A stretch of 64,000 nucleotides of DNA from Pseudarthrobacter sp. C4D7 (GTDB taxonomy: Bacteria > Actinomycetota > Actinomycetes > Actinomycetales > Micrococcaceae). This document shows, piece after piece, positions 1-64,000 of this stretch. The notes under the pieces are model-generated. The model was given only the letters and a program-made list of their open reading frames with translations. It was not told the DNA's origin and made no database searches. The translations under genes were made by a program, and so were the position numbers. The stretch spans positions 327,332 to 391,331 of the forward strand of contig NZ_JABFMW010000001.1 of assembly GCF_013359725.1 (NCBI RefSeq), given 5' to 3'. Every line of letters starts with the position of its first letter. Within the stretch, counting starts at the first letter, position 1.

Positions 1-1
1 C

Positions 2-712
2 GACACGCCGTGCTCCGGTGCCAACGCCACCAGCGATCCCATCCTGGAGGGCTGCCGGCAGGCACTGCCGGAGGAACCGTCCACCAGGCGCATCGTGGTC
101 CTGGGGGACTCGCATGCCCAGCAGTACCTTGCCGCCCTTGCCCCGGTAGCCGCTGCCCGCGGCTGGGAAATCGTCACGCTGCTGATGCCCGCCTGCCGGT
201 TTGGCGCCGAATCAGACACGCGGAACGCCGAATGCAACGCCTACAACCGGGCCAGTTCCGCCTATGTCCTGGAACACCGGCCGGACGCTGTCTTCACCGT
301 GGCATCGCTGACCCACGAGGAAGACCCCTACGAGACCGAAGTGCCCGGATACCTCGACGGCGTGCGGCTGTTCGCGGATGCGGGAATCGAAATCGTGGGG
401 ATCCGGGACAATCCGCGGTTCACCTTCAACATGCCGCAGTGCGCCCAGCGGAACGGAGCCGACGCACCGGCCTGCAACCCGTCGCTGGCCGAGTCCCTGG
501 TGGACCCGTCGCCGCTGGAGAACTACCGCGGCAAGCTGCCTGGGCTGCATCTGATGGACATGAGCGACTTCATTTGCGCGCGCGGTGTCTGCCCTGCCGT
601 GGTGGGAAACGTCTACGTCTATAAGGACGACAACCACCTCACCAGGACCTATGTGGAAACCATGATTCCCATGTTTGAACAGCGGCTGCTGGCCGCCACC
701 GGCTGGAGCTGA
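2..712 (+). CDS. Acyltransferase C-terminal SGNH domain (5' truncated by window edge)
   Basis: The reading frame is open from base 2 and ends at TGA 710-712, so only the C-terminal part of the gene is present. It shows a GDSH block (block I nucleophile Ser) near the start and a DDNHLT motif near the end, which fits the Asp/His of block V in the SGNH hydrolase/acetyltransferase fold. In OafA/OatA-type proteins this domain follows an acyltransferase-3 membrane domain and sits outside the cytoplasm, where it O-acylates surface polysaccharide or peptidoglycan. Several cysteines (MPAC, AEC, PQC, PAC, DFICARGVC) would suit disulfides in an exported domain. The membrane half would lie upstream of the window. 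The substrate cannot be read from the sequence. Confidence 0.75.
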   Translation, partial: DTPCSGANATSDPILEGCRQALPEEPSTRRIVVLGDSHAQQYLAALAPVAAARGWEIVTLLMPACRFGAESDTRNAECNAYNRASSAYVLEHRPDAVFTVASLTHEEDPYETEVPGYLDGVRLFADAGIEIVGIRDNPRFTFNMPQCAQRNGADAPACNPSLAESLVDPSPLENYRGKLPGLHLMDMSDFICARGVCPAVVGNVYVYKDDNHLTRTYVETMIPMFEQRLLAATGWS

Positions 713-2446
<1,734 letters not shown>

Positions 2447-2471
2447 CCGGTAGCCAACACAGGCGTGCATG

Positions 2472-2508
2472 AAGAGGAGGCGGGGTCACCCCGCCTCCTC
2501 TTGTTTTA
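2472..2508 (+). terminator. Rho-independent terminator of guaB
   Basis: A perfect 14-bp stem (2472-2485 with 2489-2502), loop TCA, followed by a T-rich run (GTTTT). It lies 25 nt after the guaB stop. Confidence 0.92.
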
Positions 2509-2640
2509 AACCTCCGGAGGGTGGGCACAGGCCTGAACGTCGGTGCCCACCCACACGACGCCACTGCAACCCCGAACACCACTAGAACCAACGCACTGGC
2601 CGGCGGGGCCAGGTCCGGCTACATCAGCGCCACCCAGCAT

Positions 2641-2646
2641 TAGGCT
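2641..2646 (+). promoter_or_regulatory. -10 TAGGCT, leaderless start at 2653
   Basis: TAGGCT lies 6 nt before ATG 2653 and no ribosome-binding site is visible. Confidence 0.6.
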
Positions 2647-2652
2647 GATTCC

Positions 2653-4512
2653 ATGTCCCAACCGCGCCATCCGGCGGAACTGACCCCCAAACGCGACCCG
2701 CAGAAGCGCCTCGCCCTGCGCCCCTATGCCAAGGCGGTTGCGCAGGTGCTCAGGGTGAGCTTCCGTGCCTCCCCGGGCGCCGTGGTCATGAAGGTGCTCG
2801 GGTCCCTGATCTCCGCTGTGTTGCCGCTGGTCACCACTTTCTACGCGTCCCTGACCACGACGGCATTGGCGGCAGCCTATGCGGGGGACGCCGAGGCGGG
2901 GCGCCTTGCCATCCTTTACGTCATCGTTACGGCCGCGCTGGGCCTGTTCTGGGGCGCCTTCAACAGCGTGGACCGCTACATCCAGCAGCTGATGAGTTTC
3001 AAAGTAGGCGCCATCGTGGGGGACCAGATGTATGAGCGCTTCCTGTCCCTGGAATTCTGGCGCTACGACGACAAAGAAACCGTGGACCTCTATGACCGCG
3101 CCAAACGGTTCTCCGACTCCTATGCCCGCGTGCTGGACAGGATTGCCGCGATTTTTACCCAGCTGGTCTCGGTCGTCCTGGCTGTGGGCGCGCTGCTGCT
3201 GGTCAGCTGGTGGATCGCCGTCATCGTCCTGGTGGCCATCGTGCCCAGCGTCTACCTGCAGTTCAAGCTGTCGAGGGAACAGATTGCGCACTGGAACACG
3301 CAGGTGGACTCCCGCCGCCAGCGCCGCATGATTGAAACCAACCTCCTCCGCCCCCAGCACATCGCCGAGATGCGGCTGTACGGCATCGTTGGCTTCCTGA
3401 TGGATTTGCGGTCCCGCCTCCGGGACGCCGACGAACGGCGGCGGCTTGATTACCAGCGCCGATACATCCCCAAGCAGCTCGCCGCAGACGCACTGCAGTA
3501 CGGCGCGGAAGTGGTGTCATTGATCTGGGTGGTGGGCCAGATCATCGCCCGGGCGGCCCCGGTGGGCCAGTTCCTCTACGTCCAGCAGATCGTCAGCCGT
3601 GCCCTCTCCACGGCCAACAACCTGGTGTCCTCGCTCAGTTCCATTGATGAAGACCTGGCCAACCTGAAGGACTACGAGCTGTTCATGGCCATGCCCGTGC
3701 ACTCCGAGCATGCCCCACCCCTCCAGGAGGCCCCACGGGAAGTGGAACTGAAAGACATCCGCTTCACGTACACCGGCAGCGACATCGAAGTCATCAGGGG
3801 CATCAGCCTGACCATCCGACAGGGACAGCACATCGCCATCGTGGGGGAAAACGGCGCAGGCAAGTCCACGCTGATCCGGATCCTCGCCGGGCTGTACCGG
3901 CCTGATTCGGGACAGGTGCTGCTCGACGGCGTGGACCTCGCCGCCGTCGACGTCACCTCATGGCACCGACACCTGGCCGTGCTCAGCCAGGAATTCCTGA
4001 AGTACGAGTTCGCCACGGCGGCCGAGAACATCTACTTCGGTGACGTCGACTCACCTCGGGACGATTCCCGCGTCCGCAAGGCTGCCGCCGACGCCGAGGC
4101 GCTCGACTTCATCAACAAACTGCCCAACGGCCTGGACAACCACGTCAGCAACTGGATGGAAGATCCACGCGGCCGGAAGGGCAGCGGTTTGTCCGGTGGC
4201 CAGTGGCAGCGCCTGGCCATGGCAAGAAACTTCTACCGGGACGCGTCCTTCATGGTGATGGATGAACCCACGTCCGCCATTGATGCCCTCGCCGAGCACC
4301 GCATCTTCACCCGCCTGTTCGCGGACCGCAGCAGCACCATCATCGCCATCAGCCACCGGCTCGCCACCATCGAGAAGGCGGATGTTGTCTACATGCTGGA
4401 GGACGGCCGCATCGTGGAGCAGGGCACGCACAAGGAACTGGTTGCCCTGCGCGGCAGGTACTACCGGATGTTCGAGTCGCAGCTGACCGTGGAGGAGCCG
4501 TCGGAAACCTAG
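2653..4512 (+). CDS. ABC exporter half-transporter (fused membrane and ATPase domains)
   Basis: A 619-residue type IV exporter. An N-terminal six-helix membrane domain (about 30-340) is fused to a nucleotide-binding domain. The NBD has Walker A GENGAGKST (398-406), signature LSGGQWQR (about 513-520) and Walker B FMVMDE (Asp537, catalytic Glu538), followed by an ISHR H-loop. It would act as a homodimer in the membrane. The substrate is not identifiable; lipids, peptides and drugs are all handled by this superfamily. No partner gene lies beside it. It ends in a CTAG shared with the stop of the convergent gene. Confidence 0.88.
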   Translation: MSQPRHPAELTPKRDPQKRLALRPYAKAVAQVLRVSFRASPGAVVMKVLGSLISAVLPLVTTFYASLTTTALAAAYAGDAEAGRLAILYVIVTAALGLFWGAFNSVDRYIQQLMSFKVGAIVGDQMYERFLSLEFWRYDDKETVDLYDRAKRFSDSYARVLDRIAAIFTQLVSVVLAVGALLLVSWWIAVIVLVAIVPSVYLQFKLSREQIAHWNTQVDSRRQRRMIETNLLRPQHIAEMRLYGIVGFLMDLRSRLRDADERRRLDYQRRYIPKQLAADALQYGAEVVSLIWVVGQIIARAAPVGQFLYVQQIVSRALSTANNLVSSLSSIDEDLANLKDYELFMAMPVHSEHAPPLQEAPREVELKDIRFTYTGSDIEVIRGISLTIRQGQHIAIVGENGAGKSTLIRILAGLYRPDSGQVLLDGVDLAAVDVTSWHRHLAVLSQEFLKYEFATAAENIYFGDVDSPRDDSRVRKAAADAEALDFINKLPNGLDNHVSNWMEDPRGRKGSGLSGGQWQRLAMARNFYRDASFMVMDEPTSAIDALAEHRIFTRLFADRSSTIIAISHRLATIEKADVVYMLEDGRIVEQGTHKELVALRGRYYRMFESQLTVEEPSET

Positions 4513-5114
4513 GTTTCCCTCACCGTGGTGCGCACCTTCGCCACGCTGGGCCGTGGCGGGACGCTGCTGAACCCGAACGTCACGGCGGGTTGGATCGGGG
4601 CCAGGGTGCCGGCGTCGGAGCCTTCCCAGCTGACGACGGCGGAGGTTATGTGGTGGAGGTCGGTCACCCCGTAAAACTCCGCCCTTCCACTTCCGGCAGT
4701 TCCATACGTTTGGGCACCGGGTGCTGCGAGGGAAGCGACTGGATTGACCGCAGCGAGCCACCGGGGATGGACGGCGACGCGCCGGGGCACTGCCCGCAGC
4801 GCTGTTCCCAGCAAGGTCCTGGCTCCCGTGACCGCCCGGACTGCCAGCGGGCCGGCGTCGACATGCAACAGCCCGTCCGCCAACCGTGCCCGGACATCCG
4901 CCACGCGCACCTCGTCGAAGCTGTACGTGGCTGCGATGAAACCGGCGACGTCGGCTGTGGGTGCCAGCAGCACGCGATGCCCGGACGGTTGCTGCACCAT
5001 CACGTCGGCGAACGATCCAAAGGGGGACTCCTGCCACACGCCCACCACGGCGCGCAGCCCGGAGGCAGTGCCGATGCCGGCGATGTGCCCGTCGAAAATC
5101 CAGTCTCTGCCCAT
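4509..5114 (-). CDS. Conserved hypothetical protein
   Basis: A 201-residue protein that I do not recognise. The start is taken as ATG 5114 (MGRDWIFDG) because TACAGT lies exactly 6 nt upstream; a longer in-frame start at 5171 would overlap the neighbouring gene. No signal peptide or membrane segment is evident. The sequence is mixed alpha/beta-like with a GxG-rich N-terminus and an Arg-rich C-terminal third. Its TAG stop overlaps the TAG stop of the convergent ABC exporter. Confidence 0.6.
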   Translation of the reverse strand: MGRDWIFDGHIAGIGTASGLRAVVGVWQESPFGSFADVMVQQPSGHRVLLAPTADVAGFIAATYSFDEVRVADVRARLADGLLHVDAGPLAVRAVTGARTLLGTALRAVPRRVAVHPRWLAAVNPVASLAAPGAQTYGTAGSGRAEFYGVTDLHHITSAVVSWEGSDAGTLAPIQPAVTFGFSSVPPRPSVAKVRTTVRET

Positions 5115-5120
5115 CACGCC

Positions 5121-5126
5121 ACTGTA
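5121..5126 (-). promoter_or_regulatory. -10 TACAGT, leaderless start at 5114
   Basis: On the minus strand TACAGT is followed by 6 nt (GGCGTG) and then ATG. It decides the start of the 201-residue protein. Confidence 0.6.
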
Positions 5127-5142
5127 GCGGGGAGCGTCCGCC

Positions 5143-5790
5143 TCACAGCGGCCCGTACGCCGCGTTGCCATGGGGGTCGCGCCAGCCGGCCAGGTCCTCC
5201 TCGACTGCCCTCCGAAGCCCTGGGTTGTTCTGCACCCGCAGGCGGAACGACTGCCGGGCCCGGCCCATGACCGTGGCCGGGACGATGATGCACGCGGTCA
5301 GGAGGGCCAGCGTCAGTACGTAGCTACCCACCAGGACGGTGACCTCACCGGCGCCCTTCGAAGCGGCAGAGGGCAGGGTGGGAAAAAGGAACGCGCCGAC
5401 AATGGCCGCCAGGAACGACACCATGCCGATGCCTCCGCGGGCAGATCCGGGGCCACGGGTGATCAGGACCTTGTCGGTCTTGGGCAGGATGGATCGGACC
5501 CGATTCCACCCGAAGAGGCCCAACAGCGTGAGGACGGCACCCAGCGGGACAAGGATGAGCGCTGTCGCGGGGTTCCCCGACAAGACGGAGAAGAACGCGC
5601 CCGCCAGGGCCAGGACCGGTCCGCCGGCGATCGCCCCGCTCCAGCCGGCAGCCAGGGCGCCTTGGTCATCCGCCAGCTGGCGCAGCCGGGACGGGGCCTC
5701 CGGTGGGCTGACCCGGGCCAGTTCGGGGGAAAGCCAATGGTCCAGCGGGTGGACAGGTGCGTCGGCGGGAAAAGGAATGGAATGCGTCAT
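5143..5790 (-). CDS. Multi-spanning membrane protein of unknown function
   Basis: 215 residues. After a polar N-terminus (about 1-45) there are about four hydrophobic segments: AGPVLALAGAFFSVL-like, ALILVPLGAVLTLLGLFGW, GMVSFLAAIVGAFLF and VLVGSYVLTLALLTACIIV. A basic C-terminal tail follows. No family is recognised. It is upstream of, and in the same direction as, the 201-residue hypothetical, which has its own -10 in the 28-bp gap, so the two need not be co-transcribed. No clear Shine-Dalgarno precedes ATG 5790. Confidence 0.6.
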   Translation of the reverse strand: MTHSIPFPADAPVHPLDHWLSPELARVSPPEAPSRLRQLADDQGALAAGWSGAIAGGPVLALAGAFFSVLSGNPATALILVPLGAVLTLLGLFGWNRVRSILPKTDKVLITRGPGSARGGIGMVSFLAAIVGAFLFPTLPSAASKGAGEVTVLVGSYVLTLALLTACIIVPATVMGRARQSFRLRVQNNPGLRRAVEEDLAGWRDPHGNAAYGPL

Positions 5791-5939
5791 AAGGGAGGGA
5801 AACCCAATCGTGAAGTCCGGTCACGGGAGCAATCACGTAAATGCCCCTGGCCAAGGCTACGCGCCAGCTTCGCACCGCCGCCACGGGCAGGGCTGCATGT
5901 CGGGACCCGGCCCAGGCAAAGCCACCGAAGCCACTGGGA

Positions 5940-5945
5940 TAACCT
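5940..5945 (+). promoter_or_regulatory. -10 TAACCT, leaderless start at 5952
   Basis: TAACCT-N6-GTG with no upstream purine run. It fixes the guaB3 start. Confidence 0.6.
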
Positions 5946-5951
5946 AGAGCA

Positions 5952-7088
5952 GTGACTTATGAGATCGAGATCGGCCGTGGCAAGCGTGGGCGTCGTGCCT
6001 ACTCCCTGGATGACATTGCAATCGTCCCCAACCGTCGTACCCGCGACCCCAAGGACGTCTCCGTCTCGTGGCAGATTGACGCCTACCAGTTCGACATGCC
6101 CGTGATCGCAGCTCCGATGGACTCGGCCATGTCTCCAGCCACCGCCATTGCCCTTGGCAAGCTGGGCGGCCTTGGCGTCCTGGACCTGGAAGGCCTCTGG
6201 ACCCGGTATGAGGATCCGCAGGCAGTCCTTGACGAAATTGCGGCCCTGGAGGACGAGACCAACAGCCCCGCCGTGACCGGACGGATGCAGGAGCTGTACC
6301 GGGCACCCATCCAGCCTGAACTCATCACCTCCCGCCTGGCGGAAATCCGCGAGGCCGGGGTCACCGTGGCCGGGTCCCTGACCCCGCAGCGCACCCAGGA
6401 GCACTACAAAACGGTGCTGGCGGCCGGCGTCGACATCTTCGTCATCCGCGGCACCACTGTCTCTGCCGAGCACGTTTCCAAGGACCACGAACCGCTGAAC
6501 CTCAAGCAGTTCATCTACGAACTCGACGTCCCCGTCATCGTCGGCGGTGCGGCCGGCTACACCCCCGCCCTGCACCTCATGCGCACCGGCGCGGCCGGCG
6601 TCCTGGTGGGCTTCGGCGGCGGCGCCACCACCACCACCCGCCGCGCACTGGGCATCCACTCGCCCATGGCCTCCGCCATTTCCGACGTCGCCGCGGCCCG
6701 CCGCGACTACATGGACGAGTCCGGCGGCCGGTACGTCCACGTGATTGCCGACGGCGGCATGGGAACCTCCGGTGACATCGTCAAGGCGATCGCCATGGGC
6801 GCCGACGCCGTCATGCTGGGCAGCGCCCTGGCCAGGGCAGAAGAAGCACCCGGCAAGGGCTGGCACTGGGGCCAGGAGGCCCACCACACGGAACTGCCGC
6901 GCGGCGACCGCGCCAATGTTGGCACCGTCGGCCCGCTGGAGGAAGTCCTCTTCGGACCAGGCCACCACACCAACGGCACATCCAACCTCATTGGCGCCCT
7001 GCGCCGTTCCATGGCCACCACGGGTTATTCGGACCTGAAGGAATTCCAGCGGGTCGACGTCGTGGTTTCGCCGTACGCGGGTAACTGA
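5952..7088 (+). CDS. guaB3: GuaB3-family IMP dehydrogenase/GMP reductase-related protein
   Basis: 378 residues, a TIM-barrel homologue of IMPDH without CBS domains. It begins YEIEIGRGKRGRRAYSLDDIAIVP and contains the family segment VIRGTTVSAEHVS, the phosphate-binding ADGGMGTSGDIVKAIA and a C-terminal GGLRRSMA-like LIGALRRSMATTGY. Where IMPDH has its Cys loop, this protein reads GGGATTTTR, with no cysteine at the catalytic position. This is a family trait as far as I recall, so IMPDH activity should not be assumed; reductase or regulatory roles are alternatives. The GTG start follows a leaderless -10. A GC-rich hairpin follows the gene. Confidence 0.88.
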   Translation: MTYEIEIGRGKRGRRAYSLDDIAIVPNRRTRDPKDVSVSWQIDAYQFDMPVIAAPMDSAMSPATAIALGKLGGLGVLDLEGLWTRYEDPQAVLDEIAALEDETNSPAVTGRMQELYRAPIQPELITSRLAEIREAGVTVAGSLTPQRTQEHYKTVLAAGVDIFVIRGTTVSAEHVSKDHEPLNLKQFIYELDVPVIVGGAAGYTPALHLMRTGAAGVLVGFGGGATTTTRRALGIHSPMASAISDVAAARRDYMDESGGRYVHVIADGGMGTSGDIVKAIAMGADAVMLGSALARAEEAPGKGWHWGQEAHHTELPRGDRANVGTVGPLEEVLFGPGHHTNGTSNLIGALRRSMATTGYSDLKEFQRVDVVVSPYAGN

Positions 7089-7095
7089 CCTGCCG

Positions 7096-7133
7096 GGGCA
7101 GGGCGGGACGGCCGGCGCCGGCCCGCCCTGCCC
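7096..7133 (+). terminator. Strong GC hairpin after guaB3
   Basis: A 12-bp perfect stem, GGGCAGGGCGGG (7096-7107) with CCCGCCCTGCCC (7122-7133). Its loop is itself self-complementary. There is no T-run, so termination is likely but not typical. Confidence 0.6.
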
Positions 7134-7196
7134 AAAGCACGCCACGAGCAAGTAGTGTGGGTTTACTACCGGCACTAGAGGCACTGGAGGCGTTCA

Positions 7197-8936
7197 ATGA
7201 AGAGTGTTCCTGTAAACGGCGGGGTCCTTGGCCCCGAGGCCAGGGAAGCATCCATCCAGCGGCTGCGCGCCACGACGGAACCCGGCCAGGAACTGGACAT
7301 CCTGATTGTGGGCGGCGGCATCGTCGGCACGGGGGCGGCGCTTGACGCCGTGACCCGGGGCTTGAGCGTTGGCATCGTCGAGGCCAGCGACTGGGCGGCA
7401 GGCACGTCGTCACGCTCTTCCAAACTCATCCACGGCGGCTTGCGCTACCTGGAAATGCTCGACTTCGCCCTGGTCAAGGAGGCACTGCAGGAACGCGGTC
7501 TGCTCCTCTCCGAGATTGCCCCCCACCTGGCCCGGCCGGTGCCATTCCTGTATCCGCTCACCAAGCCGTTTATCGAACGCCCCTACGTGGGCGCCGGCAT
7601 CGCCCTCTATGACGCCATGTCAGTCTCCGCCGGCCACAGCCGCGGCGTCCCGTTCCACAAGCACCTCAGCCGCCGGGGAACCCTCCGGGCCGCCCCCAGC
7701 CTCAAGAACGACGCCTTCGTAGGGTCCATCCGGTACTACGACGGCCAGGTGGATGACGCCAAGTACTGCGCCAACCTGATTCGCACCGCCGCGTACTACG
7801 GCGCCCATGCCCTGAACCAGATGAAGGTGGTGGATTTCCTCCGCGAAGGCGAACGCGTGGTGGGCGCCAAGGTGGAAAACCGCGAGGACGGGACGCAGTT
7901 CAACGTCCGCGCCAAGCAGGTCATCAACGCCACCGGAGTGTGGACCGACGAAACCCAGGCCATGGTGACCGACCGCGGCCAGCTCAAGGTCCGCGCCTCC
8001 AAGGGCATCCACCTGGTGGTTCCCCGCGACCGCTTCCAGTCCACGGTGGGCCTGATCCTGCGCACCGAGAAGTCAGTGCTGTTCGTCATCCCCTGGGGAC
8101 GGCACTGGATCATCGGCACCACCGATACCGACTGGCACCTGGACAAAGCCCACCCCGCCGCTTCCAGCAAGGACATCGACTACGTCCTGGAACACGTCAA
8201 CCAGGTGCTCAAGCGGCCCCTCACCCGGGAAGACGTCGAAGGCGTCTACGCGGGGCTCCGCCCGCTGCTGGCAGGCGAAAACGACTCCACCGCAAAGCTG
8301 TCCCGCGAGCACGTGGTGGCGCATCCCGTCCCCGGGCTGGTGGTCGTGGCAGGGGGGAAGTGGACCACCTACCGGGTCATGGCCAAGGACGCCGTGGATG
8401 AGGCCACCCGCACCATGGACGAACGCGTCCCGCCAAGCTGCACCGAAACCATCCCGCTCCTGGGTGCCAGCGGCTTCCGGGCCGCCTGGAACCGCCGCAA
8501 CCGCACCGCCGAGGAATCCGGGGTCCACGTGGCACGGATCGAGCACCTGCTCAACCGGTACGGATCCATGACTCCCGAGGTCCTGGACATCATCAAGCAG
8601 AACCCGGAGCTGGCAGAGCCGCTTCCCGGCGCGGACGACTACCTGCAGGCCGAAGCCGTCTACGCCGCAAGCCATGAGGGTGCCCGCCATGTCCAGGACG
8701 TCCTGACCCGGCGCACAAGGATTTCCATCGAAGCCTGGGACCGCGGCGTGTCCGCCGCCCCGGTTGTCGCTAAACTAATGGGTGACGTCCTTGGCTGGAG
8801 TGACACGCAGCGTGAAAACGAAGTCCGCCACTACCTTGCCCGCGTGGAGGCCGAACGCCTTAGCCAGCAACAGCCGGACGACGAATCCGCAGACGCCGCC
8901 CGCCTGGGCGCGGAAGATATCGTGCCCTTGCGTTGA
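7197..8936 (+). CDS. glpD: Aerobic glycerol-3-phosphate dehydrogenase
   Basis: FAD-dependent oxidation of sn-glycerol-3-phosphate to DHAP at the membrane, passing electrons to quinone. The 579-residue length is typical. The FAD Rossmann motif VGGGIVGTGAALDAVTRG begins near residue 37, followed by the family block GTSSRSSKLIHGGLRYLE. The C-terminal DAO_C-like domain contains an Arg-rich RRTRIS segment. ATG 7197 has a GGAGG Shine-Dalgarno 8 nt upstream. No glpF or glpK is adjacent. A PTS IIA-like gene follows closely, perhaps co-transcribed. Confidence 0.95.
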   Translation: MKSVPVNGGVLGPEAREASIQRLRATTEPGQELDILIVGGGIVGTGAALDAVTRGLSVGIVEASDWAAGTSSRSSKLIHGGLRYLEMLDFALVKEALQERGLLLSEIAPHLARPVPFLYPLTKPFIERPYVGAGIALYDAMSVSAGHSRGVPFHKHLSRRGTLRAAPSLKNDAFVGSIRYYDGQVDDAKYCANLIRTAAYYGAHALNQMKVVDFLREGERVVGAKVENREDGTQFNVRAKQVINATGVWTDETQAMVTDRGQLKVRASKGIHLVVPRDRFQSTVGLILRTEKSVLFVIPWGRHWIIGTTDTDWHLDKAHPAASSKDIDYVLEHVNQVLKRPLTREDVEGVYAGLRPLLAGENDSTAKLSREHVVAHPVPGLVVVAGGKWTTYRVMAKDAVDEATRTMDERVPPSCTETIPLLGASGFRAAWNRRNRTAEESGVHVARIEHLLNRYGSMTPEVLDIIKQNPELAEPLPGADDYLQAEAVYAASHEGARHVQDVLTRRTRISIEAWDRGVSAAPVVAKLMGDVLGWSDTQRENEVRHYLARVEAERLSQQQPDDESADAARLGAEDIVPLR

Positions 8937-8974
8937 GGGGCCGTTTGCCCCACTGCTGACCGAAGGGAAACGCC

Positions 8975-9463
8975 TTGGCGGAACCACTGGACCCGTATGA
9001 CGCCCACCTGACCACCGCTGACATGGTGATCCTGGAAATGGAGGCGAAGGACAAGACCGACGCCACCAACCAGTTGGCAGAGCGGCTCCACGCTGCCGGG
9101 CGCATCTCGGATCTTGACGGGTTCATGAAGAACGTGAACGCCCGGGAGCACCAGCTGGCCACAGGTCTCCCGGGCGGCGTCGGGCTGCCGCACGCGCGCA
9201 GCGAATTCGTCTCCCAGACCTCCATCGCGGTCGGTATCACCAAATATGGCCACGCCCTGGACTTTGGGGCCGCCGACGGGCCGGCCACCGTCATCCTGCT
9301 GATCGCCACCCCGGCGAGCTCTTTCTCCGACCACCTTGAGGTCCTGGCTACCCTGGCCCGGTCGCTGTCCAAGGAATCATTCCGGGAATCGCTGCGGCGC
9401 GCCTACGACGCCGAAGTGATTGCCGAGCTCATCAACTCTAGCCTGGTGTTCTTCGACCACTAG
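8975..9463 (+). CDS. PTS IIA (fructose/nitrogen type) domain protein
   Basis: 162 residues made of a single PTS EIIA-2 domain. The phosphorylatable histidine is His73 in GLPHARSE, and GKAD-like TKYGHALDFGAADGPATVILLIATP matches the core. It accepts phosphate from HPr. As a free-standing IIA it may feed a sugar permease encoded elsewhere or act as a regulator like PtsN. The TTG start is chosen because GAAGGGAA lies 5-6 nt upstream. It lies 38 nt after glpD, suggesting one transcript. Confidence 0.85.
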   Translation: MAEPLDPYDAHLTTADMVILEMEAKDKTDATNQLAERLHAAGRISDLDGFMKNVNAREHQLATGLPGGVGLPHARSEFVSQTSIAVGITKYGHALDFGAADGPATVILLIATPASSFSDHLEVLATLARSLSKESFRESLRRAYDAEVIAELINSSLVFFDH

Positions 9464-9530
9464 TCAGGTACCCGGGATGGACTCCATGACCGGGAACCAC
9501 GGCGTTTAGTTGTTCTACAGAAGTACGAAG

Positions 9531-9536
9531 TACGGT
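9531..9536 (+). promoter_or_regulatory. -10 TACGGT, leaderless start at 9543
   Basis: TACGGT-N6-GTG; fixes the SURF1 start. Confidence 0.6.
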
Positions 9537-9542
9537 TAAGAC

Positions 9543-10463
9543 GTGTGGAAAACAGCCCTTAAGCCCCGATGGATCGCAGGCTTTATTTTTGCGATCGCGC
9601 TCTCCGGGGTCTTCGTGCTGCTAAGCCAGTGGCAGTTCGGCCGCTCCACCCAACCCGAGGTTCCGGTCAATCCCGCCACCGAACAGGTCCAGCCGCTCAC
9701 CAGTACGCTGCAGCCGGGCGAATTCTTCCGCGGCAGTGTCGCGGACCAGATGGTCACGGCCCGGGGAACATACAGTCCCGACAAGCAGGTCCTGGTTCCG
9801 CGCAGGCTCCATGACGGAAAAGCCGGCTACTGGGTCGTTTCTGCCTTCGCGGTGGACGGTGCGCCGGTTCTGGCCGGAGCAGGCGCCTCACCCCAGACCT
9901 GGATCCCCGTGGCCCGCGGCTGGGTGTCGCAGCCCGGCGATGCGGCAGCACCGCCGTCGGGCCCTGTGGAACTGACCGGGCGGCTGCTGCCGTCCGAAGC
10001 GCCGGTAGCCGGCAAGGCAGCCAAAGCCGGTGAGGCTACGGCCGTCTCAGTGGCGGAACTCATCAACTACTGGGAAGTCAGCAGCTACCCCGGCTTCGTA
10101 TCCGCCACTGCGGAAGTGGTGGGCGGCCAGGACGTCAGTGCCGCAGCCATACCCGGCAAGCTCCTGCCCCTGGACATCGGCCCGCAGCCGCCGGCGCAGC
10201 AGATCAACTGGCTCAACCTGTTCTATTCCATCGAGTGGGTTGTCTTCGCCGGGTTCGCCCTCTTCATCTGGTGGCGGTTGGTCAAGGACGACTACCACCG
10301 GGACCTCGAGGAGGCGCTTGACGACGCCGACAGTGACGGCGGCGACGGCCATGACGGACAGCCCCAGCCTCCACAGCAGGCCGAACACGAGCACACTGAC
10401 CAGCACCAGCAGCCTGACCAGCACCAGCAGCCTGACCAGCACCAGCAGAAGGTACAGCCATGA
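9543..10463 (+). CDS. SURF1-family cytochrome oxidase biogenesis protein
   Basis: 306 residues with the SURF1 topology: an N-terminal helix (about 10-30), a large extracytoplasmic domain with the family segment WIPVARGWV, and a C-terminal helix (about 225-248, LFYSIEWVVFAGFALFIWWR). It assists heme/copper loading of the aa3-type oxidase. An acidic tail then runs into a His/Gln repeat, DQHQQP, present nearly three times and encoded by an 18-bp tandem repeat. The stop overlaps the ATG of the next gene (ATGA), so the two are translationally coupled. Confidence 0.88.
   Translation: MWKTALKPRWIAGFIFAIALSGVFVLLSQWQFGRSTQPEVPVNPATEQVQPLTSTLQPGEFFRGSVADQMVTARGTYSPDKQVLVPRRLHDGKAGYWVVSAFAVDGAPVLAGAGASPQTWIPVARGWVSQPGDAAAPPSGPVELTGRLLPSEAPVAGKAAKAGEATAVSVAELINYWEVSSYPGFVSATAEVVGGQDVSAAAIPGKLLPLDIGPQPPAQQINWLNLFYSIEWVVFAGFALFIWWRLVKDDYHRDLEEALDDADSDGGDGHDGQPQPPQQAEHEHTDQHQQPDQHQQPDQHQQKVQP
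10397..10447 (+). repeat. 18-bp tandem repeat, 2.8 copies, in the SURF1 tail
   Basis: Unit TGACCAGCACCAGCAGCC at 10397-10414, 10415-10432 and partial 10433-10447. It is in frame and encodes DQHQQP. Confidence 0.95.
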
Positions 10464-10963
10464 TTGATCCGAAACCGGCCACCCCCTCACAGGCATCGGG
10501 CAAGACCTCCGGGAAGAAACGGCGCTTCGGCGGCACTGAGGCCCAGATCCGGTCTGCCTTGAAGTTTTACAAGGTGATGGCGTACCTCACCGGCACCATG
10601 CTCCTTCTGTTGTGCGCTGAACTCGTGGCACGGTACGGCTTCGGGCAGTACCTGTTCGCCGGCGGGACCAACGCAGTGACCGGCCAGCCGTTCGGCCTGG
10701 GCTTCGCCGACGCGGAACCGCCGGGCGTGCTCAACGGCATGAACGTCTCCGTAACGGTCCTGATCGTGCACGGCTGGATGTACGTGGTCTACCTGATTTC
10801 CAACTTCCGGCTGTGGTCCCTGATGCGCTGGCCGTTCCTGAAACTCGTGCTGCTGGCACTGGGCGGGGTGGTGCCGTTCCTGTCCTTCATCGTCGAGAAG
10901 AAATTCCACGCCGAGGTTGAGGCCGAGCTGGTCGCCAACCCGCAGGCCCCCCAGCGCTACTGA
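10460..10963 (+). CDS. DUF3817-family integral membrane protein
   Basis: 167 residues. It has the DUF3817 features: a short basic N-terminus, a first helix (LKFYKVMAYLTGTMLLLLCAEL), a conserved HGWMYVVYLISNFRLW segment and a final helix ending VPFLSFIVEKKF. The function of the family is unknown. Its ATG overlaps the SURF1 stop by 4 nt, a pairing that hints at a link to respiratory-chain assembly, but that is inference. Confidence 0.85.
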   Translation: MIDPKPATPSQASGKTSGKKRRFGGTEAQIRSALKFYKVMAYLTGTMLLLLCAELVARYGFGQYLFAGGTNAVTGQPFGLGFADAEPPGVLNGMNVSVTVLIVHGWMYVVYLISNFRLWSLMRWPFLKLVLLALGGVVPFLSFIVEKKFHAEVEAELVANPQAPQRY

Positions 10964-11062
10964 ACGCTGGGCCGGGCCTGGTGCCGGCGCGGCCACCCGC
11001 CGTCGAACGTCTGGTGCGTCACAGCGCGGCGTCTCAAGGTGCGCCGGTGCAAGGGCTCAAAG

Positions 11063-11068
11063 TAGGCT
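11063..11068 (+). promoter_or_regulatory. -10 TAGGCT, leaderless start at 11075
   Basis: TAGGCT-N6-GTG; fixes the guaA start. Confidence 0.6.
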
Positions 11069-11074
11069 AGTGGG

Positions 11075-12664
11075 GTGACTACTCCCACTGCATCCCAGAC
11101 TTCCCAGAAGCCGGTGCTGGTTGTTGACTATGGAGCCCAGTACGCGCAGCTGATTGCCCGCCGCGTGAGGGAAGCGAATGTGTATTCGGAAGTGGTTCCG
11201 CATACGTACTCCACCGAGCAGCTCCTGGCCAAGAACCCCGCCGCGATCATCCTGTCCGGCGGACCTTCCAGCGTTTATGCCGACGGCGCCCCCAGCGTGG
11301 GTGCCGACCTCTTCGAGGCAGGCGTCCCCGTCTTTGGCATTTGCTACGGGTTCCAGGCCATGGCCAACGCCCTGGGCGGCAAGGTGGACAAGACCGGCCT
11401 GCGGGAGTACGGATCCACGGAAACCACCATCCTCGGTGACGGCCGCTCGGTGCTTGAAGGCATGCCCCAGCACCAGAAGACCTGGATGAGCCACGGCGAC
11501 TCCGTGCACGAAGCACCTGCCGGGTTCGACGTCCTCGCCACCACGGCGGGCGCCGAGGTGGCGGCATTCGCCAACGAGGAAAAGGGCCTCTTCGGCGTGC
11601 AGTGGCACCCCGAAGTCAAGCACTCCGCCTACGGCCAGCAGGTACTGGAAAATTTCCTGTTCAAGGGCGCCAAGCTGGAACCCAATTGGACCACCGGCAA
11701 CATCCTCGAAGAGCAGGTGGAACGCATCCGCCAGCAGGTGGGGGATGCCCGCGTCATCTGCGGCCTCTCCGGCGGCGTGGATTCCGCCGTGGCGGCAGCA
11801 CTGGTCCAGCGCGCCGTGGGCGATCAGCTCACCTGCGTGTTCGTTGACCACGGACTGCTGCGTGAAGGCGAAGCCGAGCAGGTTGAACGTGATTTCGTGG
11901 CGGCCACCGGCGTGAAGCTGTACGTTGCCAACGAACAGGAGCGCTTCCTGTCCGCTCTGGCCGGCGTCAGTGACCCCGAGACCAAGCGCAAGATCATCGG
12001 CCGGGAATTCATCCGCGCCTTCGAAGAAGCCGAGCTGGCCATCATTGCCGAGGCCGCAGCCCACGGTGAGAAGATCAAGTTCCTGGTCCAGGGCACCCTC
12101 TACCCGGACGTCGTCGAATCCGGCGGCGGCGAAGGTGCGGCCAACATCAAGAGCCACCACAACGTGGGCGGCCTCCCGGAGGACCTGCAGTTTGAGCTTG
12201 TTGAGCCGCTGCGGGCACTGTTCAAGGACGAGGTCCGTGCCGTGGGCGCCCAGCTGGGCCTGCCCCAGGAAATCGTCGGCCGGCAGCCGTTCCCGGGCCC
12301 CGGCCTGGGCATCCGGATCGTTGGCGAGGTCACCAAGGAGCGGCTGGACCTGCTGCGCAAGGCAGATGCCATCGCCCGTGCAGAGCTGACAGCCGCCGGC
12401 CTGGACAACGAGGTGTGGCAGATGCCCGTGGTCCTGCTCGCGGACGTTCGCAGCGTCGGCGTCATGGGCGATGGCCGCACCTACGGCCACCCCATCGTGC
12501 TCCGCCCGGTGTCCTCGGAAGACGCCATGACGGCCGACTGGTCGCGGTTGCCCTACGACCTGCTGGCACGGATTTCCAACCGGATTACCAACGAGGTGGA
12601 CGGCGTCAACCGGGTGGTGCTGGACGTCACCAGCAAGCCGCCGGGAACCATCGAGTGGGAATAG
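11075..12664 (+). CDS. guaA: GMP synthase (glutamine-hydrolysing)
   Basis: Converts XMP to GMP using glutamine and ATP. 529 residues in the expected order: class I glutamine amidotransferase (nucleophile Cys90 in GICYGFQAM, His-Glu in QWHPEV), ATP pyrophosphatase with P-loop [12 protein letters not shown], and a C-terminal dimerisation domain ending [11 protein letters not shown]. It closes the purine set of this window with guaB and guaB3, and is transcribed alone from a leaderless promoter to its own terminator. Confidence 0.97.
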
Positions 12665-12673
12665 CATCCTAGT

Positions 12674-12711
12674 GGCCGGCCTCCTTCAACGGGGGCCGGC
12701 CGCTGCTTTTT
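12674..12711 (+). terminator. Terminator of guaA
   Basis: An 11-bp stem with one G-T pair (12674-12684 with 12691-12701), loop TTCAAC, then GCTGCTTTTT. Confidence 0.9.
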
Positions 12712-12780
12712 CCCAGCCAATTACTCCGCAATTTCGGGTGCCCCAGTGTTGCGGTCGCTCAAGTCCGGCGCCGAAGCAGC

Positions 12781-12786
12781 TACTCT
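12781..12786 (+). promoter_or_regulatory. -10 TACTCT, leaderless start at 12794
   Basis: TACTCT-N7-ATG. It argues against the longer in-frame GTG at 12746. Confidence 0.55.
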
Positions 12787-12793
12787 CGAAAGT

Positions 12794-15700
12794 ATGCCGG
12801 TTTGGTCCAGGACGTCACGTGCAAGCGCAGAAAAGAAGGCAGAAGTGTCAGTTGGTCAAGGCCACCCGGAAGGCTCGGAAGAGCTTCGTAAATGGCTGTC
12901 CGGGCTCAAACCCGTCACCGGCGCGGACACCATGCTGCGCTTCACCAAGACGCCCGAAGGTTCCATCGACCTCACCTCGGCGCACCCCTCGGGCCTGGCC
13001 CAGCTCATGGCTGGGCGCCGCACACGGCTGTCCACGCTGATCCGTGACCGCCAGCAATATGTGGTGGCTGCCAGGGCGTCGCGCAACATCCGCTCCAAGA
13101 TCTTCGAGCTCGCCAACGACCGTGGCATCGACGCCGGGTACCTGTCAGCGGGCACCGTGGTGTGGACATCTGCTGTTGGCGGCAAGCCCCAGCGCGTATC
13201 CGCGCCGGTCATGCTCACCGCCATTTCCCTCACGGTGCGCCCGGGGGAGGACGACTTCGAACTGCAGCTCACCGAGCAGGCGCAAATCAACCCCGCCCTG
13301 GTGCGGCACCTGAAGAACATCCACGGAATCGTCTTCGACGTCAACGCCGTCACCCGCCTGGCCTACAGCACCGCCCGGTTCGATCCGCAGCCCGTCCTGG
13401 ACCGCCTGGCCACCCTGATCCGGCCCATCCATGGCGCTGAAACCCAGCACAACCTGCTGGTCTCCACCTTTGCAGACCTTTCCGGGAACCTTGACGATCC
13501 CTGGATCAACGACTCCCACCCCATCGTCTCCGCGCTGGCCACAGCCGCCGGCGGCGAGGTGGTGGAGGTCCAGGATCCGGACCCGGCCCGCTTCCCGCAC
13601 CTGGATGAGAGGGACCCCAAGGACGAGCTGCTGCTGCTGGACGCTGACACGGACCAGCAGTACGTGGTCGATGCCGCCCGGGCCGGGGACTCGCTGGTGG
13701 TCAGCAGCCCGCCGGGTACCGGCCAGACCCAGACCGCCATCAACACCATCGGCGCCTTGGTGGATGCCGGCAAGACCGTCCTGGTGGTGGGCGATCGCCG
13801 CGCCAGCCTGAACGAGGTGTCCGGCCACCTGGAGTCGCTGGGGCTTGAGTCCATCCTTTTCCAGCTGACGGGCAACGTCACAGCGCAGCAGCTGAAGGGC
13901 CAGCTGGTCCGGGCAATCGTGCGCAATGAGAAGTCCCTGGAACCGCAGTTGGGGAACCTCCACACCACCCTGACCGAACACCGGCACGCCCTCATGGACC
14001 ACGTGGCATCGCTGCACAACGTCCGTGAACGCTGGGGCTGCTCGCCGTACCAGGCCATGCAGTCGCTGGCCGAACTCACCTCCATCCACCCCGCCCCGGC
14101 CACCACCGTCCGGCTCAAGCGGAGCGTCCTGGACAATATCCGGGACCGGGAAGAGCTGGCCGGGAGGCTCCGGCGGGCCGCCGAACTGGGCAGCTTCAGC
14201 CAGGCCGCCACCACCAGCCCCTGGCACGGCGCCAGGCTGCTGACGCGCAAGGAGACGGAGGAAGCCCAGGACCTGGTCCGCTCCGTGGCGAAGAGCCTTC
14301 CCGCCCTGCGCGCCCGGATGGACGCTGTTGCCGAACATGCCGAAATCCGCTTGGGCGGATCCTTCGCTGAGTGGGGTGAGCAGCTGGAGTTGCTGGTTGC
14401 CGTCCGCGGCAGCCTGGACAAGTTCACCCCGGACATCTTCGACCGGCCCGTGACGGACCTGATCTCAGCCACCGCGCCGTCGTCCTGGCGGCGTGAGCGC
14501 GGCATTGAGCTGACCGCCATGCAGCGCTCCAGGCTGCGCCGGGTGGCCAAGGAATACGTCCGCCCGGGCGTCCACATCGCGGACCTGCACTCGTCCCTGG
14601 TGCTGGTCCAGGAACAGCGCGCCCTGTGGGCTGGCTATGCCACCACCCAGCGCCATCCCGCCGTGCCCTCCGGGCTGGCCGAGATGAACGCCATGTACCG
14701 GTCCCTGGACCAGGAGCTGGCACAGCTGGGAGAAGCGCTGCGGCATACCGCGGACGGCGGGGATCTCGCCACCGTTCCGTACGCTCAGCTGATGGACCGG
14801 CTGGAACGCCTGGTGGCGGACACCGACACGCTCAAGACCCTGCCCGAGCGCACGCTGCTCATCGAGAACATGCGCGAACACGGCCTGGGTGAGCTCCTGG
14901 CCGACCTCGCCGACCGGGAGGTTCCGGAAGGATCCGTCGCCGCGGAGCTGGACCTGGCGTGGTGGCAGTCCGCGCTGGAGGCGATGATCAGCGGCGACGA
15001 TTACCTGGCCATGTCCGACGGTGACGCCCTTCGCCAGCTGGAGGCCGAGTACCGGCTGGCGGACAATGCACACATCGCCAGCGGCGCCGCCCGCCTGCGG
15101 TGGGATCTCGCCGAGCGGTGGCGCACGGCCATTGCAGCCCAGCCACGCCAGGCTGACCTCCTGCGCAGCCTGCTCAAGGACGGCCGGGTCTCATTGGCTT
15201 CCCTCACCGCGCAGGCGCCCGAGCTGATCGGCACTCTGGTTCCCGTCTGGTCGGTCAGCCCCTACCTGATGACGGGCCTGCTTCCCGCCGAACAGCACTT
15301 TGACGCCGTGGTCATCCTTGATGCCGAGGCCACATCCCTGCAGGCCGTCCTGCCGTCGATTGCCCGCGCGCGCCAGGTCATTGCCTTCGGTGACCCGCGC
15401 ATTGCCACCCCCCGGACCTTCACTGTGGGAGTTGAACGGCTTGCACCCGGTGAGTCGGCACACCACCGCGTCGAGAGTGCATACACCGCACTGTCCGCCG
15501 TGCTGCCCGTATGGCGGCTCAACGTGGTGTACCGCGCGGTGGACGAGGACCTGGTACTGCAGCTCAGCAAGAACTTCTACGACGGCGGACTGCGCCGGCT
15601 GCCGGAGGGCCAGTCCGCGACAGGCCTGGACCGGTCCCTGCTGGTGGAGTACTTGCCGGACGGCACCGGCCTGCCCAGTGCCGATCACGAGGGCGTCGAG

Positions 15701-16993
15701 TCTGTGGTGGCCGAGGTCAACCGGGTGGTGGAGCTGGTGTTTGAGCACGCCCGCCTGCGTCCCCGGACCTCCTTGGCGGTGGTCACTGCCAGCCTTCGGC
15801 ACGCCGCCAGGATCGGTGAGTCCATCAGGCTGCAGCTCTCCAACCAGCCAGGGCTGGCCGGCTTCTTTGGCGCCGGCCCGGAGTCCTTCCGCGTGGTGGA
15901 CCTGGAACGCGCCCAGGGCCTGGTCCGTGATCACGTCATCTTCTCGCCTGGATTCGGACGGACCCCGCACGGCCGTGCGCTGCACAACTTCGGGCCGCTG
16001 TCTGCTGACGGCGGCCGGGAGAAGTTCGCCCTGGCCATGACCCGTGCCCGCCGCTCCCTGCACGTGCTCACGTGCTTCCGCCCCGAGGACCTGGACCACA
16101 CCCGCCTCACCCATGGGGCCGTGGACCTCTACGCTCTGCTGGACCGGGAGCTCTCCGGCAACACGGATCTGGGTACCCCCGCGTCCCGGGCCGCTGCCAG
16201 CGAACAGGCTCTCGGAGCGGACCCTCTGGTGGCTGACCTCGGGGACAGGCTGCGTGCCCGCGGCGCCAGGGTCTGGCACCAATACGACGGCGCCATCGAT
16301 GTGGTTGCTGCTGCCGATCCGTTGAACACCATGGGCCAGGACGACTCCGACATTCCACGGCCCGTCGCCATCGAGTCCGATGGCACTGCGCAATACCGCA
16401 CCATGAGCGTGCGGGAACGCAGCAGGCTGCGGCCGCAACTGCTGGAACGCCTGGGCTGGCGGTACATGCCGCTGTGGACCATCGAAGTGTTCACGGATCC
16501 CTCCTCCTGCGCAGACCGCATTGCCGGTTACCTGGGCCTGGAGAAGATGGTGCTGCCCGGCAGGTCCAGCCACTCCGCCGGCTTCCTTGACGACGACGTT
16601 GACCAGGCGCTCAATGGAATCGGCGCCGCACCCGCTGCCGGGGCTTCCTACCAGCACGGTACCTCCGGCACGGAAAAGGACGCTGACGGTGAAAGCCAGG
16701 AGGCGGAGCCCGTGACCCAGGATGAGGAGCCTGCAGAAGACAGGCGCGAGGATGAAGCCCACGAGGAAGACATGACCCAGGACGAGACCAAGAGCGGCCC
16801 GACGGAGACTGCCGGTGGCAGCGATGTGTCCGAAGCGGCTCCGACATCTGCTTCGGCATCCCGAACGGCTGCCGCCGGCGCCGGTGGCATCCTGCCGAGC
16901 AAGGCCGCCGAGGATGATGCCCGCACCTGGGGTGACCGGGAAGACGACCACGATGCGTGGCTGAAGGAACAGAAGCCCCCGCACTGGGGCTGA
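12794..16993 (+). CDS. Large helicase-like protein with degenerate ATPase motifs and Vsr-like C-terminus
   Basis: 1399 residues from ATG 12794. The overall plan resembles large SF1 helicase-like proteins of the DUF4011/Upf1-like type: an N-terminal domain, a P-loop region, a long insert, helicase motifs, and a C-terminal nuclease-like domain. The motifs are altered. The P-loop reads PPGTGQTQT with Gln311 in place of the essential Lys. Motif II reads ILDAEATS (Asp843-Ala-Glu) instead of DEAS. Motif III reads GDPRI, not GDxxQ. The last helicase block AMTRARRSLHVL is kept. The domain near 1185-1300 (VAIESDG, RLRPQLLERLGWRYMPLW) resembles the Vsr-like endonuclease found at the end of such proteins. 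An acidic low-complexity tail follows. ATP hydrolysis is doubtful, and the role is unknown. Confidence 0.7.
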   Translation: MPVWSRTSRASAEKKAEVSVGQGHPEGSEELRKWLSGLKPVTGADTMLRFTKTPEGSIDLTSAHPSGLAQLMAGRRTRLSTLIRDRQQYVVAARASRNIRSKIFELANDRGIDAGYLSAGTVVWTSAVGGKPQRVSAPVMLTAISLTVRPGEDDFELQLTEQAQINPALVRHLKNIHGIVFDVNAVTRLAYSTARFDPQPVLDRLATLIRPIHGAETQHNLLVSTFADLSGNLDDPWINDSHPIVSALATAAGGEVVEVQDPDPARFPHLDERDPKDELLLLDADTDQQYVVDAARAGDSLVVSSPPGTGQTQTAINTIGALVDAGKTVLVVGDRRASLNEVSGHLESLGLESILFQLTGNVTAQQLKGQLVRAIVRNEKSLEPQLGNLHTTLTEHRHALMDHVASLHNVRERWGCSPYQAMQSLAELTSIHPAPATTVRLKRSVLDNIRDREELAGRLRRAAELGSFSQAATTSPWHGARLLTRKETEEAQDLVRSVAKSLPALRARMDAVAEHAEIRLGGSFAEWGEQLELLVAVRGSLDKFTPDIFDRPVTDLISATAPSSWRRERGIELTAMQRSRLRRVAKEYVRPGVHIADLHSSLVLVQEQRALWAGYATTQRHPAVPSGLAEMNAMYRSLDQELAQLGEALRHTADGGDLATVPYAQLMDRLERLVADTDTLKTLPERTLLIENMREHGLGELLADLADREVPEGSVAAELDLAWWQSALEAMISGDDYLAMSDGDALRQLEAEYRLADNAHIASGAARLRWDLAERWRTAIAAQPRQADLLRSLLKDGRVSLASLTAQAPELIGTLVPVWSVSPYLMTGLLPAEQHFDAVVILDAEATSLQAVLPSIARARQVIAFGDPRIATPRTFTVGVERLAPGESAHHRVESAYTALSAVLPVWRLNVVYRAVDEDLVLQLSKNFYDGGLRRLPEGQSATGLDRSLLVEYLPDGTGLPSADHEGVESVVAEVNRVVELVFEHARLRPRTSLAVVTASLRHAARIGESIRLQLSNQPGLAGFFGAGPESFRVVDLERAQGLVRDHVIFSPGFGRTPHGRALHNFGPLSADGGREKFALAMTRARRSLHVLTCFRPEDLDHTRLTHGAVDLYALLDRELSGNTDLGTPASRAAASEQALGADPLVADLGDRLRARGARVWHQYDGAIDVVAAADPLNTMGQDDSDIPRPVAIESDGTAQYRTMSVRERSRLRPQLLERLGWRYMPLWTIEVFTDPSSCADRIAGYLGLEKMVLPGRSSHSAGFLDDDVDQALNGIGAAPAAGASYQHGTSGTEKDADGESQEAEPVTQDEEPAEDRREDEAHEEDMTQDETKSGPTETAGGSDVSEAAPTSASASRTAAAGAGGILPSKAAEDDARTWGDREDDHDAWLKEQKPPHWG

Positions 16994-17004
16994 CCGGCGG
17001 CTGG

Positions 17005-17706
17005 TCATTGAGGTCCCACCAGGACGAAGAAGAGCTTGCCCTGGGTGGAGGCTCCGGCCAGGCGCGCTGACTGTTCAGCGGTGGCCGCCACCACGATCAG
17101 GCCGTCGGTCTCCGTGGTACCGAGCCACTGTCCGCCTTGTCCGCCTTTGTGGGAGGTCCACAACACGGGGACGGCTGATGCCAGTACCTGGGAGGGGGCC
17201 TGCTGGTCGAACCCGTTGGCCGAGGTGAGCACCACGTTGACCAGCTGTCCGGGGGAGACCAGCTGGATGGACGAGGCGTCAGCCATGCGCAGCGGAACCG
17301 CCGCAGAACCGGGCGGTGCACCCGCCAGGAGCCCCGGACCCACCAGCTGGGCGTCGGTGAGGAGCTGGCCCTTGCGCATGGGTGCGGCCAGTTGCTTGCC
17401 CGTGGCAGCGCCATGGTTTCTGAGGAAGCCGTCGGCCAGCATGCCAGGGGGCACTTCGACGCGGACCACGTCCGCTTCAGCCAAGGCGGCCCCGGCAGGG
17501 AGATCCCGGGCCGCGGCCAGGGCCTGGGCCGTAGCGGGCGGGGCGGGCGTGAGTTGGTGGACGGCCACGGCGGCGGCCGCGCACAACAGCAGGGCAGCGG
17601 CGAGCCGGCGGTTGCGGCTCAGCCAGCCGGCAACGCGGGCGTGCAGGGGGCGGCTGCTGTGGTTGCGGCCGGTGCCTGGACGGCGCCGGCGTTGAAGTAG
17701 GGGCAT
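17005..17706 (-). CDS. SAF-domain protein, CpaB/RcpC-like
   Basis: 233 residues. It has a basic N-terminus, one membrane anchor (about 33-52, RLAAALLLCAAAAVAVHQL), then a SAF domain (ARDLPAGAALAEADVVRVEVPPGM). This is the arrangement of CpaB/RcpC pilus-assembly proteins and of many orphan SAF proteins in actinobacteria. No tad pilus genes are in the window, so a pilus role is not supported by context. The start is fixed by TAGCGT 6 nt upstream. Confidence 0.75.
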   Translation of the reverse strand: MPLLQRRRRPGTGRNHSSRPLHARVAGWLSRNRRLAAALLLCAAAAVAVHQLTPAPPATAQALAAARDLPAGAALAEADVVRVEVPPGMLADGFLRNHGAATGKQLAAPMRKGQLLTDAQLVGPGLLAGAPPGSAAVPLRMADASSIQLVSPGQLVNVVLTSANGFDQQAPSQVLASAVPVLWTSHKGGQGGQWLGTTETDGLIVVAATAEQSARLAGASTQGKLFFVLVGPQ

Positions 17707-17712
17707 GCCCCC

Positions 17713-17718
17713 ACGCTA
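17713..17718 (-). promoter_or_regulatory. -10 TAGCGT, leaderless start at 17706
   Basis: Minus strand TAGCGT-GGGGGC-ATG. Confidence 0.6.
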
Positions 17719-17818
17719 AATTCGGACCGCCCCACAGCGGAGCCGGAAAATGCCCTATGTGGACAAAAGCGGCCGGACGCTGGAACGCGCCGGCCGCCGT
17801 CGTGAAGACTGGCCTGTT

Positions 17819-18094
17819 TCAGCCCGCGGCGGGCGCCGAAGCGGCAGGTGCTGCAGCAGGGGCAGCCGGTGCGGCAGCGGGTGTGGCCGGGGCGGGGGAG
17901 ACGGAGCTGCCCTTGGAGTCGCGGGAGTCCGTGCGGTAGAAGCCCGAGCCCTTGAAGACGACGCCGACGCTGTTGAACTTCTTGCGCAGCGTGCCCTGGC
18001 ATTCAGGGCAGGATGTCAGGCTGCTGTCCGAGAACGACTGGACGATGTCGAAGGCGTGGCCGCAATCCTTGCAGGCGTAAGCATATGTGGGCAC
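17819..18094 (-). CDS. FmdB-family zinc-ribbon protein
   Basis: 91 residues. The N-terminal zinc ribbon (MPTYAYACKDCGHAFDIVQSF...CPECQG) has two CxxC knuckles, and an Ala/Pro-rich low-complexity tail fills the last 30 residues. FmdB was named as a regulator of amide/formamidase genes, but most members are uncharacterised. GTG 18094 has a strong GAGGAGGAG Shine-Dalgarno. The leader contains a CIRCE-like inverted repeat overlapping the -10, which suggests heat-shock control by HrcA. Confidence 0.88.
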   Translation of the reverse strand: MPTYAYACKDCGHAFDIVQSFSDSSLTSCPECQGTLRKKFNSVGVVFKGSGFYRTDSRDSKGSSVSPAPATPAAAPAAPAAAPAASAPAAG

Positions 18095-18149
18095 TGGTGC
18101 TCCTCCTCATGGGCAAACGAGAGGTCCCGCGCTGCCACCTGGTAAACCA

Positions 18150-18176
18150 TTAGCAGTCACAGGGCCTGAGTGCTAA
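18150..18176 (-). promoter_or_regulatory. CIRCE-like HrcA operator before fmdB
   Basis: TTAGCAGTC-N9-GAGTGCTAA matches the CIRCE consensus TTAGCACTC-N9-GAGTGCTAA at 17 of 18 arm positions with the exact 9-nt spacer. On the minus strand the -10 TAGAAT (18176-18181) abuts and overlaps it, placing the operator at the start of the fmdB transcript, the usual CIRCE position. Confidence 0.8.
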
Positions 18177-18206
18177 TTCTATCACTGCGCCCGGGGTGCC
18201 CCGGAG

Positions 18207-18827
18207 TCAGGCGCCACCCGCGAGCGGCAGGTATCCGGACGGCGCAAGGACCGCCGGAACCGGCCGGTCGAATTCCTCCGCGGGAATCCGGCCCGCGGGC
18301 AGCAATTCATCGTCGTAGATAACAGCGGCCAACGGAATTTCCTTCCCGGCGGCAGCAAGGTGTCGCAGGAATTTGTCGTAATAGCCGCCCCCTTGGCCGA
18401 TCCTGTTGCCGGCGCGGTCCACCGCCGTGGCGGGAATGAACAGCACGGCAGCGTCGCCGGCTGTTTCGGGACCATACCGGCGCCCCGCCGGCTCCAGGAT
18501 GGGGGCGTACTTACTGGGCTCGAAGCCGGTGTCCGGAGTCCAGAACACCCAGCTCAACTCCCTGCCGGGTTCGCACACCGGAAGCAGGACCTGGTGCCCA
18601 CTGTGGTGGAGGGCATGGATAAGCGGGAGGGTAGGAGGTTCCTTTCCCACGCCCAGGTAGACGCAGGCTATCCCGGGACGGCCTTCGGTTACCGATTCCG
18701 CCCAGGCGGCGCCATGGGTTGCCAGGGCCACGCCCGCAGCGTCCAGCTGGTCCGGTGCCAGGACCGCCCGCCGGGCCCGGTGTGTACTCCGGATATGGTC
18801 CTTGGCGGCGATTGCCTCTGGCAGCAT
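18207..18827 (-). CDS. 5-formyltetrahydrofolate cyclo-ligase
   Basis: Converts 5-formyl-THF to 5,10-methenyl-THF with ATP in folate salvage. 206 residues, normal size. It contains the family motif around PATAVDRAGNRIGQGGGYYDKFL, with the glycine-rich ATP/substrate loop and conserved DxxGxRxGxGxGYYD pattern. ATG 18827 follows GAAAGGA at 5-6 nt. fmdB lies downstream in the same direction but has its own promoter in the 112-bp gap. Confidence 0.93.
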   Translation of the reverse strand: MLPEAIAAKDHIRSTHRARRAVLAPDQLDAAGVALATHGAAWAESVTEGRPGIACVYLGVGKEPPTLPLIHALHHSGHQVLLPVCEPGRELSWVFWTPDTGFEPSKYAPILEPAGRRYGPETAGDAAVLFIPATAVDRAGNRIGQGGGYYDKFLRHLAAAGKEIPLAAVIYDDELLPAGRIPAEEFDRPVPAVLAPSGYLPLAGGA

Positions 18828-18917
18828 GTTGTCCTTTCCGGGGCGCTCCTGCGCTACACCTTGGACACCGGAGCAGTCCTTCCGCCGCGGTGGTTACTGA
18901 ATACTTGACGCTGACGT

Positions 18918-18923
18918 TAGATT
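18918..18923 (+). promoter_or_regulatory. -10 TAGATT, leaderless start at 18930
   Basis: TAGATT-N6-GTG. A TTACTG about 18 bp upstream (18894-18899) is a possible -35. Confidence 0.6.
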
Positions 18924-18929
18924 AGTCCG

Positions 18930-19835
18930 GTGAGCACCAGTAAACCCAGAGTCCGCAAAGCCGTCATTCCCGCAGCGGGCCTGGGCACCAGGTTCCTTCC
19001 TGCCACCAAGGCCATGCCCAAGGAAATGTTGCCCGTCGTGGACAAGCCTGCCATCCAGTACGTGGTGGAGGAAGCCGTCCATGTGGGCCTCAACGACGTG
19101 CTGATGATTACCGGCCGTAACAAGCGGGCCCTCGAGGACCACTTCGACCGGGTGCCGTCCCTCGAATCAACCCTTGAAGACAAGGGCGACACCGAGAAGC
19201 TAGCCTCCATCCAGGCGGCCAGCCAGCTCGGTGACATCCACTATGTCCGGCAGGGCGACCCCCATGGCCTGGGGCATGCCGTGCTGCGGGCCAAGCAGCA
19301 CGTAGGCAATGAAGCCTTCGCGGTCCTGCTGGGCGACGACCTCATCGATGCCCGCGACGAACTGCTCAGCATCATGATCGACGTGCAGGCGAAAACCGGC
19401 GGGTCCGTCGTCGCCCTCATTGAAGTGGATCCGTCCCAGATCAGCGCCTACGGCTGCGCTGACGTGGAGGCGATCGACGGCGAGGAGTACGTCCGCGTCA
19501 ACCGGCTGGTCGAGAAGCCCTCGCCTGAGGAAGCCCCGTCAAACCTGGCCCTGATCGGGCGTTACGTCCTGCACCCCGCAGTCTTCGAGGTCCTCGAGCA
19601 CACCGCACCTGGCCGTGGCGGCGAAATCCAGCTGACCGATGCCCTGCAGGAACTCGCCTCCGGTGACGGCGAAGGACACGGCGTGTACGGCGTCGTGTTC
19701 CGCGGCCGCCGGTACGACACCGGGGACAAGCTCAGCTACCTCAAGGCCTGCGTGCAGCTGGCCATCGACAGTGATGACCTGGGCCCGGGCCTGCGGGAAT
19801 GGCTGCCGGGCTTCACCGCCGGCCTCTCCCGGTAG
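18930..19835 (+). CDS. galU: UTP-glucose-1-phosphate uridylyltransferase
   Basis: Makes UDP-glucose from UTP and glucose-1-phosphate for cell-wall and polysaccharide synthesis. 301 residues. The nucleotidyltransferase signature PAAGLGTRFLPATKAMPKEMLPV is at residues 11-33, followed by KPAIQYVVEE, HGLGHAVLRAK and the GxLDxG-like YDTGDKLSYLKA near the C-terminus. A rimJ-like gene starts 4 nt after the stop, so the two are one operon. Confidence 0.95.
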   Translation: MSTSKPRVRKAVIPAAGLGTRFLPATKAMPKEMLPVVDKPAIQYVVEEAVHVGLNDVLMITGRNKRALEDHFDRVPSLESTLEDKGDTEKLASIQAASQLGDIHYVRQGDPHGLGHAVLRAKQHVGNEAFAVLLGDDLIDARDELLSIMIDVQAKTGGSVVALIEVDPSQISAYGCADVEAIDGEEYVRVNRLVEKPSPEEAPSNLALIGRYVLHPAVFEVLEHTAPGRGGEIQLTDALQELASGDGEGHGVYGVVFRGRRYDTGDKLSYLKACVQLAIDSDDLGPGLREWLPGFTAGLSR

Positions 19836-19839
19836 CGCC

Positions 19840-20460
19840 GTGCGCACTGGTCCCATCTGGCCAGCCACCCTTGAGTGCGGCGACCTGGTCCTGCGGCCCA
19901 TCAGGTACCGCGACAAGAACGAATGGACGGAAGTCCGCTCGCGGAACAGCGAGTGGCTGGCGCCGTGGGAGGCCTCCAACCCGGATCCGGCCGGCGGGCT
20001 TCCCAGCTACCGGCACATGGTCCGCTCGCTCAATAGGCAGGCCGCGCAGGCCACCGCACTGCCTTTCCTCATTACCGAATGGCGGCCAGGCCTGCGGAAC
20101 CCCGCCATTGTGGGCCAGCTGACGGTGTCCTCCATAGTCTGGGGCTCTGCCATGATGGCCACCCTGGGCTACTGGGTGGACCAATCCCGTGCCGGCCACG
20201 GGATCGCCCCCACCTCCGTGGCACTGGTGACGGACCACTGCTTCCGGACGCTTGGCCTGCACCGGATGGAAATCAACATCAGGCCCCAAAACGGACCCAG
20301 CCTGCGGGTAGTGGAAAAGCTGGGGTTCCGCGACGAAGGGTACCGCCCCCGCTACCTGCACATTAACGGCCAATGGGCGGACCACCGGTCATTCGCGTTG
20401 ACATCGGAAGAGGTGCCGGAAGGCCTGCTGGGCCCGTGGCTGGCGGCTCGCCGGTCATAA
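19840..20460 (+). CDS. GNAT acetyltransferase, RimJ/RimL type
   Basis: 206 residues. The GNAT fold begins LECGDLVLRPIRYRDKNEWTEVRSRNSEWLAPWEA. The acetyl-CoA loop region reads SRAGHGIAPTSVALVTDHCF, and the RimJ-like end reads MEINIRPQNGPSLRVVEKLGFRDEG. It likely acetylates a protein N-terminus, such as a ribosomal protein; the target is unproven. The GTG start (VRTGPIW) lies 4 nt after galU. In mycobacteria the same neighbourhood is galU-moeA1(glp)-rimJ-glpR. Here no moeA/glp gene lies between galU and rimJ. Confidence 0.85.
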   Translation: MRTGPIWPATLECGDLVLRPIRYRDKNEWTEVRSRNSEWLAPWEASNPDPAGGLPSYRHMVRSLNRQAAQATALPFLITEWRPGLRNPAIVGQLTVSSIVWGSAMMATLGYWVDQSRAGHGIAPTSVALVTDHCFRTLGLHRMEINIRPQNGPSLRVVEKLGFRDEGYRPRYLHINGQWADHRSFALTSEEVPEGLLGPWLAARRS

Positions 20461-20528
20461 ATCCATCGGTTTGCCAGAGGGGACACGACACACCGCACCT
20501 AATGCGGCCTGAGCAGGCATGATGCTCA

Positions 20529-20534
20529 TACGGT
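20529..20534 (+). promoter_or_regulatory. -10 TACGGT, leaderless start at 20542
   Basis: TACGGT-N7-GTG 20542. It favours this start over the in-frame TTG at 20536. Confidence 0.5.
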
Positions 20535-20541
20535 TTTGAGT

Positions 20542-21480
20542 GTGGACTTCCCCCTTAGCAGCTCAGTGATCCTTGTGGTTGCCGTCGCGCTCTGGATTGT
20601 ATGGGTTGCCCCCTACGTCCTCCGGAACCGCAGGCGCCAGTTCCGGCCCGCCGGCGACTTCCTGGCAGACGCCCCCGCCGATGAGGGGCCGGATGCACAT
20701 GCCGGCCAGGTCCTGAACATCGCCGCCCAGCAGGAGAACGCCATGGAACCCAGGAAGAGTGCGGCACCCACCGCCGGCACTGCAAACACCCCACCGGCGG
20801 CGCCGTTCCGCATCCGGTACAGCCGAACCGCCTTGGCCCTCGTGGGACTTCTCTCCCTGGTGACCGCGTTCATCTCCGGCGTCCTGGTTCCTTTCGGTAT
20901 CGGATCCGCTGCCCTTCCGCTTACCTGCACTCTGGTGACCGTCGCGTCGGTGGCATTGCTGCGCTGGCTCGCCCTCCGCGACCGCAAAGCGAAGGTAGAC
21001 GCCGCCTTCCGCTCGGCCATGAGCGCTCCGGCGCGCCGCCCGGAATATGCCGCCGCCACGCCGTCAGCACCTGACGCCGCCCCGGCGCGCCCGGACAACC
21101 CTCTTTTCGATGCCGAAGCAACCGAACCAAAGGCGAAGCCGCTGACGGTCATGGAGCTCCGTGAAGCAGCGCTCGCCGTCGCTGCAGCCGCCGGTGACAC
21201 CAGCGCAGCCGCAGCCGCCCCGGTCGTCCCCGCCGGAACCCCCTGGGAACCGGTGGAGGTCCCCAAGCCCGTTTATGTGGAAGCTCCCAAGGCTGAGCGC
21301 CCCGAGCCGCAGCCATTGGAACTTCCCGAAGCGCCGAAAGCTGCCGGCAAGCCTTCCCTGAAGCAGGGCGCGTCGGCGCCGGCGGCAGGTTCGGCTGCTG
21401 CCGCCGAGGCGCAGCAGCTGTCCAAGGCACAAAGCGCACTCAGCAACCTCGACGACGTCCTGCAGCGCCGCCGCGCGTAA
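20542..21480 (+). CDS. GlpR/SepX-like divisome membrane protein
   Basis: 312 residues. It has an N-terminal membrane helix (SSVILVVAVALWIVWVAPYVLRN), a cytoplasmic linker rich in Ala/Glu, a central pair of helices (ALALVGLLSLVTAFISG and IGSAALPLTCTLVTVASVALLRWL), then a long Ala/Pro-rich tail. This layout and the galU-rimJ neighbourhood match the actinobacterial membrane protein known as GlpR or SepX, which helps organise the FtsZ-based divisome. The assignment rests on topology and synteny more than on residue motifs. It has its own leaderless promoter. Confidence 0.7.
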   Translation: MDFPLSSSVILVVAVALWIVWVAPYVLRNRRRQFRPAGDFLADAPADEGPDAHAGQVLNIAAQQENAMEPRKSAAPTAGTANTPPAAPFRIRYSRTALALVGLLSLVTAFISGVLVPFGIGSAALPLTCTLVTVASVALLRWLALRDRKAKVDAAFRSAMSAPARRPEYAAATPSAPDAAPARPDNPLFDAEATEPKAKPLTVMELREAALAVAAAAGDTSAAAAAPVVPAGTPWEPVEVPKPVYVEAPKAERPEPQPLELPEAPKAAGKPSLKQGASAPAAGSAAAAEAQQLSKAQSALSNLDDVLQRRRA

Positions 21481-21614
21481 GGGGCACCCGCCCAGGCCGC
21501 AGGGGGCGCCCGGAAGCCCCCGCGCGCCAATTGGCGTTAGGCCGGGAAAATTTGTAGCCTAAGGGCACCGGTTCCGCGCCGGCGGGCACCAGCCCGGCAG
21601 ACCGCGGGATATCC

Positions 21615-21687
21615 GGGGCTATAGCTCAGTTGGTAGAGCGCTTCGTTCGCATCGAAGAGGTCAGGAGTTCGAATCTCCTTAGCTCCA
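21615..21687 (+). tRNA. tRNA-Ala (anticodon CGC)
   Basis: A 73-nt cloverleaf with all stems paired: acceptor GGGGCTA/TAGCTCC, D, anticodon CTTCG/CGAAG and T arm AGGAG/CTCCT. The anticodon CGC is at 21648-21650. G3-U70 in the acceptor stem is the alanine identity pair, and the discriminator is A. The CCA end is not encoded. Confidence 0.97.
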
Positions 21688-21744
21688 CAGAAGTTGGTCG
21701 GCGAATCGCTGGCGAATGCCCAATCCATTCCACGGGGGCAGGCC

Positions 21745-21750
21745 TAGAGT
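21745..21750 (+). promoter_or_regulatory. -10 TAGAGT, leaderless start at 21758
   Basis: TAGAGT-N7-ATG. Confidence 0.55.
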
Positions 21751-21757
21751 TGGGCCC

Positions 21758-21910
21758 ATGGGAATCATCATCGGCCTTCTGGTCATCTGGCTCATCCTGT
21801 CCATCGTCGGCTTCGTGGTGAAGGGCCTCCTCTGGCTCGCCATCATCGGCCTGGTCCTCTTCGTCGCCACCGGCGTCTGGGGCTGGCTGAAGCGTAAAAC
21901 CAACGCCTGA
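21758..21910 (+). CDS. Small two-helix membrane protein
   Basis: 50 residues, MGIIIGLLVIWLILSIV onward: two hydrophobic stretches (about 2-20 and 23-41) joined by a Lys-Gly turn, then WGWLKRKTNA. It resembles the small hydrophobic proteins often annotated as hydrophobic or DUF hypothetical in actinobacteria. It has its own -10 and a 17-bp terminator, so it is a free-standing transcription unit and not a chance frame. The function is unknown. Confidence 0.7.
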   Translation: MGIIIGLLVIWLILSIVGFVVKGLLWLAIIGLVLFVATGVWGWLKRKTNA

Positions 21911-21918
21911 CACCATCC

Positions 21919-21964
21919 GCGCCGGCCTGCCCAACCTTATGTTGGGCAGGCCGGCGCTGTTTTC
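21919..21964 (+). terminator. Terminator after the 50-residue membrane protein
   Basis: A perfect 17-bp stem (21919-21935 with 21941-21957), loop CTTAT, then TGTTTT. Confidence 0.92.
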
Positions 21965-22017
21965 CCAGCTGCCAAAGGACCCTGTCCTGCCGGGATCCGC
22001 GGATCCATGCTGTCTGC

Positions 22018-22750
22018 ATGAGCCTCACAGAGCCGGCCGCCGGTCCCACCCCGCTGGTCCCGCCGGTCCGCCGGAACAATGCCGCCAACCGCGTACTGCA
22101 TCCGGACCGGCCCTGGATTCGGACCGTCCGGATCCTCGCCGGGCTTTACATGCTCGCGGCGCTCGTCCAGAAGACCGTGGACGCCACCCTTCCCGGCAAC
22201 GATGTGGACATTCCCCAGCTGTACTCAGAGTTCACTGTCCAGGCAAACCTTGCCCTGGCGCTTGTCTGGATTGTTTCGGGGAGCCGCCGGCGGAACCTGT
22301 TGCCGCGCTGGTGGGACCATCTCTTCGGCGCCCTGGTCCCTGGTCATGACGGGATTGATCTATGTGGTGCTGGTGGCTCCGCCGGGGGAGCCGTGGTGGA
22401 GCTGGGATCTGTACTGGCCACAGATGGTCCACCACCGCCTCGCCCCGCTGCTGGTGGCCCTCGACTGGCTCCTGGTGACGCGGACGGTGCAGGGTACCTG
22501 GGGACGCCCCTTGGCTTGGCTGGTCTACCCGGGGGCCTTCCTGGCGTTTTCCTGGGGCCGCGGCGCCCTGGATGGATGGTACGTCTACGACTTCCTGGAT
22601 CCCACGCTCGACGGCGGCTGGGCGAGGGTCTTTGTTGCCACCGCCCAGGTGCTGGTTGCGTTCCTGGTTGTCTCGGTGCTTGTCCACGCAGCGGGAAACG
22701 CCCGGTCAGCGCTGGCGGCCGGCAAGGGCGGCCGGGTGCGAGACCCCTAG
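22018..22750 (+). pseudogene. Pr6Pr-like membrane protein, frameshifted
   Basis: Two frames together make one protein. The first runs from ATG 22018 (MSLTEPAAGPTP, about 105 residues, through EFTVQANLALALVWIVSGSRR and WWDHLFGAL). The second continues from about 22337 with SLVMTGLIYVVLVAP to the stop at 22748-22750. Deleting one G at 22335-22336 restores a continuous frame of about 243 residues with six helices, as in the Pr6Pr family. This is either a real disruption or a sequencing error. A weak -10 (CATGCT) lies 6 nt before ATG. The stop overlaps the corA stop. Confidence 0.7.
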
Positions 22751-23742
22751 AGCCAGCCCTTCTTCTTGAAGATTCCATACATCAGGGCCCCGGCAGCAAC
22801 CATGAGAATCAAGGCGTAGGGATAACCGAGGGCCCAGTGGAGCTCGGGCATGCTGTCGAAGTTCATTCCGTAGATGCCGGCCACGAACGACGGCGCGAAC
22901 AGGATGGCTGCCCAGGACGAGATCTTCTTGACCTGCTCGTTCTGCTCGGCGCTGGCCTCATTCTGCCGGTTGGCTGTCAGGGTGCCATCCAGGGTCAGGG
23001 CGTTCTGCAGCAAATCCCGGAACGAGTCAGCCCGGGAAATGACCCGTTCCACGTGGTCCTCCACGTCGCGCAGGTTGTGGCGCAGTTCGGTTTCCACCTG
23101 GTACTTCTCGAAACCCCGCTTCAGCTGGTCCAGCATTTCGGGCAGCGGGTGGATGGCGCGCTGGAACTGGATCACTTCACGGGCCAGTTCATAGATACGC
23201 CGCGAGACTGAAGAATCGCCGCTGAAGAGCTGATCCTCGATTTCGTCGATGTCGTTCTCCAGGCCGGCCACCACAGGCGCATAATCATCCACCACGCGGT
23301 CCAACAGGGCGTACAGAACCGCCTCGGGTCCGTGCTGGAGGAGGTCCGGGCGTGCTTCCAGCCGCTGCCTGACCCGGGCGACGCCGGCCGTTTCCGCGTG
23401 CCGTACCGTCACCACAAAGTTCTTCCCGGTAAAGACGTGGAGTTCACCGAACTCCACGGTCTCATCCACGTCCAGGTACCGGGCCGGCCGCAGGACGGTG
23501 AACAGGTTGTCGTCATAACGCTCCAGCTTGGGCCGCTGGTGGGCCGAGACGGCGTCCTCCACGGCCAGGGCATGGAGCCCGAATTCGTTGGCTACTGCCG
23601 CCATTTCCTGTTCGGTGGGGCGGTAGAGCCCAATCCATGCCATGCCGCCGTGCCGGGCCAGCGTCTCGAAGGTCTGCTCAAGGCTGTCCGGCTCGGCGTG
23701 GCGGACGCCGTTGACGTAGACGGCGTTATCGATGATGGTCAT
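22747..23742 (-). CDS. corA: CorA-family magnesium/cobalt channel
   Basis: 331 residues. A large soluble N-terminal domain and long helices with coiled-coil character (about 120-265) lead to two C-terminal membrane helices. The signature YGMNF after the first helix lies near residue 292. Pentameric CorA channels import Mg2+ (Co2+/Ni2+ also pass). The ATG directly abuts the TGA of the upstream lrp gene, so the two are one operon. The TAG stop is shared as CTAG with the convergent Pr6Pr-like gene. Confidence 0.93.
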   Translation of the reverse strand: MTIIDNAVYVNGVRHAEPDSLEQTFETLARHGGMAWIGLYRPTEQEMAAVANEFGLHALAVEDAVSAHQRPKLERYDDNLFTVLRPARYLDVDETVEFGELHVFTGKNFVVTVRHAETAGVARVRQRLEARPDLLQHGPEAVLYALLDRVVDDYAPVVAGLENDIDEIEDQLFSGDSSVSRRIYELAREVIQFQRAIHPLPEMLDQLKRGFEKYQVETELRHNLRDVEDHVERVISRADSFRDLLQNALTLDGTLTANRQNEASAEQNEQVKKISSWAAILFAPSFVAGIYGMNFDSMPELHWALGYPYALILMVAAGALMYGIFKKKGWL

Positions 23743-24243
23743 TCAGGAAATCTTATCCGGGTCGGCAGTACCGCTAAGGCCACTGATGAGCGGCTCGGTG
23801 CGGTAGGGGATATGCGTGTGCAGGGCCAGGACGGTCTCTGTCCGGATAACCCCCTTGATCCTCAGGACCTTCCGAAGGGACGACTGGAGGTTGTGGGTGT
23901 CGGTGGCCACCACGCGGCACCACACGTCGCCGCGGCCGGAAATCTCGTGGACTTCGAGGACCTGCGGGATGAGCCGCAGGGCCGCCACCACGCCGTCGAG
24001 TTCGCGGTGGGAGACCTCAATGGTCACAAACGCCACCACGTCGTAGCCCACTGCCTCAAGGTCGACTTCACGGCCGCCAGGGCTCAGGACGCCTGTGCGG
24101 AGCAGGCGGCGCACCCTTGACTGGGCCGTGTTGCGGGCGATGCCCAGGGAGTCGCTGAGCTCTCCGATCTGGATCCGGGGATCCCTGATGAGGGCCAGGA
24201 GAATCTTCAGGTCCAGTGGGTCCAAGGTGTTCAAGATCGTCAC
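23743..24243 (-). CDS. Lrp/AsnC-family transcriptional regulator
   Basis: 166 residues. N-terminal winged helix (LDPLDLKILLALIRDPRIQIGELSDSLGIARNTAQSRVRRLL, about 7-50), then a RAM ligand-binding domain (VTIEVSHRELDGVVAALRLIPQVLEVHEISGRGDVWCRVVA). The GTG start follows a weak GGAAA. It is upstream of corA in one unit and divergent from an MFS gene. An inverted repeat in the shared intergenic region is a candidate binding site. The effector is unknown. Confidence 0.9.
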   Translation of the reverse strand: MTILNTLDPLDLKILLALIRDPRIQIGELSDSLGIARNTAQSRVRRLLRTGVLSPGGREVDLEAVGYDVVAFVTIEVSHRELDGVVAALRLIPQVLEVHEISGRGDVWCRVVATDTHNLQSSLRKVLRIKGVIRTETVLALHTHIPYRTEPLISGLSGTADPDKIS

Positions 24244-24262
24244 TTTCCATCACGCGAGCATC

Positions 24263-24285
24263 CGCAAATTGATGATTTTGCGCAA
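24263..24285. promoter_or_regulatory. Candidate Lrp operator in the lrp/MFS divergent region
   Basis: CGCAAA-N8-TTTGCG (24263-24282) overlaps the palindrome TTGCGCAA (24278-24285). AT-rich and dyad-symmetric, it sits about 20-40 bp upstream of the lrp start, as expected for autoregulation. Confidence 0.45.
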
Positions 24286-24402
24286 TTACCCGCCGGATAA
24301 ATGTTGGATCGCGCAGCCGTGCCGCACTCTTGAATCATCATAGTTATATCCGCGCCGGGCTCCCACAAGGACCACCCGCCGCGGCAACCCTAAGGCGGCA
24401 CG

Positions 24403-25650
24403 ATGACGGTCTTCAGCGAACTGCGCATGCGCCCGGCAATGGCCACGCCCCGCGGGTGGAATGCTTCCACCACCGCGCGGCTGGTAATTTCCGGGGCGGT
24501 GATCTTCATGCTGCTGGTGGGTGCCAACCTGGCCACGCCGCTCTACCCGCTGCTGCAGGCAAACCTGGGACTGTCCAGCCTGGAAGTGACCGCGGCCTTT
24601 GCCAGCTACGTCCTGGCGCTGGTGGGGACGCTGCTCCTGGCGGGCCACTGGTCCGACCATATCGGCAGGCGCGCAGCGCTCCTGGTCGCGGTGCTGACCG
24701 GGCTGGCGGGTGGCGGAATCTTTGCCGAAGCCCATTCGCTCGCCGGCCTCTGCGCCGGACGGGCCCTGCAGGGCATCGCTGTTGCGCTTGCCACCGGAGC
24801 CAGTGCAGCCGCCCTGCGTGAGCTGCTTCCCTCCCGGCCGGAATGGGCATCGCGCTTCACCCTGCTGGCATCCTCAGGCGGAGTGGCGGCCGGCCCGGTC
24901 ATCGGCGGCCTCCTGTCCCTACTTCCCGGTGCCACGACAGCCCCGTATGCCGTCCATTCCCTGCTGCTCGCCGGCCTCCTGCTCCCGCTGTACCTGATCC
25001 GTGCCCGCCCGGCCATCATGGTGCCCGCCGCGTCCCGGCCCCTGCATGCCCTTGCCCCGCGGCGGCCTTCCGTGTCACGCCAGGCGCGGGGCCCCTTCTG
25101 GCTCGCATCCGGCGTCGGCTTCCTCAGCTTTGCCGTGTTTGGCTTCTCCCTGTCACTCGCTCCGGGCTACTTCGCCCAGGTGCTGGGCACGGACTCCCGG
25201 CCGCTGATCGGCGTCCTTGCGGGACTGCCGCTGGGCGCATCGGCATTGAGCCAGCTGGTGACTGTGCGCGGGCGCCTGACCGTGCCGGCCGGCTTGGCGG
25301 TCCTGGGCGTCTCCGTCCTGCTGCTGGGGGCCGCAGGGGCATGGCACAGCCCCGTAATGCTGGTCAGCGCGGCCATCGCCGCCGGGGTTGGCCAGGGGCT
25401 GGCGTTCAGGACCGTCTTCAACGATGTGGCAGCCAGGGTGGAACCAGCCCGGCACGCGCAAATCATCAGCACCGTCTACGTCATCACGTATCTGGGAAGC
25501 GCGGTGCCGGTCCTGGGCCTGGGCTGGGCCGGCGCGGCTTTCGGCATGGCGGCGGCTGTGCAGGGCTTCGTCCTGGTGTGCGGCGCAGCGGCGCTCCTGC
25601 TGGCAGCCGCGACCATGGTGCAGGCGGCACGGCGGCAGTCCGCCGCCTAA
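24403..25650 (+). CDS. MFS transporter
   Basis: 415 residues with about 12 hydrophobic segments. The loop 2-3 motif GHWSDHIGRRAALL matches the MFS A-motif pattern GxxxDxxGRR. Helix 5 reads FTLLASSGGVAAGPVIGGLLSLLPG, a motif C-like sequence typical of drug/H+ antiporters. An efflux role is likely but the substrate is unknown. AAGG lies about 8 nt before ATG. It is transcribed divergently from the lrp-corA unit, whose regulator may control it. Confidence 0.85.
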   Translation: MTVFSELRMRPAMATPRGWNASTTARLVISGAVIFMLLVGANLATPLYPLLQANLGLSSLEVTAAFASYVLALVGTLLLAGHWSDHIGRRAALLVAVLTGLAGGGIFAEAHSLAGLCAGRALQGIAVALATGASAAALRELLPSRPEWASRFTLLASSGGVAAGPVIGGLLSLLPGATTAPYAVHSLLLAGLLLPLYLIRARPAIMVPAASRPLHALAPRRPSVSRQARGPFWLASGVGFLSFAVFGFSLSLAPGYFAQVLGTDSRPLIGVLAGLPLGASALSQLVTVRGRLTVPAGLAVLGVSVLLLGAAGAWHSPVMLVSAAIAAGVGQGLAFRTVFNDVAARVEPARHAQIISTVYVITYLGSAVPVLGLGWAGAAFGMAAAVQGFVLVCGAAALLLAAATMVQAARRQSAA

Positions 25651-25726
25651 TCAGTTCCCCGGACGCCAAGCCCCTGGCCGGGGACTGGAAGCGGCCTTGG
25701 AAGCGGCCCTGGACGCCCGCCCTGTC

Positions 25727-26230
25727 CTAGTCCGGAAGCGGGCCGTGATTGCCTTGGATGTGTTCGAAGACGAGGGTGGTTTCGGTGTGGCCCACCACGG
25801 GGTCGGTGGCCAGGTTGTCCAGCACCCAGTCCCGCAGGTCCTCGGTGCTTCCGACGGCGATGTGCAGCAGATAGTCCACCGAACCCGAGGTGTGGAACGT
25901 GGAGAGCACGGCAGGCAGGTGCGGCACGCGCGCGGTGAAACGGTCGATCTGGTCCCTGTCGTGGGCGCGGAGCCGGACGGCCACCAGTGCCTGCACGGAC
26001 CTCCCGATGGCTGACAGGCTCAGCTTCGCTTCATAGCCCTGGACAATGCCGCGCTCCGACAGGGCACGGGTCCGCATGAGGGCTGTGGATGGCGCGATGC
26101 CCACCATTTCGGCAAGCTGTTTGTTGGAGATCCGCGCATCCGCCACCAAGGCCGCCAGCAGGCGCTCGTCGATGGCGTCCAGCGGCTCCACATGCCCTCC
26201 GGGGCGGGCGTTCCTTGCGTTCGTGCTCAC
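25727..26230 (-). CDS. Lrp/AsnC-family transcriptional regulator
   Basis: 167 residues from GTG 26230. That start is preferred because GGAAGGAA lies 5 nt upstream and a -10 TAGGAT lies further up (26259-26264), both downstream of the alternative ATG 26278. Winged helix LDAIDERLLAALVADARISNKQLAEMVGIAPSTALMRTRALSERG, then the RAM domain (LVAVRLRAHDRDQIDRFTARVPHLPAVLSTFHTSGSVDYLLHIAV). It lies between two MFS exporters and may regulate either. It is a paralogue of the regulator at 23743-24243. Confidence 0.88.
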   Translation of the reverse strand: MSTNARNARPGGHVEPLDAIDERLLAALVADARISNKQLAEMVGIAPSTALMRTRALSERGIVQGYEAKLSLSAIGRSVQALVAVRLRAHDRDQIDRFTARVPHLPAVLSTFHTSGSVDYLLHIAVGSTEDLRDWVLDNLATDPVVGHTETTLVFEHIQGNHGPLPD

Positions 26231-26366
26231 TGCGGTTCCTTCCAAATGGTCTTGGTTCATCCTAGACCGCAGAATCATTGCGGCACGGTCAGTAGGCGCC
26301 CGTTTTGCCGAACATCCACACGCTGGAGGCCGCGGAGGAAGCCGGTTAATTCGCCACGGAGACGAT

Positions 26367-27602
26367 TCAGGGGGCGTGCTCTCTTGTGGGATGGACGACG
26401 GCGACAGTTGCGGCGGTCAGGCATGCCAAGACCATGACGGCTCCCGCAAGTGCGTTCCAGCCCCAGGCCTGGAAGACCAGGCCGCCGGCCCAGCCCAGCA
26501 GGCTGGAACCCAGGTAGTAGGCGAGGTTGTACAGGGACGCGGCCTGTGCCCGGCCCTGCCTGGCGATGGCACCCGTCCAGCCGGAACCGATGCTGTGGGC
26601 GGCGAAGAAGCCGCCTGTGAAGACCACCAGCCCGGCGAGAATCAGGACCAAGGACGGGGTGAGGGTCAGGGCCAGGCCGGCGAGGGCCAAAGCAAGTCCT
26701 GCCAGGAGCACGTTCCGGCGGCCGTACCGCGTGGTCATCCCCGCGGCCCAGCGGGAGGAGAAGGTGCCGGACAGGTAGGCCAGGAAGATCAGGCTGATCA
26801 CCGTTGCCGGAAGGCCGAAGGGCTCGCCGGACAGCCGGAAGCCCAAGTAGTTGTACACGGCCACGAACCCGCCCATCATCAGGAACGCCTGGGCGTACAG
26901 GGCCAGCAGCCTGACATTGCGCAGGTGGGCGCCAAGCGTCCGGACCGCGCTGCGGAGGCCGGCGGCCGGGGCAGGGATGAAGCCCCGTGCGCGGGGAACA
27001 AGGGCAAGGAAGGCGACGGCGGCAGCGGTCGCCAGCAGTGACACGGCCAGCGCTGCCGACCGCCATCCCCAGAGCTCGCCCACCGGGCCCGCCACCAGCC
27101 GCCCGGACAGTCCCCCCAGGGTGGTGCCGGCAACGTAGCTTCCCGCGGCGATGGCGGCGTGGGCTTTGCTGACCTCCTCATTCAAGTAGGCAATGGCGAC
27201 GGCGGGTATGCCGCCCAGGGCCATTCCTTCCAGCAGGCGCAGGACCAGGAGCATGGTGAAGCTGGTGGACATCGGGACCAGCAGCCCCAGGAGGGTTGCC
27301 GCGGTGATGCCCCACATCATGGCCTTCACCCGGCCAATCCGGTCCGCCAGGAAGGACCAGGGGATCACCGTGGCGGCAAGGCCCATGGTGGCGAGGGAGA
27401 TCGTGAGTGCTGCCTCGGCTGCAGAGATGCGCAGGTCTGCCGCCAGGAGGGGGAGGACCGCCTGGGTGGAGTAGAGCTGGGCGAAGGTGGCCACGCCCGC
27501 GCAGGACAGCCCGGCCAGGATGCGTCCATAGGCCCTGGATCCCTTGGCATGGCCGGTCCAGAGGTGCGGCGCGTCCGTTCCGGCGCTTGCGTGCTGAGGC
27601 AT
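26367..27602 (-). CDS. MFS transporter, YnfM-like
   Basis: 411 residues with 12 predicted helices. The first-half signature ATFAQLYSTQAVLPLLAADLRISAAEAALTISLATMGLA is typical of the YnfM/arabinose-efflux group, and the A-motif appears as FLADRIGRVKAM. The start is ATG 27602, because TACGCT lies 6 nt upstream; the longer frame from 27644 would run into the promoter. It is divergent from a LysR gene, the classic arrangement of a regulator and its exporter. Confidence 0.85.
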   Translation of the reverse strand: MPQHASAGTDAPHLWTGHAKGSRAYGRILAGLSCAGVATFAQLYSTQAVLPLLAADLRISAAEAALTISLATMGLAATVIPWSFLADRIGRVKAMMWGITAATLLGLLVPMSTSFTMLLVLRLLEGMALGGIPAVAIAYLNEEVSKAHAAIAAGSYVAGTTLGGLSGRLVAGPVGELWGWRSAALAVSLLATAAAVAFLALVPRARGFIPAPAAGLRSAVRTLGAHLRNVRLLALYAQAFLMMGGFVAVYNYLGFRLSGEPFGLPATVISLIFLAYLSGTFSSRWAAGMTTRYGRRNVLLAGLALALAGLALTLTPSLVLILAGLVVFTGGFFAAHSIGSGWTGAIARQGRAQAASLYNLAYYLGSSLLGWAGGLVFQAWGWNALAGAVMVLACLTAATVAVVHPTREHAP

Positions 27603-27608
27603 CGTGTC

Positions 27609-27614
27609 AGCGTA
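27609..27614 (-). promoter_or_regulatory. -10 TACGCT, leaderless start at 27602
   Basis: Minus strand TACGCT-GACACG-ATG. Confidence 0.6.
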
Positions 27615-27640
27615 GTGCGGCCCTGATGAATGCTTCCAAT

Positions 27641-27653
27641 GCATGCCTCATGC
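27641..27653. promoter_or_regulatory. Candidate LysR-type operator
   Basis: GCATG-CCT-CATGC, a dyad in the 94-bp region between the divergent MFS and LysR genes. It lies about 30 bp upstream of the MFS -10, a normal position for LysR regulation. Confidence 0.4.
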
Positions 27654-27696
27654 GAAACTGATAGCAAAAATGGATCCTTGGCACAGGGAGGCCACC

Positions 27697-28671
27697 ATGG
27701 AACCGGACCGTAAACAGCTGGCCCAGCTGCTGCCCCTGCTGCCGGTGCTTGCCGAGCTGGGCCGGACGGAGCACGTCACGGAAACGGCGGAACTGCTCGG
27801 AGTACCCCAGTCGACGGTGAGCCGGGCGTTGGCGAGGGCCAGCACCGCCGTCGGTACCGAACTCCTGGTCCGGGACGGCCGGGGAGTGCGCCTGACTCCC
27901 GCCGCCCGCACCCTGTTGCCCTACATCGAACAGGCGCTCGCGGAGTTCCAGGCCGGCCTGGACCTGGTGCGCAGTGAGTCCGAGGTGGTCCGGGGCACCG
28001 TGGCCGTGTCCTTCCAGCACACTTTCGGTGAGGCCACGCTCCCTTTGCTGATCAGTGCCTTCCGTGCCCGGCATCCGGGAACCGGCTTCCGGCTCAGCCA
28101 GGGCGCCCGGAATTCCTGCCTCGAGGAGCTGTCTGCGGGGGAAGCGGACCTGGCCCTCACGGCACCGGTGGCCCCGCCCGGCAAGAACCTCGACTCGGCG
28201 CCGCTGTACCGCGAACCGCTGCGCCTTGTGGTGCATCATTCCCATCCGCTCGCGCGGCAGCGGCTGGCCCGGGTGGCTGACATCCGGACGGAGCCCGTGG
28301 TGGTCCTGGGGCCTGGCTACGGGCTGCGTTCCCTGACCGACGCGCTGTTCCGCGAAGCCGGGTACCGCCCGCGGATAGCCTTCGAAAGCCAGGATTCGCA
28401 CACCGTCCGTGGCCTGGTCTCTGCGGGCCTGGGCGTCAGCATCCTTCCCCCCGGTGGCGACGCTCCCGGCCGGACTCCGCGTCCTGAGACCGGAGACCTT
28501 GGGTGGGTGGAGGTCCCGCTGGATTCAGAACTCGCCTTCCGGGAAGTCGGGGTCAGCTGGCGGCGCCGGAAACCGGAAAGCGAGCCGGTTCCTGCCAGGC
28601 TGTTCCGTGAGCTGGTGGTGGGGCAAGGTCCGCGACTCCTCGCCGGGCTGGTCACCGGGGCCGGGCGCTGA
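27697..28671 (+). CDS. LysR-family transcriptional regulator
   Basis: 324 residues from ATG 27697, chosen for AGGGAGG 5 nt upstream. N-terminal winged helix (ELGRTEHVTETAELLGVPQSTVSRALARASTAVGTELLVRDGRGVRLTPAART), then a linker helix and a periplasmic-binding-like effector domain (GTVAVSFQHTFGEATLPLLISAFRARHPGTGFRL). Divergent from the YnfM-like exporter, it probably controls that gene. In E. coli YnfM also has a LysR neighbour, so the pairing is familiar. Confidence 0.92.
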   Translation: MEPDRKQLAQLLPLLPVLAELGRTEHVTETAELLGVPQSTVSRALARASTAVGTELLVRDGRGVRLTPAARTLLPYIEQALAEFQAGLDLVRSESEVVRGTVAVSFQHTFGEATLPLLISAFRARHPGTGFRLSQGARNSCLEELSAGEADLALTAPVAPPGKNLDSAPLYREPLRLVVHHSHPLARQRLARVADIRTEPVVVLGPGYGLRSLTDALFREAGYRPRIAFESQDSHTVRGLVSAGLGVSILPPGGDAPGRTPRPETGDLGWVEVPLDSELAFREVGVSWRRRKPESEPVPARLFRELVVGQGPRLLAGLVTGAGR

Positions 28672-28738
28672 CTACAGGACAACGTCCGACGGGGGGGCTG
28701 CCGCGCTTCCGGTGCGGCGTCAACCATCGCGCGGCAAG

Positions 28739-28744
28739 TACCCT
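28739..28744 (+). promoter_or_regulatory. -10 TACCCT, leaderless start at 28751
   Basis: TACCCT-N6-GTG. It sets the kinase start and shows that the long upstream open frame from 28409 is not coding. Confidence 0.6.
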
Positions 28745-28750
28745 TGTGAC

Positions 28751-29698
28751 GTGGCAAACACCCAGAACCCTTCAGTCGCCCCTCCCGCCCACGCAGCAGG
28801 CCCAGGCCATCCCCTGCACGGCATCACCATCGGGCTGGACATCGGCGGAACCAAGACGCACGGCATCCGGTTCGAAAACGGCCTCCCCGTGGCTGACGAG
28901 TCTGCCGGAAGCTCCAACGTCCAGAACGTCAGCCGTGAGCAGGCGGCACACAACCTGGCGGACCTGTTCGCCAGGATCGGCGGAGGGCACGTGGACCGGG
29001 TGTACGCGGGGTCCGGCGGCATCGACACCGACGAGGACGCCGCCGCCCTGGCCGCACTGATCCAGCCCCTGGCTCCCGAAGCACGCATCACCGTTGTCCA
29101 TGACTCCCGCCTCCTGCTGGCCGCCGGCCGTGCCGCCACGGGAGTGGCGGTCATTGCGGGCACCGGCTCGGCCGCCTGGGGACGCAATGCCGACGGCGGC
29201 GAGGCCAGGGCCGGTGGCTGGGGCTACCTGCTGGGGGATGAAGGCAGCGGCTACTGGCTGGGCAGGGAAGCGGTGCGGCACAGCCTGCGCAGGATGAACC
29301 AGGGCCTGCCCGTCGACCAGCTCACGGCTGCCCTCCTGGTGTCCTGCGGGCTGGACCACCCCAACAAGCTCATCGCCTTGTTCCACTCCCCGGACACCGG
29401 GAGGCGCTTCTGGGCACAGCAGGCCAGGCACGTCGTGGAAGCCGCCGCCTCCGGGCACGGGGACAGCGCAGCACTGCTGGACCAGGCGGGGAAGGACTTG
29501 GCTGACCTGGCCGGCCAGGTGCTGGGCCAGCTGAAGATCGCCGGTCCGGTGATCCTGGGTGGCGGCCTTGGCATGAACGTGGCGCCCCTGCAGGAGTCCT
29601 TCCGCCGGAACCTTGCCGAAACCGGTGTCACGGACGTCCGGGTGCTGGACCAGGAGCCGGTGTTCGGCGTACTGCAGTTGGTGGCAGAACCCGCTTAG
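28751..29698 (+). CDS. BadF/BadG-type N-acetylglucosamine kinase-like protein
   Basis: 315 residues from GTG 28751. It has the ASKHA fold motifs: phosphate-1 GLDIGGTKTHGIRF near residue 27, phosphate-2 GVAVIAGTGSAAWGRN, the GGWGYLLGDEGSGYWLGREAV block that defines the NAGK/BadF group, and adenosine GGGLGMNVAPL near the end. It probably phosphorylates GlcNAc or a related amino sugar for recycling. No transporter is adjacent. The stop overlaps the convergent pirin stop. Confidence 0.85.
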   Translation: MANTQNPSVAPPAHAAGPGHPLHGITIGLDIGGTKTHGIRFENGLPVADESAGSSNVQNVSREQAAHNLADLFARIGGGHVDRVYAGSGGIDTDEDAAALAALIQPLAPEARITVVHDSRLLLAAGRAATGVAVIAGTGSAAWGRNADGGEARAGGWGYLLGDEGSGYWLGREAVRHSLRRMNQGLPVDQLTAALLVSCGLDHPNKLIALFHSPDTGRRFWAQQARHVVEAAASGHGDSAALLDQAGKDLADLAGQVLGQLKIAGPVILGGGLGMNVAPLQESFRRNLAETGVTDVRVLDQEPVFGVLQLVAEPA

Positions 29699-30714
29699 CC
29701 CGCGGAACGTTTCCGCGGCGTCAGCCGGACGCCCGGGAGGGGGGGAGCCGGGATGCGGCCGGCTTCCGCCCCCGCGTCCGGGCCGTGGCCCGACACCAGG
29801 CCGTAGCGGGCTGCCGCCGCATGAGCATTTGGAAGGCCGGCCTGCGCTTCCCAGTCCTCCCGGGCCTGCTCCACCTCGTCATGGGTGCGGCCCACAAAGT
29901 TCCACCACATCAGCAGCTCCTCACCAAACGGTTCTCCGCCGATCAGCAGGAACCTGGTGCCAGGGAGGGCCTCAACCCTGAGTTCGCTGCGGCCCGTGCC
30001 CAGGTAGCCCAGCGGCCCCGCCGGCAGGTCCAGCCCGTCCACCGCCAGGCCGCCGTCGAGCACCAGGATGCCGTGCTCAAAGCCGGGGTTCAACGGCAGC
30101 AACGCCTCCCCTGCGCAGGAAATGTCCGCGCCAACGATGGGTGAAAACATGGTTGCGGGGGACACTACCCCTGCCAGCTCTCCCACCATGACCGTTGCTG
30201 TGAAGCCCGGACCGGAGGCGTGCGGCAGTTCTCGGTGCTGTTCGAATGCCGGTTCCCGGTGGCGGTCACCGTCAGGAAGGGCCACCCACAGCTGCAGGCC
30301 CCGTTGCAGCGGCAGCTCCCCGCCGTCGGCAGGAAGCACGGCGAATTCGGAGTGCGAGACGCCGCGGCCCGCTGTCATGATGTTCAGCTCCCCAGGGCGT
30401 ACCACCACGTCGCTGCCCACGCTGTCCCGGTGGTGGATGTGCCCCGCCAGCGGCCAGGTCACCGTCTGCAGGCCGATGTGGGGATGCGGAAGGACGGACA
30501 TGGCAGTGCGGTCCGGGCCAAAACTGTCCAGGAAACACCAGGCCCCGATCGTGGGCAGGCCACGCTGCGGCAGCGTCCGCTTGACGTTCATGGCGCGCAC
30601 CCCGCCCAGCGGCACCTCACGTTCAGGCCACAGCTGCAGGCAGGGGCCGGACGTCCCTCCTGCGGGGGCGGGTGGGCAAACTTCCTGCTGCGGCGAAACT
30701 TCCAAGTTGGTCAC
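29695..30714 (-). CDS. Pirin-family protein
   Basis: 339 residues, a bicupin. The N-terminal cupin carries the metal-ligand set in HPHIGLQTVTWPLAGHIHHRDSVGS and GRGVSHSEF (three His and a Glu), and the C-terminal part includes EPFGEELLMWWNFVGRTHDEV, a pirin signature. Pirins bind iron. Some act as quercetinases, others as regulators; the role here is open. GTG 30714 follows TACAGT by 6 nt. The GGAGG in the spacer is too close to the start to be a Shine-Dalgarno. Confidence 0.9.
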   Translation of the reverse strand: MTNLEVSPQQEVCPPAPAGGTSGPCLQLWPEREVPLGGVRAMNVKRTLPQRGLPTIGAWCFLDSFGPDRTAMSVLPHPHIGLQTVTWPLAGHIHHRDSVGSDVVVRPGELNIMTAGRGVSHSEFAVLPADGGELPLQRGLQLWVALPDGDRHREPAFEQHRELPHASGPGFTATVMVGELAGVVSPATMFSPIVGADISCAGEALLPLNPGFEHGILVLDGGLAVDGLDLPAGPLGYLGTGRSELRVEALPGTRFLLIGGEPFGEELLMWWNFVGRTHDEVEQAREDWEAQAGLPNAHAAAARYGLVSGHGPDAGAEAGRIPAPPLPGVRLTPRKRSAG

Positions 30715-30720
30715 GCCTCC

Positions 30721-30726
30721 ACTGTA
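30721..30726 (-). promoter_or_regulatory. -10 TACAGT, leaderless start at 30714
   Basis: Minus strand TACAGT-GGAGGC-GTG. Confidence 0.55.
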
Positions 30727-30952
30727 GGCCCGGCCGCGGCGGCCCTGCAGGAGAAGTTGTAGGTCCGGATGCAGGAAAACCCATCCACCCAGGCCGGGGT
30801 TCCGAATGGTTACAGTAGGGATTCCTTTGCGCGGATTAGGGCCTCACCTGCTGAAGCCCGCCACGGTTTGGGCTACCGTAACTATCAGCGTGCTTATGGC
30901 AGTGTCGCGGTGCTGGGAACAGCCCGTCCAAGAGAACAGGTAAGTCCGCACC

Positions 30953-32053
30953 ATGGACCAGGCGATGATCGAGTTCCAGAGCGTTACCAAGCAGTATCCG
31001 GGTGGCCAGCCGGCTGTGGACGGGTTGTCCATGTCCATCGCCAAGGGAAGCGTGACCGTCTTCGTGGGTCCGTCCGGCTGTGGCAAGACGACGTCCCTGC
31101 GGATGATCAACCGCATGGTGGAGCCGACGTCCGGGACCATCACGGTGGACGGCCGGGACGTGACCTCCGTTCCAGCGGCGGAACTGCGCCGGTCCATGGG
31201 CTACGTGATGCAGTCGGCCGGCCTGCTGCCGCACCGCTCGGTCCTGGACAACGTCGCCACCGTCCCTCGGCTGAACGGCGTGTCAAAGGCCGAGTCCCGC
31301 AAGCGCGCCCGGGAACTCCTGGACGTGGTGGGCCTGGCGGCGTCCCTGGCCGGGCGATACCCATCGCAGCTTTCCGGCGGCCAGCAGCAGCGCGTCGGCG
31401 TGGCGCGCGCCCTCGCGGCAGACCCGCCCGTGCTCCTCATGGACGAGCCGTTCAGTGCAGTGGACCCCGTGGTCCGCGACGAACTGCAGCAGGAGCTGCT
31501 GCGGCTGCAAAAGGACCTGGCGAAAACCATTGTGTTCGTGACCCACGATATTGACGAAGCCACCATCCTGGGTGACAAGGTGGCCGTCTTCGCTACCGGA
31601 GGAAAGCTGGCCCAGTACGCCTCGCCGGAGGAGATCCTGCGGGCCCCGGCCAACAACTTCGTGGCCTCCTTCGTGGGCCGGGACCGCGGCTTCCGCCACC
31701 TGGGTTTTTCCCCGTCCGACGGCGTGGCGATCCATCCGGTGCCCACGATTGTCCGGGCGTCCGGAGGGTACGAATCGGATTCCAGCGCCGCCGGCGGCTG
31801 GCAGCTGGTGGTGGACGCGGACAAGCGCCCGCTGGGCTGGTCCGCGCCGGGCACCGAAACCGAACTCGTTCCCGGCGGTTCGCTGTTCCGCCCGGGGGAG
31901 AGCCTGCGCCGCGCCCTGGACTCTGCGCTCTCCTCGCCCTCCGGCCTGGGCGTCGCCGTGGATGCCGACGGCGTGGTTCTCGGCGTGGTCCGCGGCGGCG
32001 AGGTCCTGGCACTGATCGAAGAAGCACGCCAGGTACGGCAGGCTGCCCTCTGA
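30953..32053 (+). CDS. Glycine betaine/choline-type ABC transporter ATPase
   Basis: 366 residues, ProV/OpuCA type. Walker A GPSGCGKTTS (about 40-49), signature LSGGQQQRVGVARAL, Walker B VLLMDEPFSAVDP, H-loop VFVTHD. The C-terminal 110 residues look like a degenerate CBS region (RRALDSALSSPSGLGVAVDADGVVLGVVRGGEVLALIEE), the ionic-strength sensor of OpuC-type ATPases. ATG 30953 or the in-frame ATG 30965 (MIEFQSVTKQY) may be the start. It is the first gene of a four-gene operon with 4-nt overlaps, supplying osmoprotectant uptake. Confidence 0.92.
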   Translation: MDQAMIEFQSVTKQYPGGQPAVDGLSMSIAKGSVTVFVGPSGCGKTTSLRMINRMVEPTSGTITVDGRDVTSVPAAELRRSMGYVMQSAGLLPHRSVLDNVATVPRLNGVSKAESRKRARELLDVVGLAASLAGRYPSQLSGGQQQRVGVARALAADPPVLLMDEPFSAVDPVVRDELQQELLRLQKDLAKTIVFVTHDIDEATILGDKVAVFATGGKLAQYASPEEILRAPANNFVASFVGRDRGFRHLGFSPSDGVAIHPVPTIVRASGGYESDSSAAGGWQLVVDADKRPLGWSAPGTETELVPGGSLFRPGESLRRALDSALSSPSGLGVAVDADGVVLGVVRGGEVLALIEEARQVRQAAL

Positions 32054-32772
32054 TGGAATGGTTTCTGGCCAACACCGGCATGATCCTGGAGCGCGGCGGG
32101 CAGCACCTGGTGCTGGCACTCGTTCCCATGGTCCTGGGGCTGATCATTGCCATTCCGCTGGCGCAGTTGGCCCGTCGGAACAATGCCCTCCGCTCCGTGG
32201 TGCTGACAGCATCCTCCCTGCTGTACACCATCCCGTCGCTGGCGTTGTTCATCATCCTCCCCACCATCCTGGGGACGCGGATCCTGGACCCGCTCAATGT
32301 GGTGGTGGCATTGACCATTTATGCCGTTGCCCTGCTGGTACGGGCGGCCCTGGACGCTTTCGACTCCGTGGACAAGGACGTCAGCCAGGCAGCCCAGGCC
32401 ATGGGGTTCAAGGCCCTGGCCCGGTTCCTGCAGGTGGACCTCCCGCTCTCGCTGCCCGTCATGTTCGCCGGCCTGCGGGTGGTGTCCGTCAGCAACATTT
32501 CGCTGGTCAGCGTCGCGGCACTCCTGGGCGTCGGCAACCTGGGCATGCTTTTCACCGACGGGCTCCAGCGCGACTTCATCACCGAGGTGATAGTGGGCAT
32601 CATCGCCATCCTGGTCCTCGCACTGCTGATGGACGCCATCCTCGTCCTCCTGGAGCGCCTCCTCACCCCGTGGGAACGGGCCGGCAAACTTCCGGCCCGC
32701 GGAGCGCAGGGCGCCGGCGCCGCGACGCCTGGCCCTGGCATGCGGGCCTCGAAAGTGGGAGACGCCGTATGA
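32053..32772 (+). CDS. Glycine betaine-type ABC permease
   Basis: 239 residues with about six membrane helices. The EAA-type loop reads VSQAAQAMGFKALARFLQVDLPLSLPVMFAGLRV. It starts inside the stop of the ATPase gene (ATGA). OpuCB/ProW family, it pairs with the following permease as a heterodimer in the membrane. Confidence 0.92.
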   Translation: MEWFLANTGMILERGGQHLVLALVPMVLGLIIAIPLAQLARRNNALRSVVLTASSLLYTIPSLALFIILPTILGTRILDPLNVVVALTIYAVALLVRAALDAFDSVDKDVSQAAQAMGFKALARFLQVDLPLSLPVMFAGLRVVSVSNISLVSVAALLGVGNLGMLFTDGLQRDFITEVIVGIIAILVLALLMDAILVLLERLLTPWERAGKLPARGAQGAGAATPGPGMRASKVGDAV

Positions 32773-33515
32773 GCAACGTCTTCGCAGACACCTTCGCCTG
32801 GCTCGCCGACCCGGTGCATTGGTCCGGCAGCATGGGCATCCCCGTCCGGCTGGTGGAGCACCTGCAGTACACAGGACTGGTCATGCTGATCGCCACCGCC
32901 ATCGCTGTGCCGGTGGGGCTGTTCGTGGGCCATACGGGGAAAGGCCGGGTTGCCGTGGTGGCACTGGCCGGTGCCCTGCGCGCGCTGCCGACGCTGGGCC
33001 TGCTGATCCTGTTCGTGCTGCTGGCGGGCATTGGGTTAATGCCCCCTGTCTGGGCCCTGGTGATCCTGACAGTGCCCCCACTCCTCGCGGGAACCTATGC
33101 GGGCATCTCAAGCGTGGACCGGAACGTGGTAGACGCCGCCCGCGCCATGGGCATGACGGAACTGCAGGTCCTGTTCCGCGCCGAGCTGCCCAACGCGCTC
33201 ACCGTCATGTTCGGGGGTTTCCGGACCGGCGTGCTGCAGGTGATCGCCACCGTGTCCGTGGTGGCGTACATCAACCTGGGCGGACTGGGCCGCTACCTGT
33301 TCGACGGACTGGTCCTCAGCGACTTCCCCCAGATGCTGGGAGGTTCCCTCCTCATCGCGGTGCTCGCCATCGCCGTGGACCTTGTCCTGTCCCTGTTCCA
33401 GAGGCTGTTCCTGACCCCAGGGGCCTCGAAGCTGTCCTTCCGCAGCCAGGAGGCTGCGGTTGATCTCACAGACCCCGCTGTTGCGGAGACTGTTGTCCAA
33501 GGAGGTAAGTCATGA
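32769..33515 (+). CDS. Glycine betaine-type ABC permease (second subunit)
   Basis: 248 residues from ATG 32769, which overlaps the previous stop by 4 nt; the open frame extends further upstream but that part is out of register with the preceding gene. Six helices and an EAA loop VDAARAMGMTELQVLFRAELPNALTVMFGGFRT. OpuCD-like partner of the upstream permease. Confidence 0.92.
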   Translation: MSNVFADTFAWLADPVHWSGSMGIPVRLVEHLQYTGLVMLIATAIAVPVGLFVGHTGKGRVAVVALAGALRALPTLGLLILFVLLAGIGLMPPVWALVILTVPPLLAGTYAGISSVDRNVVDAARAMGMTELQVLFRAELPNALTVMFGGFRTGVLQVIATVSVVAYINLGGLGRYLFDGLVLSDFPQMLGGSLLIAVLAIAVDLVLSLFQRLFLTPGASKLSFRSQEAAVDLTDPAVAETVVQGGKS

Positions 33516-34474
33516 AAGATAGCCGTCCCCAGCGCCTTGGCAGGCGGGCGTTCAGCGGCCTTGCCGCCGGGCTTGGCCTGGCAGTGGCGCTGTCAGCGTG
33601 CGGCGGATCATCCGATCCCCTGAAGAACCCGCCGGCGTCAAGCGCCGGCGCATCCGGGGGATCCGCATCCCTGGTGGTGGGTTCTGCCGATTTCCCGGAG
33701 AGCCAGATCATTGCCGAGCTCTATGCCGGTGCCCTCAACGCCAACGGAATCACCGCTACAACTAAGCCGAACATCGGTTCCCGCGAGGTCTACTACAAGG
33801 CCGTCGAAGACGGTTCAGTGGACGTAGTGCCGGACTACAGCGGCAATCTGTTGCTGTACGTGGACAAGGAAGCCAAGGAGGTCTCTGCAGCGGACATCGT
33901 CAAGGCGCTGCCGGGCAAGCTGCCGGACACCCTTGCCGTCGGCGACGCCTCCAAGGCCGAAGACAAGGACGCCATGGTGGTCACCAAGGCAACCGCGGAG
34001 AAGTACCAGCTGAAGTCCATCGAGGACCTGGCCAAGGTGTGCAGCGAGATCGTCGTGGGGGCCCCGGCCACCTTCGCCGAGCGTGCCTACGGCCTTCCCG
34101 GTCTGAAGAAGAACTACAACTGCGAGCCCAAGAAGCTGGAACCGTTCAGCGACGGCGGTGGTCCGGTGACGCTCAAGGCGCTGCTGGAGGACCAGGTGCA
34201 GGTGGCTGACATCTACACCACCACGCCGTCCATCGCGGACAACGACCTCGTGGTGCTGGAGGATCCGAAGAACAACTTCATCGCCCAGCAGGTCCTGCCG
34301 CTGTACAACAAGGCCAAGGTGACGGACCAGGCCAAGCAGGCGCTGAACTCGGTGTCCAGCATCCTCACCACTGATGACCTGATCAACCTGAACCGCGCAG
34401 TCAGCGGCAGCCAGAAGCAGGATGCCAAGACGGCGGCAAGCAACTGGCTCAAGGAAAAGGGGATCGTCAAGTAA
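33512..34474 (+). CDS. Glycine betaine-type ABC substrate-binding lipoprotein
   Basis: 320 residues. Twin-arginine-like basic N-terminus (RLGRRAFSGLAAGLGLAVALSAC) with a lipobox LSAC; Cys30 is the lipidation site. The mature protein is an OpuAC/QAT fold: SADFPESQIIAELYAGALNANG, NIGSREVYYKAVEDGSVDVVPDYSGNLLLY. These segments resemble betaine/choline-type binding proteins, but the ligand is not certain. The strong ribosome-binding site AAGGAGGT (33499-33506) lies within the end of the permease gene and should raise its expression above that of the permeases. Confidence 0.92.
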   Translation: MKDSRPQRLGRRAFSGLAAGLGLAVALSACGGSSDPLKNPPASSAGASGGSASLVVGSADFPESQIIAELYAGALNANGITATTKPNIGSREVYYKAVEDGSVDVVPDYSGNLLLYVDKEAKEVSAADIVKALPGKLPDTLAVGDASKAEDKDAMVVTKATAEKYQLKSIEDLAKVCSEIVVGAPATFAERAYGLPGLKKNYNCEPKKLEPFSDGGGPVTLKALLEDQVQVADIYTTTPSIADNDLVVLEDPKNNFIAQQVLPLYNKAKVTDQAKQALNSVSSILTTDDLINLNRAVSGSQKQDAKTAASNWLKEKGIVK

Positions 34475-34520
34475 CCCTCCCCGTCCCGCCCAACCGGGCA
34501 GGACCACGCTGGTGACAACG

Positions 34521-34560
34521 ACGGCGGCTGCCGGACTTTCCAAGGTCCGGCAGCCGCCGT
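34521..34560 (+). terminator. Strong hairpin after the betaine-type operon
   Basis: A 16-bp perfect stem (34521-34536 with 34545-34560), loop TTTCCAAG, no T-run downstream. Probable transcript end for the operon. Confidence 0.65.
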
Positions 34561-34617
34561 CGGCCATGTGGCGGACGTCTCAACGGCCATTCATCCTTCC
34601 TGTGGCATATTTGAGGA

Positions 34618-35838
34618 ATGGCAAAATTCAGGCAGTCCACGAAGCTCAACAACGTCCTTTATGACATCCGTGGACCGATCCTCGAAGCCGCCCAGCAGAT
34701 GGAGGCGGAGGGCCACCGGATCCTGAAGCTGAACATCGGAAACCCGGCGCCTTTTGGCTTTGAAGCACCGGACGCCATCCTGGTGGACATGATCCGCCAC
34801 CTGCCCCACGCCCAGGGCTACAGCGACTCCCGCGGCATCTTCTCGGCGCGCACCGCCGTCTCGCAGTACTACCAGACCCGTGGCATCCAGAACATCCATG
34901 TCGACGACATCTACCTGGGCAACGGCGTCAGCGAGCTCATCACCATGTCCCTGATGGCGCTGCTGGATTCAGGGGACGAAGTACTCATCCCCACTCCTGA
35001 CTACCCGCTGTGGACGGCATCCGTGGCGCTCGCCGGCGGCAATCCGGTGCATTACCTTTGCGATGAAGAGTCCGGCTGGCAGCCCGACCTGGATGACATG
35101 GAAGCCAAGATCACGCCCCGGACCAAGGGCATCGTGGTCATTAACCCGAACAACCCCACGGGCGCGGTGTACCCGGAAGAGACCCTGAAGCGCATCGTGG
35201 CGCTGGCTGAAAAGCATGGTTTGGTGGTCTTCGCCGACGAAATCTACGAGAAAATCCTTTACGAGGACGCGGTCCACGTGAACCTCGCAGGCCTCACCGG
35301 CGACGACGTCCTGTGCCTGACCTTCAGCGGCCTGTCCAAGGCCTACCGGGTCTGCGGCTACCGGGCCGGCTGGATGGCCATCTCAGGGCCCAAAAAGGAT
35401 GCCGCCGACTATCTCGAAGGCATCAACCTCCTGGCCAACATGCGCCTGTGCGCCAATGTGCCGGCCCAGCACGCCATCCAGACGGCGTTGGGCGGTTACC
35501 AAAGCATCAACGACCTCATCCTCCCGGGGGGCCGGCTGCTGGAGCAGCGCAACAAGGCCTACGACATGCTGAACTCCATTCCCGGCGTCAGCACACAGCA
35601 GGCCAGAGGCGCCCTTTACCTCTTTCCCAAGCTCGACCCTGAGGTTTACCACATCCGGGATGACGAGAAGTTCGTCCTGGACCTTCTGCGGGAGCAGAAA
35701 ATCCTGGTCTCGCACGGGCGTGCCTTCAACTGGGTGCGGCCGGACCACTTCCGAATGGTGACGCTGCCCAACGTCAAGGACATCGAGGAAGCCATCGGGC
35801 GCATGGGGGACTTCCTAAGCAGGTACCAGGGGAACTAG
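34618..35838 (+). CDS. Pyridoxal-phosphate aminotransferase, alanine-type (AlaA-like)
   Basis: 406 residues, class I/II aminotransferase. The PLP-lysine is in SGLSKAYRVCGYRAGWM, with NPNNPTGAVYP and FADEIYEKILY as the ring-stacking and Asp-Tyr blocks. The N-terminus TKLNNVLYDIRGPILEAAQQMEAEGHRILKLNIGNPAPFGF is characteristic of AlaA/Rv0337c-type alanine-pyruvate transaminases. ATG 34618 has a CATATT 6 nt upstream, possibly leaderless; GAGG directly before ATG is too close. Confidence 0.9.
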   Translation: MAKFRQSTKLNNVLYDIRGPILEAAQQMEAEGHRILKLNIGNPAPFGFEAPDAILVDMIRHLPHAQGYSDSRGIFSARTAVSQYYQTRGIQNIHVDDIYLGNGVSELITMSLMALLDSGDEVLIPTPDYPLWTASVALAGGNPVHYLCDEESGWQPDLDDMEAKITPRTKGIVVINPNNPTGAVYPEETLKRIVALAEKHGLVVFADEIYEKILYEDAVHVNLAGLTGDDVLCLTFSGLSKAYRVCGYRAGWMAISGPKKDAADYLEGINLLANMRLCANVPAQHAIQTALGGYQSINDLILPGGRLLEQRNKAYDMLNSIPGVSTQQARGALYLFPKLDPEVYHIRDDEKFVLDLLREQKILVSHGRAFNWVRPDHFRMVTLPNVKDIEEAIGRMGDFLSRYQGN

Positions 35839-35845
35839 CCTGTGC

Positions 35846-35868
35846 ACACGGGCCACCAGGGCCCGTGT
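35846..35868 (+). terminator. Hairpin between alaA-like gene and ppk2
   Basis: Stem ACACGGGCC (35846-35854) with GGCCCGTGT (35860-35868), loop ACCAG. It lies 8 nt after the aminotransferase stop and 22 nt before ppk2, so it is either a weak terminator or part of the ppk2 leader. Confidence 0.45.
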
Positions 35869-35890
35869 ATCCCCTGCGGAGAGGAACCCC

Positions 35891-36745
35891 ATGGCCCGCG
35901 TCGTTGGCTTCGACCAGCATCCCTCTGAAACGTTGCGTGTTGGAAAGGGATTTTCCCTGGCGTCTGTTGACCCTGATGCCACCCCGGGCTACAGCGGCAA
36001 CAAGGCAGACGGTGAAGCCCTGCTGGCGGAAATGGACGGAACACTCTCCGGTCTCCAGGAGCAGTTGTTCGCCGAATCACGGGCCGGCGGAAAGAAACGG
36101 ATCCTCCTGGTCCTGCAGGCCATGGACACGGCGGGCAAAGGCGGAATCGTCAACCACGTCATGGCCACCATGGATCCCCAGGGCGTCCAGTTCAAGGCGT
36201 TCAAGGCCCCCACAGAGCAGGAGAAATCCTACGACTTCCTGTGGCGCATCGAGAAAGAGGTCCCCGCAGCCGGCATGGTGGGGATCTTCGACCGCTCACA
36301 CTACGAGGACGTCCTCATCCACCGCGTCCACAACTGGGCCACGCCGGAAGAAATCAGCCGGCGCTACCGGGCCATCAACGAATTCGAGGCCCGCCAAACC
36401 GACGCCGGCACCAGGATCATCAAGGTGATGCTCAACATCAGCAAGGATGAGCAGAAATCCCGGCTCCTGGCCCGTCTCGATAACCCGGCCAAGCACTGGA
36501 AATACAGCAACGGCGACCTGAAGGAGCGCGCTTTCTGGGATGACTACATGTCGGCCTATCAAGCCGCTTTCGACGAGACCAGCTCAGCCGCTGCGCCCTG
36601 GTATGTGGTCCCGGCCAACAAGAAATGGTTTGCCCGCATCGCCGTGCAGCAGCTGGTGATGTCGGCGCTGTCCGATCTCCGGCTGGAGTGGCCCAAGGCT
36701 GAATTCGACGTAGACATCGAACGGGAGCTCGTCGCCCGTTCGTAA
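35891..36745 (+). CDS. Polyphosphate kinase 2-family phosphotransferase
   Basis: 284 residues. Single-domain PPK2 with Walker A LQAMDTAGKGGIV (near 77-89) and Walker B GIFDRSHYEDVL. Helical lid region RYRAINEFEARQTDAGTRIIKVMLNISKDEQKSRL. Enzymes of this group transfer phosphate between polyphosphate and nucleotides; class (ADP-, AMP- or both-accepting) cannot be fixed by eye. GGAGAGG precedes the ATG by 5-6 nt. Confidence 0.92.
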   Translation: MARVVGFDQHPSETLRVGKGFSLASVDPDATPGYSGNKADGEALLAEMDGTLSGLQEQLFAESRAGGKKRILLVLQAMDTAGKGGIVNHVMATMDPQGVQFKAFKAPTEQEKSYDFLWRIEKEVPAAGMVGIFDRSHYEDVLIHRVHNWATPEEISRRYRAINEFEARQTDAGTRIIKVMLNISKDEQKSRLLARLDNPAKHWKYSNGDLKERAFWDDYMSAYQAAFDETSSAAAPWYVVPANKKWFARIAVQQLVMSALSDLRLEWPKAEFDVDIERELVARS

Positions 36746-36792
36746 CTCCCGGGTCCTGCGCCGGCGCAGCATGCCCAGGTTATGCAGCCCGG

Positions 36793-37011
36793 TTAGAGCG
36801 GCTGGTCGCGGGCAGCGGCCAGCCGCTTCCGTGCTCCCTCGAGCCACTCCTCGCACCGTGCGGCCAATGCCTCGCCACGCTCCCACAGCGCCAGCGATTC
36901 CTCCAGGCTTGCCCCGCCTGCTTCGAGCCTGCCCACCACTGCGATGAGCTGCTCCCTGGCGTCCTCGTAGCTCAGGGCTGCGACGTCTGATTCAGGCTTC
37001 TGTTCGGTCAT
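36793..37011 (-). CDS. xseB: Exodeoxyribonuclease VII small subunit
   Basis: 72 residues, normal for XseB. The helical core [51 protein letters not shown] matches the family. It partners XseA in the large oligomer that degrades single-stranded DNA. Its ATG overlaps the xseA stop by 4 nt. Confidence 0.95.
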
Positions 37012-38378
37012 GCGTTGTGTTCCATTTCCTGGTGCTGGTCTGGGTTTCCCGGGTGCTGCGCCCCGGTGGCTGGCGGGGTCCCGGGCAATTGCGCAGGACC
37101 GGTGGAGGTGGCGCCGAAGCGGCCCTCTGCCACCCGGATGGACAGGGCGGCACCGGCAGGCGCCTCGGAGGGCCTGCGCACCACCGCGTGGCCCGCCTCT
37201 GCGATCCGTGCGGCCTGGTCTCCGGAGAGTTCGACGACGGCGTACCCCCGGTCCAAGGTTTTCTGCGGTGACAGCGCGCGCACCTGGGCCTTCAAGTGTT
37301 CCAGCTGGTCCGCTGCCCTGACCACCGTGGAGCTCACCGCAGCCGAAGAGCGGCGCAGCAGCCGCTCGATCTCCTCGCCGCGGACGGAAACCATACCCTC
37401 GGGCGCAGCCATGACGGGCCGCGAATGCAGTGCCGCCAGCCGGTCCGACTCCCGGTCCACCAGCCGCTCCACGCAGCGCCGCAGCTGCTCCCGCGCCTGA
37501 CGGACACCGGCGAGTTCCTCGGATACCTCCGGAACAATCCGTTTGGCGGCATCAGTGGGGGTGGAGGCCCGCAGATCAGCGACGTCATCAAGCAGCGGAC
37601 GGTCCGCCTCGTGGCCGATGGCGCTCACCACCGGAGTGCTGGCGGCCGCCACGGCACGGACCAGTTCCTCACTGTTGAACGGCAGCAGGTCTTCCAGTGC
37701 GCCGCCGCCCCGGGCAAACACGATCACATCCACTTCTGGGCGGGCGTCCAGCTCGCGGAGGGCGCGCACCATCTGGGACACGGCCGTGTTTCCTTGGACG
37801 GCAACCTCGCGGACCTCGAACTCCACCGCCGGCCACCGCAGGGCGGCGTTGCGCAGGACGTCCTTCTTGGCGTCCGAGTCCCGGCCCGTGATCAGGCCGA
37901 TGCGGTGCGGCAACAGTGGCAGCCGCTTCTTGCGGGAGTCGGCGAACAGCCCTTCAGACGCAAGGGCCTGGCGCAGCCGCTCAATCCGGGCCAGGAGGTC
38001 GCCCAGGCCAACCGGCCGGATATCCCGGACCTGCATGTTCAGCCTGCCGGTCTTCATCCAGAATTCAGGTTTCAGCAGCGCCACCACCCGGGAACCTCGC
38101 TCCAGCGGGAGGTTCTGCCGCTCCAGGACCTTGGTCCAGACCGAAGCCGGCAGCGACACCTCCGCATCCACGTCGCGAAGAGTGATGTAGGCGTTGGTGC
38201 CCCGGCGGTTCAATTCAATGACCTGGCCTTCAACCCACGCCGACGGTGTGCGGTCGATATGGGCCTTCAGTTTCTGGGACAGCAGCTGCAACGGCCACGG
38301 GTTGTCCGGACTGGTCTCCGCTGCGGTGGCCGGCAGGGTGGTGGGCGCTGTACCCGGAAGCGACGCCTGGTCAGACAT
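37008..38378 (-). CDS. xseA: Exodeoxyribonuclease VII large subunit
   Basis: 456 residues. N-terminal OB-fold ([34 protein letters not shown]), catalytic core with the signature segments [15 protein letters not shown] and [62 protein letters not shown], then a coiled-coil C-terminal region. ATG 38378 has no Shine-Dalgarno of its own. A 13-codon open frame with a good ribosome-binding site ends across it, so initiation may depend on coupling. Confidence 0.95.
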
Positions 38379-38412
38379 GGGAACGCCGATGGGAGGCTGG
38401 TGCTGCGGGCAT
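38371..38412 (-). CDS. Leader open frame overlapping the xseA start
   Basis: ATG 38412 to TGA 38371-38373, 13 codons ([13 protein letters not shown]). AAGGA lies 4 nt upstream of its ATG. The stop lies inside ATGTCTGA of xseA, so a terminating ribosome would be placed on the xseA start. No recognisable attenuator peptide pattern. The inference rests on spacing alone. Confidence 0.35.
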   Translation of the reverse strand: MPAAPASHRRSHV

Positions 38413-38501
38413 ACGGTCCTTTATCAGTGGCGGGCGGTCAATCAACCTTATCCATAAGGTGTAGCACCGGGCACTGACAGGAAGGGGCCATCAAGCCTGC
38501 C

Positions 38502-38507
38502 TAGGAT
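38502..38507 (+). promoter_or_regulatory. -10 TAGGAT before the 283-residue membrane protein
   Basis: Predicted transcription start near 38514, followed by GAAGGA at 38528-38533 and GTG 38540. It supports the GTG start over ATG 38510. Confidence 0.45.
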
Positions 38508-38539
38508 GGATGGAGGCCCCCAACCCCGAAGGACCTGTT

Positions 38540-39391
38540 GTGCGAACTTTTGTCTCTGCCATCGCCACCGTGCTGGCCATCCTCCTCGCCGCCGTTGCGG
38601 TACCCGCCATCTGGGTGGACCGGAACATCGTCCAGGAAGACGGATTCGTCCGCTTGGCGGCGCCGCTTGGCAAAGACCCCGAGTTCCAACGCAAGCTGGC
38701 CGCGGCGGCCGTGGGAACCATCGATACCGGTTCGGTTCCCGGGTTCCTGTCAGATTTGGTGGAGCCCATGCTTGAGAAGGCGGCGGAATCGCTGACCGGG
38801 CTGCCAGGGTATCCGGCAGCCTGGGAGGAAACCCTCCGCAGAAGCCACCGCCTCAGCTTCGCCGATCCTGCCGCAGCCTCCCAGGGAGGAGCGCCGGCGT
38901 CGTCGCTGACCCTCGACGTTGCCCCCTTGGTTGCACTGGGCGCGGAAGAGATCTCCCGCGCCACCCAGCTTCCCCTCGATCCGCCGGAGCAGACACTGAT
39001 CAATGTGGGCCAGCCCGCGCAGAGGGAATGGACTGAACGGCTGGCCACGTACGCGCCCATGGGCTACATCCTGGCGATCAGTTCCGCCGTCGCACTCCTG
39101 CTGGCCCTGGTGGCCGCACGCCGCCGGGGGACTGTGCTGCTGGCCGCCGGCCTGGGCGGCCTGGCCCTTGCCGGGCTGTGGGCCCTGGGCTTGCAGCTGG
39201 GCTCATCCCGCGCCCAGGCCACGGACACCGGCAACGCCGTGGCCAATATGTTCCGTGACCAGTTCCTGGCCGCCGCGGGCAGCGACTTCCAGGGATGGAT
39301 CGCGACAGCCGCGGCCACCGGCGGCGTCCTGGTGGCTGCGGGCATTGTGACGTTGTTCGCATCCCGGAAACGCGTCGGGGCCAGCCGGTAA
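38540..39391 (+). CDS. Membrane-anchored hypothetical protein
   Basis: 283 residues from GTG 38540 (MRTFVSAIATVLAILLAAVAVPAIW). One N-terminal helix, an extracytoplasmic domain of about 150 residues, and three hydrophobic segments near the C-terminus (AISSAVALLLALVAA, TVLLAAGLGGLALAGLWALGL, ATAAATGGVLVAAGIVTLFA). No family recognised. It lies 10 nt upstream of ispH, but ispH has its own -10 inside the stop of this gene. Confidence 0.7.
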   Translation: MRTFVSAIATVLAILLAAVAVPAIWVDRNIVQEDGFVRLAAPLGKDPEFQRKLAAAAVGTIDTGSVPGFLSDLVEPMLEKAAESLTGLPGYPAAWEETLRRSHRLSFADPAAASQGGAPASSLTLDVAPLVALGAEEISRATQLPLDPPEQTLINVGQPAQREWTERLATYAPMGYILAISSAVALLLALVAARRRGTVLLAAGLGGLALAGLWALGLQLGSSRAQATDTGNAVANMFRDQFLAAAGSDFQGWIATAAATGGVLVAAGIVTLFASRKRVGASR

Positions 39392-39394
39392 CAT
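39389..39394 (+). promoter_or_regulatory. -10 TAACAT, leaderless start at 39401
   Basis: TAACAT-GGAGGG-ATG. The GGAGGG directly touches ATG and cannot act as a normal Shine-Dalgarno. Confidence 0.5.
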
Positions 39395-39400
39395 GGAGGG

Positions 39401-40480
39401 ATGACCACCTCGGCTGTATCCCTTTCGATGCCAACCATTCCCCGCAGGCGCCGCTCGCCTGAGGAGGTGGCAGCTGCAGCCCCCGTGAACGGCGACAAGA
39501 AGGTGTTGTTGGCCGCACCGCGTGGTTACTGTGCCGGTGTTGACCGTGCCGTGATCGCCGTCGAAAAGGCGCTGGAACACTACGGGCCGCCCGTGTACGT
39601 CCGCAAGCAGATCGTGCACAACGTCCACGTGGTGAGCTCGCTGGAGGAAAAAGGCGCCATCTTCGTGGACGAAACGGATGAAGTGCCCGAAGGCGCCCTG
39701 GTGATCTTTTCCGCCCACGGTGTTTCCCCGGCAGTTGTCGAATCCGCTGAGAGCCGGGGCCTGCGCACCATCGACGCCACGTGTCCATTGGTCACCAAGG
39801 TTCACAAGGAAGCTGTCCGCTTCGCCAAGGATGACTTCGATATCCTCCTGATCGGCCATGACGGCCATGAGGAAGTGGAAGGTACCTCCGGGGAAGCGCC
39901 GGAGCACATCCAGATCATCAACGGCCCGCACGAAGTGGACCAGGTTACCGTCCGCGATCCTGAAAAAGTCATTTGGCTGTCCCAGACCACCCTGAGCGTT
40001 GACGAAACCATGGAGACCGTCCGGCTGCTCAAGGAACGCTTCCCCACCCTGCAGGACCCGCCCAGCGACGACATTTGCTACGCCACCACCAACCGCCAGG
40101 TGGCCATCAAGAAGATCGCTCCGAAGGCGGACCTGGTGATCGTGGTGGGTTCGGCCAACTCGTCCAACTCCGTCCGGCTGGTGGAGGTGGCGCTCGAATA
40201 CGGTGCCAAAGCCTCCTACCGGGTTGACTTCGCCAACGAGGTTGACGAAGCCTGGTTCGAAGGCGTCGCCACGGTGGGCGTTACGTCCGGGGCCTCCGTT
40301 CCGGAGGTATTGGTGCAGGATGTTCTGCGGCTGCTGGCCGATTACGGCTACGGTGCCGTGGAGGAAGTCGTGACCGCGGAGGAAGACCTCCTTTTCTCGC
40401 TTCCCAAGGAGCTTCGGGCCACGCTCAAGGAAGCCGGGGATGTCAGTCGGGCCCTGGGCGGCCGGCGCCCCCGCGACTAG
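39401..40480 (+). CDS. ispH: 4-hydroxy-3-methylbut-2-enyl diphosphate reductase
   Basis: Last step of the MEP isoprenoid pathway, making IPP and DMAPP from HMBPP. 359 residues. The three Fe-S cysteines are visible: Cys44 ([13 protein letters not shown]), Cys128 ([11 protein letters not shown]) and Cys226 ([11 protein letters not shown]). The active-site blocks FSAHGVSP and [12 protein letters not shown] are intact. An N-terminal extension of about 30 residues precedes the core, as in other actinobacteria. Its terminator has been split by an IS element. Confidence 0.96.
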
Positions 40481-40497
40481 GACCGGCACTTCAATCC

Positions 40498-40519
40498 ATA
40501 CGGAAGGGGCCGGGCAGCC
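40498..40519. terminator. Left arm of the ispH/rmuC bidirectional terminator
   Basis: 22 bases, the exact reverse complement of 42667-42688. Removing the IS and one copy of its GCC target duplication rejoins the arms around a 3-nt loop, ACT. It begins 18 nt after the ispH stop. Confidence 0.9.
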
Positions 40520-40543
40520 TGAACTGGTCCCCTAAAGCTGGAC
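40520..40543. repeat. Terminal inverted repeat of the IS (transposase-distal end)
   Basis: 24 bases beginning TGAACTGGTCCCC. Subterminally, an imperfect inverted copy (40561-40576, CCACTTTAGCGGCCAG) lies 17 nt further in, mirroring the structure of the other end. Confidence 0.9.
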
Positions 40544-40788
40544 TCGTTAATGTGCGGGTTCCACTTTAGCGGCCAGAGATCGGCCCTTCGAAGAAGTCCC
40601 CGTCCCATTTGGGACGGGGACTTCTGTCGTTGCTGAAAACGTCCGAACAAGGTTCCCGGATAGGGCTTCCCCGCTAATAGCCAGGGCCCCGGTGCTAACA
40701 AGGTTGAAAACAACTCGGTGTCGTTCTACCAACTTCGATGTACGTTGGGTCTGTGTCTTAGTCTTCATCCGACCTCAAGGGTGTGCAC
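40544..40788. other. Non-coding IS segment upstream of the passenger gene
   Basis: Contains the subterminal inverted repeat, a 14-bp perfect hairpin (40593-40606 with 40611-40624, loop ATTT) that could end transcripts from either side, and a possible promoter TTGAAA (40704) - 17 bp - TACCAA (40727). A short open frame at 40718-41002 looks non-coding because it overlaps the better-supported passenger gene in another frame. Confidence 0.55.
40593..40624. terminator. 14-bp hairpin inside the IS
   Basis: Stem GAAGTCCCCGTCCC with GGGACGGGGACTTC, loop ATTT. No long T-run on either side, so the terminator role is a suggestion. Confidence 0.5.
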
Positions 40789-41217
40789 GTGTGGAATGAG
40801 TTTTCAGCCAAGCCCCCGCAAGCCGGCTTCGTATTACTTCCTGAGAATGGGTGGGAAGCGCTCGTACTTGCCGTCGCTGGCCCTGGCCATGGTGCCCGTA
40901 GTTCCAAACACAGCGTTCAGAAGGAGATCCCGGTTGTTACGACAACTGCAGGCTCCACAACGGTCAAGAACGTCCCTTTCACGGACCAGGACCAAGAGAT
41001 AATCGACGATTTCCTGGATGAGTACCTTGTGGCAGCAGGGTTTGAGCCTCGGCCAAGGGGCTATGACTGGTACTTGCGGTTGCCCAATGGAATCACGTCA
41101 TTCGACGAACTAAGCGTTCTCCTCAACGCCGCCCTAGCTGAGGAAGATGCTGGCGGGCACCCAGCCAAATTACGTCCTGTATTTGAACGAGTAATCGCAA
41201 AACTTTATACGGACTGA
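40789..41217 (+). CDS. IS passenger gene, unknown protein
   Basis: 142 residues from GTG 40789 (AAGGG at 40777-40781, 7 nt upstream); GTG 40783 is an alternative. I do not recognise it. The N-terminal 50 residues are moderately hydrophobic (AGFVLLPENGWEALVLAVAG), a Ser/Thr-rich linker follows, and the second half is acidic and probably helical (DQEIIDDFLDEYLVAAGFEPRPRGYDWYLRLPNGITSFDELSVLLNAALAEED). Codons such as TTA, ATA and GTA and the lower GC content differ from the chromosomal genes around it. It is convergent with orfB and lies within the transposed unit, so it travels with the IS. Confidence 0.6.
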   Translation: MWNEFSAKPPQAGFVLLPENGWEALVLAVAGPGHGARSSKHSVQKEIPVVTTTAGSTTVKNVPFTDQDQEIIDDFLDEYLVAAGFEPRPRGYDWYLRLPNGITSFDELSVLLNAALAEEDAGGHPAKLRPVFERVIAKLYTD

Positions 41218-41261
41218 TCGGGCCTGGGCGAAGCTCTCATTCAGCGTTGGCTGAGAGGGAC

Positions 41262-42074
41262 CTATGCCGCAAGCATCTGAGCACGATACTGCACCGGGCT
41301 CAAACCCTTGAGCTTGGTGGAAATTCTTTCGGTGTTGTACCAGCACATGTACTCATGCAGCGCTGATGCGAGTGCATCGGTGTTGAGGAACCGGACGCGG
41401 TGAAAGAGCTCTTCCTTCAGGTGTCCGAAGAAGTTCTCCATGACGGCGTTGTCGTAGCAGTTGGCTTTGCGGGACATCGATTGGACCGCGCCGGCGTTCG
41501 CCAAGAGTGTGCGCCACGAGTTGTGCTGATATTGGAATCCCTGGTCGGAGTGCACGAGGGGTTTCTGGCCGTTCTCCAGCGTGGCCAAGGCGCCGCGCAG
41601 CGAGGCGTTCGCCAGCTCCAGATTGGGTGAGGTGCCAATTGCATAGGAGATGATCTGCCGGTCAAAAAGGTCCATGACCGGGGAGAGGTAGAGCTTCCGG
41701 TCACCGACGCTGAACTCGGTCACATCGGTGACCCACTTCTGATTTGGCGCATCCGCTTCGAACTGTCGCTTCAGCAGGTTCGGAGCAACAACTCCCTGCT
41801 CGCCCTGGTAGGAGCTGTACCGCTTCCTGCTCCGGACCTTACAGACCAGCTGCAGGGAACGCATCAGCTTCAGCACGGTCTTCTTGGCGACCGTCCAACC
41901 TTGCTTGAGCAGTTCAATATGGATCCGGCGGTGCCCGTACCGGCCGTGGTTCTTCTTGAAAATCTCCGTGACAGCTGCCTTTAGGGAAGCCCGCGGATCA
42001 GGGCCTTTAAGACGGGCCTGGTGGTAGAAGAACGTGGACCGGGGTAGCCCGGCTACGTCCAGGAGAACTTCCAA
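41262..42074 (-). CDS. IS3-family transposase OrfB (DDE catalytic part)
   Basis: 270 residues as read from ATG 42074. HTH_21 region (HGRYGHRRIHIELLKQG), then the rve integrase core with Asp117 (WVTDVTEF), Asp177 (HSDQGFQY) and Glu213 (MENFFGHLKEE): DD(35)E spacing. The end YNTERISTKLKGLSPVQYRAQ is typical of the IS150 group. The frame is open upstream to the slippery site at 42146-42152, so it is probably made as an OrfAB fusion and not from its own start. Confidence 0.95.
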   Translation of the reverse strand: MEVLLDVAGLPRSTFFYHQARLKGPDPRASLKAAVTEIFKKNHGRYGHRRIHIELLKQGWTVAKKTVLKLMRSLQLVCKVRSRKRYSSYQGEQGVVAPNLLKRQFEADAPNQKWVTDVTEFSVGDRKLYLSPVMDLFDRQIISYAIGTSPNLELANASLRGALATLENGQKPLVHSDQGFQYQHNSWRTLLANAGAVQSMSRKANCYDNAVMENFFGHLKEELFHRVRFLNTDALASALHEYMCWYNTERISTKLKGLSPVQYRAQMLAA

Positions 42075-42112
42075 CCTGTGCTCAGCCTTGAGAGCGATGA
42101 CAGCGCGGACCT

Positions 42113-42601
42113 TTAGCGCTGTTCCTCGTCCCTCAAGGCGTTTACTTTTCCCAGGAAGGCCACCTCTGCCCGCAGGCGTTCGTTCTCACGGCGCAGCCGC
42201 TCCACCTCAGACTCAGGTTTCCTTGCCGTCCCGGGATTCGTCTTAGGACGGCCCTTCGGCTTGGGTCGCAGCCCGTCCTCGCCCTCAGTCCGGTACTGAC
42301 GCGCCCACTTCTCGAGCAACAGTGGAGAGGACAACCCAAGCTCTTTCGCCAGGGCGACTTTGGCCTCACCCGCGCGGTATCGCTGCACAGCATCAAGTTT
42401 AAACTCAAACGAGAACACCGGTCGTATTGGCTTCGCCACCAGCGTCGTACCTCCGCGTGTCCGCCATCGACCATACAAACGTTTGATGGCACCTCTACCT
42501 ACCCCGAGTCGGGTCGCTACCGCCCAGGCACCCCAACCCGTTTCAAACAACGCTACCGCGGCCTCGCGCTGCTCCTCGGACAACGAACTTCTTCCATGCA
42601 T
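42113..42601 (-). CDS. IS3-family transposase OrfA (DNA-binding part)
   Basis: 162 residues. Two helix-turn-helix blocks (REAAVALFETGWGAWAVATRLGVGRGAIKRLYGRW and DAVQRYRAGEAKVALAKELGLSSPLLLEKWARQY), a basic linker, then a leucine zipper (SEVERLRRENERLRAEVAFLGKV). ATG 42601 has GGGGAG 7 nt upstream. That ribosome-binding site lies in one arm of a 17-bp inverted repeat whose other arm is in the terminal repeat. Confidence 0.93.
   Translation of the reverse strand: MHGRSSLSEEQREAAVALFETGWGAWAVATRLGVGRGAIKRLYGRWRTRGGTTLVAKPIRPVFSFEFKLDAVQRYRAGEAKVALAKELGLSSPLLLEKWARQYRTEGEDGLRPKPKGRPKTNPGTARKPESEVERLRRENERLRAEVAFLGKVNALRDEEQR
42146..42152 (-). promoter_or_regulatory. -1 programmed frameshift heptamer G GGA AAA
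   Basis: On the minus strand GGGAAAA is in phase X XXY YYZ with the orfA codons CTG GGA AAA. A -1 slip enters the orfB frame, which is open from here to the orfB stop. Confidence 0.85.
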
Positions 42602-42603
42602 AA

Positions 42604-42658
42604 AACTGCTCCCCGAAAGTCAGAACTGATTTCGCAGTCCAACTTTCGGGGAGCAGTT
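42604..42658 (-). repeat. 17-bp inverted repeat across the IS end and the orfA ribosome-binding site
   Basis: 42604-42620 and 42642-42658 are exact reverse complements, with a 21-nt spacer. In an mRNA entering from outside, the hairpin would hide GGGGAG of orfA. Confidence 0.85.
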
Positions 42659-42660
42659 CA
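42637..42660. repeat. Terminal inverted repeat of the IS (transposase-proximal end)
   Basis: The reverse complement begins TGAACTGCTCCCC. It differs from the distal repeat at 3 of 24 positions. Confidence 0.92.
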
Positions 42661-42666
42661 GCCACT

Positions 42667-42688
42667 GGCTGCCCGGCCCCTTCCGTAT
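42667..42688. terminator. Right arm of the split ispH/rmuC terminator
   Basis: Exact 22-base complement of 40498-40519, ending 12 nt before the rmuC stop. It still ends in a C/T-rich run. Confidence 0.9.
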
Positions 42689-42700
42689 CTTCCGCAGGTC

Positions 42701-43927
42701 TCAGGCTGCTTCGTCGTTGCCCTGCAACTCGGGTGCCACCAGCGCCCGCGGGGTCGCCTCCACCATCGGAGGCGCGGCCAGGCCGGATTCCTCCAGGCTG
42801 TTGAGCTTCCGGGCCGTCGGCAGCACCCTTGCTTCCAGGGTGCCCACCATGGCGTTGTAGCGGTCCACGGAGGTCTTCAAAGAGGATCCCAGTTTGGTGA
42901 CGTTCTCGCCCAGGGTGCCCATCCGGTCGTACAGCTGCCGTGCAAGTTCAAAGAGCTCGCGTGCGCTGTCCGTCAGGACGTCCTGGCGCCAGGTGAACGC
43001 CACGGATTTCAGCACGGCCAGCAGGGTGCTCGGTGACGCAAGGACAACGTTGCGCGACAACGCGTGGTCCAGGAGCCCGGCGTCAGCTGTGAGGGCCGCA
43101 GCCAGGATGGATTCGGCGGGGATGAAGCAGACCACCAGTTCCGGTGAGTTGCCCGGGATGTCCCAGTACTTCTTGGTGCCCAGCGCATCGACGTGTGCCC
43201 GCAAGGCCTTGGCGTGTGCCGCCAGGAGGGCCTGCTTGTTGCGCCCGTCATTGACCGACTGCGGTCCAGCCTGGCCCAGGCGGGGGTCTACCGCGCCCAG
43301 TTCCTGCGCCTCAAGGTAGGACGACAGCGGAACCTTGGCGTCCACCACCAGCTGCTTTTCGCCCGGCAGCTGCACCACCAGGTCCGGCCGCACCGCTGAG
43401 TCGTGGCCCGCGCTATGGACCTGCTCCACGAAGTCGACGTGGCGGAGCATGCCGGCGGCCTCCACCACGCGCCGGAGCTGCACCTCGCCCCACTGGCCCC
43501 TGGCGCTGTTGGAACGCAGCGCCGATTCCAGCGCATGCGTGGAGCGGATGAGCTGCTCATCGGAGAGCCGGGCCTCCTGCAGCTGCTGGGCCAGCTGGCC
43601 GTACTGCTCCACCCTGTCCCGCTCCAGCAACGCCACCTGCTGCTGGACGGCGGACAGTTTCTCGGCCACGGGCCCCAGGGCTCGCAGCACGCTGCCGTCC
43701 TGTGTCCTGGCCTCGCCCAGCTCGCGGTTCTGTGCAGCCAATAGCCGCCGCTCGGCGTCGGCCGCTGCCAGCTGTGCCGTGACCTCGGAAAGACGTGAGG
43801 ACACGTGGTCAAAGTCCGTTTCCAGGGCCTGCGCGTTCCGGCGCAGGGAGAAAAAGGTGGCCGCGGCGCCGGCGAGGGCACCAAGCAGCAGCATGAAGAG
43901 GGCCAGAATCAAGGCAAAAGCATCCAT
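42701..43927 (-). CDS. rmuC: RmuC-family DNA recombination protein
   Basis: 408 residues from ATG 43927 (MDAFALILALFMLLLGALAG); a longer start at 43972 is possible. N-terminal membrane helix, a long coiled coil (about 30-150), then the RmuC nuclease-like domain: SARGQWGEVQLRRVVEAAGMLRHVDFVEQ, VVDAKVPLSSYLEA and VVCFIPAESILAAAL. RmuC limits sequence inversions in E. coli; the mechanism is unclear. It is convergent with ispH, and the shared terminator is interrupted by the IS. Confidence 0.9.
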   Translation of the reverse strand: MDAFALILALFMLLLGALAGAAATFFSLRRNAQALETDFDHVSSRLSEVTAQLAAADAERRLLAAQNRELGEARTQDGSVLRALGPVAEKLSAVQQQVALLERDRVEQYGQLAQQLQEARLSDEQLIRSTHALESALRSNSARGQWGEVQLRRVVEAAGMLRHVDFVEQVHSAGHDSAVRPDLVVQLPGEKQLVVDAKVPLSSYLEAQELGAVDPRLGQAGPQSVNDGRNKQALLAAHAKALRAHVDALGTKKYWDIPGNSPELVVCFIPAESILAAALTADAGLLDHALSRNVVLASPSTLLAVLKSVAFTWRQDVLTDSARELFELARQLYDRMGTLGENVTKLGSSLKTSVDRYNAMVGTLEARVLPTARKLNSLEESGLAAPPMVEATPRALVAPELQGNDEAA

Positions 43928-44003
43928 GGCTTCACTGTTGCACGGGGCTCTGACAATCACGGGCAGTGACATTCCCGGGTACTGGCCGGCGGGGTCCGGC
44001 GGG

Positions 44004-44009
44004 TAGAAT
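44004..44009 (+). promoter_or_regulatory. -10 TAGAAT, probable leaderless start at 44018
   Basis: TAGAAT-N8-GTG. The hexamer is only 2 nt from the in-frame ATG 44012, which would therefore lie upstream of the transcript start. Confidence 0.55.
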
Positions 44010-44017
44010 CAATGCTC

Positions 44018-45103
<1,086 letters not shown>

Positions 45104-45122
45104 GGACGTCCCCTTCAACGCC

Positions 45123-45169
45123 AGCGATGGCCGCCAGGAGCTCATGCACCTGGCGGCCATCGCTTTTTT
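45123..45169 (+). terminator. Terminator of ychF
   Basis: A 15-bp perfect stem (45123-45137 with 45150-45164), 12-nt loop, then a run of T. Very strong. It may also serve the convergent tetR gene. Confidence 0.93.
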
Positions 45170-45198
45170 CGGCCTGGCGGCCGGCGCTGGAGAGGGCC

Positions 45199-45798
45199 CT
45201 AACCTTCGCCGGTTCCGGCCGTGTGGCGCTCGGTGACGAACGGACCGAGCAGCGCCTTGAGATGGGCGTGTACCTGGTCCCGGGTCTGACCTGATTCGAG
45301 CATCCGCGTGCCGGCATGGACCATGGCATTGATCATCTCCGCGACCGATCCGGGATCGTCAACCCCCAGCCCCGCAAGCGTCTCGATCAGCGGCTCCTGA
45401 AGCTGGCGGTGCATCCGGGTGGCCTGCTCGTCAAGTTCTGCGCCGGGGGCCAAAGCGGCCAGCGCCGCCCCCACGGCGTGCGCTCCTTCGGCGACAAGGT
45501 CAACGTTGGCCGTGGCATAGGCCAGGACGCGGTCCGCCTGGGTCGGGGCCTCCGCCATCGCTCCGGTAACGCGCTCGGTCCAGCGTGGGAAGATGTCGCG
45601 GACCAGTGCCTGAAGCAGGTCCTGCCGGGAGTCGAAATACTGGTAGACGCTGGGCCTTGACAGGCCTGCCCGGACGGCCACCTCGGCCATAGTGGGTGCT
45701 TCCGAGGTTTCCTGCAGGAGTTCGTGGGCGGCGTCCAGCAGTGCGCGCTCCTGCGCGGCGCGGTGTTCCGCGACCGTGGCGGCACTGATTCGGGGCAT
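45199..45798 (-). CDS. TetR-family transcriptional regulator
   Basis: 199 residues from ATG 45798, chosen for AAAGGA 8 nt upstream. N-terminal helix-turn-helix (ALLDAAHELLQETSEAPTMAEVAVRAGLSRPSVYQYFDSRQDLLQALV), then an all-helical ligand domain. It is the last gene after an ABC exporter pair in the same direction, with a 98-bp gap. It is the natural candidate to bind the double dyad upstream of the permease gene and to sense a compound exported by the transporter. Confidence 0.92.
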   Translation of the reverse strand: MPRISAATVAEHRAAQERALLDAAHELLQETSEAPTMAEVAVRAGLSRPSVYQYFDSRQDLLQALVRDIFPRWTERVTGAMAEAPTQADRVLAYATANVDLVAEGAHAVGAALAALAPGAELDEQATRMHRQLQEPLIETLAGLGVDDPGSVAEMINAMVHAGTRMLESGQTRDQVHAHLKALLGPFVTERHTAGTGEG

Positions 45799-45896
45799 GG
45801 CGGGATCCTTTGACACTGACAGGCTTACGCATCAAGGGTACGACGACGGCGGCCCGGTTGAGTGGGCCGCCGCCGTCATGCCCGGAGCAGCCTTCC

Positions 45897-46628
45897 CTAC
45901 CGGACCGGGGCGGGAGCCCCCAGGCGCCCGTCCACCATCTCGGCGACGCTGTCGCAGTAGCCGAGGACGTCGTGGTCGTGGGTCACCATGACAGTTGCCA
46001 CGCCATGCTCGCGGCTTTGCCGGGCCAGCAGTTCCACAACTTCGCGGCTGCGCGCCCGGTCCAGGGCGGCGGTGGGCTCATCCACGAGGAGGAGTTTCGC
46101 CCCGGTGACGAGTGCCCGCGCGATGCCGACGCGCTGCCGCTCGCCACCGGAAAGCTCTGCGGGGCGGTTTCCGGCACGGTGGGCCATGCCCACGGATTCG
46201 AGCAGTGTGGCCGGGTCGAAGCTCTTGGGGCCTCCTGCAAGCCTGTTGACCAGGCGAAGCTGGTCGGCCGCGGTCAGTGCCGGGATGAGGTTGCCGGACT
46301 GGAAAACAAAGCCAATGTTTGCCAGCCGGAATGCAGCACGTTTGCCTTGGCTCAACCGGGAAAGGTCCTGGCCGTTGACGCTGACGGTCCCCGAATCAGG
46401 GGAGGCCAGGGCGCCGGCTACGGCAAGCAGTGATGATTTGCCGGAACCGGACGGCCCCACGATGGCCAGGAATTCCCCGGCGGCAACGTCCAGGTTCACC
46501 TCATCCAGGGCCGTGACCTTTGTGTCGCCGTCGCCGAGTTCCATGACCGCATGGCGGATGGACAGGCCGGCGGCCAGGGGTGCGTCGCCGCGGCGTTCTG
46601 CTGCAGCAGCGGGTGCGGGGTTGGTCAT
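45897..46628 (-). CDS. ABC transporter ATPase, MacB/LolD type
   Basis: 243 residues. Walker A GPSGSGKSS, Q-loop VFQSGNLIPALTAADQL, signature LSGGERQRVGIARAL, Walker B LLLVDEPTAALD, H-loop MVTHDHDVL. It powers the FtsX-like permease encoded just upstream; its GTG/ATG start overlaps the permease stop by 4 nt. Mechanotransmission-type ABC systems move lipids, peptides or drugs out of the membrane. Confidence 0.93.
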   Translation of the reverse strand: MTNPAPAAAAERRGDAPLAAGLSIRHAVMELGDGDTKVTALDEVNLDVAAGEFLAIVGPSGSGKSSLLAVAGALASPDSGTVSVNGQDLSRLSQGKRAAFRLANIGFVFQSGNLIPALTAADQLRLVNRLAGGPKSFDPATLLESVGMAHRAGNRPAELSGGERQRVGIARALVTGAKLLLVDEPTAALDRARSREVVELLARQSREHGVATVMVTHDHDVLGYCDSVAEMVDGRLGAPAPVR

Positions 46629-47767
46629 CGCTGTCCTCCAAGGGCGTTGAGCGGGTCGATGCGGGAAATGCGGATCACGGCCACGGCGGCGCCCATCAGG
46701 CCCAGGCCGATGGTGAGCGCCGTGGCAGCAGCGATCGGTTCGGCCTCCAGGGCGAAGGGCATGGCGTCCGGCATGGCGGCGCCCAGTCCCAGGCCGGCGG
46801 CCACCCCGAGGGCGGTGAATCCCACCAGCAGGATGGCGGCCTGGGCCAAACCGTCCCGCAGCAGGTAGCCGGTGGAGGCGCCGATGGCCCGCAGCACGGA
46901 GATCTCGTGTTTGCGCTGGATGGTCCAGACGGTGAAGAACGCTCCCACCACCAGGGCGCAGATCGCGTAGAGGAACACCTGGATCATGCTTAGGGTCATG
47001 GTCTCGGCCTCGTAGCCGGGTGAGGCGTTGAAGGCGGCGGACAAAGACTTGCTGGAGGTGCCGGCGGCGGCGTCACCTGCGGCGAGGTCCAGCGTGGCAC
47101 CGGGGTCCGCCTGGATTGCCACGACACTCGCGGTATCGAAGCTGAGCGCGGACAGTTGCGCGTCGTTTGGCGCTCCGGGGCTTGCCTGGCCTGAGGCGAT
47201 CAGCTGCCATGTTTTCAGCGGCAGGTAAGCCACGTCGACGTGCCCGAACGTGGATTGGCCTTCCGTGAAGCCCACAACCTTGAGCTTGGTTCCGATCCGG
47301 TCCAGCGTCACCACGGTGCCGAGGTCGATTCCTTCCGCTTTGGCGGTCGACGACACCACGATGCCGTCCTTGTCTCCGAGCGGCGCGCCTGCGGAGCGGG
47401 CGGGTTCCAGGAAGGACCCTGGCTCGACGCCGAACAGCGTGAGGTCGATCTGCTTTCCAGACCCGGTGGTGGCGTTTGCCATGCCGACGCCCATCTTCTC
47501 CGCAGCAGCCACGCCCTGGATGCCCTGCCAGGCGGTGAGCTGCTGGTCGTCGATCACTGACCGGGAGAAGGCGTTGTCCGTTTTGGTGCCGTGGTCAAAG
47601 GCGAACGCGGTCACGGGCATCGATTTGAGGCCGGACACGCCGTCGTTGACGAGGCCCGAAGACAGGCCGGAGAGCATCACCATCAACACGGCGATGAGGG
47701 CAATGACACCGCCCATCAGGCTGAAGCGGCCACGCGCGAACATCAGTTCGCGGAGTGCAAGAAACAT
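46625..47767 (-). CDS. FtsX/MacB-like ABC permease
   Basis: 380 residues from ATG 47767 (MFLALRELMFARGRFSLMGGVIALIAVLMVML). The layout is typical: helix 1, a large extracytoplasmic domain of about 200 residues, then three helices (IQVFLYAICALVVGAFFTVWTIQRKHEISVLRAIGAS, AAILLVGFTALGVAAGLGLGAAM, ALTIGLGLMGAAVAVI). AGGA lies 8 nt before the start. The frame stays open far upstream, but that extension is antisense to the photolyase-family gene and is not coding. First gene of the unit with the ATPase and tetR. Confidence 0.9.
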   Translation of the reverse strand: MFLALRELMFARGRFSLMGGVIALIAVLMVMLSGLSSGLVNDGVSGLKSMPVTAFAFDHGTKTDNAFSRSVIDDQQLTAWQGIQGVAAAEKMGVGMANATTGSGKQIDLTLFGVEPGSFLEPARSAGAPLGDKDGIVVSSTAKAEGIDLGTVVTLDRIGTKLKVVGFTEGQSTFGHVDVAYLPLKTWQLIASGQASPGAPNDAQLSALSFDTASVVAIQADPGATLDLAAGDAAAGTSSKSLSAAFNASPGYEAETMTLSMIQVFLYAICALVVGAFFTVWTIQRKHEISVLRAIGASTGYLLRDGLAQAAILLVGFTALGVAAGLGLGAAMPDAMPFALEAEPIAAATALTIGLGLMGAAVAVIRISRIDPLNALGGQR

Positions 47768-47803
47768 GGTGTGGTTCCTAGTGTGGGGGTTAGTGGGACA
47801 GAT

Positions 47804-47842
47804 CCTGACATGCTGTCGGCATGATTCTGACAGCATGTCAGG
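47804..47842 (-). promoter_or_regulatory. Double-dyad operator upstream of the TetR-linked ABC exporter
   Basis: A perfect 14-bp inverted repeat (47804-47817 with 47829-47842, spacer 11). Each arm also contains its own dyad GACA-N3-TGTC (centres 47812 and 47834, 22 bp or two helical turns apart). On the minus strand TTGAAA-17-CATGCT places the -10 inside the operator. This fits TetR repression. Confidence 0.8.
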
Positions 47843-47902
47843 AAGAGTGGGATGTTTCAAATTACGTTCCTGGATTCCGGCGCAGGGCCGCGGGGCCTCC
47901 CT

Positions 47903-47908
47903 TAGGGT
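47903..47908 (+). promoter_or_regulatory. -10 TAGGGT, leaderless start at 47915
   Basis: TAGGGT-GGCGGT-ATG. The divergent operator lies about 60 bp upstream. Confidence 0.6.
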
Positions 47909-47914
47909 GGCGGT

Positions 47915-49573
47915 ATGACTGCCGGCCAACCCTTGCGCCTCGTTCTGCCCCACCAGCTCTTCGAGCAGCAGTGGGAAGGGGCTGACCAGGGAACGGTCTA
48001 TGTGCTCATAGAGCACGACCTTTACTTCCGGCAATACTCGTTCCACGCCCACAAGCTGGTCCTGCACCGGGCATCCATGGCCGGATTTGCCCGCCGCCTG
48101 CGTGGCCTGGGCCACGACGTGGTTGTGCTTCCCAGCGACCGGACCCGGGCGTCGAGGGTCCAGTTGGCGGACCTCGTCCGGCAGCGCCGCCCCCGGAAGG
48201 TGACCTGGTTCGACGTCGTCGATGACTGGCTTGAGCGCGACCTGACCGCAGGGCTGGCCGATGCAGGCTATGCGATGCAGGGCGGGGACGTATTGGAAAG
48301 TCCGAACTTCCTCACATCCCGTGCGCAAATCCAGGATTGGTTCGCGAACAATCCCGCCCGGATGCATGACTTCTACGTATGGCAGCGCCGGCGGCTGGAT
48401 GTCCTGATGGACGGGGGCGGTCCGGTGGGTGGAAAGTGGTCCTTCGACGCCGACAACCGAAAGAAGTTGCCCCGCGGCTACGCCCCTCCCACCGTCAGCA
48501 GGTTCAGGGGGCACCATGCCCTTCGGCAGGACGGGATGTTCCAGCTGGATGGACTGGGGGAGGCGTCGGGGCCAAACGGACGTGAAACCTCCGAAGATGC
48601 CGCGCGAGACGTTGAATCCGCAATCTCCTGGGTTGCGGCGGAGTTTCCGGATGCCCCCGGTGACCCCCACCTTTTCGCATGGCCGACCACCCCCGAAGAG
48701 GCGCGCCAACACCTCCAGGAGTTCGTGGATGAAAGGCTCGATGGTTTTGGTCCCTATGAGGACGCCATTTCGGCCGCGCATCCATTCATCAACCATGGAC
48801 TGCTGACGCCGGCGCTGAACATTGGCCTGCTGAATCCGGCGGAAGTTGTGCATGCCGTCCTGGACAGCGCGGATGAGGGCACTCCGCTGGCCTCCCTCGA
48901 AGGCTTCGTGCGGCAGGTCATTGGCTGGCGGGAGTACATGCGCGCCACGTACCTGCTGCGCGGCCGCCGGATGCGCACCGCCAACCTGCTTAACCACCGG
49001 AACCAGCTGGGTGCAGGCTGGTGGGATGCAACGACTGGTCTGGCGCCGGTGGACCTGGTGGTCTCCCGGGTGCTTACCACCGGCTACGCGCACCATATCG
49101 AACGGCTCATGGTGCTGGGCAACGCCATGTCCCTGCTGCGGATCCATCCTGATGACGTCTACGAGTGGTTCATGGAGATGTTCATCGACGCCTACGACTG
49201 GGTGATGGTTCCCAACGTCTACGCCATGAGCCAGTTCGCTGCCGGGGCTGACATCACCACCAAGCCGTACGTGTCCGGCAGCAACTACCTGCGGAAGATG
49301 TCCGACCTGCCGGCGGGGGAGTGGACCGCCGACTGGGACGGGCTGTACTGGACCTATGTTGAGGACCACCGCCCGGTCTTCGAGCGGAACCCGCGCTCGC
49401 GGATGATTGCGTCCCTGGTGGACCGGATGGATCCCGGAGTGCGGGACGGGCATCGGCGCAGGGCCCGCGACCTGCTCAGCCGTCCTGGGGCGCACCGCCT
49501 GGCGCAGGCTCCCCCCTGCGACCCGGAGGGGGACCCGGATTCGGCTGCCGGGCAGCGGCACCAAGTATCCTGA
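47915..49573 (+). CDS. Cryptochrome/photolyase-family protein of the FeS-BCP (PhrB-like) group
   Basis: 552 residues. The N-terminal Rossmann-like part (RLVLPHQLF...VYVLIEHDLYFRQYSFHAHKLVLHRASMAGF) and the FAD-binding helical part (GWREYMRATYL, YAHHIERLMVLGNAMSLL, HPDDVYEWFMEMFIDAYDWVMVPNVYAMSQFA) match the prokaryotic (6-4) photolyase/CryB group. In that group three of the four 4Fe-4S cysteines lie after TKPY.S; here the segment reads TKPYVSGSNYLRKMSDLPAGEWTADWDGLYW and has none. The only cysteine is near the C-terminus. A light-dependent repair or signalling role is inferred; loss of the cluster may alter it. Confidence 0.85.
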   Translation: MTAGQPLRLVLPHQLFEQQWEGADQGTVYVLIEHDLYFRQYSFHAHKLVLHRASMAGFARRLRGLGHDVVVLPSDRTRASRVQLADLVRQRRPRKVTWFDVVDDWLERDLTAGLADAGYAMQGGDVLESPNFLTSRAQIQDWFANNPARMHDFYVWQRRRLDVLMDGGGPVGGKWSFDADNRKKLPRGYAPPTVSRFRGHHALRQDGMFQLDGLGEASGPNGRETSEDAARDVESAISWVAAEFPDAPGDPHLFAWPTTPEEARQHLQEFVDERLDGFGPYEDAISAAHPFINHGLLTPALNIGLLNPAEVVHAVLDSADEGTPLASLEGFVRQVIGWREYMRATYLLRGRRMRTANLLNHRNQLGAGWWDATTGLAPVDLVVSRVLTTGYAHHIERLMVLGNAMSLLRIHPDDVYEWFMEMFIDAYDWVMVPNVYAMSQFAAGADITTKPYVSGSNYLRKMSDLPAGEWTADWDGLYWTYVEDHRPVFERNPRSRMIASLVDRMDPGVRDGHRRRARDLLSRPGAHRLAQAPPCDPEGDPDSAAGQRHQVS

Positions 49574-49638
49574 ATTTGTAGGGCGTGATCGAAGCGGCCC
49601 CAGTCCCCTCCGGAGAGGGAAAACCACAAGGAGGCGGC

Positions 49639-51399
49639 ATGCCGGTCCGGCGTCTGATGCAATTGATCATCGCCGCGTTGGCGGCTGCCCTGGTTCTTTC
49701 CGGCTGTTCGGGTGGCAGTGCCCCGTCCGTGGTGGTGGGGGAGGCGAAGCGCGGAGGCAGCGTTACCGTGGCCGAAGTCAACGCCTTCTCCTCCCTCAAT
49801 CCCTACAGTGCCAATGGCAATACCGACATCAATTCGAAAATCGGCGCCATCACGCACTCGGGATTCTTTTATCTTGACGACAGTTCCAGGGTTGTCCGCA
49901 ACGACAAGTTCGGCCGCTTCGAGAAGGTCTCGGACCAGCCCCTCAAGGTCAAATACACCGTCAACGAGGGCGTGAAGTGGTCCGATGGAGCGCCGATCGG
50001 AGCTGCCGACCTGCTGCTCAGCTGGGCGGCCGGATCGGGCTACTTCGACGACATCGACCCGGCGAAGGAAACGGGGACCAAGTATTTCTCGGTTGCCTCC
50101 GACACCACCGGCCTGGCGGGCACCCTGTTCCCGGAACTCGGCTCGGACGGCCGTTCCATCACCATTGAGTACGCAGCGCCATACGCTGACTGGGAAGTGG
50201 CGTTCGACGTCGGACTGCCGGCCCATGTCGTCGCCGCCAAAACCGGACTCAACGATGAGGAAGACCTCGTCAAGCTACTCCAGGACACGCCGCGCGGGAA
50301 CGCGGACAAGCCGGCGCCGCACCCGGCCCTCAAAAAGGTCAGCGACTTCTGGAACACCGGATTCGACACGAAAACCGTTCCCGATGATCCAGCGCTTTAC
50401 CTGTCCAGCGGACCCTACATTATCCGGGACATCGTTCCGGAAGTCTCGATGAAACTGGTCCGGAACCGGGATTACGTCTGGGGTCCGGAACCATGGCTGG
50501 ACGAAATCAATGTCAGGTTTACAGGTTCGGTGCCGGCGGCTGTTGATGCCCTTCGCAGCGGCCAGGCGGACATCATTTCACCTCAGCCCTCGGCCGCCAC
50601 GGACAACCTCCTCACCGGCCTGTCAGCCCAGGGAATCACCGTTGAACGGTTCAAACAGTCCGGCTACGACCACCTGGACCTGAGCTTCACCGGGACGTTC
50701 GCCGACAAGGACGTCAGGGAAGCGTTCCTCAAAACCGTTCCGCGGCAGGCCATTGTGGATGCCGTCGTGGGAAGCCAGGCGACGGACAGCAAGCCCCTGG
50801 ACTCCCAGGTGTTCCTGCCGGGACAGCCAAAGTACGACGAGACCGTGAAAAACAACGGATCCTCGGACTACGCCAAAGTGGACATCGACGGCGCAAAGAA
50901 GCTCCTCAAGAACGCCACCCCCAGCGTCCGCATCCTGTACAACCGGGACAACCCCAACAGGGCCAAAGCCTTCAACCTGATCCGCGACTCGGCAGCGCTG
51001 GCCGGATTCCGTGTCACCGACGGCGGGCAGGGCAGCGCGGACTGGGCCGCAGCCTTGAGCCGTGGTGGCTATGACGCCTCCCTGTCAGGGTGGATCGGGA
51101 CTGAGGCCGGCGTCAGCAGGGTGCCGCAGATCTTCCGCACCGGGGCCGGCAGCAACTTCACGGGATATTCCAACGGCGACGCAGACAAGATCATGGAGCA
51201 GCTGGCAGTAACCACTGACCTGGGCAAACAGGATGAGCTCCTGGCCGAGATCGACAAGCACATCTGGGAGGACGCCTACGGCCTTCCGCTCTATCAAACC
51301 CCGGGAACAACGGCCTTCACCTCCAGGGTGGCCGGCGTGAAGACCAGCCCTGGTCCGCTCGGCGTGTGGTGGAACGTTGCGCAGTGGCGGCTGTCCTAG
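49639..51399 (+). CDS. ABC peptide-type substrate-binding lipoprotein
   Basis: 586 residues from ATG 49639, picked for AAGGAGG 4 nt upstream and for the signal peptide that begins there (MPVRRLMQLIIAALAAALVLSGC; lipobox LSGC). Family 5 solute-binding protein: PYSANGNTDINSKIGAITHSGFFYL, VKWSDGAPIGAADLLLSWA. It resembles the sequence-diverged family-5 binding proteins of actinobacteria. It has no permease of its own and may use the Dpp/Opp system starting at 51678. Confidence 0.88.
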   Translation: MPVRRLMQLIIAALAAALVLSGCSGGSAPSVVVGEAKRGGSVTVAEVNAFSSLNPYSANGNTDINSKIGAITHSGFFYLDDSSRVVRNDKFGRFEKVSDQPLKVKYTVNEGVKWSDGAPIGAADLLLSWAAGSGYFDDIDPAKETGTKYFSVASDTTGLAGTLFPELGSDGRSITIEYAAPYADWEVAFDVGLPAHVVAAKTGLNDEEDLVKLLQDTPRGNADKPAPHPALKKVSDFWNTGFDTKTVPDDPALYLSSGPYIIRDIVPEVSMKLVRNRDYVWGPEPWLDEINVRFTGSVPAAVDALRSGQADIISPQPSAATDNLLTGLSAQGITVERFKQSGYDHLDLSFTGTFADKDVREAFLKTVPRQAIVDAVVGSQATDSKPLDSQVFLPGQPKYDETVKNNGSSDYAKVDIDGAKKLLKNATPSVRILYNRDNPNRAKAFNLIRDSAALAGFRVTDGGQGSADWAAALSRGGYDASLSGWIGTEAGVSRVPQIFRTGAGSNFTGYSNGDADKIMEQLAVTTDLGKQDELLAEIDKHIWEDAYGLPLYQTPGTTAFTSRVAGVKTSPGPLGVWWNVAQWRLS

Positions 51400-51677
51400 C
51401 TGCAGCCGGGCAGCGTTTCGGGCCGATGAGCCTTGGCGGCCCCGATTCGCCGAACAGCTTACCGGCGAGTAGCATGTGACGTGCCTAACTACCGCCTCCG
51501 TCCGGGGCATTGAAAAGCTGCCGGTCACGGTTTGGCAACGGAGTACCAATATCTGGACTTCGTGCGGTTAGGCTAACTCGTATTGTGTAGGTCTCGTCAC
51601 AGCAGTGCGCTGCGTCCGGCCTGCGGGGAAGCACAAGATTCCCCTATACATCTCTCCCACAACTCATAGGAGGCGGA
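51400..51677 (+). promoter_or_regulatory. Leader region of the Dpp/Opp operon with an iron-box-like palindrome
   Basis: A 278-bp gap without a gene. GGTTAGGCTAAC at 51566-51577 matches the core of the DtxR/IdeR iron box, and 13 of 19 positions match over 51563-51581. It can also be read as an ordinary -10 (TAGGCT), and further hexamers (TATTGT) follow. The transcript would have a leader of about 90 nt. Confidence 0.35.
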
Positions 51678-53366
51678 ATGCGTTTTACGCGCACTTCCAA
51701 AGCATTGGGCATCGTGGCAATCGCCGCGCTTGCCCTGACCGGGTGCGGCGCCGGCGGCGGCGGCAACACTGACGGGGCCAGCAACGCTGCCGGCGATCCG
51801 AACAAGGTCATCACCGCCTACAGCAACGAACCACAAAACCCGTTGCTGCCGGCAAACACCAACGAAGTGTATGGCGGCCGCGTGGTCGAGCTTCTCTTCG
51901 AAGGCCTGCGCACGTACGACGCCAGCGGCAAGCCGGTCAACGCCCTCGCCGAGTCCATCGATTCCTCTGACGCCCAGAACTGGACCATCAAGGTCAAGCA
52001 GGGCCAGAAGTTCACCAACGGTGAAGCAATCACGGCCAAGACCTTCGTCGATTCCTGGAACTTCGCCGCCAACTCCAAGAACCTGCAGAACAACGGATTC
52101 TTCTTCGAGTCCATCGACGGTTACGAAGACGTCTCGGCAGTGAACTCGGAAAAGGGTGCTGACGGCAAGACCACCACCACCCCCGCCCCCAAGGCCGAGA
52201 CCATGTCCGGCCTGAAGGCAACCGATGACTCCACCATCACGGTCAAGCTTGCACAGCCTGAGGCCGACTGGTCCCTGCGCCTTGGCTACTCCGCCTTCTT
52301 CCCGCTTCCGTCCGCAGCGCTGACCGATCCCAAGACCTTCGGTGAGAACCCCGTCGGCAACGGTCCGTACAAGTTCGAGAAGCAGGGCTCCTGGGTCCAC
52401 GACCAGTCCATCTCCCTGGTGAAGAACGCCGATTACAAGGGACCGCGCGAGGCCAAGAATGGCGGCGTGACCTTCAAGTTCTACACTGACCCGGGCCCCG
52501 CATACACGGACCTGCAGTCGGACAACCTGGACATCACCGACGTCCTGCCGTCCAACGCCCTGAAGACCTACGTCTCCGACTTCCCGGACCGCAACTCCAC
52601 CAAGCCGGTTGCCACCAACTCCACGCTGAACATCCCGCCGTACAACCCCAACTTCCAGGGTGAAGCCGGCAAGCTCCGCCGCCAGGCACTGTCCTACGCC
52701 ATCAACCGCGAGGAAATCGCCAAGGTGGTCTTCAACGGCACCCGTACGCCGGCCAAGGCATTCGTTCCGCCGGTCATCGACGGGTTCAAGGAAGGCCTCA
52801 AGGGCAGCGAAGTCCTGAAGTTCGACGCCGCCAAGGCCAAGGACCTCTGGGCACAGGCTGAAAAGATCCAGCCGTACGACGGCTCCAAGCCGCTCCAGAT
52901 CGCCTCCAACACTGACGGCGGCAACAAGGAATGGATCGACGCCGTAGCCAACGGCTTCAAGAACAACCTCGGCATCCAGGCTGAAATCCAGCCCTTCGCC
53001 AAGTTCGCTGAAGTCCTGAACCTCCGCAAGTCCCAGCAGCTGCCCGGCCTGACCCGCGCGGGCTGGCAGGGTGACTACCCGTCCCTCTACAACTTCCTGG
53101 GACCGGTCTGGGCCACCAACGCCTCCTCCAACTACGAGAAGTACTCGAACCCCGAGTTCGACAAGCTCCTCAAGGACGGCCTGGCTGCCAAGAGCACGGA
53201 CGAGGCCAACGACAAGTTCAACCAGGCACAGGAAGTCCTGTTCCAGGACCTGCCCGGCCTGCCGCTCTGGGATCAGGCACGACCGATCGTCTGGAGCAAC
53301 AACATCGTCAAGGCCGAGACCGGCTGGAACGGTGGCATCCTGTACTACGGCATCACCGCCAAGTAG
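51678..53366 (+). CDS. Oligopeptide-type ABC substrate-binding lipoprotein
   Basis: 562 residues. Signal peptide with lipobox LTGC (MRFTRTSKALGIVAIAALALTGCG), glycine-rich linker, then a family 5 binding domain: NEPQNPLLPANTNEVYGGRVVELLFEGL, GQKFTNGEAITAKTFVDSWNFAAN, NPVGNGPYKFEKQG. AGGAGG lies 5 nt upstream of the ATG. It delivers peptides or similar ligands to the permeases that follow. The hairpin after the gene would favour its expression over the permeases. Confidence 0.92.
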   Translation: MRFTRTSKALGIVAIAALALTGCGAGGGGNTDGASNAAGDPNKVITAYSNEPQNPLLPANTNEVYGGRVVELLFEGLRTYDASGKPVNALAESIDSSDAQNWTIKVKQGQKFTNGEAITAKTFVDSWNFAANSKNLQNNGFFFESIDGYEDVSAVNSEKGADGKTTTTPAPKAETMSGLKATDDSTITVKLAQPEADWSLRLGYSAFFPLPSAALTDPKTFGENPVGNGPYKFEKQGSWVHDQSISLVKNADYKGPREAKNGGVTFKFYTDPGPAYTDLQSDNLDITDVLPSNALKTYVSDFPDRNSTKPVATNSTLNIPPYNPNFQGEAGKLRRQALSYAINREEIAKVVFNGTRTPAKAFVPPVIDGFKEGLKGSEVLKFDAAKAKDLWAQAEKIQPYDGSKPLQIASNTDGGNKEWIDAVANGFKNNLGIQAEIQPFAKFAEVLNLRKSQQLPGLTRAGWQGDYPSLYNFLGPVWATNASSNYEKYSNPEFDKLLKDGLAAKSTDEANDKFNQAQEVLFQDLPGLPLWDQARPIVWSNNIVKAETGWNGGILYYGITAK

Positions 53367-53394
53367 TCACCAGATCTAACTTGCCGTAAGGCTG

Positions 53395-53425
53395 ATGGGG
53401 GTTCCGGTTCCGTCCGGGCCCCCAT
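53395..53425 (+). terminator. Intra-operon hairpin after the binding-protein gene
   Basis: ATGGGGG (53395-53401) pairs with CCCCCAT (53419-53425), with further G/C pairing inside. No T-run, so it more likely stabilises the upstream mRNA or ends part of the transcripts. Confidence 0.5.
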
Positions 53426-53492
53426 TGGCCTGCAAGCGGCAGGAAGGCAATCATGAACGCGTTTTCCCCTTTACCGGAAGGCAGGTGATCCT

Positions 53493-54422
53493 GTGACCCG
53501 GTTTATCCTGCGCCGACTTCTCCAGGTGATCCCTGTTTTCCTCGGCACGACCCTGTTGGTGTACTACATGGTGTTCGCCCTGCCCGGCGATCCCATCGCC
53601 GCACTGTTCGGCGACCGCCAGCCCCCGCAAGCCGTCATTGACACCCTGCGGAGCCAGTACCACCTGGACCAGCCCTTCTGGGTCCAGTACGGCCTCTTCC
53701 TCAAGAACCTCTTCACCTTCAACCTGGGCAACGACTTCACCGGCCAGCCCATCGCGGCCAGCCTTGCCCGCGTCTTCCCGGTAACTGCGATGCTGGCCAT
53801 CGAGGCGCTGGCCATCCAGGCTGTCTTCGGTGTCGCATTCGGCGTCTTCGCCGGCCTGCGGCGCGGTGGCTGGTTCGATTCCACCGTCCTGGTGGCCTCC
53901 CTGGTGGTCATCGCCGTCCCTACCTTCGTCCTGGGCTTCGTCTTCCAGCTCGTTTTCGGCGTACAGCTTGGCTGGGCCAAACCCACCGTCGGCGCGAACG
54001 CCAACTGGGGCACCCTGCTGTTGCCGGCAGTAGTCCTGGGCCTGGTTTCCTTCGCCTACGTCCTCCGCCTGACCCGGGCCTCGGTCAGCGAAAACATGAA
54101 CGCGGACTATGTCCGGACCGCTACCGCCAAGGGCCTTTCCCGGCCGCGGGTGGTCATGGCCCACATCCTGCGAAATTCGCTGATCCCCGTGGTGACCTAC
54201 CTCGGCGCCAACCTTGGCGGCCTGATGGGTGGCGCCATTGTCACAGAGGGCATCTTCAACGTTCCCGGCGTGGGCAACAAGCTCTACCAGGCTGTCCTCC
54301 GCAGTGAAGGACCCACCATCGTCTCCATCGTCAGCGTGCTGGTGCTGGTGTTCGTGGTGGCCAACCTGCTTGTCGATCTCCTGTACGCCTGGCTTGACCC
54401 GAGGATCCGCTATGACCAGTAA
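53493..54422 (+). CDS. DppB/OppB-type ABC permease
   Basis: 309 residues with six helices. It starts MTRFILRRLLQVIPVFLGTTLLVYYMVFALPGDP, the classic OppB N-terminus, and carries an EAA loop VRTATAKGLSRPRVVMAHILRNSLIPVVTYLG. GTG start, with purine-rich GGAAGG and AGG upstream. Forms the membrane channel with the next gene. Confidence 0.94.
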   Translation: MTRFILRRLLQVIPVFLGTTLLVYYMVFALPGDPIAALFGDRQPPQAVIDTLRSQYHLDQPFWVQYGLFLKNLFTFNLGNDFTGQPIAASLARVFPVTAMLAIEALAIQAVFGVAFGVFAGLRRGGWFDSTVLVASLVVIAVPTFVLGFVFQLVFGVQLGWAKPTVGANANWGTLLLPAVVLGLVSFAYVLRLTRASVSENMNADYVRTATAKGLSRPRVVMAHILRNSLIPVVTYLGANLGGLMGGAIVTEGIFNVPGVGNKLYQAVLRSEGPTIVSIVSVLVLVFVVANLLVDLLYAWLDPRIRYDQ

Positions 54423-55356
54423 TAACAGCCACTTCGTGGCCCCCATCGACGAGACACCGCTGCAGGCGACGGACTCCGTCAAGACTGACCAGGCCCCCCT
54501 CAGCCTGTGGGCAGATGCATGGCGCAAGCTCCGCCGTCGTCCGCTCTTCATCATTTCGGCACTGCTGATCCTTGCCCTGATCGTGATCGCGCTGTTCCCG
54601 GGCCTGTTCACGTCCACGCCGCCCAACGACGGCTGCGATCTTGCCAACTCCGAAGGTTCCCCCACGGCCGGACACCCGTTCGGCTTCACATTCCAGGGCT
54701 GCGACATCTACTCCAGGGTCATCCACGGTACCCAGGCGTCCCTCTCCGTGGGCCTGCTTTCGGTGCTGTGCGTGCTGGTCATCGGCGTGACCCTCGGTGC
54801 CCTCGCCGGGTACTACGGCGGTTGGATCGATGCCGTCCTGGCCCGCCTGGGCGATATCTTCTTTGCCCTGCCGCTGGTCCTGGGCGCCCTGGTGATCACG
54901 CAGCTTCCCCTGTTCCGGGAGAACAAAAGCGTGTGGACGGTGGTGTTTGTCATCTCGCTCCTGGCGTGGCCGCAGATGGCCCGCATCACCCGTGGCGCGG
55001 TCATCGAGGTACGGAACGCTGACTTCGTCACCGCCGCCCGTGCCCTGGGCGTGTCCAAGTTCGGCGCGTTGATCCGCCACGTCCTTCCGAACGCCCTCGC
55101 CCCGATCATCGTCCTGGCGACGCTGGAGCTGGGCGTGTTCATCGTGGCCGAGGCCACCTTGTCCTTCCTGGGCATCGGCCTGCCGCAGAGCATCATGTCC
55201 TGGGGCAATGACATTGCCGGGGCGCAGGCATCCATCAGGACCCGGCCGGAAATCATGCTCTACCCGGCCGCGGCGCTGTCCATTACGGTGCTGAGCTTCA
55301 TCATGCTGGGCGACGCCGTGCGCGACGCCCTGGACCCGAAGAGCCGTCAGCGATGA
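54412..55356 (+). CDS. DppC/OppC-type ABC permease
   Basis: 314 residues from ATG 54412, which overlaps the previous gene by 11 nt. Cytoplasmic N-terminal stretch of 40 residues, then six helices. EAA loop FVTAARALGVSKFGALIRHVLPNALAPIIVLATLELGVFIVAEATLSFLGIGLP. Two cysteines (NDGCDLANSEG and FQGCDIYSR) in the first external loop could form a disulfide. Confidence 0.94.
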   Translation: MTSNNSHFVAPIDETPLQATDSVKTDQAPLSLWADAWRKLRRRPLFIISALLILALIVIALFPGLFTSTPPNDGCDLANSEGSPTAGHPFGFTFQGCDIYSRVIHGTQASLSVGLLSVLCVLVIGVTLGALAGYYGGWIDAVLARLGDIFFALPLVLGALVITQLPLFRENKSVWTVVFVISLLAWPQMARITRGAVIEVRNADFVTAARALGVSKFGALIRHVLPNALAPIIVLATLELGVFIVAEATLSFLGIGLPQSIMSWGNDIAGAQASIRTRPEIMLYPAAALSITVLSFIMLGDAVRDALDPKSRQR

Positions 55357-57074
55357 GAGATAACGAGATGACCAGTCCAGACGTCCGTATTGACGAGTCC
55401 GGTGCAACCGGTGTCAGGCCGCTGCTCGAAATCCGCGACCTCGCCATCACCTTCAAGACCGGCGGCGGTGAGGTCCAGGCGGTGCGGAACGCACACCTGA
55501 CCATCATGCCCGGCGAAACCGTAGCCATCGTGGGTGAGTCGGGCTCCGGCAAGTCGACCACCGCCCTGGCCGCCATCGGCCTGCTGCCCAACAACGGCAA
55601 GGTGTCAGGCGGCCAGATCCTGCTGGACGGCGAGGACATCGCCCATGCCAGCGAGCAGCGCATGATCGAGCTGCGCGGCAACACCATCGGCATGGTCCCG
55701 CAGGACCCCATGTCCAACCTGAACCCCGTGTGGAAGATCGGTTACCAGGTCCGGGAAACGCTGAAGGCGAACGGCAGGCCCAGCGGTCCGGACGACATCG
55801 CCAAGGTGCTGTCACAGGCAGGCCTGCCGGACGCCAAGCGCCGGGCCGGCCAGTACCCGCACGAGTTCTCCGGCGGCATGCGCCAGCGCGCGCTGATCGC
55901 CATTGGCCTCTCCTGCCAGCCGCGCCTGCTGATTGCGGACGAGCCGACGTCGGCCCTCGACGTCACCGTCCAGCGGCAGATCCTGGACCACCTGGAGACC
56001 ATGACCAAAGAGCTGGGCACCTCGGTGTTGCTTATCACCCACGACCTTGGCCTCGCTGCCGAGCGTGCGGACAAAGTGGTGGTCATGTACCAGGGCCGCG
56101 TCGTTGAAGCGGGCCCGTCGCTGGAACTCTTGCGCAATCCCCAGCACCCGTACACCAAGCGGCTCGTCGAGTCCGCGCCCTCCCTTGCCAGCCGCCGCAT
56201 CCAGGTGGCCAAGGAACAGGGCGTGGAAACCACGGACCTGCTCGCACCTGCTGCTGAAACGGTAAAGCCGGAGACGTTCCTGCAGATCCAGGACCTGCGG
56301 AAGGTCTACAAGCTCCGCTCAGGGCTGGGCAAGGCCACGGACTTCGCGGCCGTTGACGGCGTAAGCTTCGACGTCCGGCGGGGAACCACGACGGCGATCG
56401 TGGGGGAGTCGGGCTCCGGCAAGTCCACGGTGGCCAAGATGGTCCTCCAGCTTGAGAAGCCAACCGACGGCAGGATCCTTTTCGACGGCGTCGATACCTC
56501 TGCCCTGAAGCCGGCCGAACTGTTCAAGTTCCGCCGGCGCGTGCAGCCGATCTTCCAGGACCCGTACGGCTCCCTCGATCCGATGTACAACATCTACCGC
56601 ACCATCGAGGAGCCGCTGCGGGTCCACAAGATCGGTGACCAGGCCAGCCGGGAGAAGAAGGTCCGGACCCTCCTGGACCAGGTGGCCCTGCCCCAGTCCG
56701 CCATGCAGCGGTACCCCAACGAGCTGTCCGGCGGCCAGCGGCAGCGCGTCGCCATTGCGCGGGCGCTGGCGCTGGATCCGGAGGTCATCATCTGTGATGA
56801 GGCCGTTTCCGCGCTGGATGTGCTGGTGCAGGCACAGGTGCTGAACCTGCTTGCCGACCTGCAGGCCAACCTGGGCCTGACGTACTTGTTCATCACGCAC
56901 GACCTTGCCGTAGTGCGGCAGATCGCCGACCACGTGTGCGTGATGGAGAAGGGCCGCCTGGTGGAGACCGGCTCCACGGACGAGGTCTTCGAAGCGCCCA
57001 AGCAGGAGTACACCAAGGCCCTGCTCAACGCCATCCCCGGCGCGAAGCTCATGCTTCCGCCCGAGGTGGCGTAG
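55353..57074 (+). CDS. Fused DppD-DppF-type ABC ATPase
   Basis: 573 residues with two complete nucleotide-binding domains in one chain. Domain 1: Walker A GESGSGKSTT near 60, signature SGGMRQRALIAIGL, Walker B LLIADEPTSALD. Domain 2: Walker A GESGSGKSTV near 350, signature SGGQRQRVAIARAL, Walker B VIICDEAVSALD. Each is followed by the Opp C-terminal segment with the HPYTKRL-type motif. In many bacteria these are two genes. The start overlaps the permease stop by 4 nt; ATG 55368 is an alternative. Confidence 0.95.
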   Translation: MRDNEMTSPDVRIDESGATGVRPLLEIRDLAITFKTGGGEVQAVRNAHLTIMPGETVAIVGESGSGKSTTALAAIGLLPNNGKVSGGQILLDGEDIAHASEQRMIELRGNTIGMVPQDPMSNLNPVWKIGYQVRETLKANGRPSGPDDIAKVLSQAGLPDAKRRAGQYPHEFSGGMRQRALIAIGLSCQPRLLIADEPTSALDVTVQRQILDHLETMTKELGTSVLLITHDLGLAAERADKVVVMYQGRVVEAGPSLELLRNPQHPYTKRLVESAPSLASRRIQVAKEQGVETTDLLAPAAETVKPETFLQIQDLRKVYKLRSGLGKATDFAAVDGVSFDVRRGTTTAIVGESGSGKSTVAKMVLQLEKPTDGRILFDGVDTSALKPAELFKFRRRVQPIFQDPYGSLDPMYNIYRTIEEPLRVHKIGDQASREKKVRTLLDQVALPQSAMQRYPNELSGGQRQRVAIARALALDPEVIICDEAVSALDVLVQAQVLNLLADLQANLGLTYLFITHDLAVVRQIADHVCVMEKGRLVETGSTDEVFEAPKQEYTKALLNAIPGAKLMLPPEVA

Positions 57075-57094
57075 CGGGAGTAGTCCATATATAG

Positions 57095-57136
57095 AAGGCT
57101 GGGGCCGGGATCTCTGGATCCCGGCTCCAGCCTTTT
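57095..57136 (+). terminator. Terminator of the Dpp/Opp operon
   Basis: A 17-bp stem with one G-T pair from AGGCTGGGGCCGGGATC, 4-nt loop, then CCTTTTGG. Confidence 0.9.
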
Positions 57137-57185
57137 GGTTTGCCTGCGGCATTCTCCGGGCGGCGTTGCCATCCGGGTCCGCCGG

Positions 57186-58085
57186 TCAGTCCTGGAAGGT
57201 GTCTCCGCCGGCAGGTACGGCAGCGAGGACGCCCCGCTCCGCTGCAGGTTTCCTGTCCAGTCCAAGTTCGCGCAGCCTGCGTCCAAGAATTTCGCCGAGG
57301 GCCGCGCGGCCCCCTGGGTTCATGTGCACCGCATCGGCAAGGTCCTTTGCCAGCCCGTACTTGGTTAGCCAATCACCGGTGGAGATGAATGGCAGTCCCT
57401 TGGCTGACGCCACTGCACCGAGCAGGGCGTCCACTTCGCTCCGGCGGCCGCCGCCGTCGTTCGCCCCCCGGGCCAGGGTGCCGATCATCGCCAGCCGGGT
57501 GCCCGGATACCGGCTCCGCAGTTCAGTGATCAGCCGTTCGGCGTTGTGCGCGATCAGTGCGTTGCTTGCGCCACTCCCGGCGTCGTTGCCGCCGCCTTCC
57601 ACCACAATCAGGGCGGGAGTACCGGCGGGGAGCAGCCAGTCACCCCGCTGCAGGGCGTCCACATAATTGCCCGTGGCGCCGTTCGCGGCAACGTATCCTG
57701 TGCCGCCCCGGCCGCAGAAGTACACGTTGTATCCGGCGGCGGCGAGGCCCAGGCGGGGCCAGCCGTCCAAGGGTTCCGACTGCGAATCGCCGATCAGCAG
57801 CACTGTCCTGCCCACATCCGGCAGGACAGCTTCAAGCCGTCCGTTGGCGGGATTCAGGGTCTGGGCAGTGGCCGCCACCGCCAGTTTCGCACCACTTGGA
57901 GTAACGGCAGCCTGCGCGCCGGCGGCCTGGCCGGAGGCCGCCCGTGACAAGGTGCTGCCGGCGGCACCTGCGGAAAGTCCGTGCCCTGCTGAGTCCACGA
58001 CACCCGGTACCAGCACCAGCCCGGCCACCACTGCGGCCACCGCCCACGCGGCACCGCGCGTAGTTCCGGCCTTGGCAGGGGGCAT
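57186..58085 (-). CDS. Secreted SGNH/GDSL hydrolase
   Basis: 299 residues. An N-terminal hydrophobic segment (AWAVAAVVAGLVLVPGVV) works as signal or anchor, then an Ala-rich linker, then the hydrolase domain: block I LLIGDSQSEPLDG (nucleophile Ser), block III VVEGGGNDAGSGAS, block V DAVHMNPGG (Asp-x-x-His). It probably removes acyl groups from a cell-surface polymer. GGAGA precedes the ATG by 6 nt. Confidence 0.85.
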   Translation of the reverse strand: MPPAKAGTTRGAAWAVAAVVAGLVLVPGVVDSAGHGLSAGAAGSTLSRAASGQAAGAQAAVTPSGAKLAVAATAQTLNPANGRLEAVLPDVGRTVLLIGDSQSEPLDGWPRLGLAAAGYNVYFCGRGGTGYVAANGATGNYVDALQRGDWLLPAGTPALIVVEGGGNDAGSGASNALIAHNAERLITELRSRYPGTRLAMIGTLARGANDGGGRRSEVDALLGAVASAKGLPFISTGDWLTKYGLAKDLADAVHMNPGGRAALGEILGRRLRELGLDRKPAAERGVLAAVPAGGDTFQD

Positions 58086-58254
58086 CGTTGTCTCCGGCGT
58101 GTTTAAGCGATGGGCGGTATGTCACAGACATCATGCCACGCACGCGCCGCTTGCCGTGAACTTGGTCACATTCCGTGCCGGTGATCCCTGATGGCGGCCT
58201 ATCCAGCGGCCGTCCCCTCCGCCGGAATTTAGGCCAACAAATGGCTCAGCGGCT

Positions 58255-58260
58255 AGAATA
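58255..58260 (+). promoter_or_regulatory. Possible typA -10, TAGAAT
   Basis: The best hexamer in the 275-bp region between the divergent SGNH hydrolase and typA genes. It would give a leader of about 95 nt. No good -35 is visible. Confidence 0.35.
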
Positions 58261-58360
58261 GAGGAAGGAGCCCTGTGCCAAGGGCCTTGTCCGTCGTGCG
58301 TTCCGGTTGGAAATGTCGCGATACCTCAGCTGACTTCACCACTGAATCGAGCAATAACGC

Positions 58361-60289
58361 ATGTCTGAAACCTCCACCAACACTGCGGTAGCCACTGCAT
58401 CGCGCAGTGACCTGCGCAACGTAGCGATCGTGGCCCACGTTGACCACGGCAAGACCACCCTGGTCGACGCCATGCTCAAGCAGACCCATTCCTTTGCCGA
58501 GCACAACCACGTAGAAGACCGCGTCATGGACTCCGGCGACCTGGAGCGCGAAAAGGGCATCACCATCCTGGCGAAGAACACCACCGTCGCCTACAACGGT
58601 CCGTCCTCCAATGGCGAGACCATCACCATCAACGTCATCGACACCCCCGGCCACGCCGACTTCGGTGGCGAGGTCGAGCGCGGCCTGTCCATGGTCGACG
58701 GCGTCGTCCTGCTCGTCGATGCCTCTGAGGGCCCGCTGCCCCAGACCCGCTTCGTGCTGCGCAAGGCCCTCGCCGCGCACCTGCCCGTGATCCTGCTGGT
58801 CAACAAGACCGACCGCCCCGACGCGCGGATCGAAGAGGTCGTGCACGAGTCCATGGACCTGCTCCTCGGCCTCGCCTCCGACCTGGCCGACGAGGTCCCC
58901 GACCTTGACCTGGACAAGATCCTCGAGGTCCCCGTGGTGTACGCCGCCGCGAAGGTCGGCCGCGCCTCCCTTGAGCAGCCCGCTGACGGCACCGCTCCGG
59001 AGAACGAGGACCTTGAGCCGCTGTTCAAGACCATCATCGAGCACATCCCGGCTCCGACGTACAATCCGGAGGGTGTGCTCCAGGCGCACGTCACCAACCT
59101 CGACGCCTCCCCGTTCCTTGGCCGCCTGGCCCTGCTGCGTATCTACAACGGCACCCTGCGCAAGGGCCAGACCGTGGCCTGGGCCCGCGCCAACGGCGAA
59201 CTGAAGAACGTCAAGATCACCGAACTGCTCGCCACCAAGGCCCTTGAGCGCGTCTCGGCCGAGTCCGCTGGCCCCGGCGAGATTGTCGCCGTCGCCGGCA
59301 TCGAGGAGATCACCATCGGTGAAACCCTGACCGACGCCGAAAACCCGCAGCCGCTGCCGCTGATCACCGTGGACGATCCCGCGATCTCCATGACCATCGG
59401 TATCAACACCTCTCCGCTGGCCGGCAAGGTCAAGGGCGCCAAGGTTACTGCCCGCCAGGTCAAGGACCGCCTTGACAAGGAACTGATCGGTAACGTCTCC
59501 ATCAAGGTCCTGCCCACCGAGCGTCCCGACGCCTGGGAAGTCCAGGGCCGCGGCGAGCTCGCCCTCGCCATCCTGGTGGAGCAGATGCGCCGCGAAGGCT
59601 TCGAGCTGACCGTGGGCAAGCCGCAGGTTGTCACCAAGACCGTCGACGGCAAGATCCACGAGCCCATGGAGCACATGACCATTGACGTACCCGAGGAGTA
59701 CCTCGGCGCCGTCACCCAGCTCATGGCTGCCCGCAAGGGCCGCATGACCAACATGGCCAACCACGGTACCGGCTGGTGCCGCATGGAATTCATCGTTCCG
59801 GCCCGTGGCCTGATCGGTTTCCGTACGCGGTTCCTCACCGACACCCGCGGTGCCGGCATCGCAGCCTCCATCTCCGAAGGCTATGAGCCGTGGGCCGGCC
59901 CCATCGAGTACCGCACCAACGGTTCGATGATCGCCGACCGTGCCGGTGTTGTGACCCCGTTCGCCATGATCAACCTGCAGGAACGCGGCTCCTTCTTCGT
60001 GAAGCCCACGTCCGAGGTTTACGAGGGCATGATCGTGGGCGAGAACTCCCGCGCCGACGACATGGACGTCAACATCACCAAGGAAAAGAAGCTCACCAAC
60101 ATGCGTGCCGCTTCCTCGGACACCTTCGAGAACCTGACCCCGCCGCGCGACCTCACGCTTGAAGAGTCGCTGGAATTCGCCCGTGAGGACGAGTGCGTGG
60201 AGGTCACGCCGGAGGCCATCCGCATCCGCAAGGTCATCCTGGACACCAACGAGCGCGCCAAGGCCAACCGCGCCCGCGCCAAGGCCTAG
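58361..60289 (+). CDS. typA: Translational GTPase TypA/BipA
   Basis: 642 residues, elongation-factor type. G1 [14 protein letters not shown] near 26, switch [17 protein letters not shown]4 NKTDRPDAR, then domains II, III and V as in EF-G without domain IV, and the BipA C-terminal domain ([46 protein letters not shown]). It assists ribosome assembly or translation under cold and other stress. Confidence 0.97.
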
Positions 60290-60305
60290 TAACTCCACAG
60301 GTCAA

Positions 60306-60339
60306 CAGAACGCCACCGGTATTTACCGGTGGCGTTCTG
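60306..60339 (+). terminator. Hairpin after typA
   Basis: A 15-bp perfect stem (60306-60320 with 60325-60339), loop ATTT. T-poor tail (CGTTAAGG). Convergent genes could share it. Confidence 0.7.
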
Positions 60340-60413
60340 CGTTAAGGAGCATGCGGCGCACGTGCGCGGTGGCTTGTGATGCAGGGGCAGTTACAGCGAA
60401 GCGGGAGCTGCCA

Positions 60414-60656
60414 TCAGTGCGTGGCGGGGCTGCGGCGTGGGGGAGCGGGCGGTACTTCCTTGGCGGCCACCACCAGGTCCAAGGGAATGACGACGTCGGC
60501 CCGGCGGGTGCGGACGGTACAGGAACCGGCGTCGCACGCCAGCAGGTGGCCCAGGGCGTCCGTGAGGCCGCCGTCGATCCGGTACCGCACCACTACCCGG
60601 ATCCCGGGCTCAGCCTGGGCAAGGAATCGGGCGGGGGCAGGCGCTGGCAGACTCAC
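60414..60656 (-). CDS. Small SH3-like domain protein related to the Rv0428c N-terminal domain
   Basis: 80 residues. PGIRVVVRYRIDGGLTDALGHLLACDAGSCTVRTRRADVVIPLDLVVAAKEVPPAP resembles the small beta-barrel domain at the N-terminus of Rv0428c-type GNAT proteins, here standing alone with no acetyltransferase behind it. Function unknown. The start, GTG 60656, is fixed by TAGTAT 6 nt upstream. It is divergent from fdxA. Confidence 0.7.
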   Translation of the reverse strand: MSLPAPAPARFLAQAEPGIRVVVRYRIDGGLTDALGHLLACDAGSCTVRTRRADVVIPLDLVVAAKEVPPAPPRRSPATH

Positions 60657-60662
60657 CAGTTC

Positions 60663-60668
60663 ATACTA
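60663..60668 (-). promoter_or_regulatory. -10 TAGTAT, leaderless start at 60656
   Basis: Minus strand TAGTAT-GAACTG-GTG. Confidence 0.6.
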
Positions 60669-60793
60669 GGCCGCCGGCTAGGTTAGCGGGAACGGGCTGG
60701 GAGATAATAGGCTCAGATGTCAATAGTCCGGCCTCGCTGCCGGATGCAAGAGCCGGCGGGGAAGCCGGAACCCAACGTGGAGAGGCCAGGGAC

Positions 60794-61120
60794 GTGACGT
60801 ACGTAATCGCGCAGCCGTGTGTGGATGTTAAGGACAAGGCATGCATTGAGGAGTGCCCGGTCGACTGCATCTATGAGGGCGAGCGTTCGCTGTACATCCA
60901 TCCGGACGAGTGCGTCGACTGCGGCGCCTGCGAGCCGGTGTGCCCGGTGGAGGCCATCTACTACGAGGATGACACCCCGGAGGAGTGGGCCGACTACTAC
61001 AAGGCCAACGTCGAGTTCTTCGACGACCTCGGCTCCCCGGGTGGCGCGGCGAAGATCGGCAACACGGGCAAGGACCACCCGATGATCGCCGCCCTGCCGC
61101 CGCAGAACCAAGACCACTGA
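60794..61120 (+). CDS. fdxA: Seven-iron ferredoxin
   Basis: 108 residues. Cys9, Cys17 and Cys50 fit the 3Fe-4S ligands, and Cys21, Cys40, Cys43 and Cys46 the 4Fe-4S ligands, with Cys25 free, as in 7-Fe ferredoxins. The family start MTYVIAQPCVDVKDKACIEECPVDCIYEG is exact. Cytoplasmic electron carrier. GGAGAGG lies 8 nt before the GTG, and a GATAAT hexamer at 60704-60709 is the likely -10. dapC follows 14 nt later, a pairing conserved in actinobacteria. Confidence 0.96.
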   Translation: MTYVIAQPCVDVKDKACIEECPVDCIYEGERSLYIHPDECVDCGACEPVCPVEAIYYEDDTPEEWADYYKANVEFFDDLGSPGGAAKIGNTGKDHPMIAALPPQNQDH

Positions 61121-61134
61121 CGCGGACGGAAGAC

Positions 61135-62286
61135 GTGACCGCTGCAGTGAACTCGTTTGGCCTGAACCTGCCCGACTACCCGTGGGAGGCCATGGCACCC
61201 TACGTGGCCAAGGCATCGGAGTACCCCGGCGGGGCAGTCAACCTCTCCATCGGCACACCCGTGGATCCCACCCCCCAGTTGGTCCAGGACGCCCTGAAGG
61301 CCGCCGCCAACGCCCCCGGCTATCCCACCGTCCACGGCACCCCGGAGCTGCGGGAATCCATCGCCGGCTGGTTTGAACGCCGGCGCGGAGTAGCGGGCCT
61401 GGACCCGAGGAACATCATGCCGACTGTGGGCTCCAAGGAGCTCGTTGCGTGGCTGCCGCTGCTGCTGGGCCTGAAGCCCGGAGACGTCGTCGTACGCCCC
61501 AAGGTGGCGTACCCCACGTACGACATCGGCGCCACCCTTGCCGGGGCTACCTCGGTGGCCACGGACAACCTGGACGAACTCGACGACGCCACGCGGTCAC
61601 GCGTGCGCCTCATCTGGGTCAACTCACCCGGCAACCCGACGGGCAGCGTCCGTGACGCGGAATCGCTGCGGGGCCTGGTGGTCCAGGCGCGTGAAATCGG
61701 CGCCGTGGTGGCATCGGACGAATGCTACGCGGAACTCGGCTGGGGCGATTGGGACATCCAGCGCGGCGGCCGGCGCGTTCCCAGCATCCTCGACCCCCAC
61801 GTGGCCGGCGGCTCGCACCAGGGCCTGCTCGCCGTGTACTCGCTCAGCAAGCAGTCCAACCTGGCCGGGTACCGCGCAGCCTTCGTTGCCGGCGATCCGG
61901 ACTTGATGCCCAACCTGGTCAACAGCCGCAAGCACGCGGGCATGATCGTTCCCTACCCGGTCCAGGAGGCCATGCGGGTTGCGATGGGTGATGACACCCA
62001 CGTCGAGGCCCAGAAGGACCTGTACCGGGGCCGGCGCGAGCGGCTGGTTCCGGCGCTGCGGGACTTCGGCCTGGAGATCAAAGACTCCGACGCCGGCCTG
62101 TATCTGTGGTCGACGGCGGGGGAGGACACGTGGACCACGGTGGCCCGCCTTGCGGACCGCGGCATCGTGGTGGGCCCGGGGGTCTTCTACGGCGATGCCG
62201 GAAACGGCTACGTGCGCGTGGCCCTGACCGGTTCGGACGAACGGATCGATGCGGCTGTGGAACGTTTGGCCGGAACCAAGCCCTGA
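61135..62286 (+). CDS. dapC: Succinyldiaminopimelate aminotransferase
   Basis: Makes N-succinyl-LL-DAP in lysine and peptidoglycan precursor synthesis. 383 residues from GTG 61135. Class I/II aminotransferase with the PLP-lysine in YSLSKQSNLAGYRAAF, NSPGNPTGSV and SDECYAELGW; the SLSKxSNLAGYRAGF-type block marks the DapC group. Co-transcribed with fdxA. Confidence 0.94.
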   Translation: MTAAVNSFGLNLPDYPWEAMAPYVAKASEYPGGAVNLSIGTPVDPTPQLVQDALKAAANAPGYPTVHGTPELRESIAGWFERRRGVAGLDPRNIMPTVGSKELVAWLPLLLGLKPGDVVVRPKVAYPTYDIGATLAGATSVATDNLDELDDATRSRVRLIWVNSPGNPTGSVRDAESLRGLVVQAREIGAVVASDECYAELGWGDWDIQRGGRRVPSILDPHVAGGSHQGLLAVYSLSKQSNLAGYRAAFVAGDPDLMPNLVNSRKHAGMIVPYPVQEAMRVAMGDDTHVEAQKDLYRGRRERLVPALRDFGLEIKDSDAGLYLWSTAGEDTWTTVARLADRGIVVGPGVFYGDAGNGYVRVALTGSDERIDAAVERLAGTKP

Positions 62287-62526
62287 CGGCAGGTAATATT
62301 CGTGTGACTCGCCCCACATCCAGCGCGTTTTGGGCGGGATCGGAAGCCTGCGAATTAGTGACACCCGCCAAGGAGCGGTACTTTTTAAGCTGACGATCAA
62401 TGGTGGCTTTCTACAAGAAGGCAGCCCGGGTGTTGGAACCTGTCTTCTCAGGCTCGAGTGCGCGGCTCACCTGATGTTGGATCAAGCTTTCGACAGAGGC
62501 CGAAGACGCCTCATGAAGGGGACTCC
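62287..62526 (+). promoter_or_regulatory. gltA leader region
   Basis: 240 bp without a convincing gene. TAATAT at 62294-62299 is the best -10, just after dapC, giving a leader of about 220 nt, long for this window. A short open frame in the gltA phase (62458 on) has no ribosome-binding site. No known riboswitch is recognised. Confidence 0.35.
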
Positions 62527-63813
62527 ATGACTGAGACCAACAATGCTGCGACCCTGCTCCACGCAGGCGGGGAGCTGAAGCTCCCGCGCATCCAGGTTGT
62601 TGAAGGGAACGAAGGTTACGACGTCTCCAAGCTGCTGAAGCAGACCGGTGCCGTCACCTTCGACCCCGGCTTCATGAACACCGCAGCAACCACGTCCGCC
62701 ATCACCTACATCGATGGCGATGCCGGCATCCTGCGCTACCGCGGATACCCCATCGAGCAGCTGGCGCAGCATTCCAGCTTCCTCGAGGTTTCCTACCTGC
62801 TGATCTACGGCAACCTGCCCACGCCCACTGAGCTGGACGAGTTCGACCAGAAGATCCGGCGCCACACCCTGCTGCACGAGGAGCTCAAGGGCTTCTTCGG
62901 CGGCTTCCCCCGCGATGCGCACCCCATGCCGGTGCTGTCCTCGGCCGTGTCCGCGCTGTCCACGTTCTACCAGGACTCGCTGGACCCCTTCAACGCCGAG
63001 CAGGTGGAGGTTTCCACCATCCGCCTGATGGCCAAGCTGCCGGTCATTGCCGCCTACGCGCATAAGAAGTCCATCGGCCAGCCCATGCTGTACCCGGACA
63101 ACTCCATGAACCTGGTGGAGAACTTCCTGCGCCTCAGCTTCGGTTTGCCCGCCGAGCAGTACGAGATGGACCCGGTCATCGTCAAGGCCCTGGACCTGCT
63201 CCTCATCCTGCACGCGGACCACGAGCAGAACTGCTCCACCTCCACGGTGCGCCTGGTGGGCTCCTCCAACGCGAACCTCTTCGCCTCCGTGTCGGCCGGC
63301 ATCAACGCCCTGTTCGGTCCTGCCCACGGCGGTGCCAACGAGGCCGTGCTGAAGATGCTCCGCCAGATCCAGGCCGAGGGCCTCAAGCCCGAGGACTACA
63401 TGGAGAAGGTCAAGAACAAGGAAGACGGCGTCCGCCTCATGGGCTTCGGGCACCGCGTCTACAAGAATTACGACCCGCGCGCCAAGATCGTCAAGGCCAC
63501 GGCCCACGAGATCCTGAGCAAGCTCGGCGGCAATGACGAACTGCTGGACATCGCCATGCGCCTGGAGGAGAAGGCGCTGAGCGATGACTACTTCATCCAG
63601 CGCAAGCTCTACCCGAACGTGGACTTCTACACCGGCCTGATCTACAAGGCCATGGGTTTCCCCGAGAAGATGTTCACCGTGCTGTTCGCCATCGGTCGCC
63701 TCCCCGGCTGGATTGCCCAGTGGCGCGAAATGATCAGCGACCCGAACACCAAGATCGGCCGCCCGCGCCAGCTGTACATCGGTGAGCCGGAACGGGATTA
63801 CCCCGCCCGCTGA
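62527..63813 (+). CDS. gltA: Citrate synthase
   Basis: Condenses oxaloacetate with acetyl-CoA at the entry of the TCA cycle. 428 residues from ATG 62527, with GAAGGGG 5 nt upstream. Type II (GltA-like) features: N-terminal small domain, LHADHEQNCSTSTVRLVGSS with the substrate His, GPAHGGANEAVLKML, GFGHRVYKNYDPRAKI with catalytic His and Arg, and DDYFIQRKLYPNVDFYTGL with the catalytic Asp. Confidence 0.97.
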   Translation: MTETNNAATLLHAGGELKLPRIQVVEGNEGYDVSKLLKQTGAVTFDPGFMNTAATTSAITYIDGDAGILRYRGYPIEQLAQHSSFLEVSYLLIYGNLPTPTELDEFDQKIRRHTLLHEELKGFFGGFPRDAHPMPVLSSAVSALSTFYQDSLDPFNAEQVEVSTIRLMAKLPVIAAYAHKKSIGQPMLYPDNSMNLVENFLRLSFGLPAEQYEMDPVIVKALDLLLILHADHEQNCSTSTVRLVGSSNANLFASVSAGINALFGPAHGGANEAVLKMLRQIQAEGLKPEDYMEKVKNKEDGVRLMGFGHRVYKNYDPRAKIVKATAHEILSKLGGNDELLDIAMRLEEKALSDDYFIQRKLYPNVDFYTGLIYKAMGFPEKMFTVLFAIGRLPGWIAQWREMISDPNTKIGRPRQLYIGEPERDYPAR

Positions 63814-63851
63814 TTCCCCGCCCGCCAGGGACAGCACCAGCACTGACGACG

Positions 63852-63884
63852 ACGGCCGCCCACCTTCCACAGGTGGGCGGCCGT
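63852..63884 (+). terminator. Terminator of gltA
   Basis: A 14-bp perfect stem (63852-63865 with 63871-63884), loop TCCAC, then TTCGCCTT. Confidence 0.88.
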
Positions 63885-63940
63885 TTCGCCTTAATCACCA
63901 TCGATTGCTGCGTACTTGTCGTTTCGGGGCGGCGGATTCA

Positions 63941-63946
63941 TACGAT
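63941..63946 (+). promoter_or_regulatory. Possible -10 TACGAT of the gene at the right edge
   Basis: TACGAT with TTGTCG (63916-63921) 19 bp upstream, followed by GAAGGGG at 63964-63970 and ATG 63978. Confidence 0.4.
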
Positions 63947-63977
63947 CATTGCAACGAAACCATGAAGGGGTGTTGCG

Positions 63978-64000
63978 ATGCCGGCGGGGCACGTATTTGG
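63978..64000 (+). CDS. First codons of an unidentified gene (cut by window edge)
   Basis: ATG 63978 with GAAGGGG 7 nt upstream reads MPAGHVF and runs off the window. Too short to identify. Confidence 0.35.

Follow-up and report, generated by a model that had tools for sequence, protein, structure and literature searches.

The window, that is, the whole stretch of 64,000 nucleotides of Pseudarthrobacter sp. C4D7 that was analysed, contains an insertion sequence (IS) of the IS3 family between two genes that we take, from reading the sequence, to be ispH and an rmuC-like gene. A gene of the DUF5956 family lies inside the inverted ends of this element, in a slot between the second transposase gene, orfB, and the right end. 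The features of the locus are as follows.

40520..42660, minus strand: whole element, IS3 family, relative of ISArsp13; 2141 bp, identified by inverted ends, GCC duplication and transposase genes
40520..40544, plus strand: right terminal inverted repeat (IRR), with 2 differences from the IRR of ISArsp13
42636..42660, minus strand: left terminal inverted repeat (IRL), upstream of orfA
40517..40519, no strand: target duplication GCC on the right-end side, from the sequence
42661..42663, no strand: target duplication GCC on the left-end side, from the sequence
42113..42601, minus strand: orfA, helix-turn-helix part of the transposase, 162 codons (PF13518, PF01527); overlaps the orfB frame
41262..42125, minus strand: orfB, catalytic DDE part of the transposase (rve; PF00665, PF13333, NF033516)
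40789..41217, plus strand: cargo gene DUF5956 (PF19381), 142 codons, starting at GTG with AAGGG close ahead of it; convergent with orfB
40592..40625, no strand: right-end hairpin with 16-nt arms, belonging to the right-end module of cargo-bearing copies
42604..42658, no strand: left-end palindrome, an inverted copy of IRL adjoining IRL, just ahead of the orfA start
40498..40519, no strand: arm 1 of a terminator-like host hairpin behind ispH (22-nt perfect inverted repeat), split by the insertion
42667..42688, no strand: arm 2 of the host hairpin (22-nt perfect inverted repeat)

The element and its passenger gene

The window element had inverted ends of 25 bp; the right end (TGAACTGGTCCCC..) started at 40520 and the left end closed at 42660. 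Target duplications in the IS3 family are short, 3–4 bp, as was the GCC duplication found here. The length of the inverted repeats also fitted the family, for which a passage of a published account gives 20–40 bp (PMC7371123). OrfA carried the helix-turn-helix and OrfB the DDE integrase core of IS3-family transposases, and OrfB scored 319 bits in a profile search against NF033516, for which the cut-off is 160. OrfAB of IS3-family elements is produced by programmed frameshifting. The orfB frame was open for 307 aa and extended upstream into orfA, and its annotated start at 42125 is putative. With one transposase and one pair of ends, the element did not have the build of a composite transposon, whose cargo lies between two IS copies. 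The arms of the left-end palindrome were 17 nt long and perfect (42604–42620 and 42642–42658). This palindrome was present in 39 of the 40 cargo-bearing and 74 of the 88 cargo-free copies having a left end, and may mask the orfA start in transcripts arriving from outside.

Between the orfB stop and the right end lay 742 bp when counted to the outer edge, or 717 bp excluding the 25-bp repeat, in agreement with the 720 bp given in a preliminary description of this DNA. A closer terminal repeat right after orfB, which would define a shorter element, was absent: an end scan met its first right end at 742 bp. The interval, end repeat included, consisted of the hairpin with 16-nt arms and one convergent open reading frame (ORF) at 40789–41217. 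The preliminary description had regarded this ORF as a 142-residue passenger gene, convergent with orfB and with its own ribosome-binding site. The GTG start with AAGGG just upstream was consistent with that view, as was the location of the segment within the inverted ends and the target duplication, the site being free of the element in relatives. The lower GC content that had been ascribed to the gene was also confirmed (54.3%, compared to 58.4% in orfB, 63.0% in ispH and 65.8% in the window), and its supposedly rarer codons, gauged by GC3 alone, corresponded to 55.2% compared to 76.8–84.0% in three neighbours. The possible promoter found no support in a simple scan for sigma-70-type promoters from 40480 to 42720, which returned 0 where 0.4 were expected.

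The cargo protein is a member of the DUF5956 family, matching PF19381 with 89.3 bits (cut-off 24) at residues 14–108 of a 144-aa reading. Between the window copy and its homologues at three other loci (L035, L199, and L200), dN/dS was 0.24–0.31 (0.23–0.31 across the DUF5956 comparisons), and the gene is under purifying selection. The PF19381 match, the homologues and the dN/dS values together show that the ORF did not arise by chance. DUF5956 genes were found in 44 of 198 same-genus genomes, mostly at 30–40% identity. In a phylum sample, 3 of 296 genomes (the window's own included) had a match, 2 of them above the cut-off, and none of 14 control genomes had one.

Homologues beside the same transposase were sought and were found at two loci. 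L035 had a close homologue in the same slot of a related element, and L200, a decayed element, had one next to the remains of an orfB and a right end. At L199 (5508–6091), a DUF5956 segment 86% identical to the cargo lay outside any recognised end of this IS. Its match to the window element covered only the stretch that starts just inside the hairpin and ends 27 bp short of the orfB stop codon; this segment is either detached cargo or the kind of source from which the cargo came. Six distant relatives outside such an IS (L202–L207) were examined; they had no linkage to these elements and, by eye, no common neighbour. Because L199 lies outside recognised ends and these six genes are unlinked, DUF5956 is not specific to the IS. 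At a further locus (L201, G148:C55), pieces of a DUF5956 gene lay on the same contig with ~11 kb between them; a rearrangement probably broke this gene. To judge from the cargo-free relatives of the element, DUF5956 presumably plays no part in transposition.

A search of the element's own genome yielded no other full-length match, and the window element was the sole copy of its cargo kind. The search also returned two further related elements and one short end fragment. One of these elements had the same right end and carried an ECF sigma factor together with a membrane protein, which was without a Pfam match and which we read as the anti-sigma partner; the other was cargo-free. In the same genome, 57 bp at G000:C5:41747-41804 (L006, L011) matched the left end of the element with 81% identity; this match stood alone and is perhaps a remnant of another copy. 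Since it holds the only such cargo in the genome, has two changes in its right end and lacks a recognised promoter, the window element may be inactive and its cargo gene may be silent.

The slot in related copies

Of 516 related loci in named genomes we took the best 80, and we added most of the same-genus and same-family matches; element ends were located by script, and copies more than 50% identical in OrfB were counted. A close OrfB relative (E ≤ 1e-120) was present in 51 of 206 same-genus genomes. Among 146 related copies, both copies with and copies without a segment in the slot were found: the right end lay at most 60 bp past the orfB match in 100 and farther away in 44, and 2 were left undetermined with no right end within reach (L015 and L236, the latter at the same place as L013). 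Three copies were dropped, namely L075, whose length is an artefact of a transposase in two pieces, L191, in which a different transposase-like ORF follows orfB and the cargo is not original, and L197, at the same place as L055. The remaining 41 were cargo copies; four of the loci (L038, L039, L041, and L042) are at contig ends and are perhaps only two physical copies, and a recheck of the 146 rows found no further double counting. Measured from where the orfB match ends, the distance to the outer right end was bimodal, with 28–60 bp in the 100 cargo-free copies and 474–5325 bp in the 41 cargo copies (the slot length of L161 includes part of another element inserted there). Of the copies in which both ends were present, 30 of 36 with cargo (counted ahead of the three exclusions) and 75 of 87 without had a duplication of at least 3 bp.

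An orfB tree of 124 rows, restricted to rows at least 60% identical, included 40 of the 41 cargo copies; L069 was left out as its broken transposase was too short. The 40 cargo rows formed two clades of 30 and 10 (SH-aLRT 100 each) that held no cargo-free row, and two changes suffice on this tree. A single origin of the cargo rows was not rejected in an AU test (p = 0.33, all 42 cargo rows of the tree used for that test). All 14 regions from three other genera of the family were cargo-free, as were the Rhodococcus, Nocardiopsis, and Corynebacterium rows. The preliminary description had called cargo genes uncommon in IS3-family elements; here the cargo is no peculiarity of a single element, since two transposase clades carried cargo in every examined copy, and of widely varied kinds.

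The same slot of the 41 copies held 22 groups of cargo DNA, defined by DNA similarity, with L161 and L238 placed by their genes. As identified by Pfam or by the sequence record, cargo included a sulfate permease (SulP) with a MerR regulator, ECF sigma factors, GNAT and GntR proteins, and DUF5956. Pyridine-nucleotide/FAD oxidoreductases were found with a hydrolase in L019 and with a TetR regulator in L014, and most of the other cargo proteins scanned had no family match. The small membrane proteins carried by L030, L078, and L154 had a similar C-terminal stretch by eye, so the number of groups at the protein level is somewhat below 22. Proteins of this type were also seen, by eye, as cargo in both orientations relative to orfB. 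Other cargo genes tested were also under purifying selection, with dN/dS of 0.05–0.09 in SulP and 0.24 in the ECF pair and in one small membrane protein; it was higher (0.41) in the cargo protein pair L016/L069.

Most cargo copies had in common ~115 bp at the right end, consisting of the hairpin, a subterminal stretch and the end repeat. A stem of at least 13 pairs was present at the hairpin position in 35 of 41 cargo copies, compared to 9 of 410 random stretches; the 6 right ends without such a stem included L161, which was measured on its inserted element. The SulP copies L020 and L057 ended in a stretch that by eye resembled the last part of a cargo-free copy from its stop codon on, which suggests that their cargo was captured separately. 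The feature common to most cargo copies is DNA, the right-end module, rather than a protein.

Four sets of copies (L152/L153, L154–L156, L164/L165, and L021/L022), each within one genome, were 100% identical end to end, cargo included, and the members of a set occupied different targets with different duplications. Related elements move together with their cargo, as seen in these relatives rather than in the window copy itself. An element with SulP and MerR was also found on a plasmid of Arthrobacter sp. FW306-05-C that was typed as conjugative. In the plasmid record, nothing in the annotation connects the transposase gene with the cargo genes, which are entered individually, and such cargo is therefore easily overlooked.

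Target sites

The target was a perfect 22-nt hairpin, a predicted terminator, that immediately follows the core gene ispH; the window element had inserted into its loop, and the rebuilt site folded with 22 pairs (−50.4 kcal/mol). Matches were present in 30 other genomes, and 15 related loci from these were examined; in all 15, ispH was followed within ~155 bp by the rmuC-like gene, with no IS between them. A similar hairpin was seen by eye between the two genes in 2 of the 15 (L249 and L251). When the sites were rebuilt, 67 of 106 (27 of 35 for cargo and 40 of 71 for cargo-free copies) formed a stem with 9 pairs or more. The corresponding controls were 22 of 522 for mismatched flank pairs and 12 of 530 for random sites, both counts being calculated from fractions. 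The other 39 of the 106 rebuilt sites fell short of a 9-pair stem. From their form and position, we infer that the target hairpins are terminators. In L161, the right-end hairpin of a cargo-bearing element was interrupted by a cargo-free relative flanked by an AAA duplication, which indicates that the right-end hairpin can itself be a target.

Apparent cargo exchange and comparison with known systems

Copies L009 and L035 had cargo 93.0% identical over 1415 bp and right ends 92.7% identical, compared to 75.8% in orfB. Their dS was 0.13–0.19 in the two cargo genes (the ECF pair) and 1.22 in orfB, which is 6–9 times lower in the cargo. Between the window element and L035, dS was 0.43 in DUF5956 and 1.14 in orfB, and L023 and L055 were 94.0% identical in cargo, 83.9% in orfB and 70.9% in orfA. 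Such values would be expected if cargo had been exchanged between transposases. Alternatively, cargo was inherited in two lineages with little exchange, and the diverged backbones reflect faster change of the transposase. In three SulP pairs, dS in cargo (0.47–0.60) and in orfB (0.60–0.91) was not very different, as expected from inheritance; the cargo values were only somewhat lower, and exchange is therefore not required for all shared cargo. AU tests of same-cargo rows as one transposase clade did not reject that clade for SulP (p = 0.063), nor was one clade rejected for all cargo rows together, but it was rejected for two other cargoes, smallTM103 (p = 0.009) and lipo200 (p = 0.018). Given these rejections, and in L009/L035 the low cargo dS and a right end as similar as the cargo, we consider inheritance with little exchange unlikely.

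In the single element L035, DUF5956 was next to orfB, followed by a relic of the right-end hairpin and then by the ECF cargo at the right end, so that it combined both cargoes of the two elements of the window genome. L019 had a partial right end after orfB and then a fragment of another orfB, which we read as the trace of an unequal fusion of two elements. Separately, L014 and L019 were 95.9% identical in the region ahead of orfB (orfA) and 83.3% in orfB, so the transposase itself looks mosaic.

The slot products might instead be regulators of transposition or stabilisers of the element and not cargo useful to the host. Cargo was never absent from the two clades among the examined copies, as if it were needed, and some cargoes are regulators (ECF sigma, MerR, TetR, GntR). 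However, the slot contents comprise 22 unrelated DNA groups, cargo-free relatives have also multiplied within genomes, and it is the DNA of the right-end module, not a protein, that most cargo copies have in common; we therefore think this explanation improbable. A transposition regulator or a toxin/antitoxin-like factor had also been named in the preliminary description, and neither gained support, since slot content was unrelated in most comparisons and eight cargo proteins (DUF5956 and 7 others) matched 0 families in PADLOC, a library of anti-phage defence systems described by 2023. That a chance chromosomal piece was trapped once in one IS copy, with no wider meaning, is very hard to credit: the DUF5956 cargo is single in its own genome, and most same-genus DUF5956 genes are only distantly similar, with the six examined lying away from such elements, but the idea is contradicted by 41 cargo copies, two all-cargo clades, identical multi-copy elements, cargo on diverged backbones, and DUF5956 in the L035 slot and beside the element remnants of L200.

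We conclude with good confidence that the window holds an IS3-family IS with a DUF5956 passenger, that the contents of its slot are apparently exchanged, and that it is likely a small shuttle into terminator-like hairpins. The slot is an exchangeable cargo site of a transporter IS, mostly closed by the hairpin module, with a presumptive route of exchange as follows. Transposition would use the circular copy-out, paste-in intermediate of IS3 elements, carrying along anything between the ends. Cargo would be swapped by recombination between element copies through their common orfB and right-end sequences, and occasional unequal fusions would stack cargoes and leave relic right ends. By landing in a terminator loop the element would leave genes intact, and its own right-end hairpin would halt transcription at that site. 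The cargo gene would be expressed and be of use to the host or to the element. Through such an element, genes are likely acquired, exchanged and passed around among soil bacteria of the Arthrobacter type. A more far-reaching version is conceivable, and we put it forward tentatively: an obligate cargo bay between orfB and the right end, in which gene-plus-terminator cassettes are swapped between backbones and can be stacked, would amount to minimal integron-like shuffling without integrase or attC, by a 1.4-kb IS landing harmlessly in terminators.

The usual view of IS3 elements is that they are selfish and encode a transposase and nothing else. If a lineage carries a gene in every copy, of many kinds, and inserts into terminators, it would offer soil actinobacteria an inexpensive means of gene transfer that does almost no harm, and the common right-end module makes cargo gain and swapping in a small IS directly testable. 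In the open-licence PMC literature we found no cargo-bearing IS3-family elements of this kind, and they may have been described elsewhere. No IS3-family lineage with cargo constant in presence and variable in kind came up in the literature searched.

The nearest named element was ISArsp13 of plasmid pA2H2 (IS3 family, IS150 group), which in the relevant part of its description is 1442 bp long with no passenger gene, has the ends TGAACTGCTCCCCGAAAGTTGGACT (IRL) and TGAACTGGTCCCCGAAAGTTGGACT (IRR), and makes a 3-bp duplication (PMC6305408). On that description, its terminal repeats are nearly the same as those of the window element, and both have a 3-bp duplication. The OrfB of pA2H2 was 64.5% identical to the query over 96% of the query, and the flanks of ISArsp13 were hairpin-like by eye, as at the window element. 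Unlike in the cargo-bearing window element, the right end of ISArsp13 directly follows orfB.

Palindromic targets are also chosen by IS1397 and ISKpn1, two IS3-family elements that insert into REP palindromes (PMC1525189). The passages on these elements (PMC1525189) concern a single repeat family and do not describe cargo, whereas the targets of window-type elements are terminator-like hairpins of varied sequence. IS copies with passenger genes have been termed transporter IS (tIS) (PMC9330008, PMC3129680). In the tIS passages of these papers, the passenger genes are unrelated to transposition and lie inside the inverted ends, and the window element likewise has such a gene within its inverted ends. 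Beyond what those passages cover, the elements studied here form a lineage of the IS3 family that as a rule carries cargo, which is varied and has apparently been exchanged between transposases.
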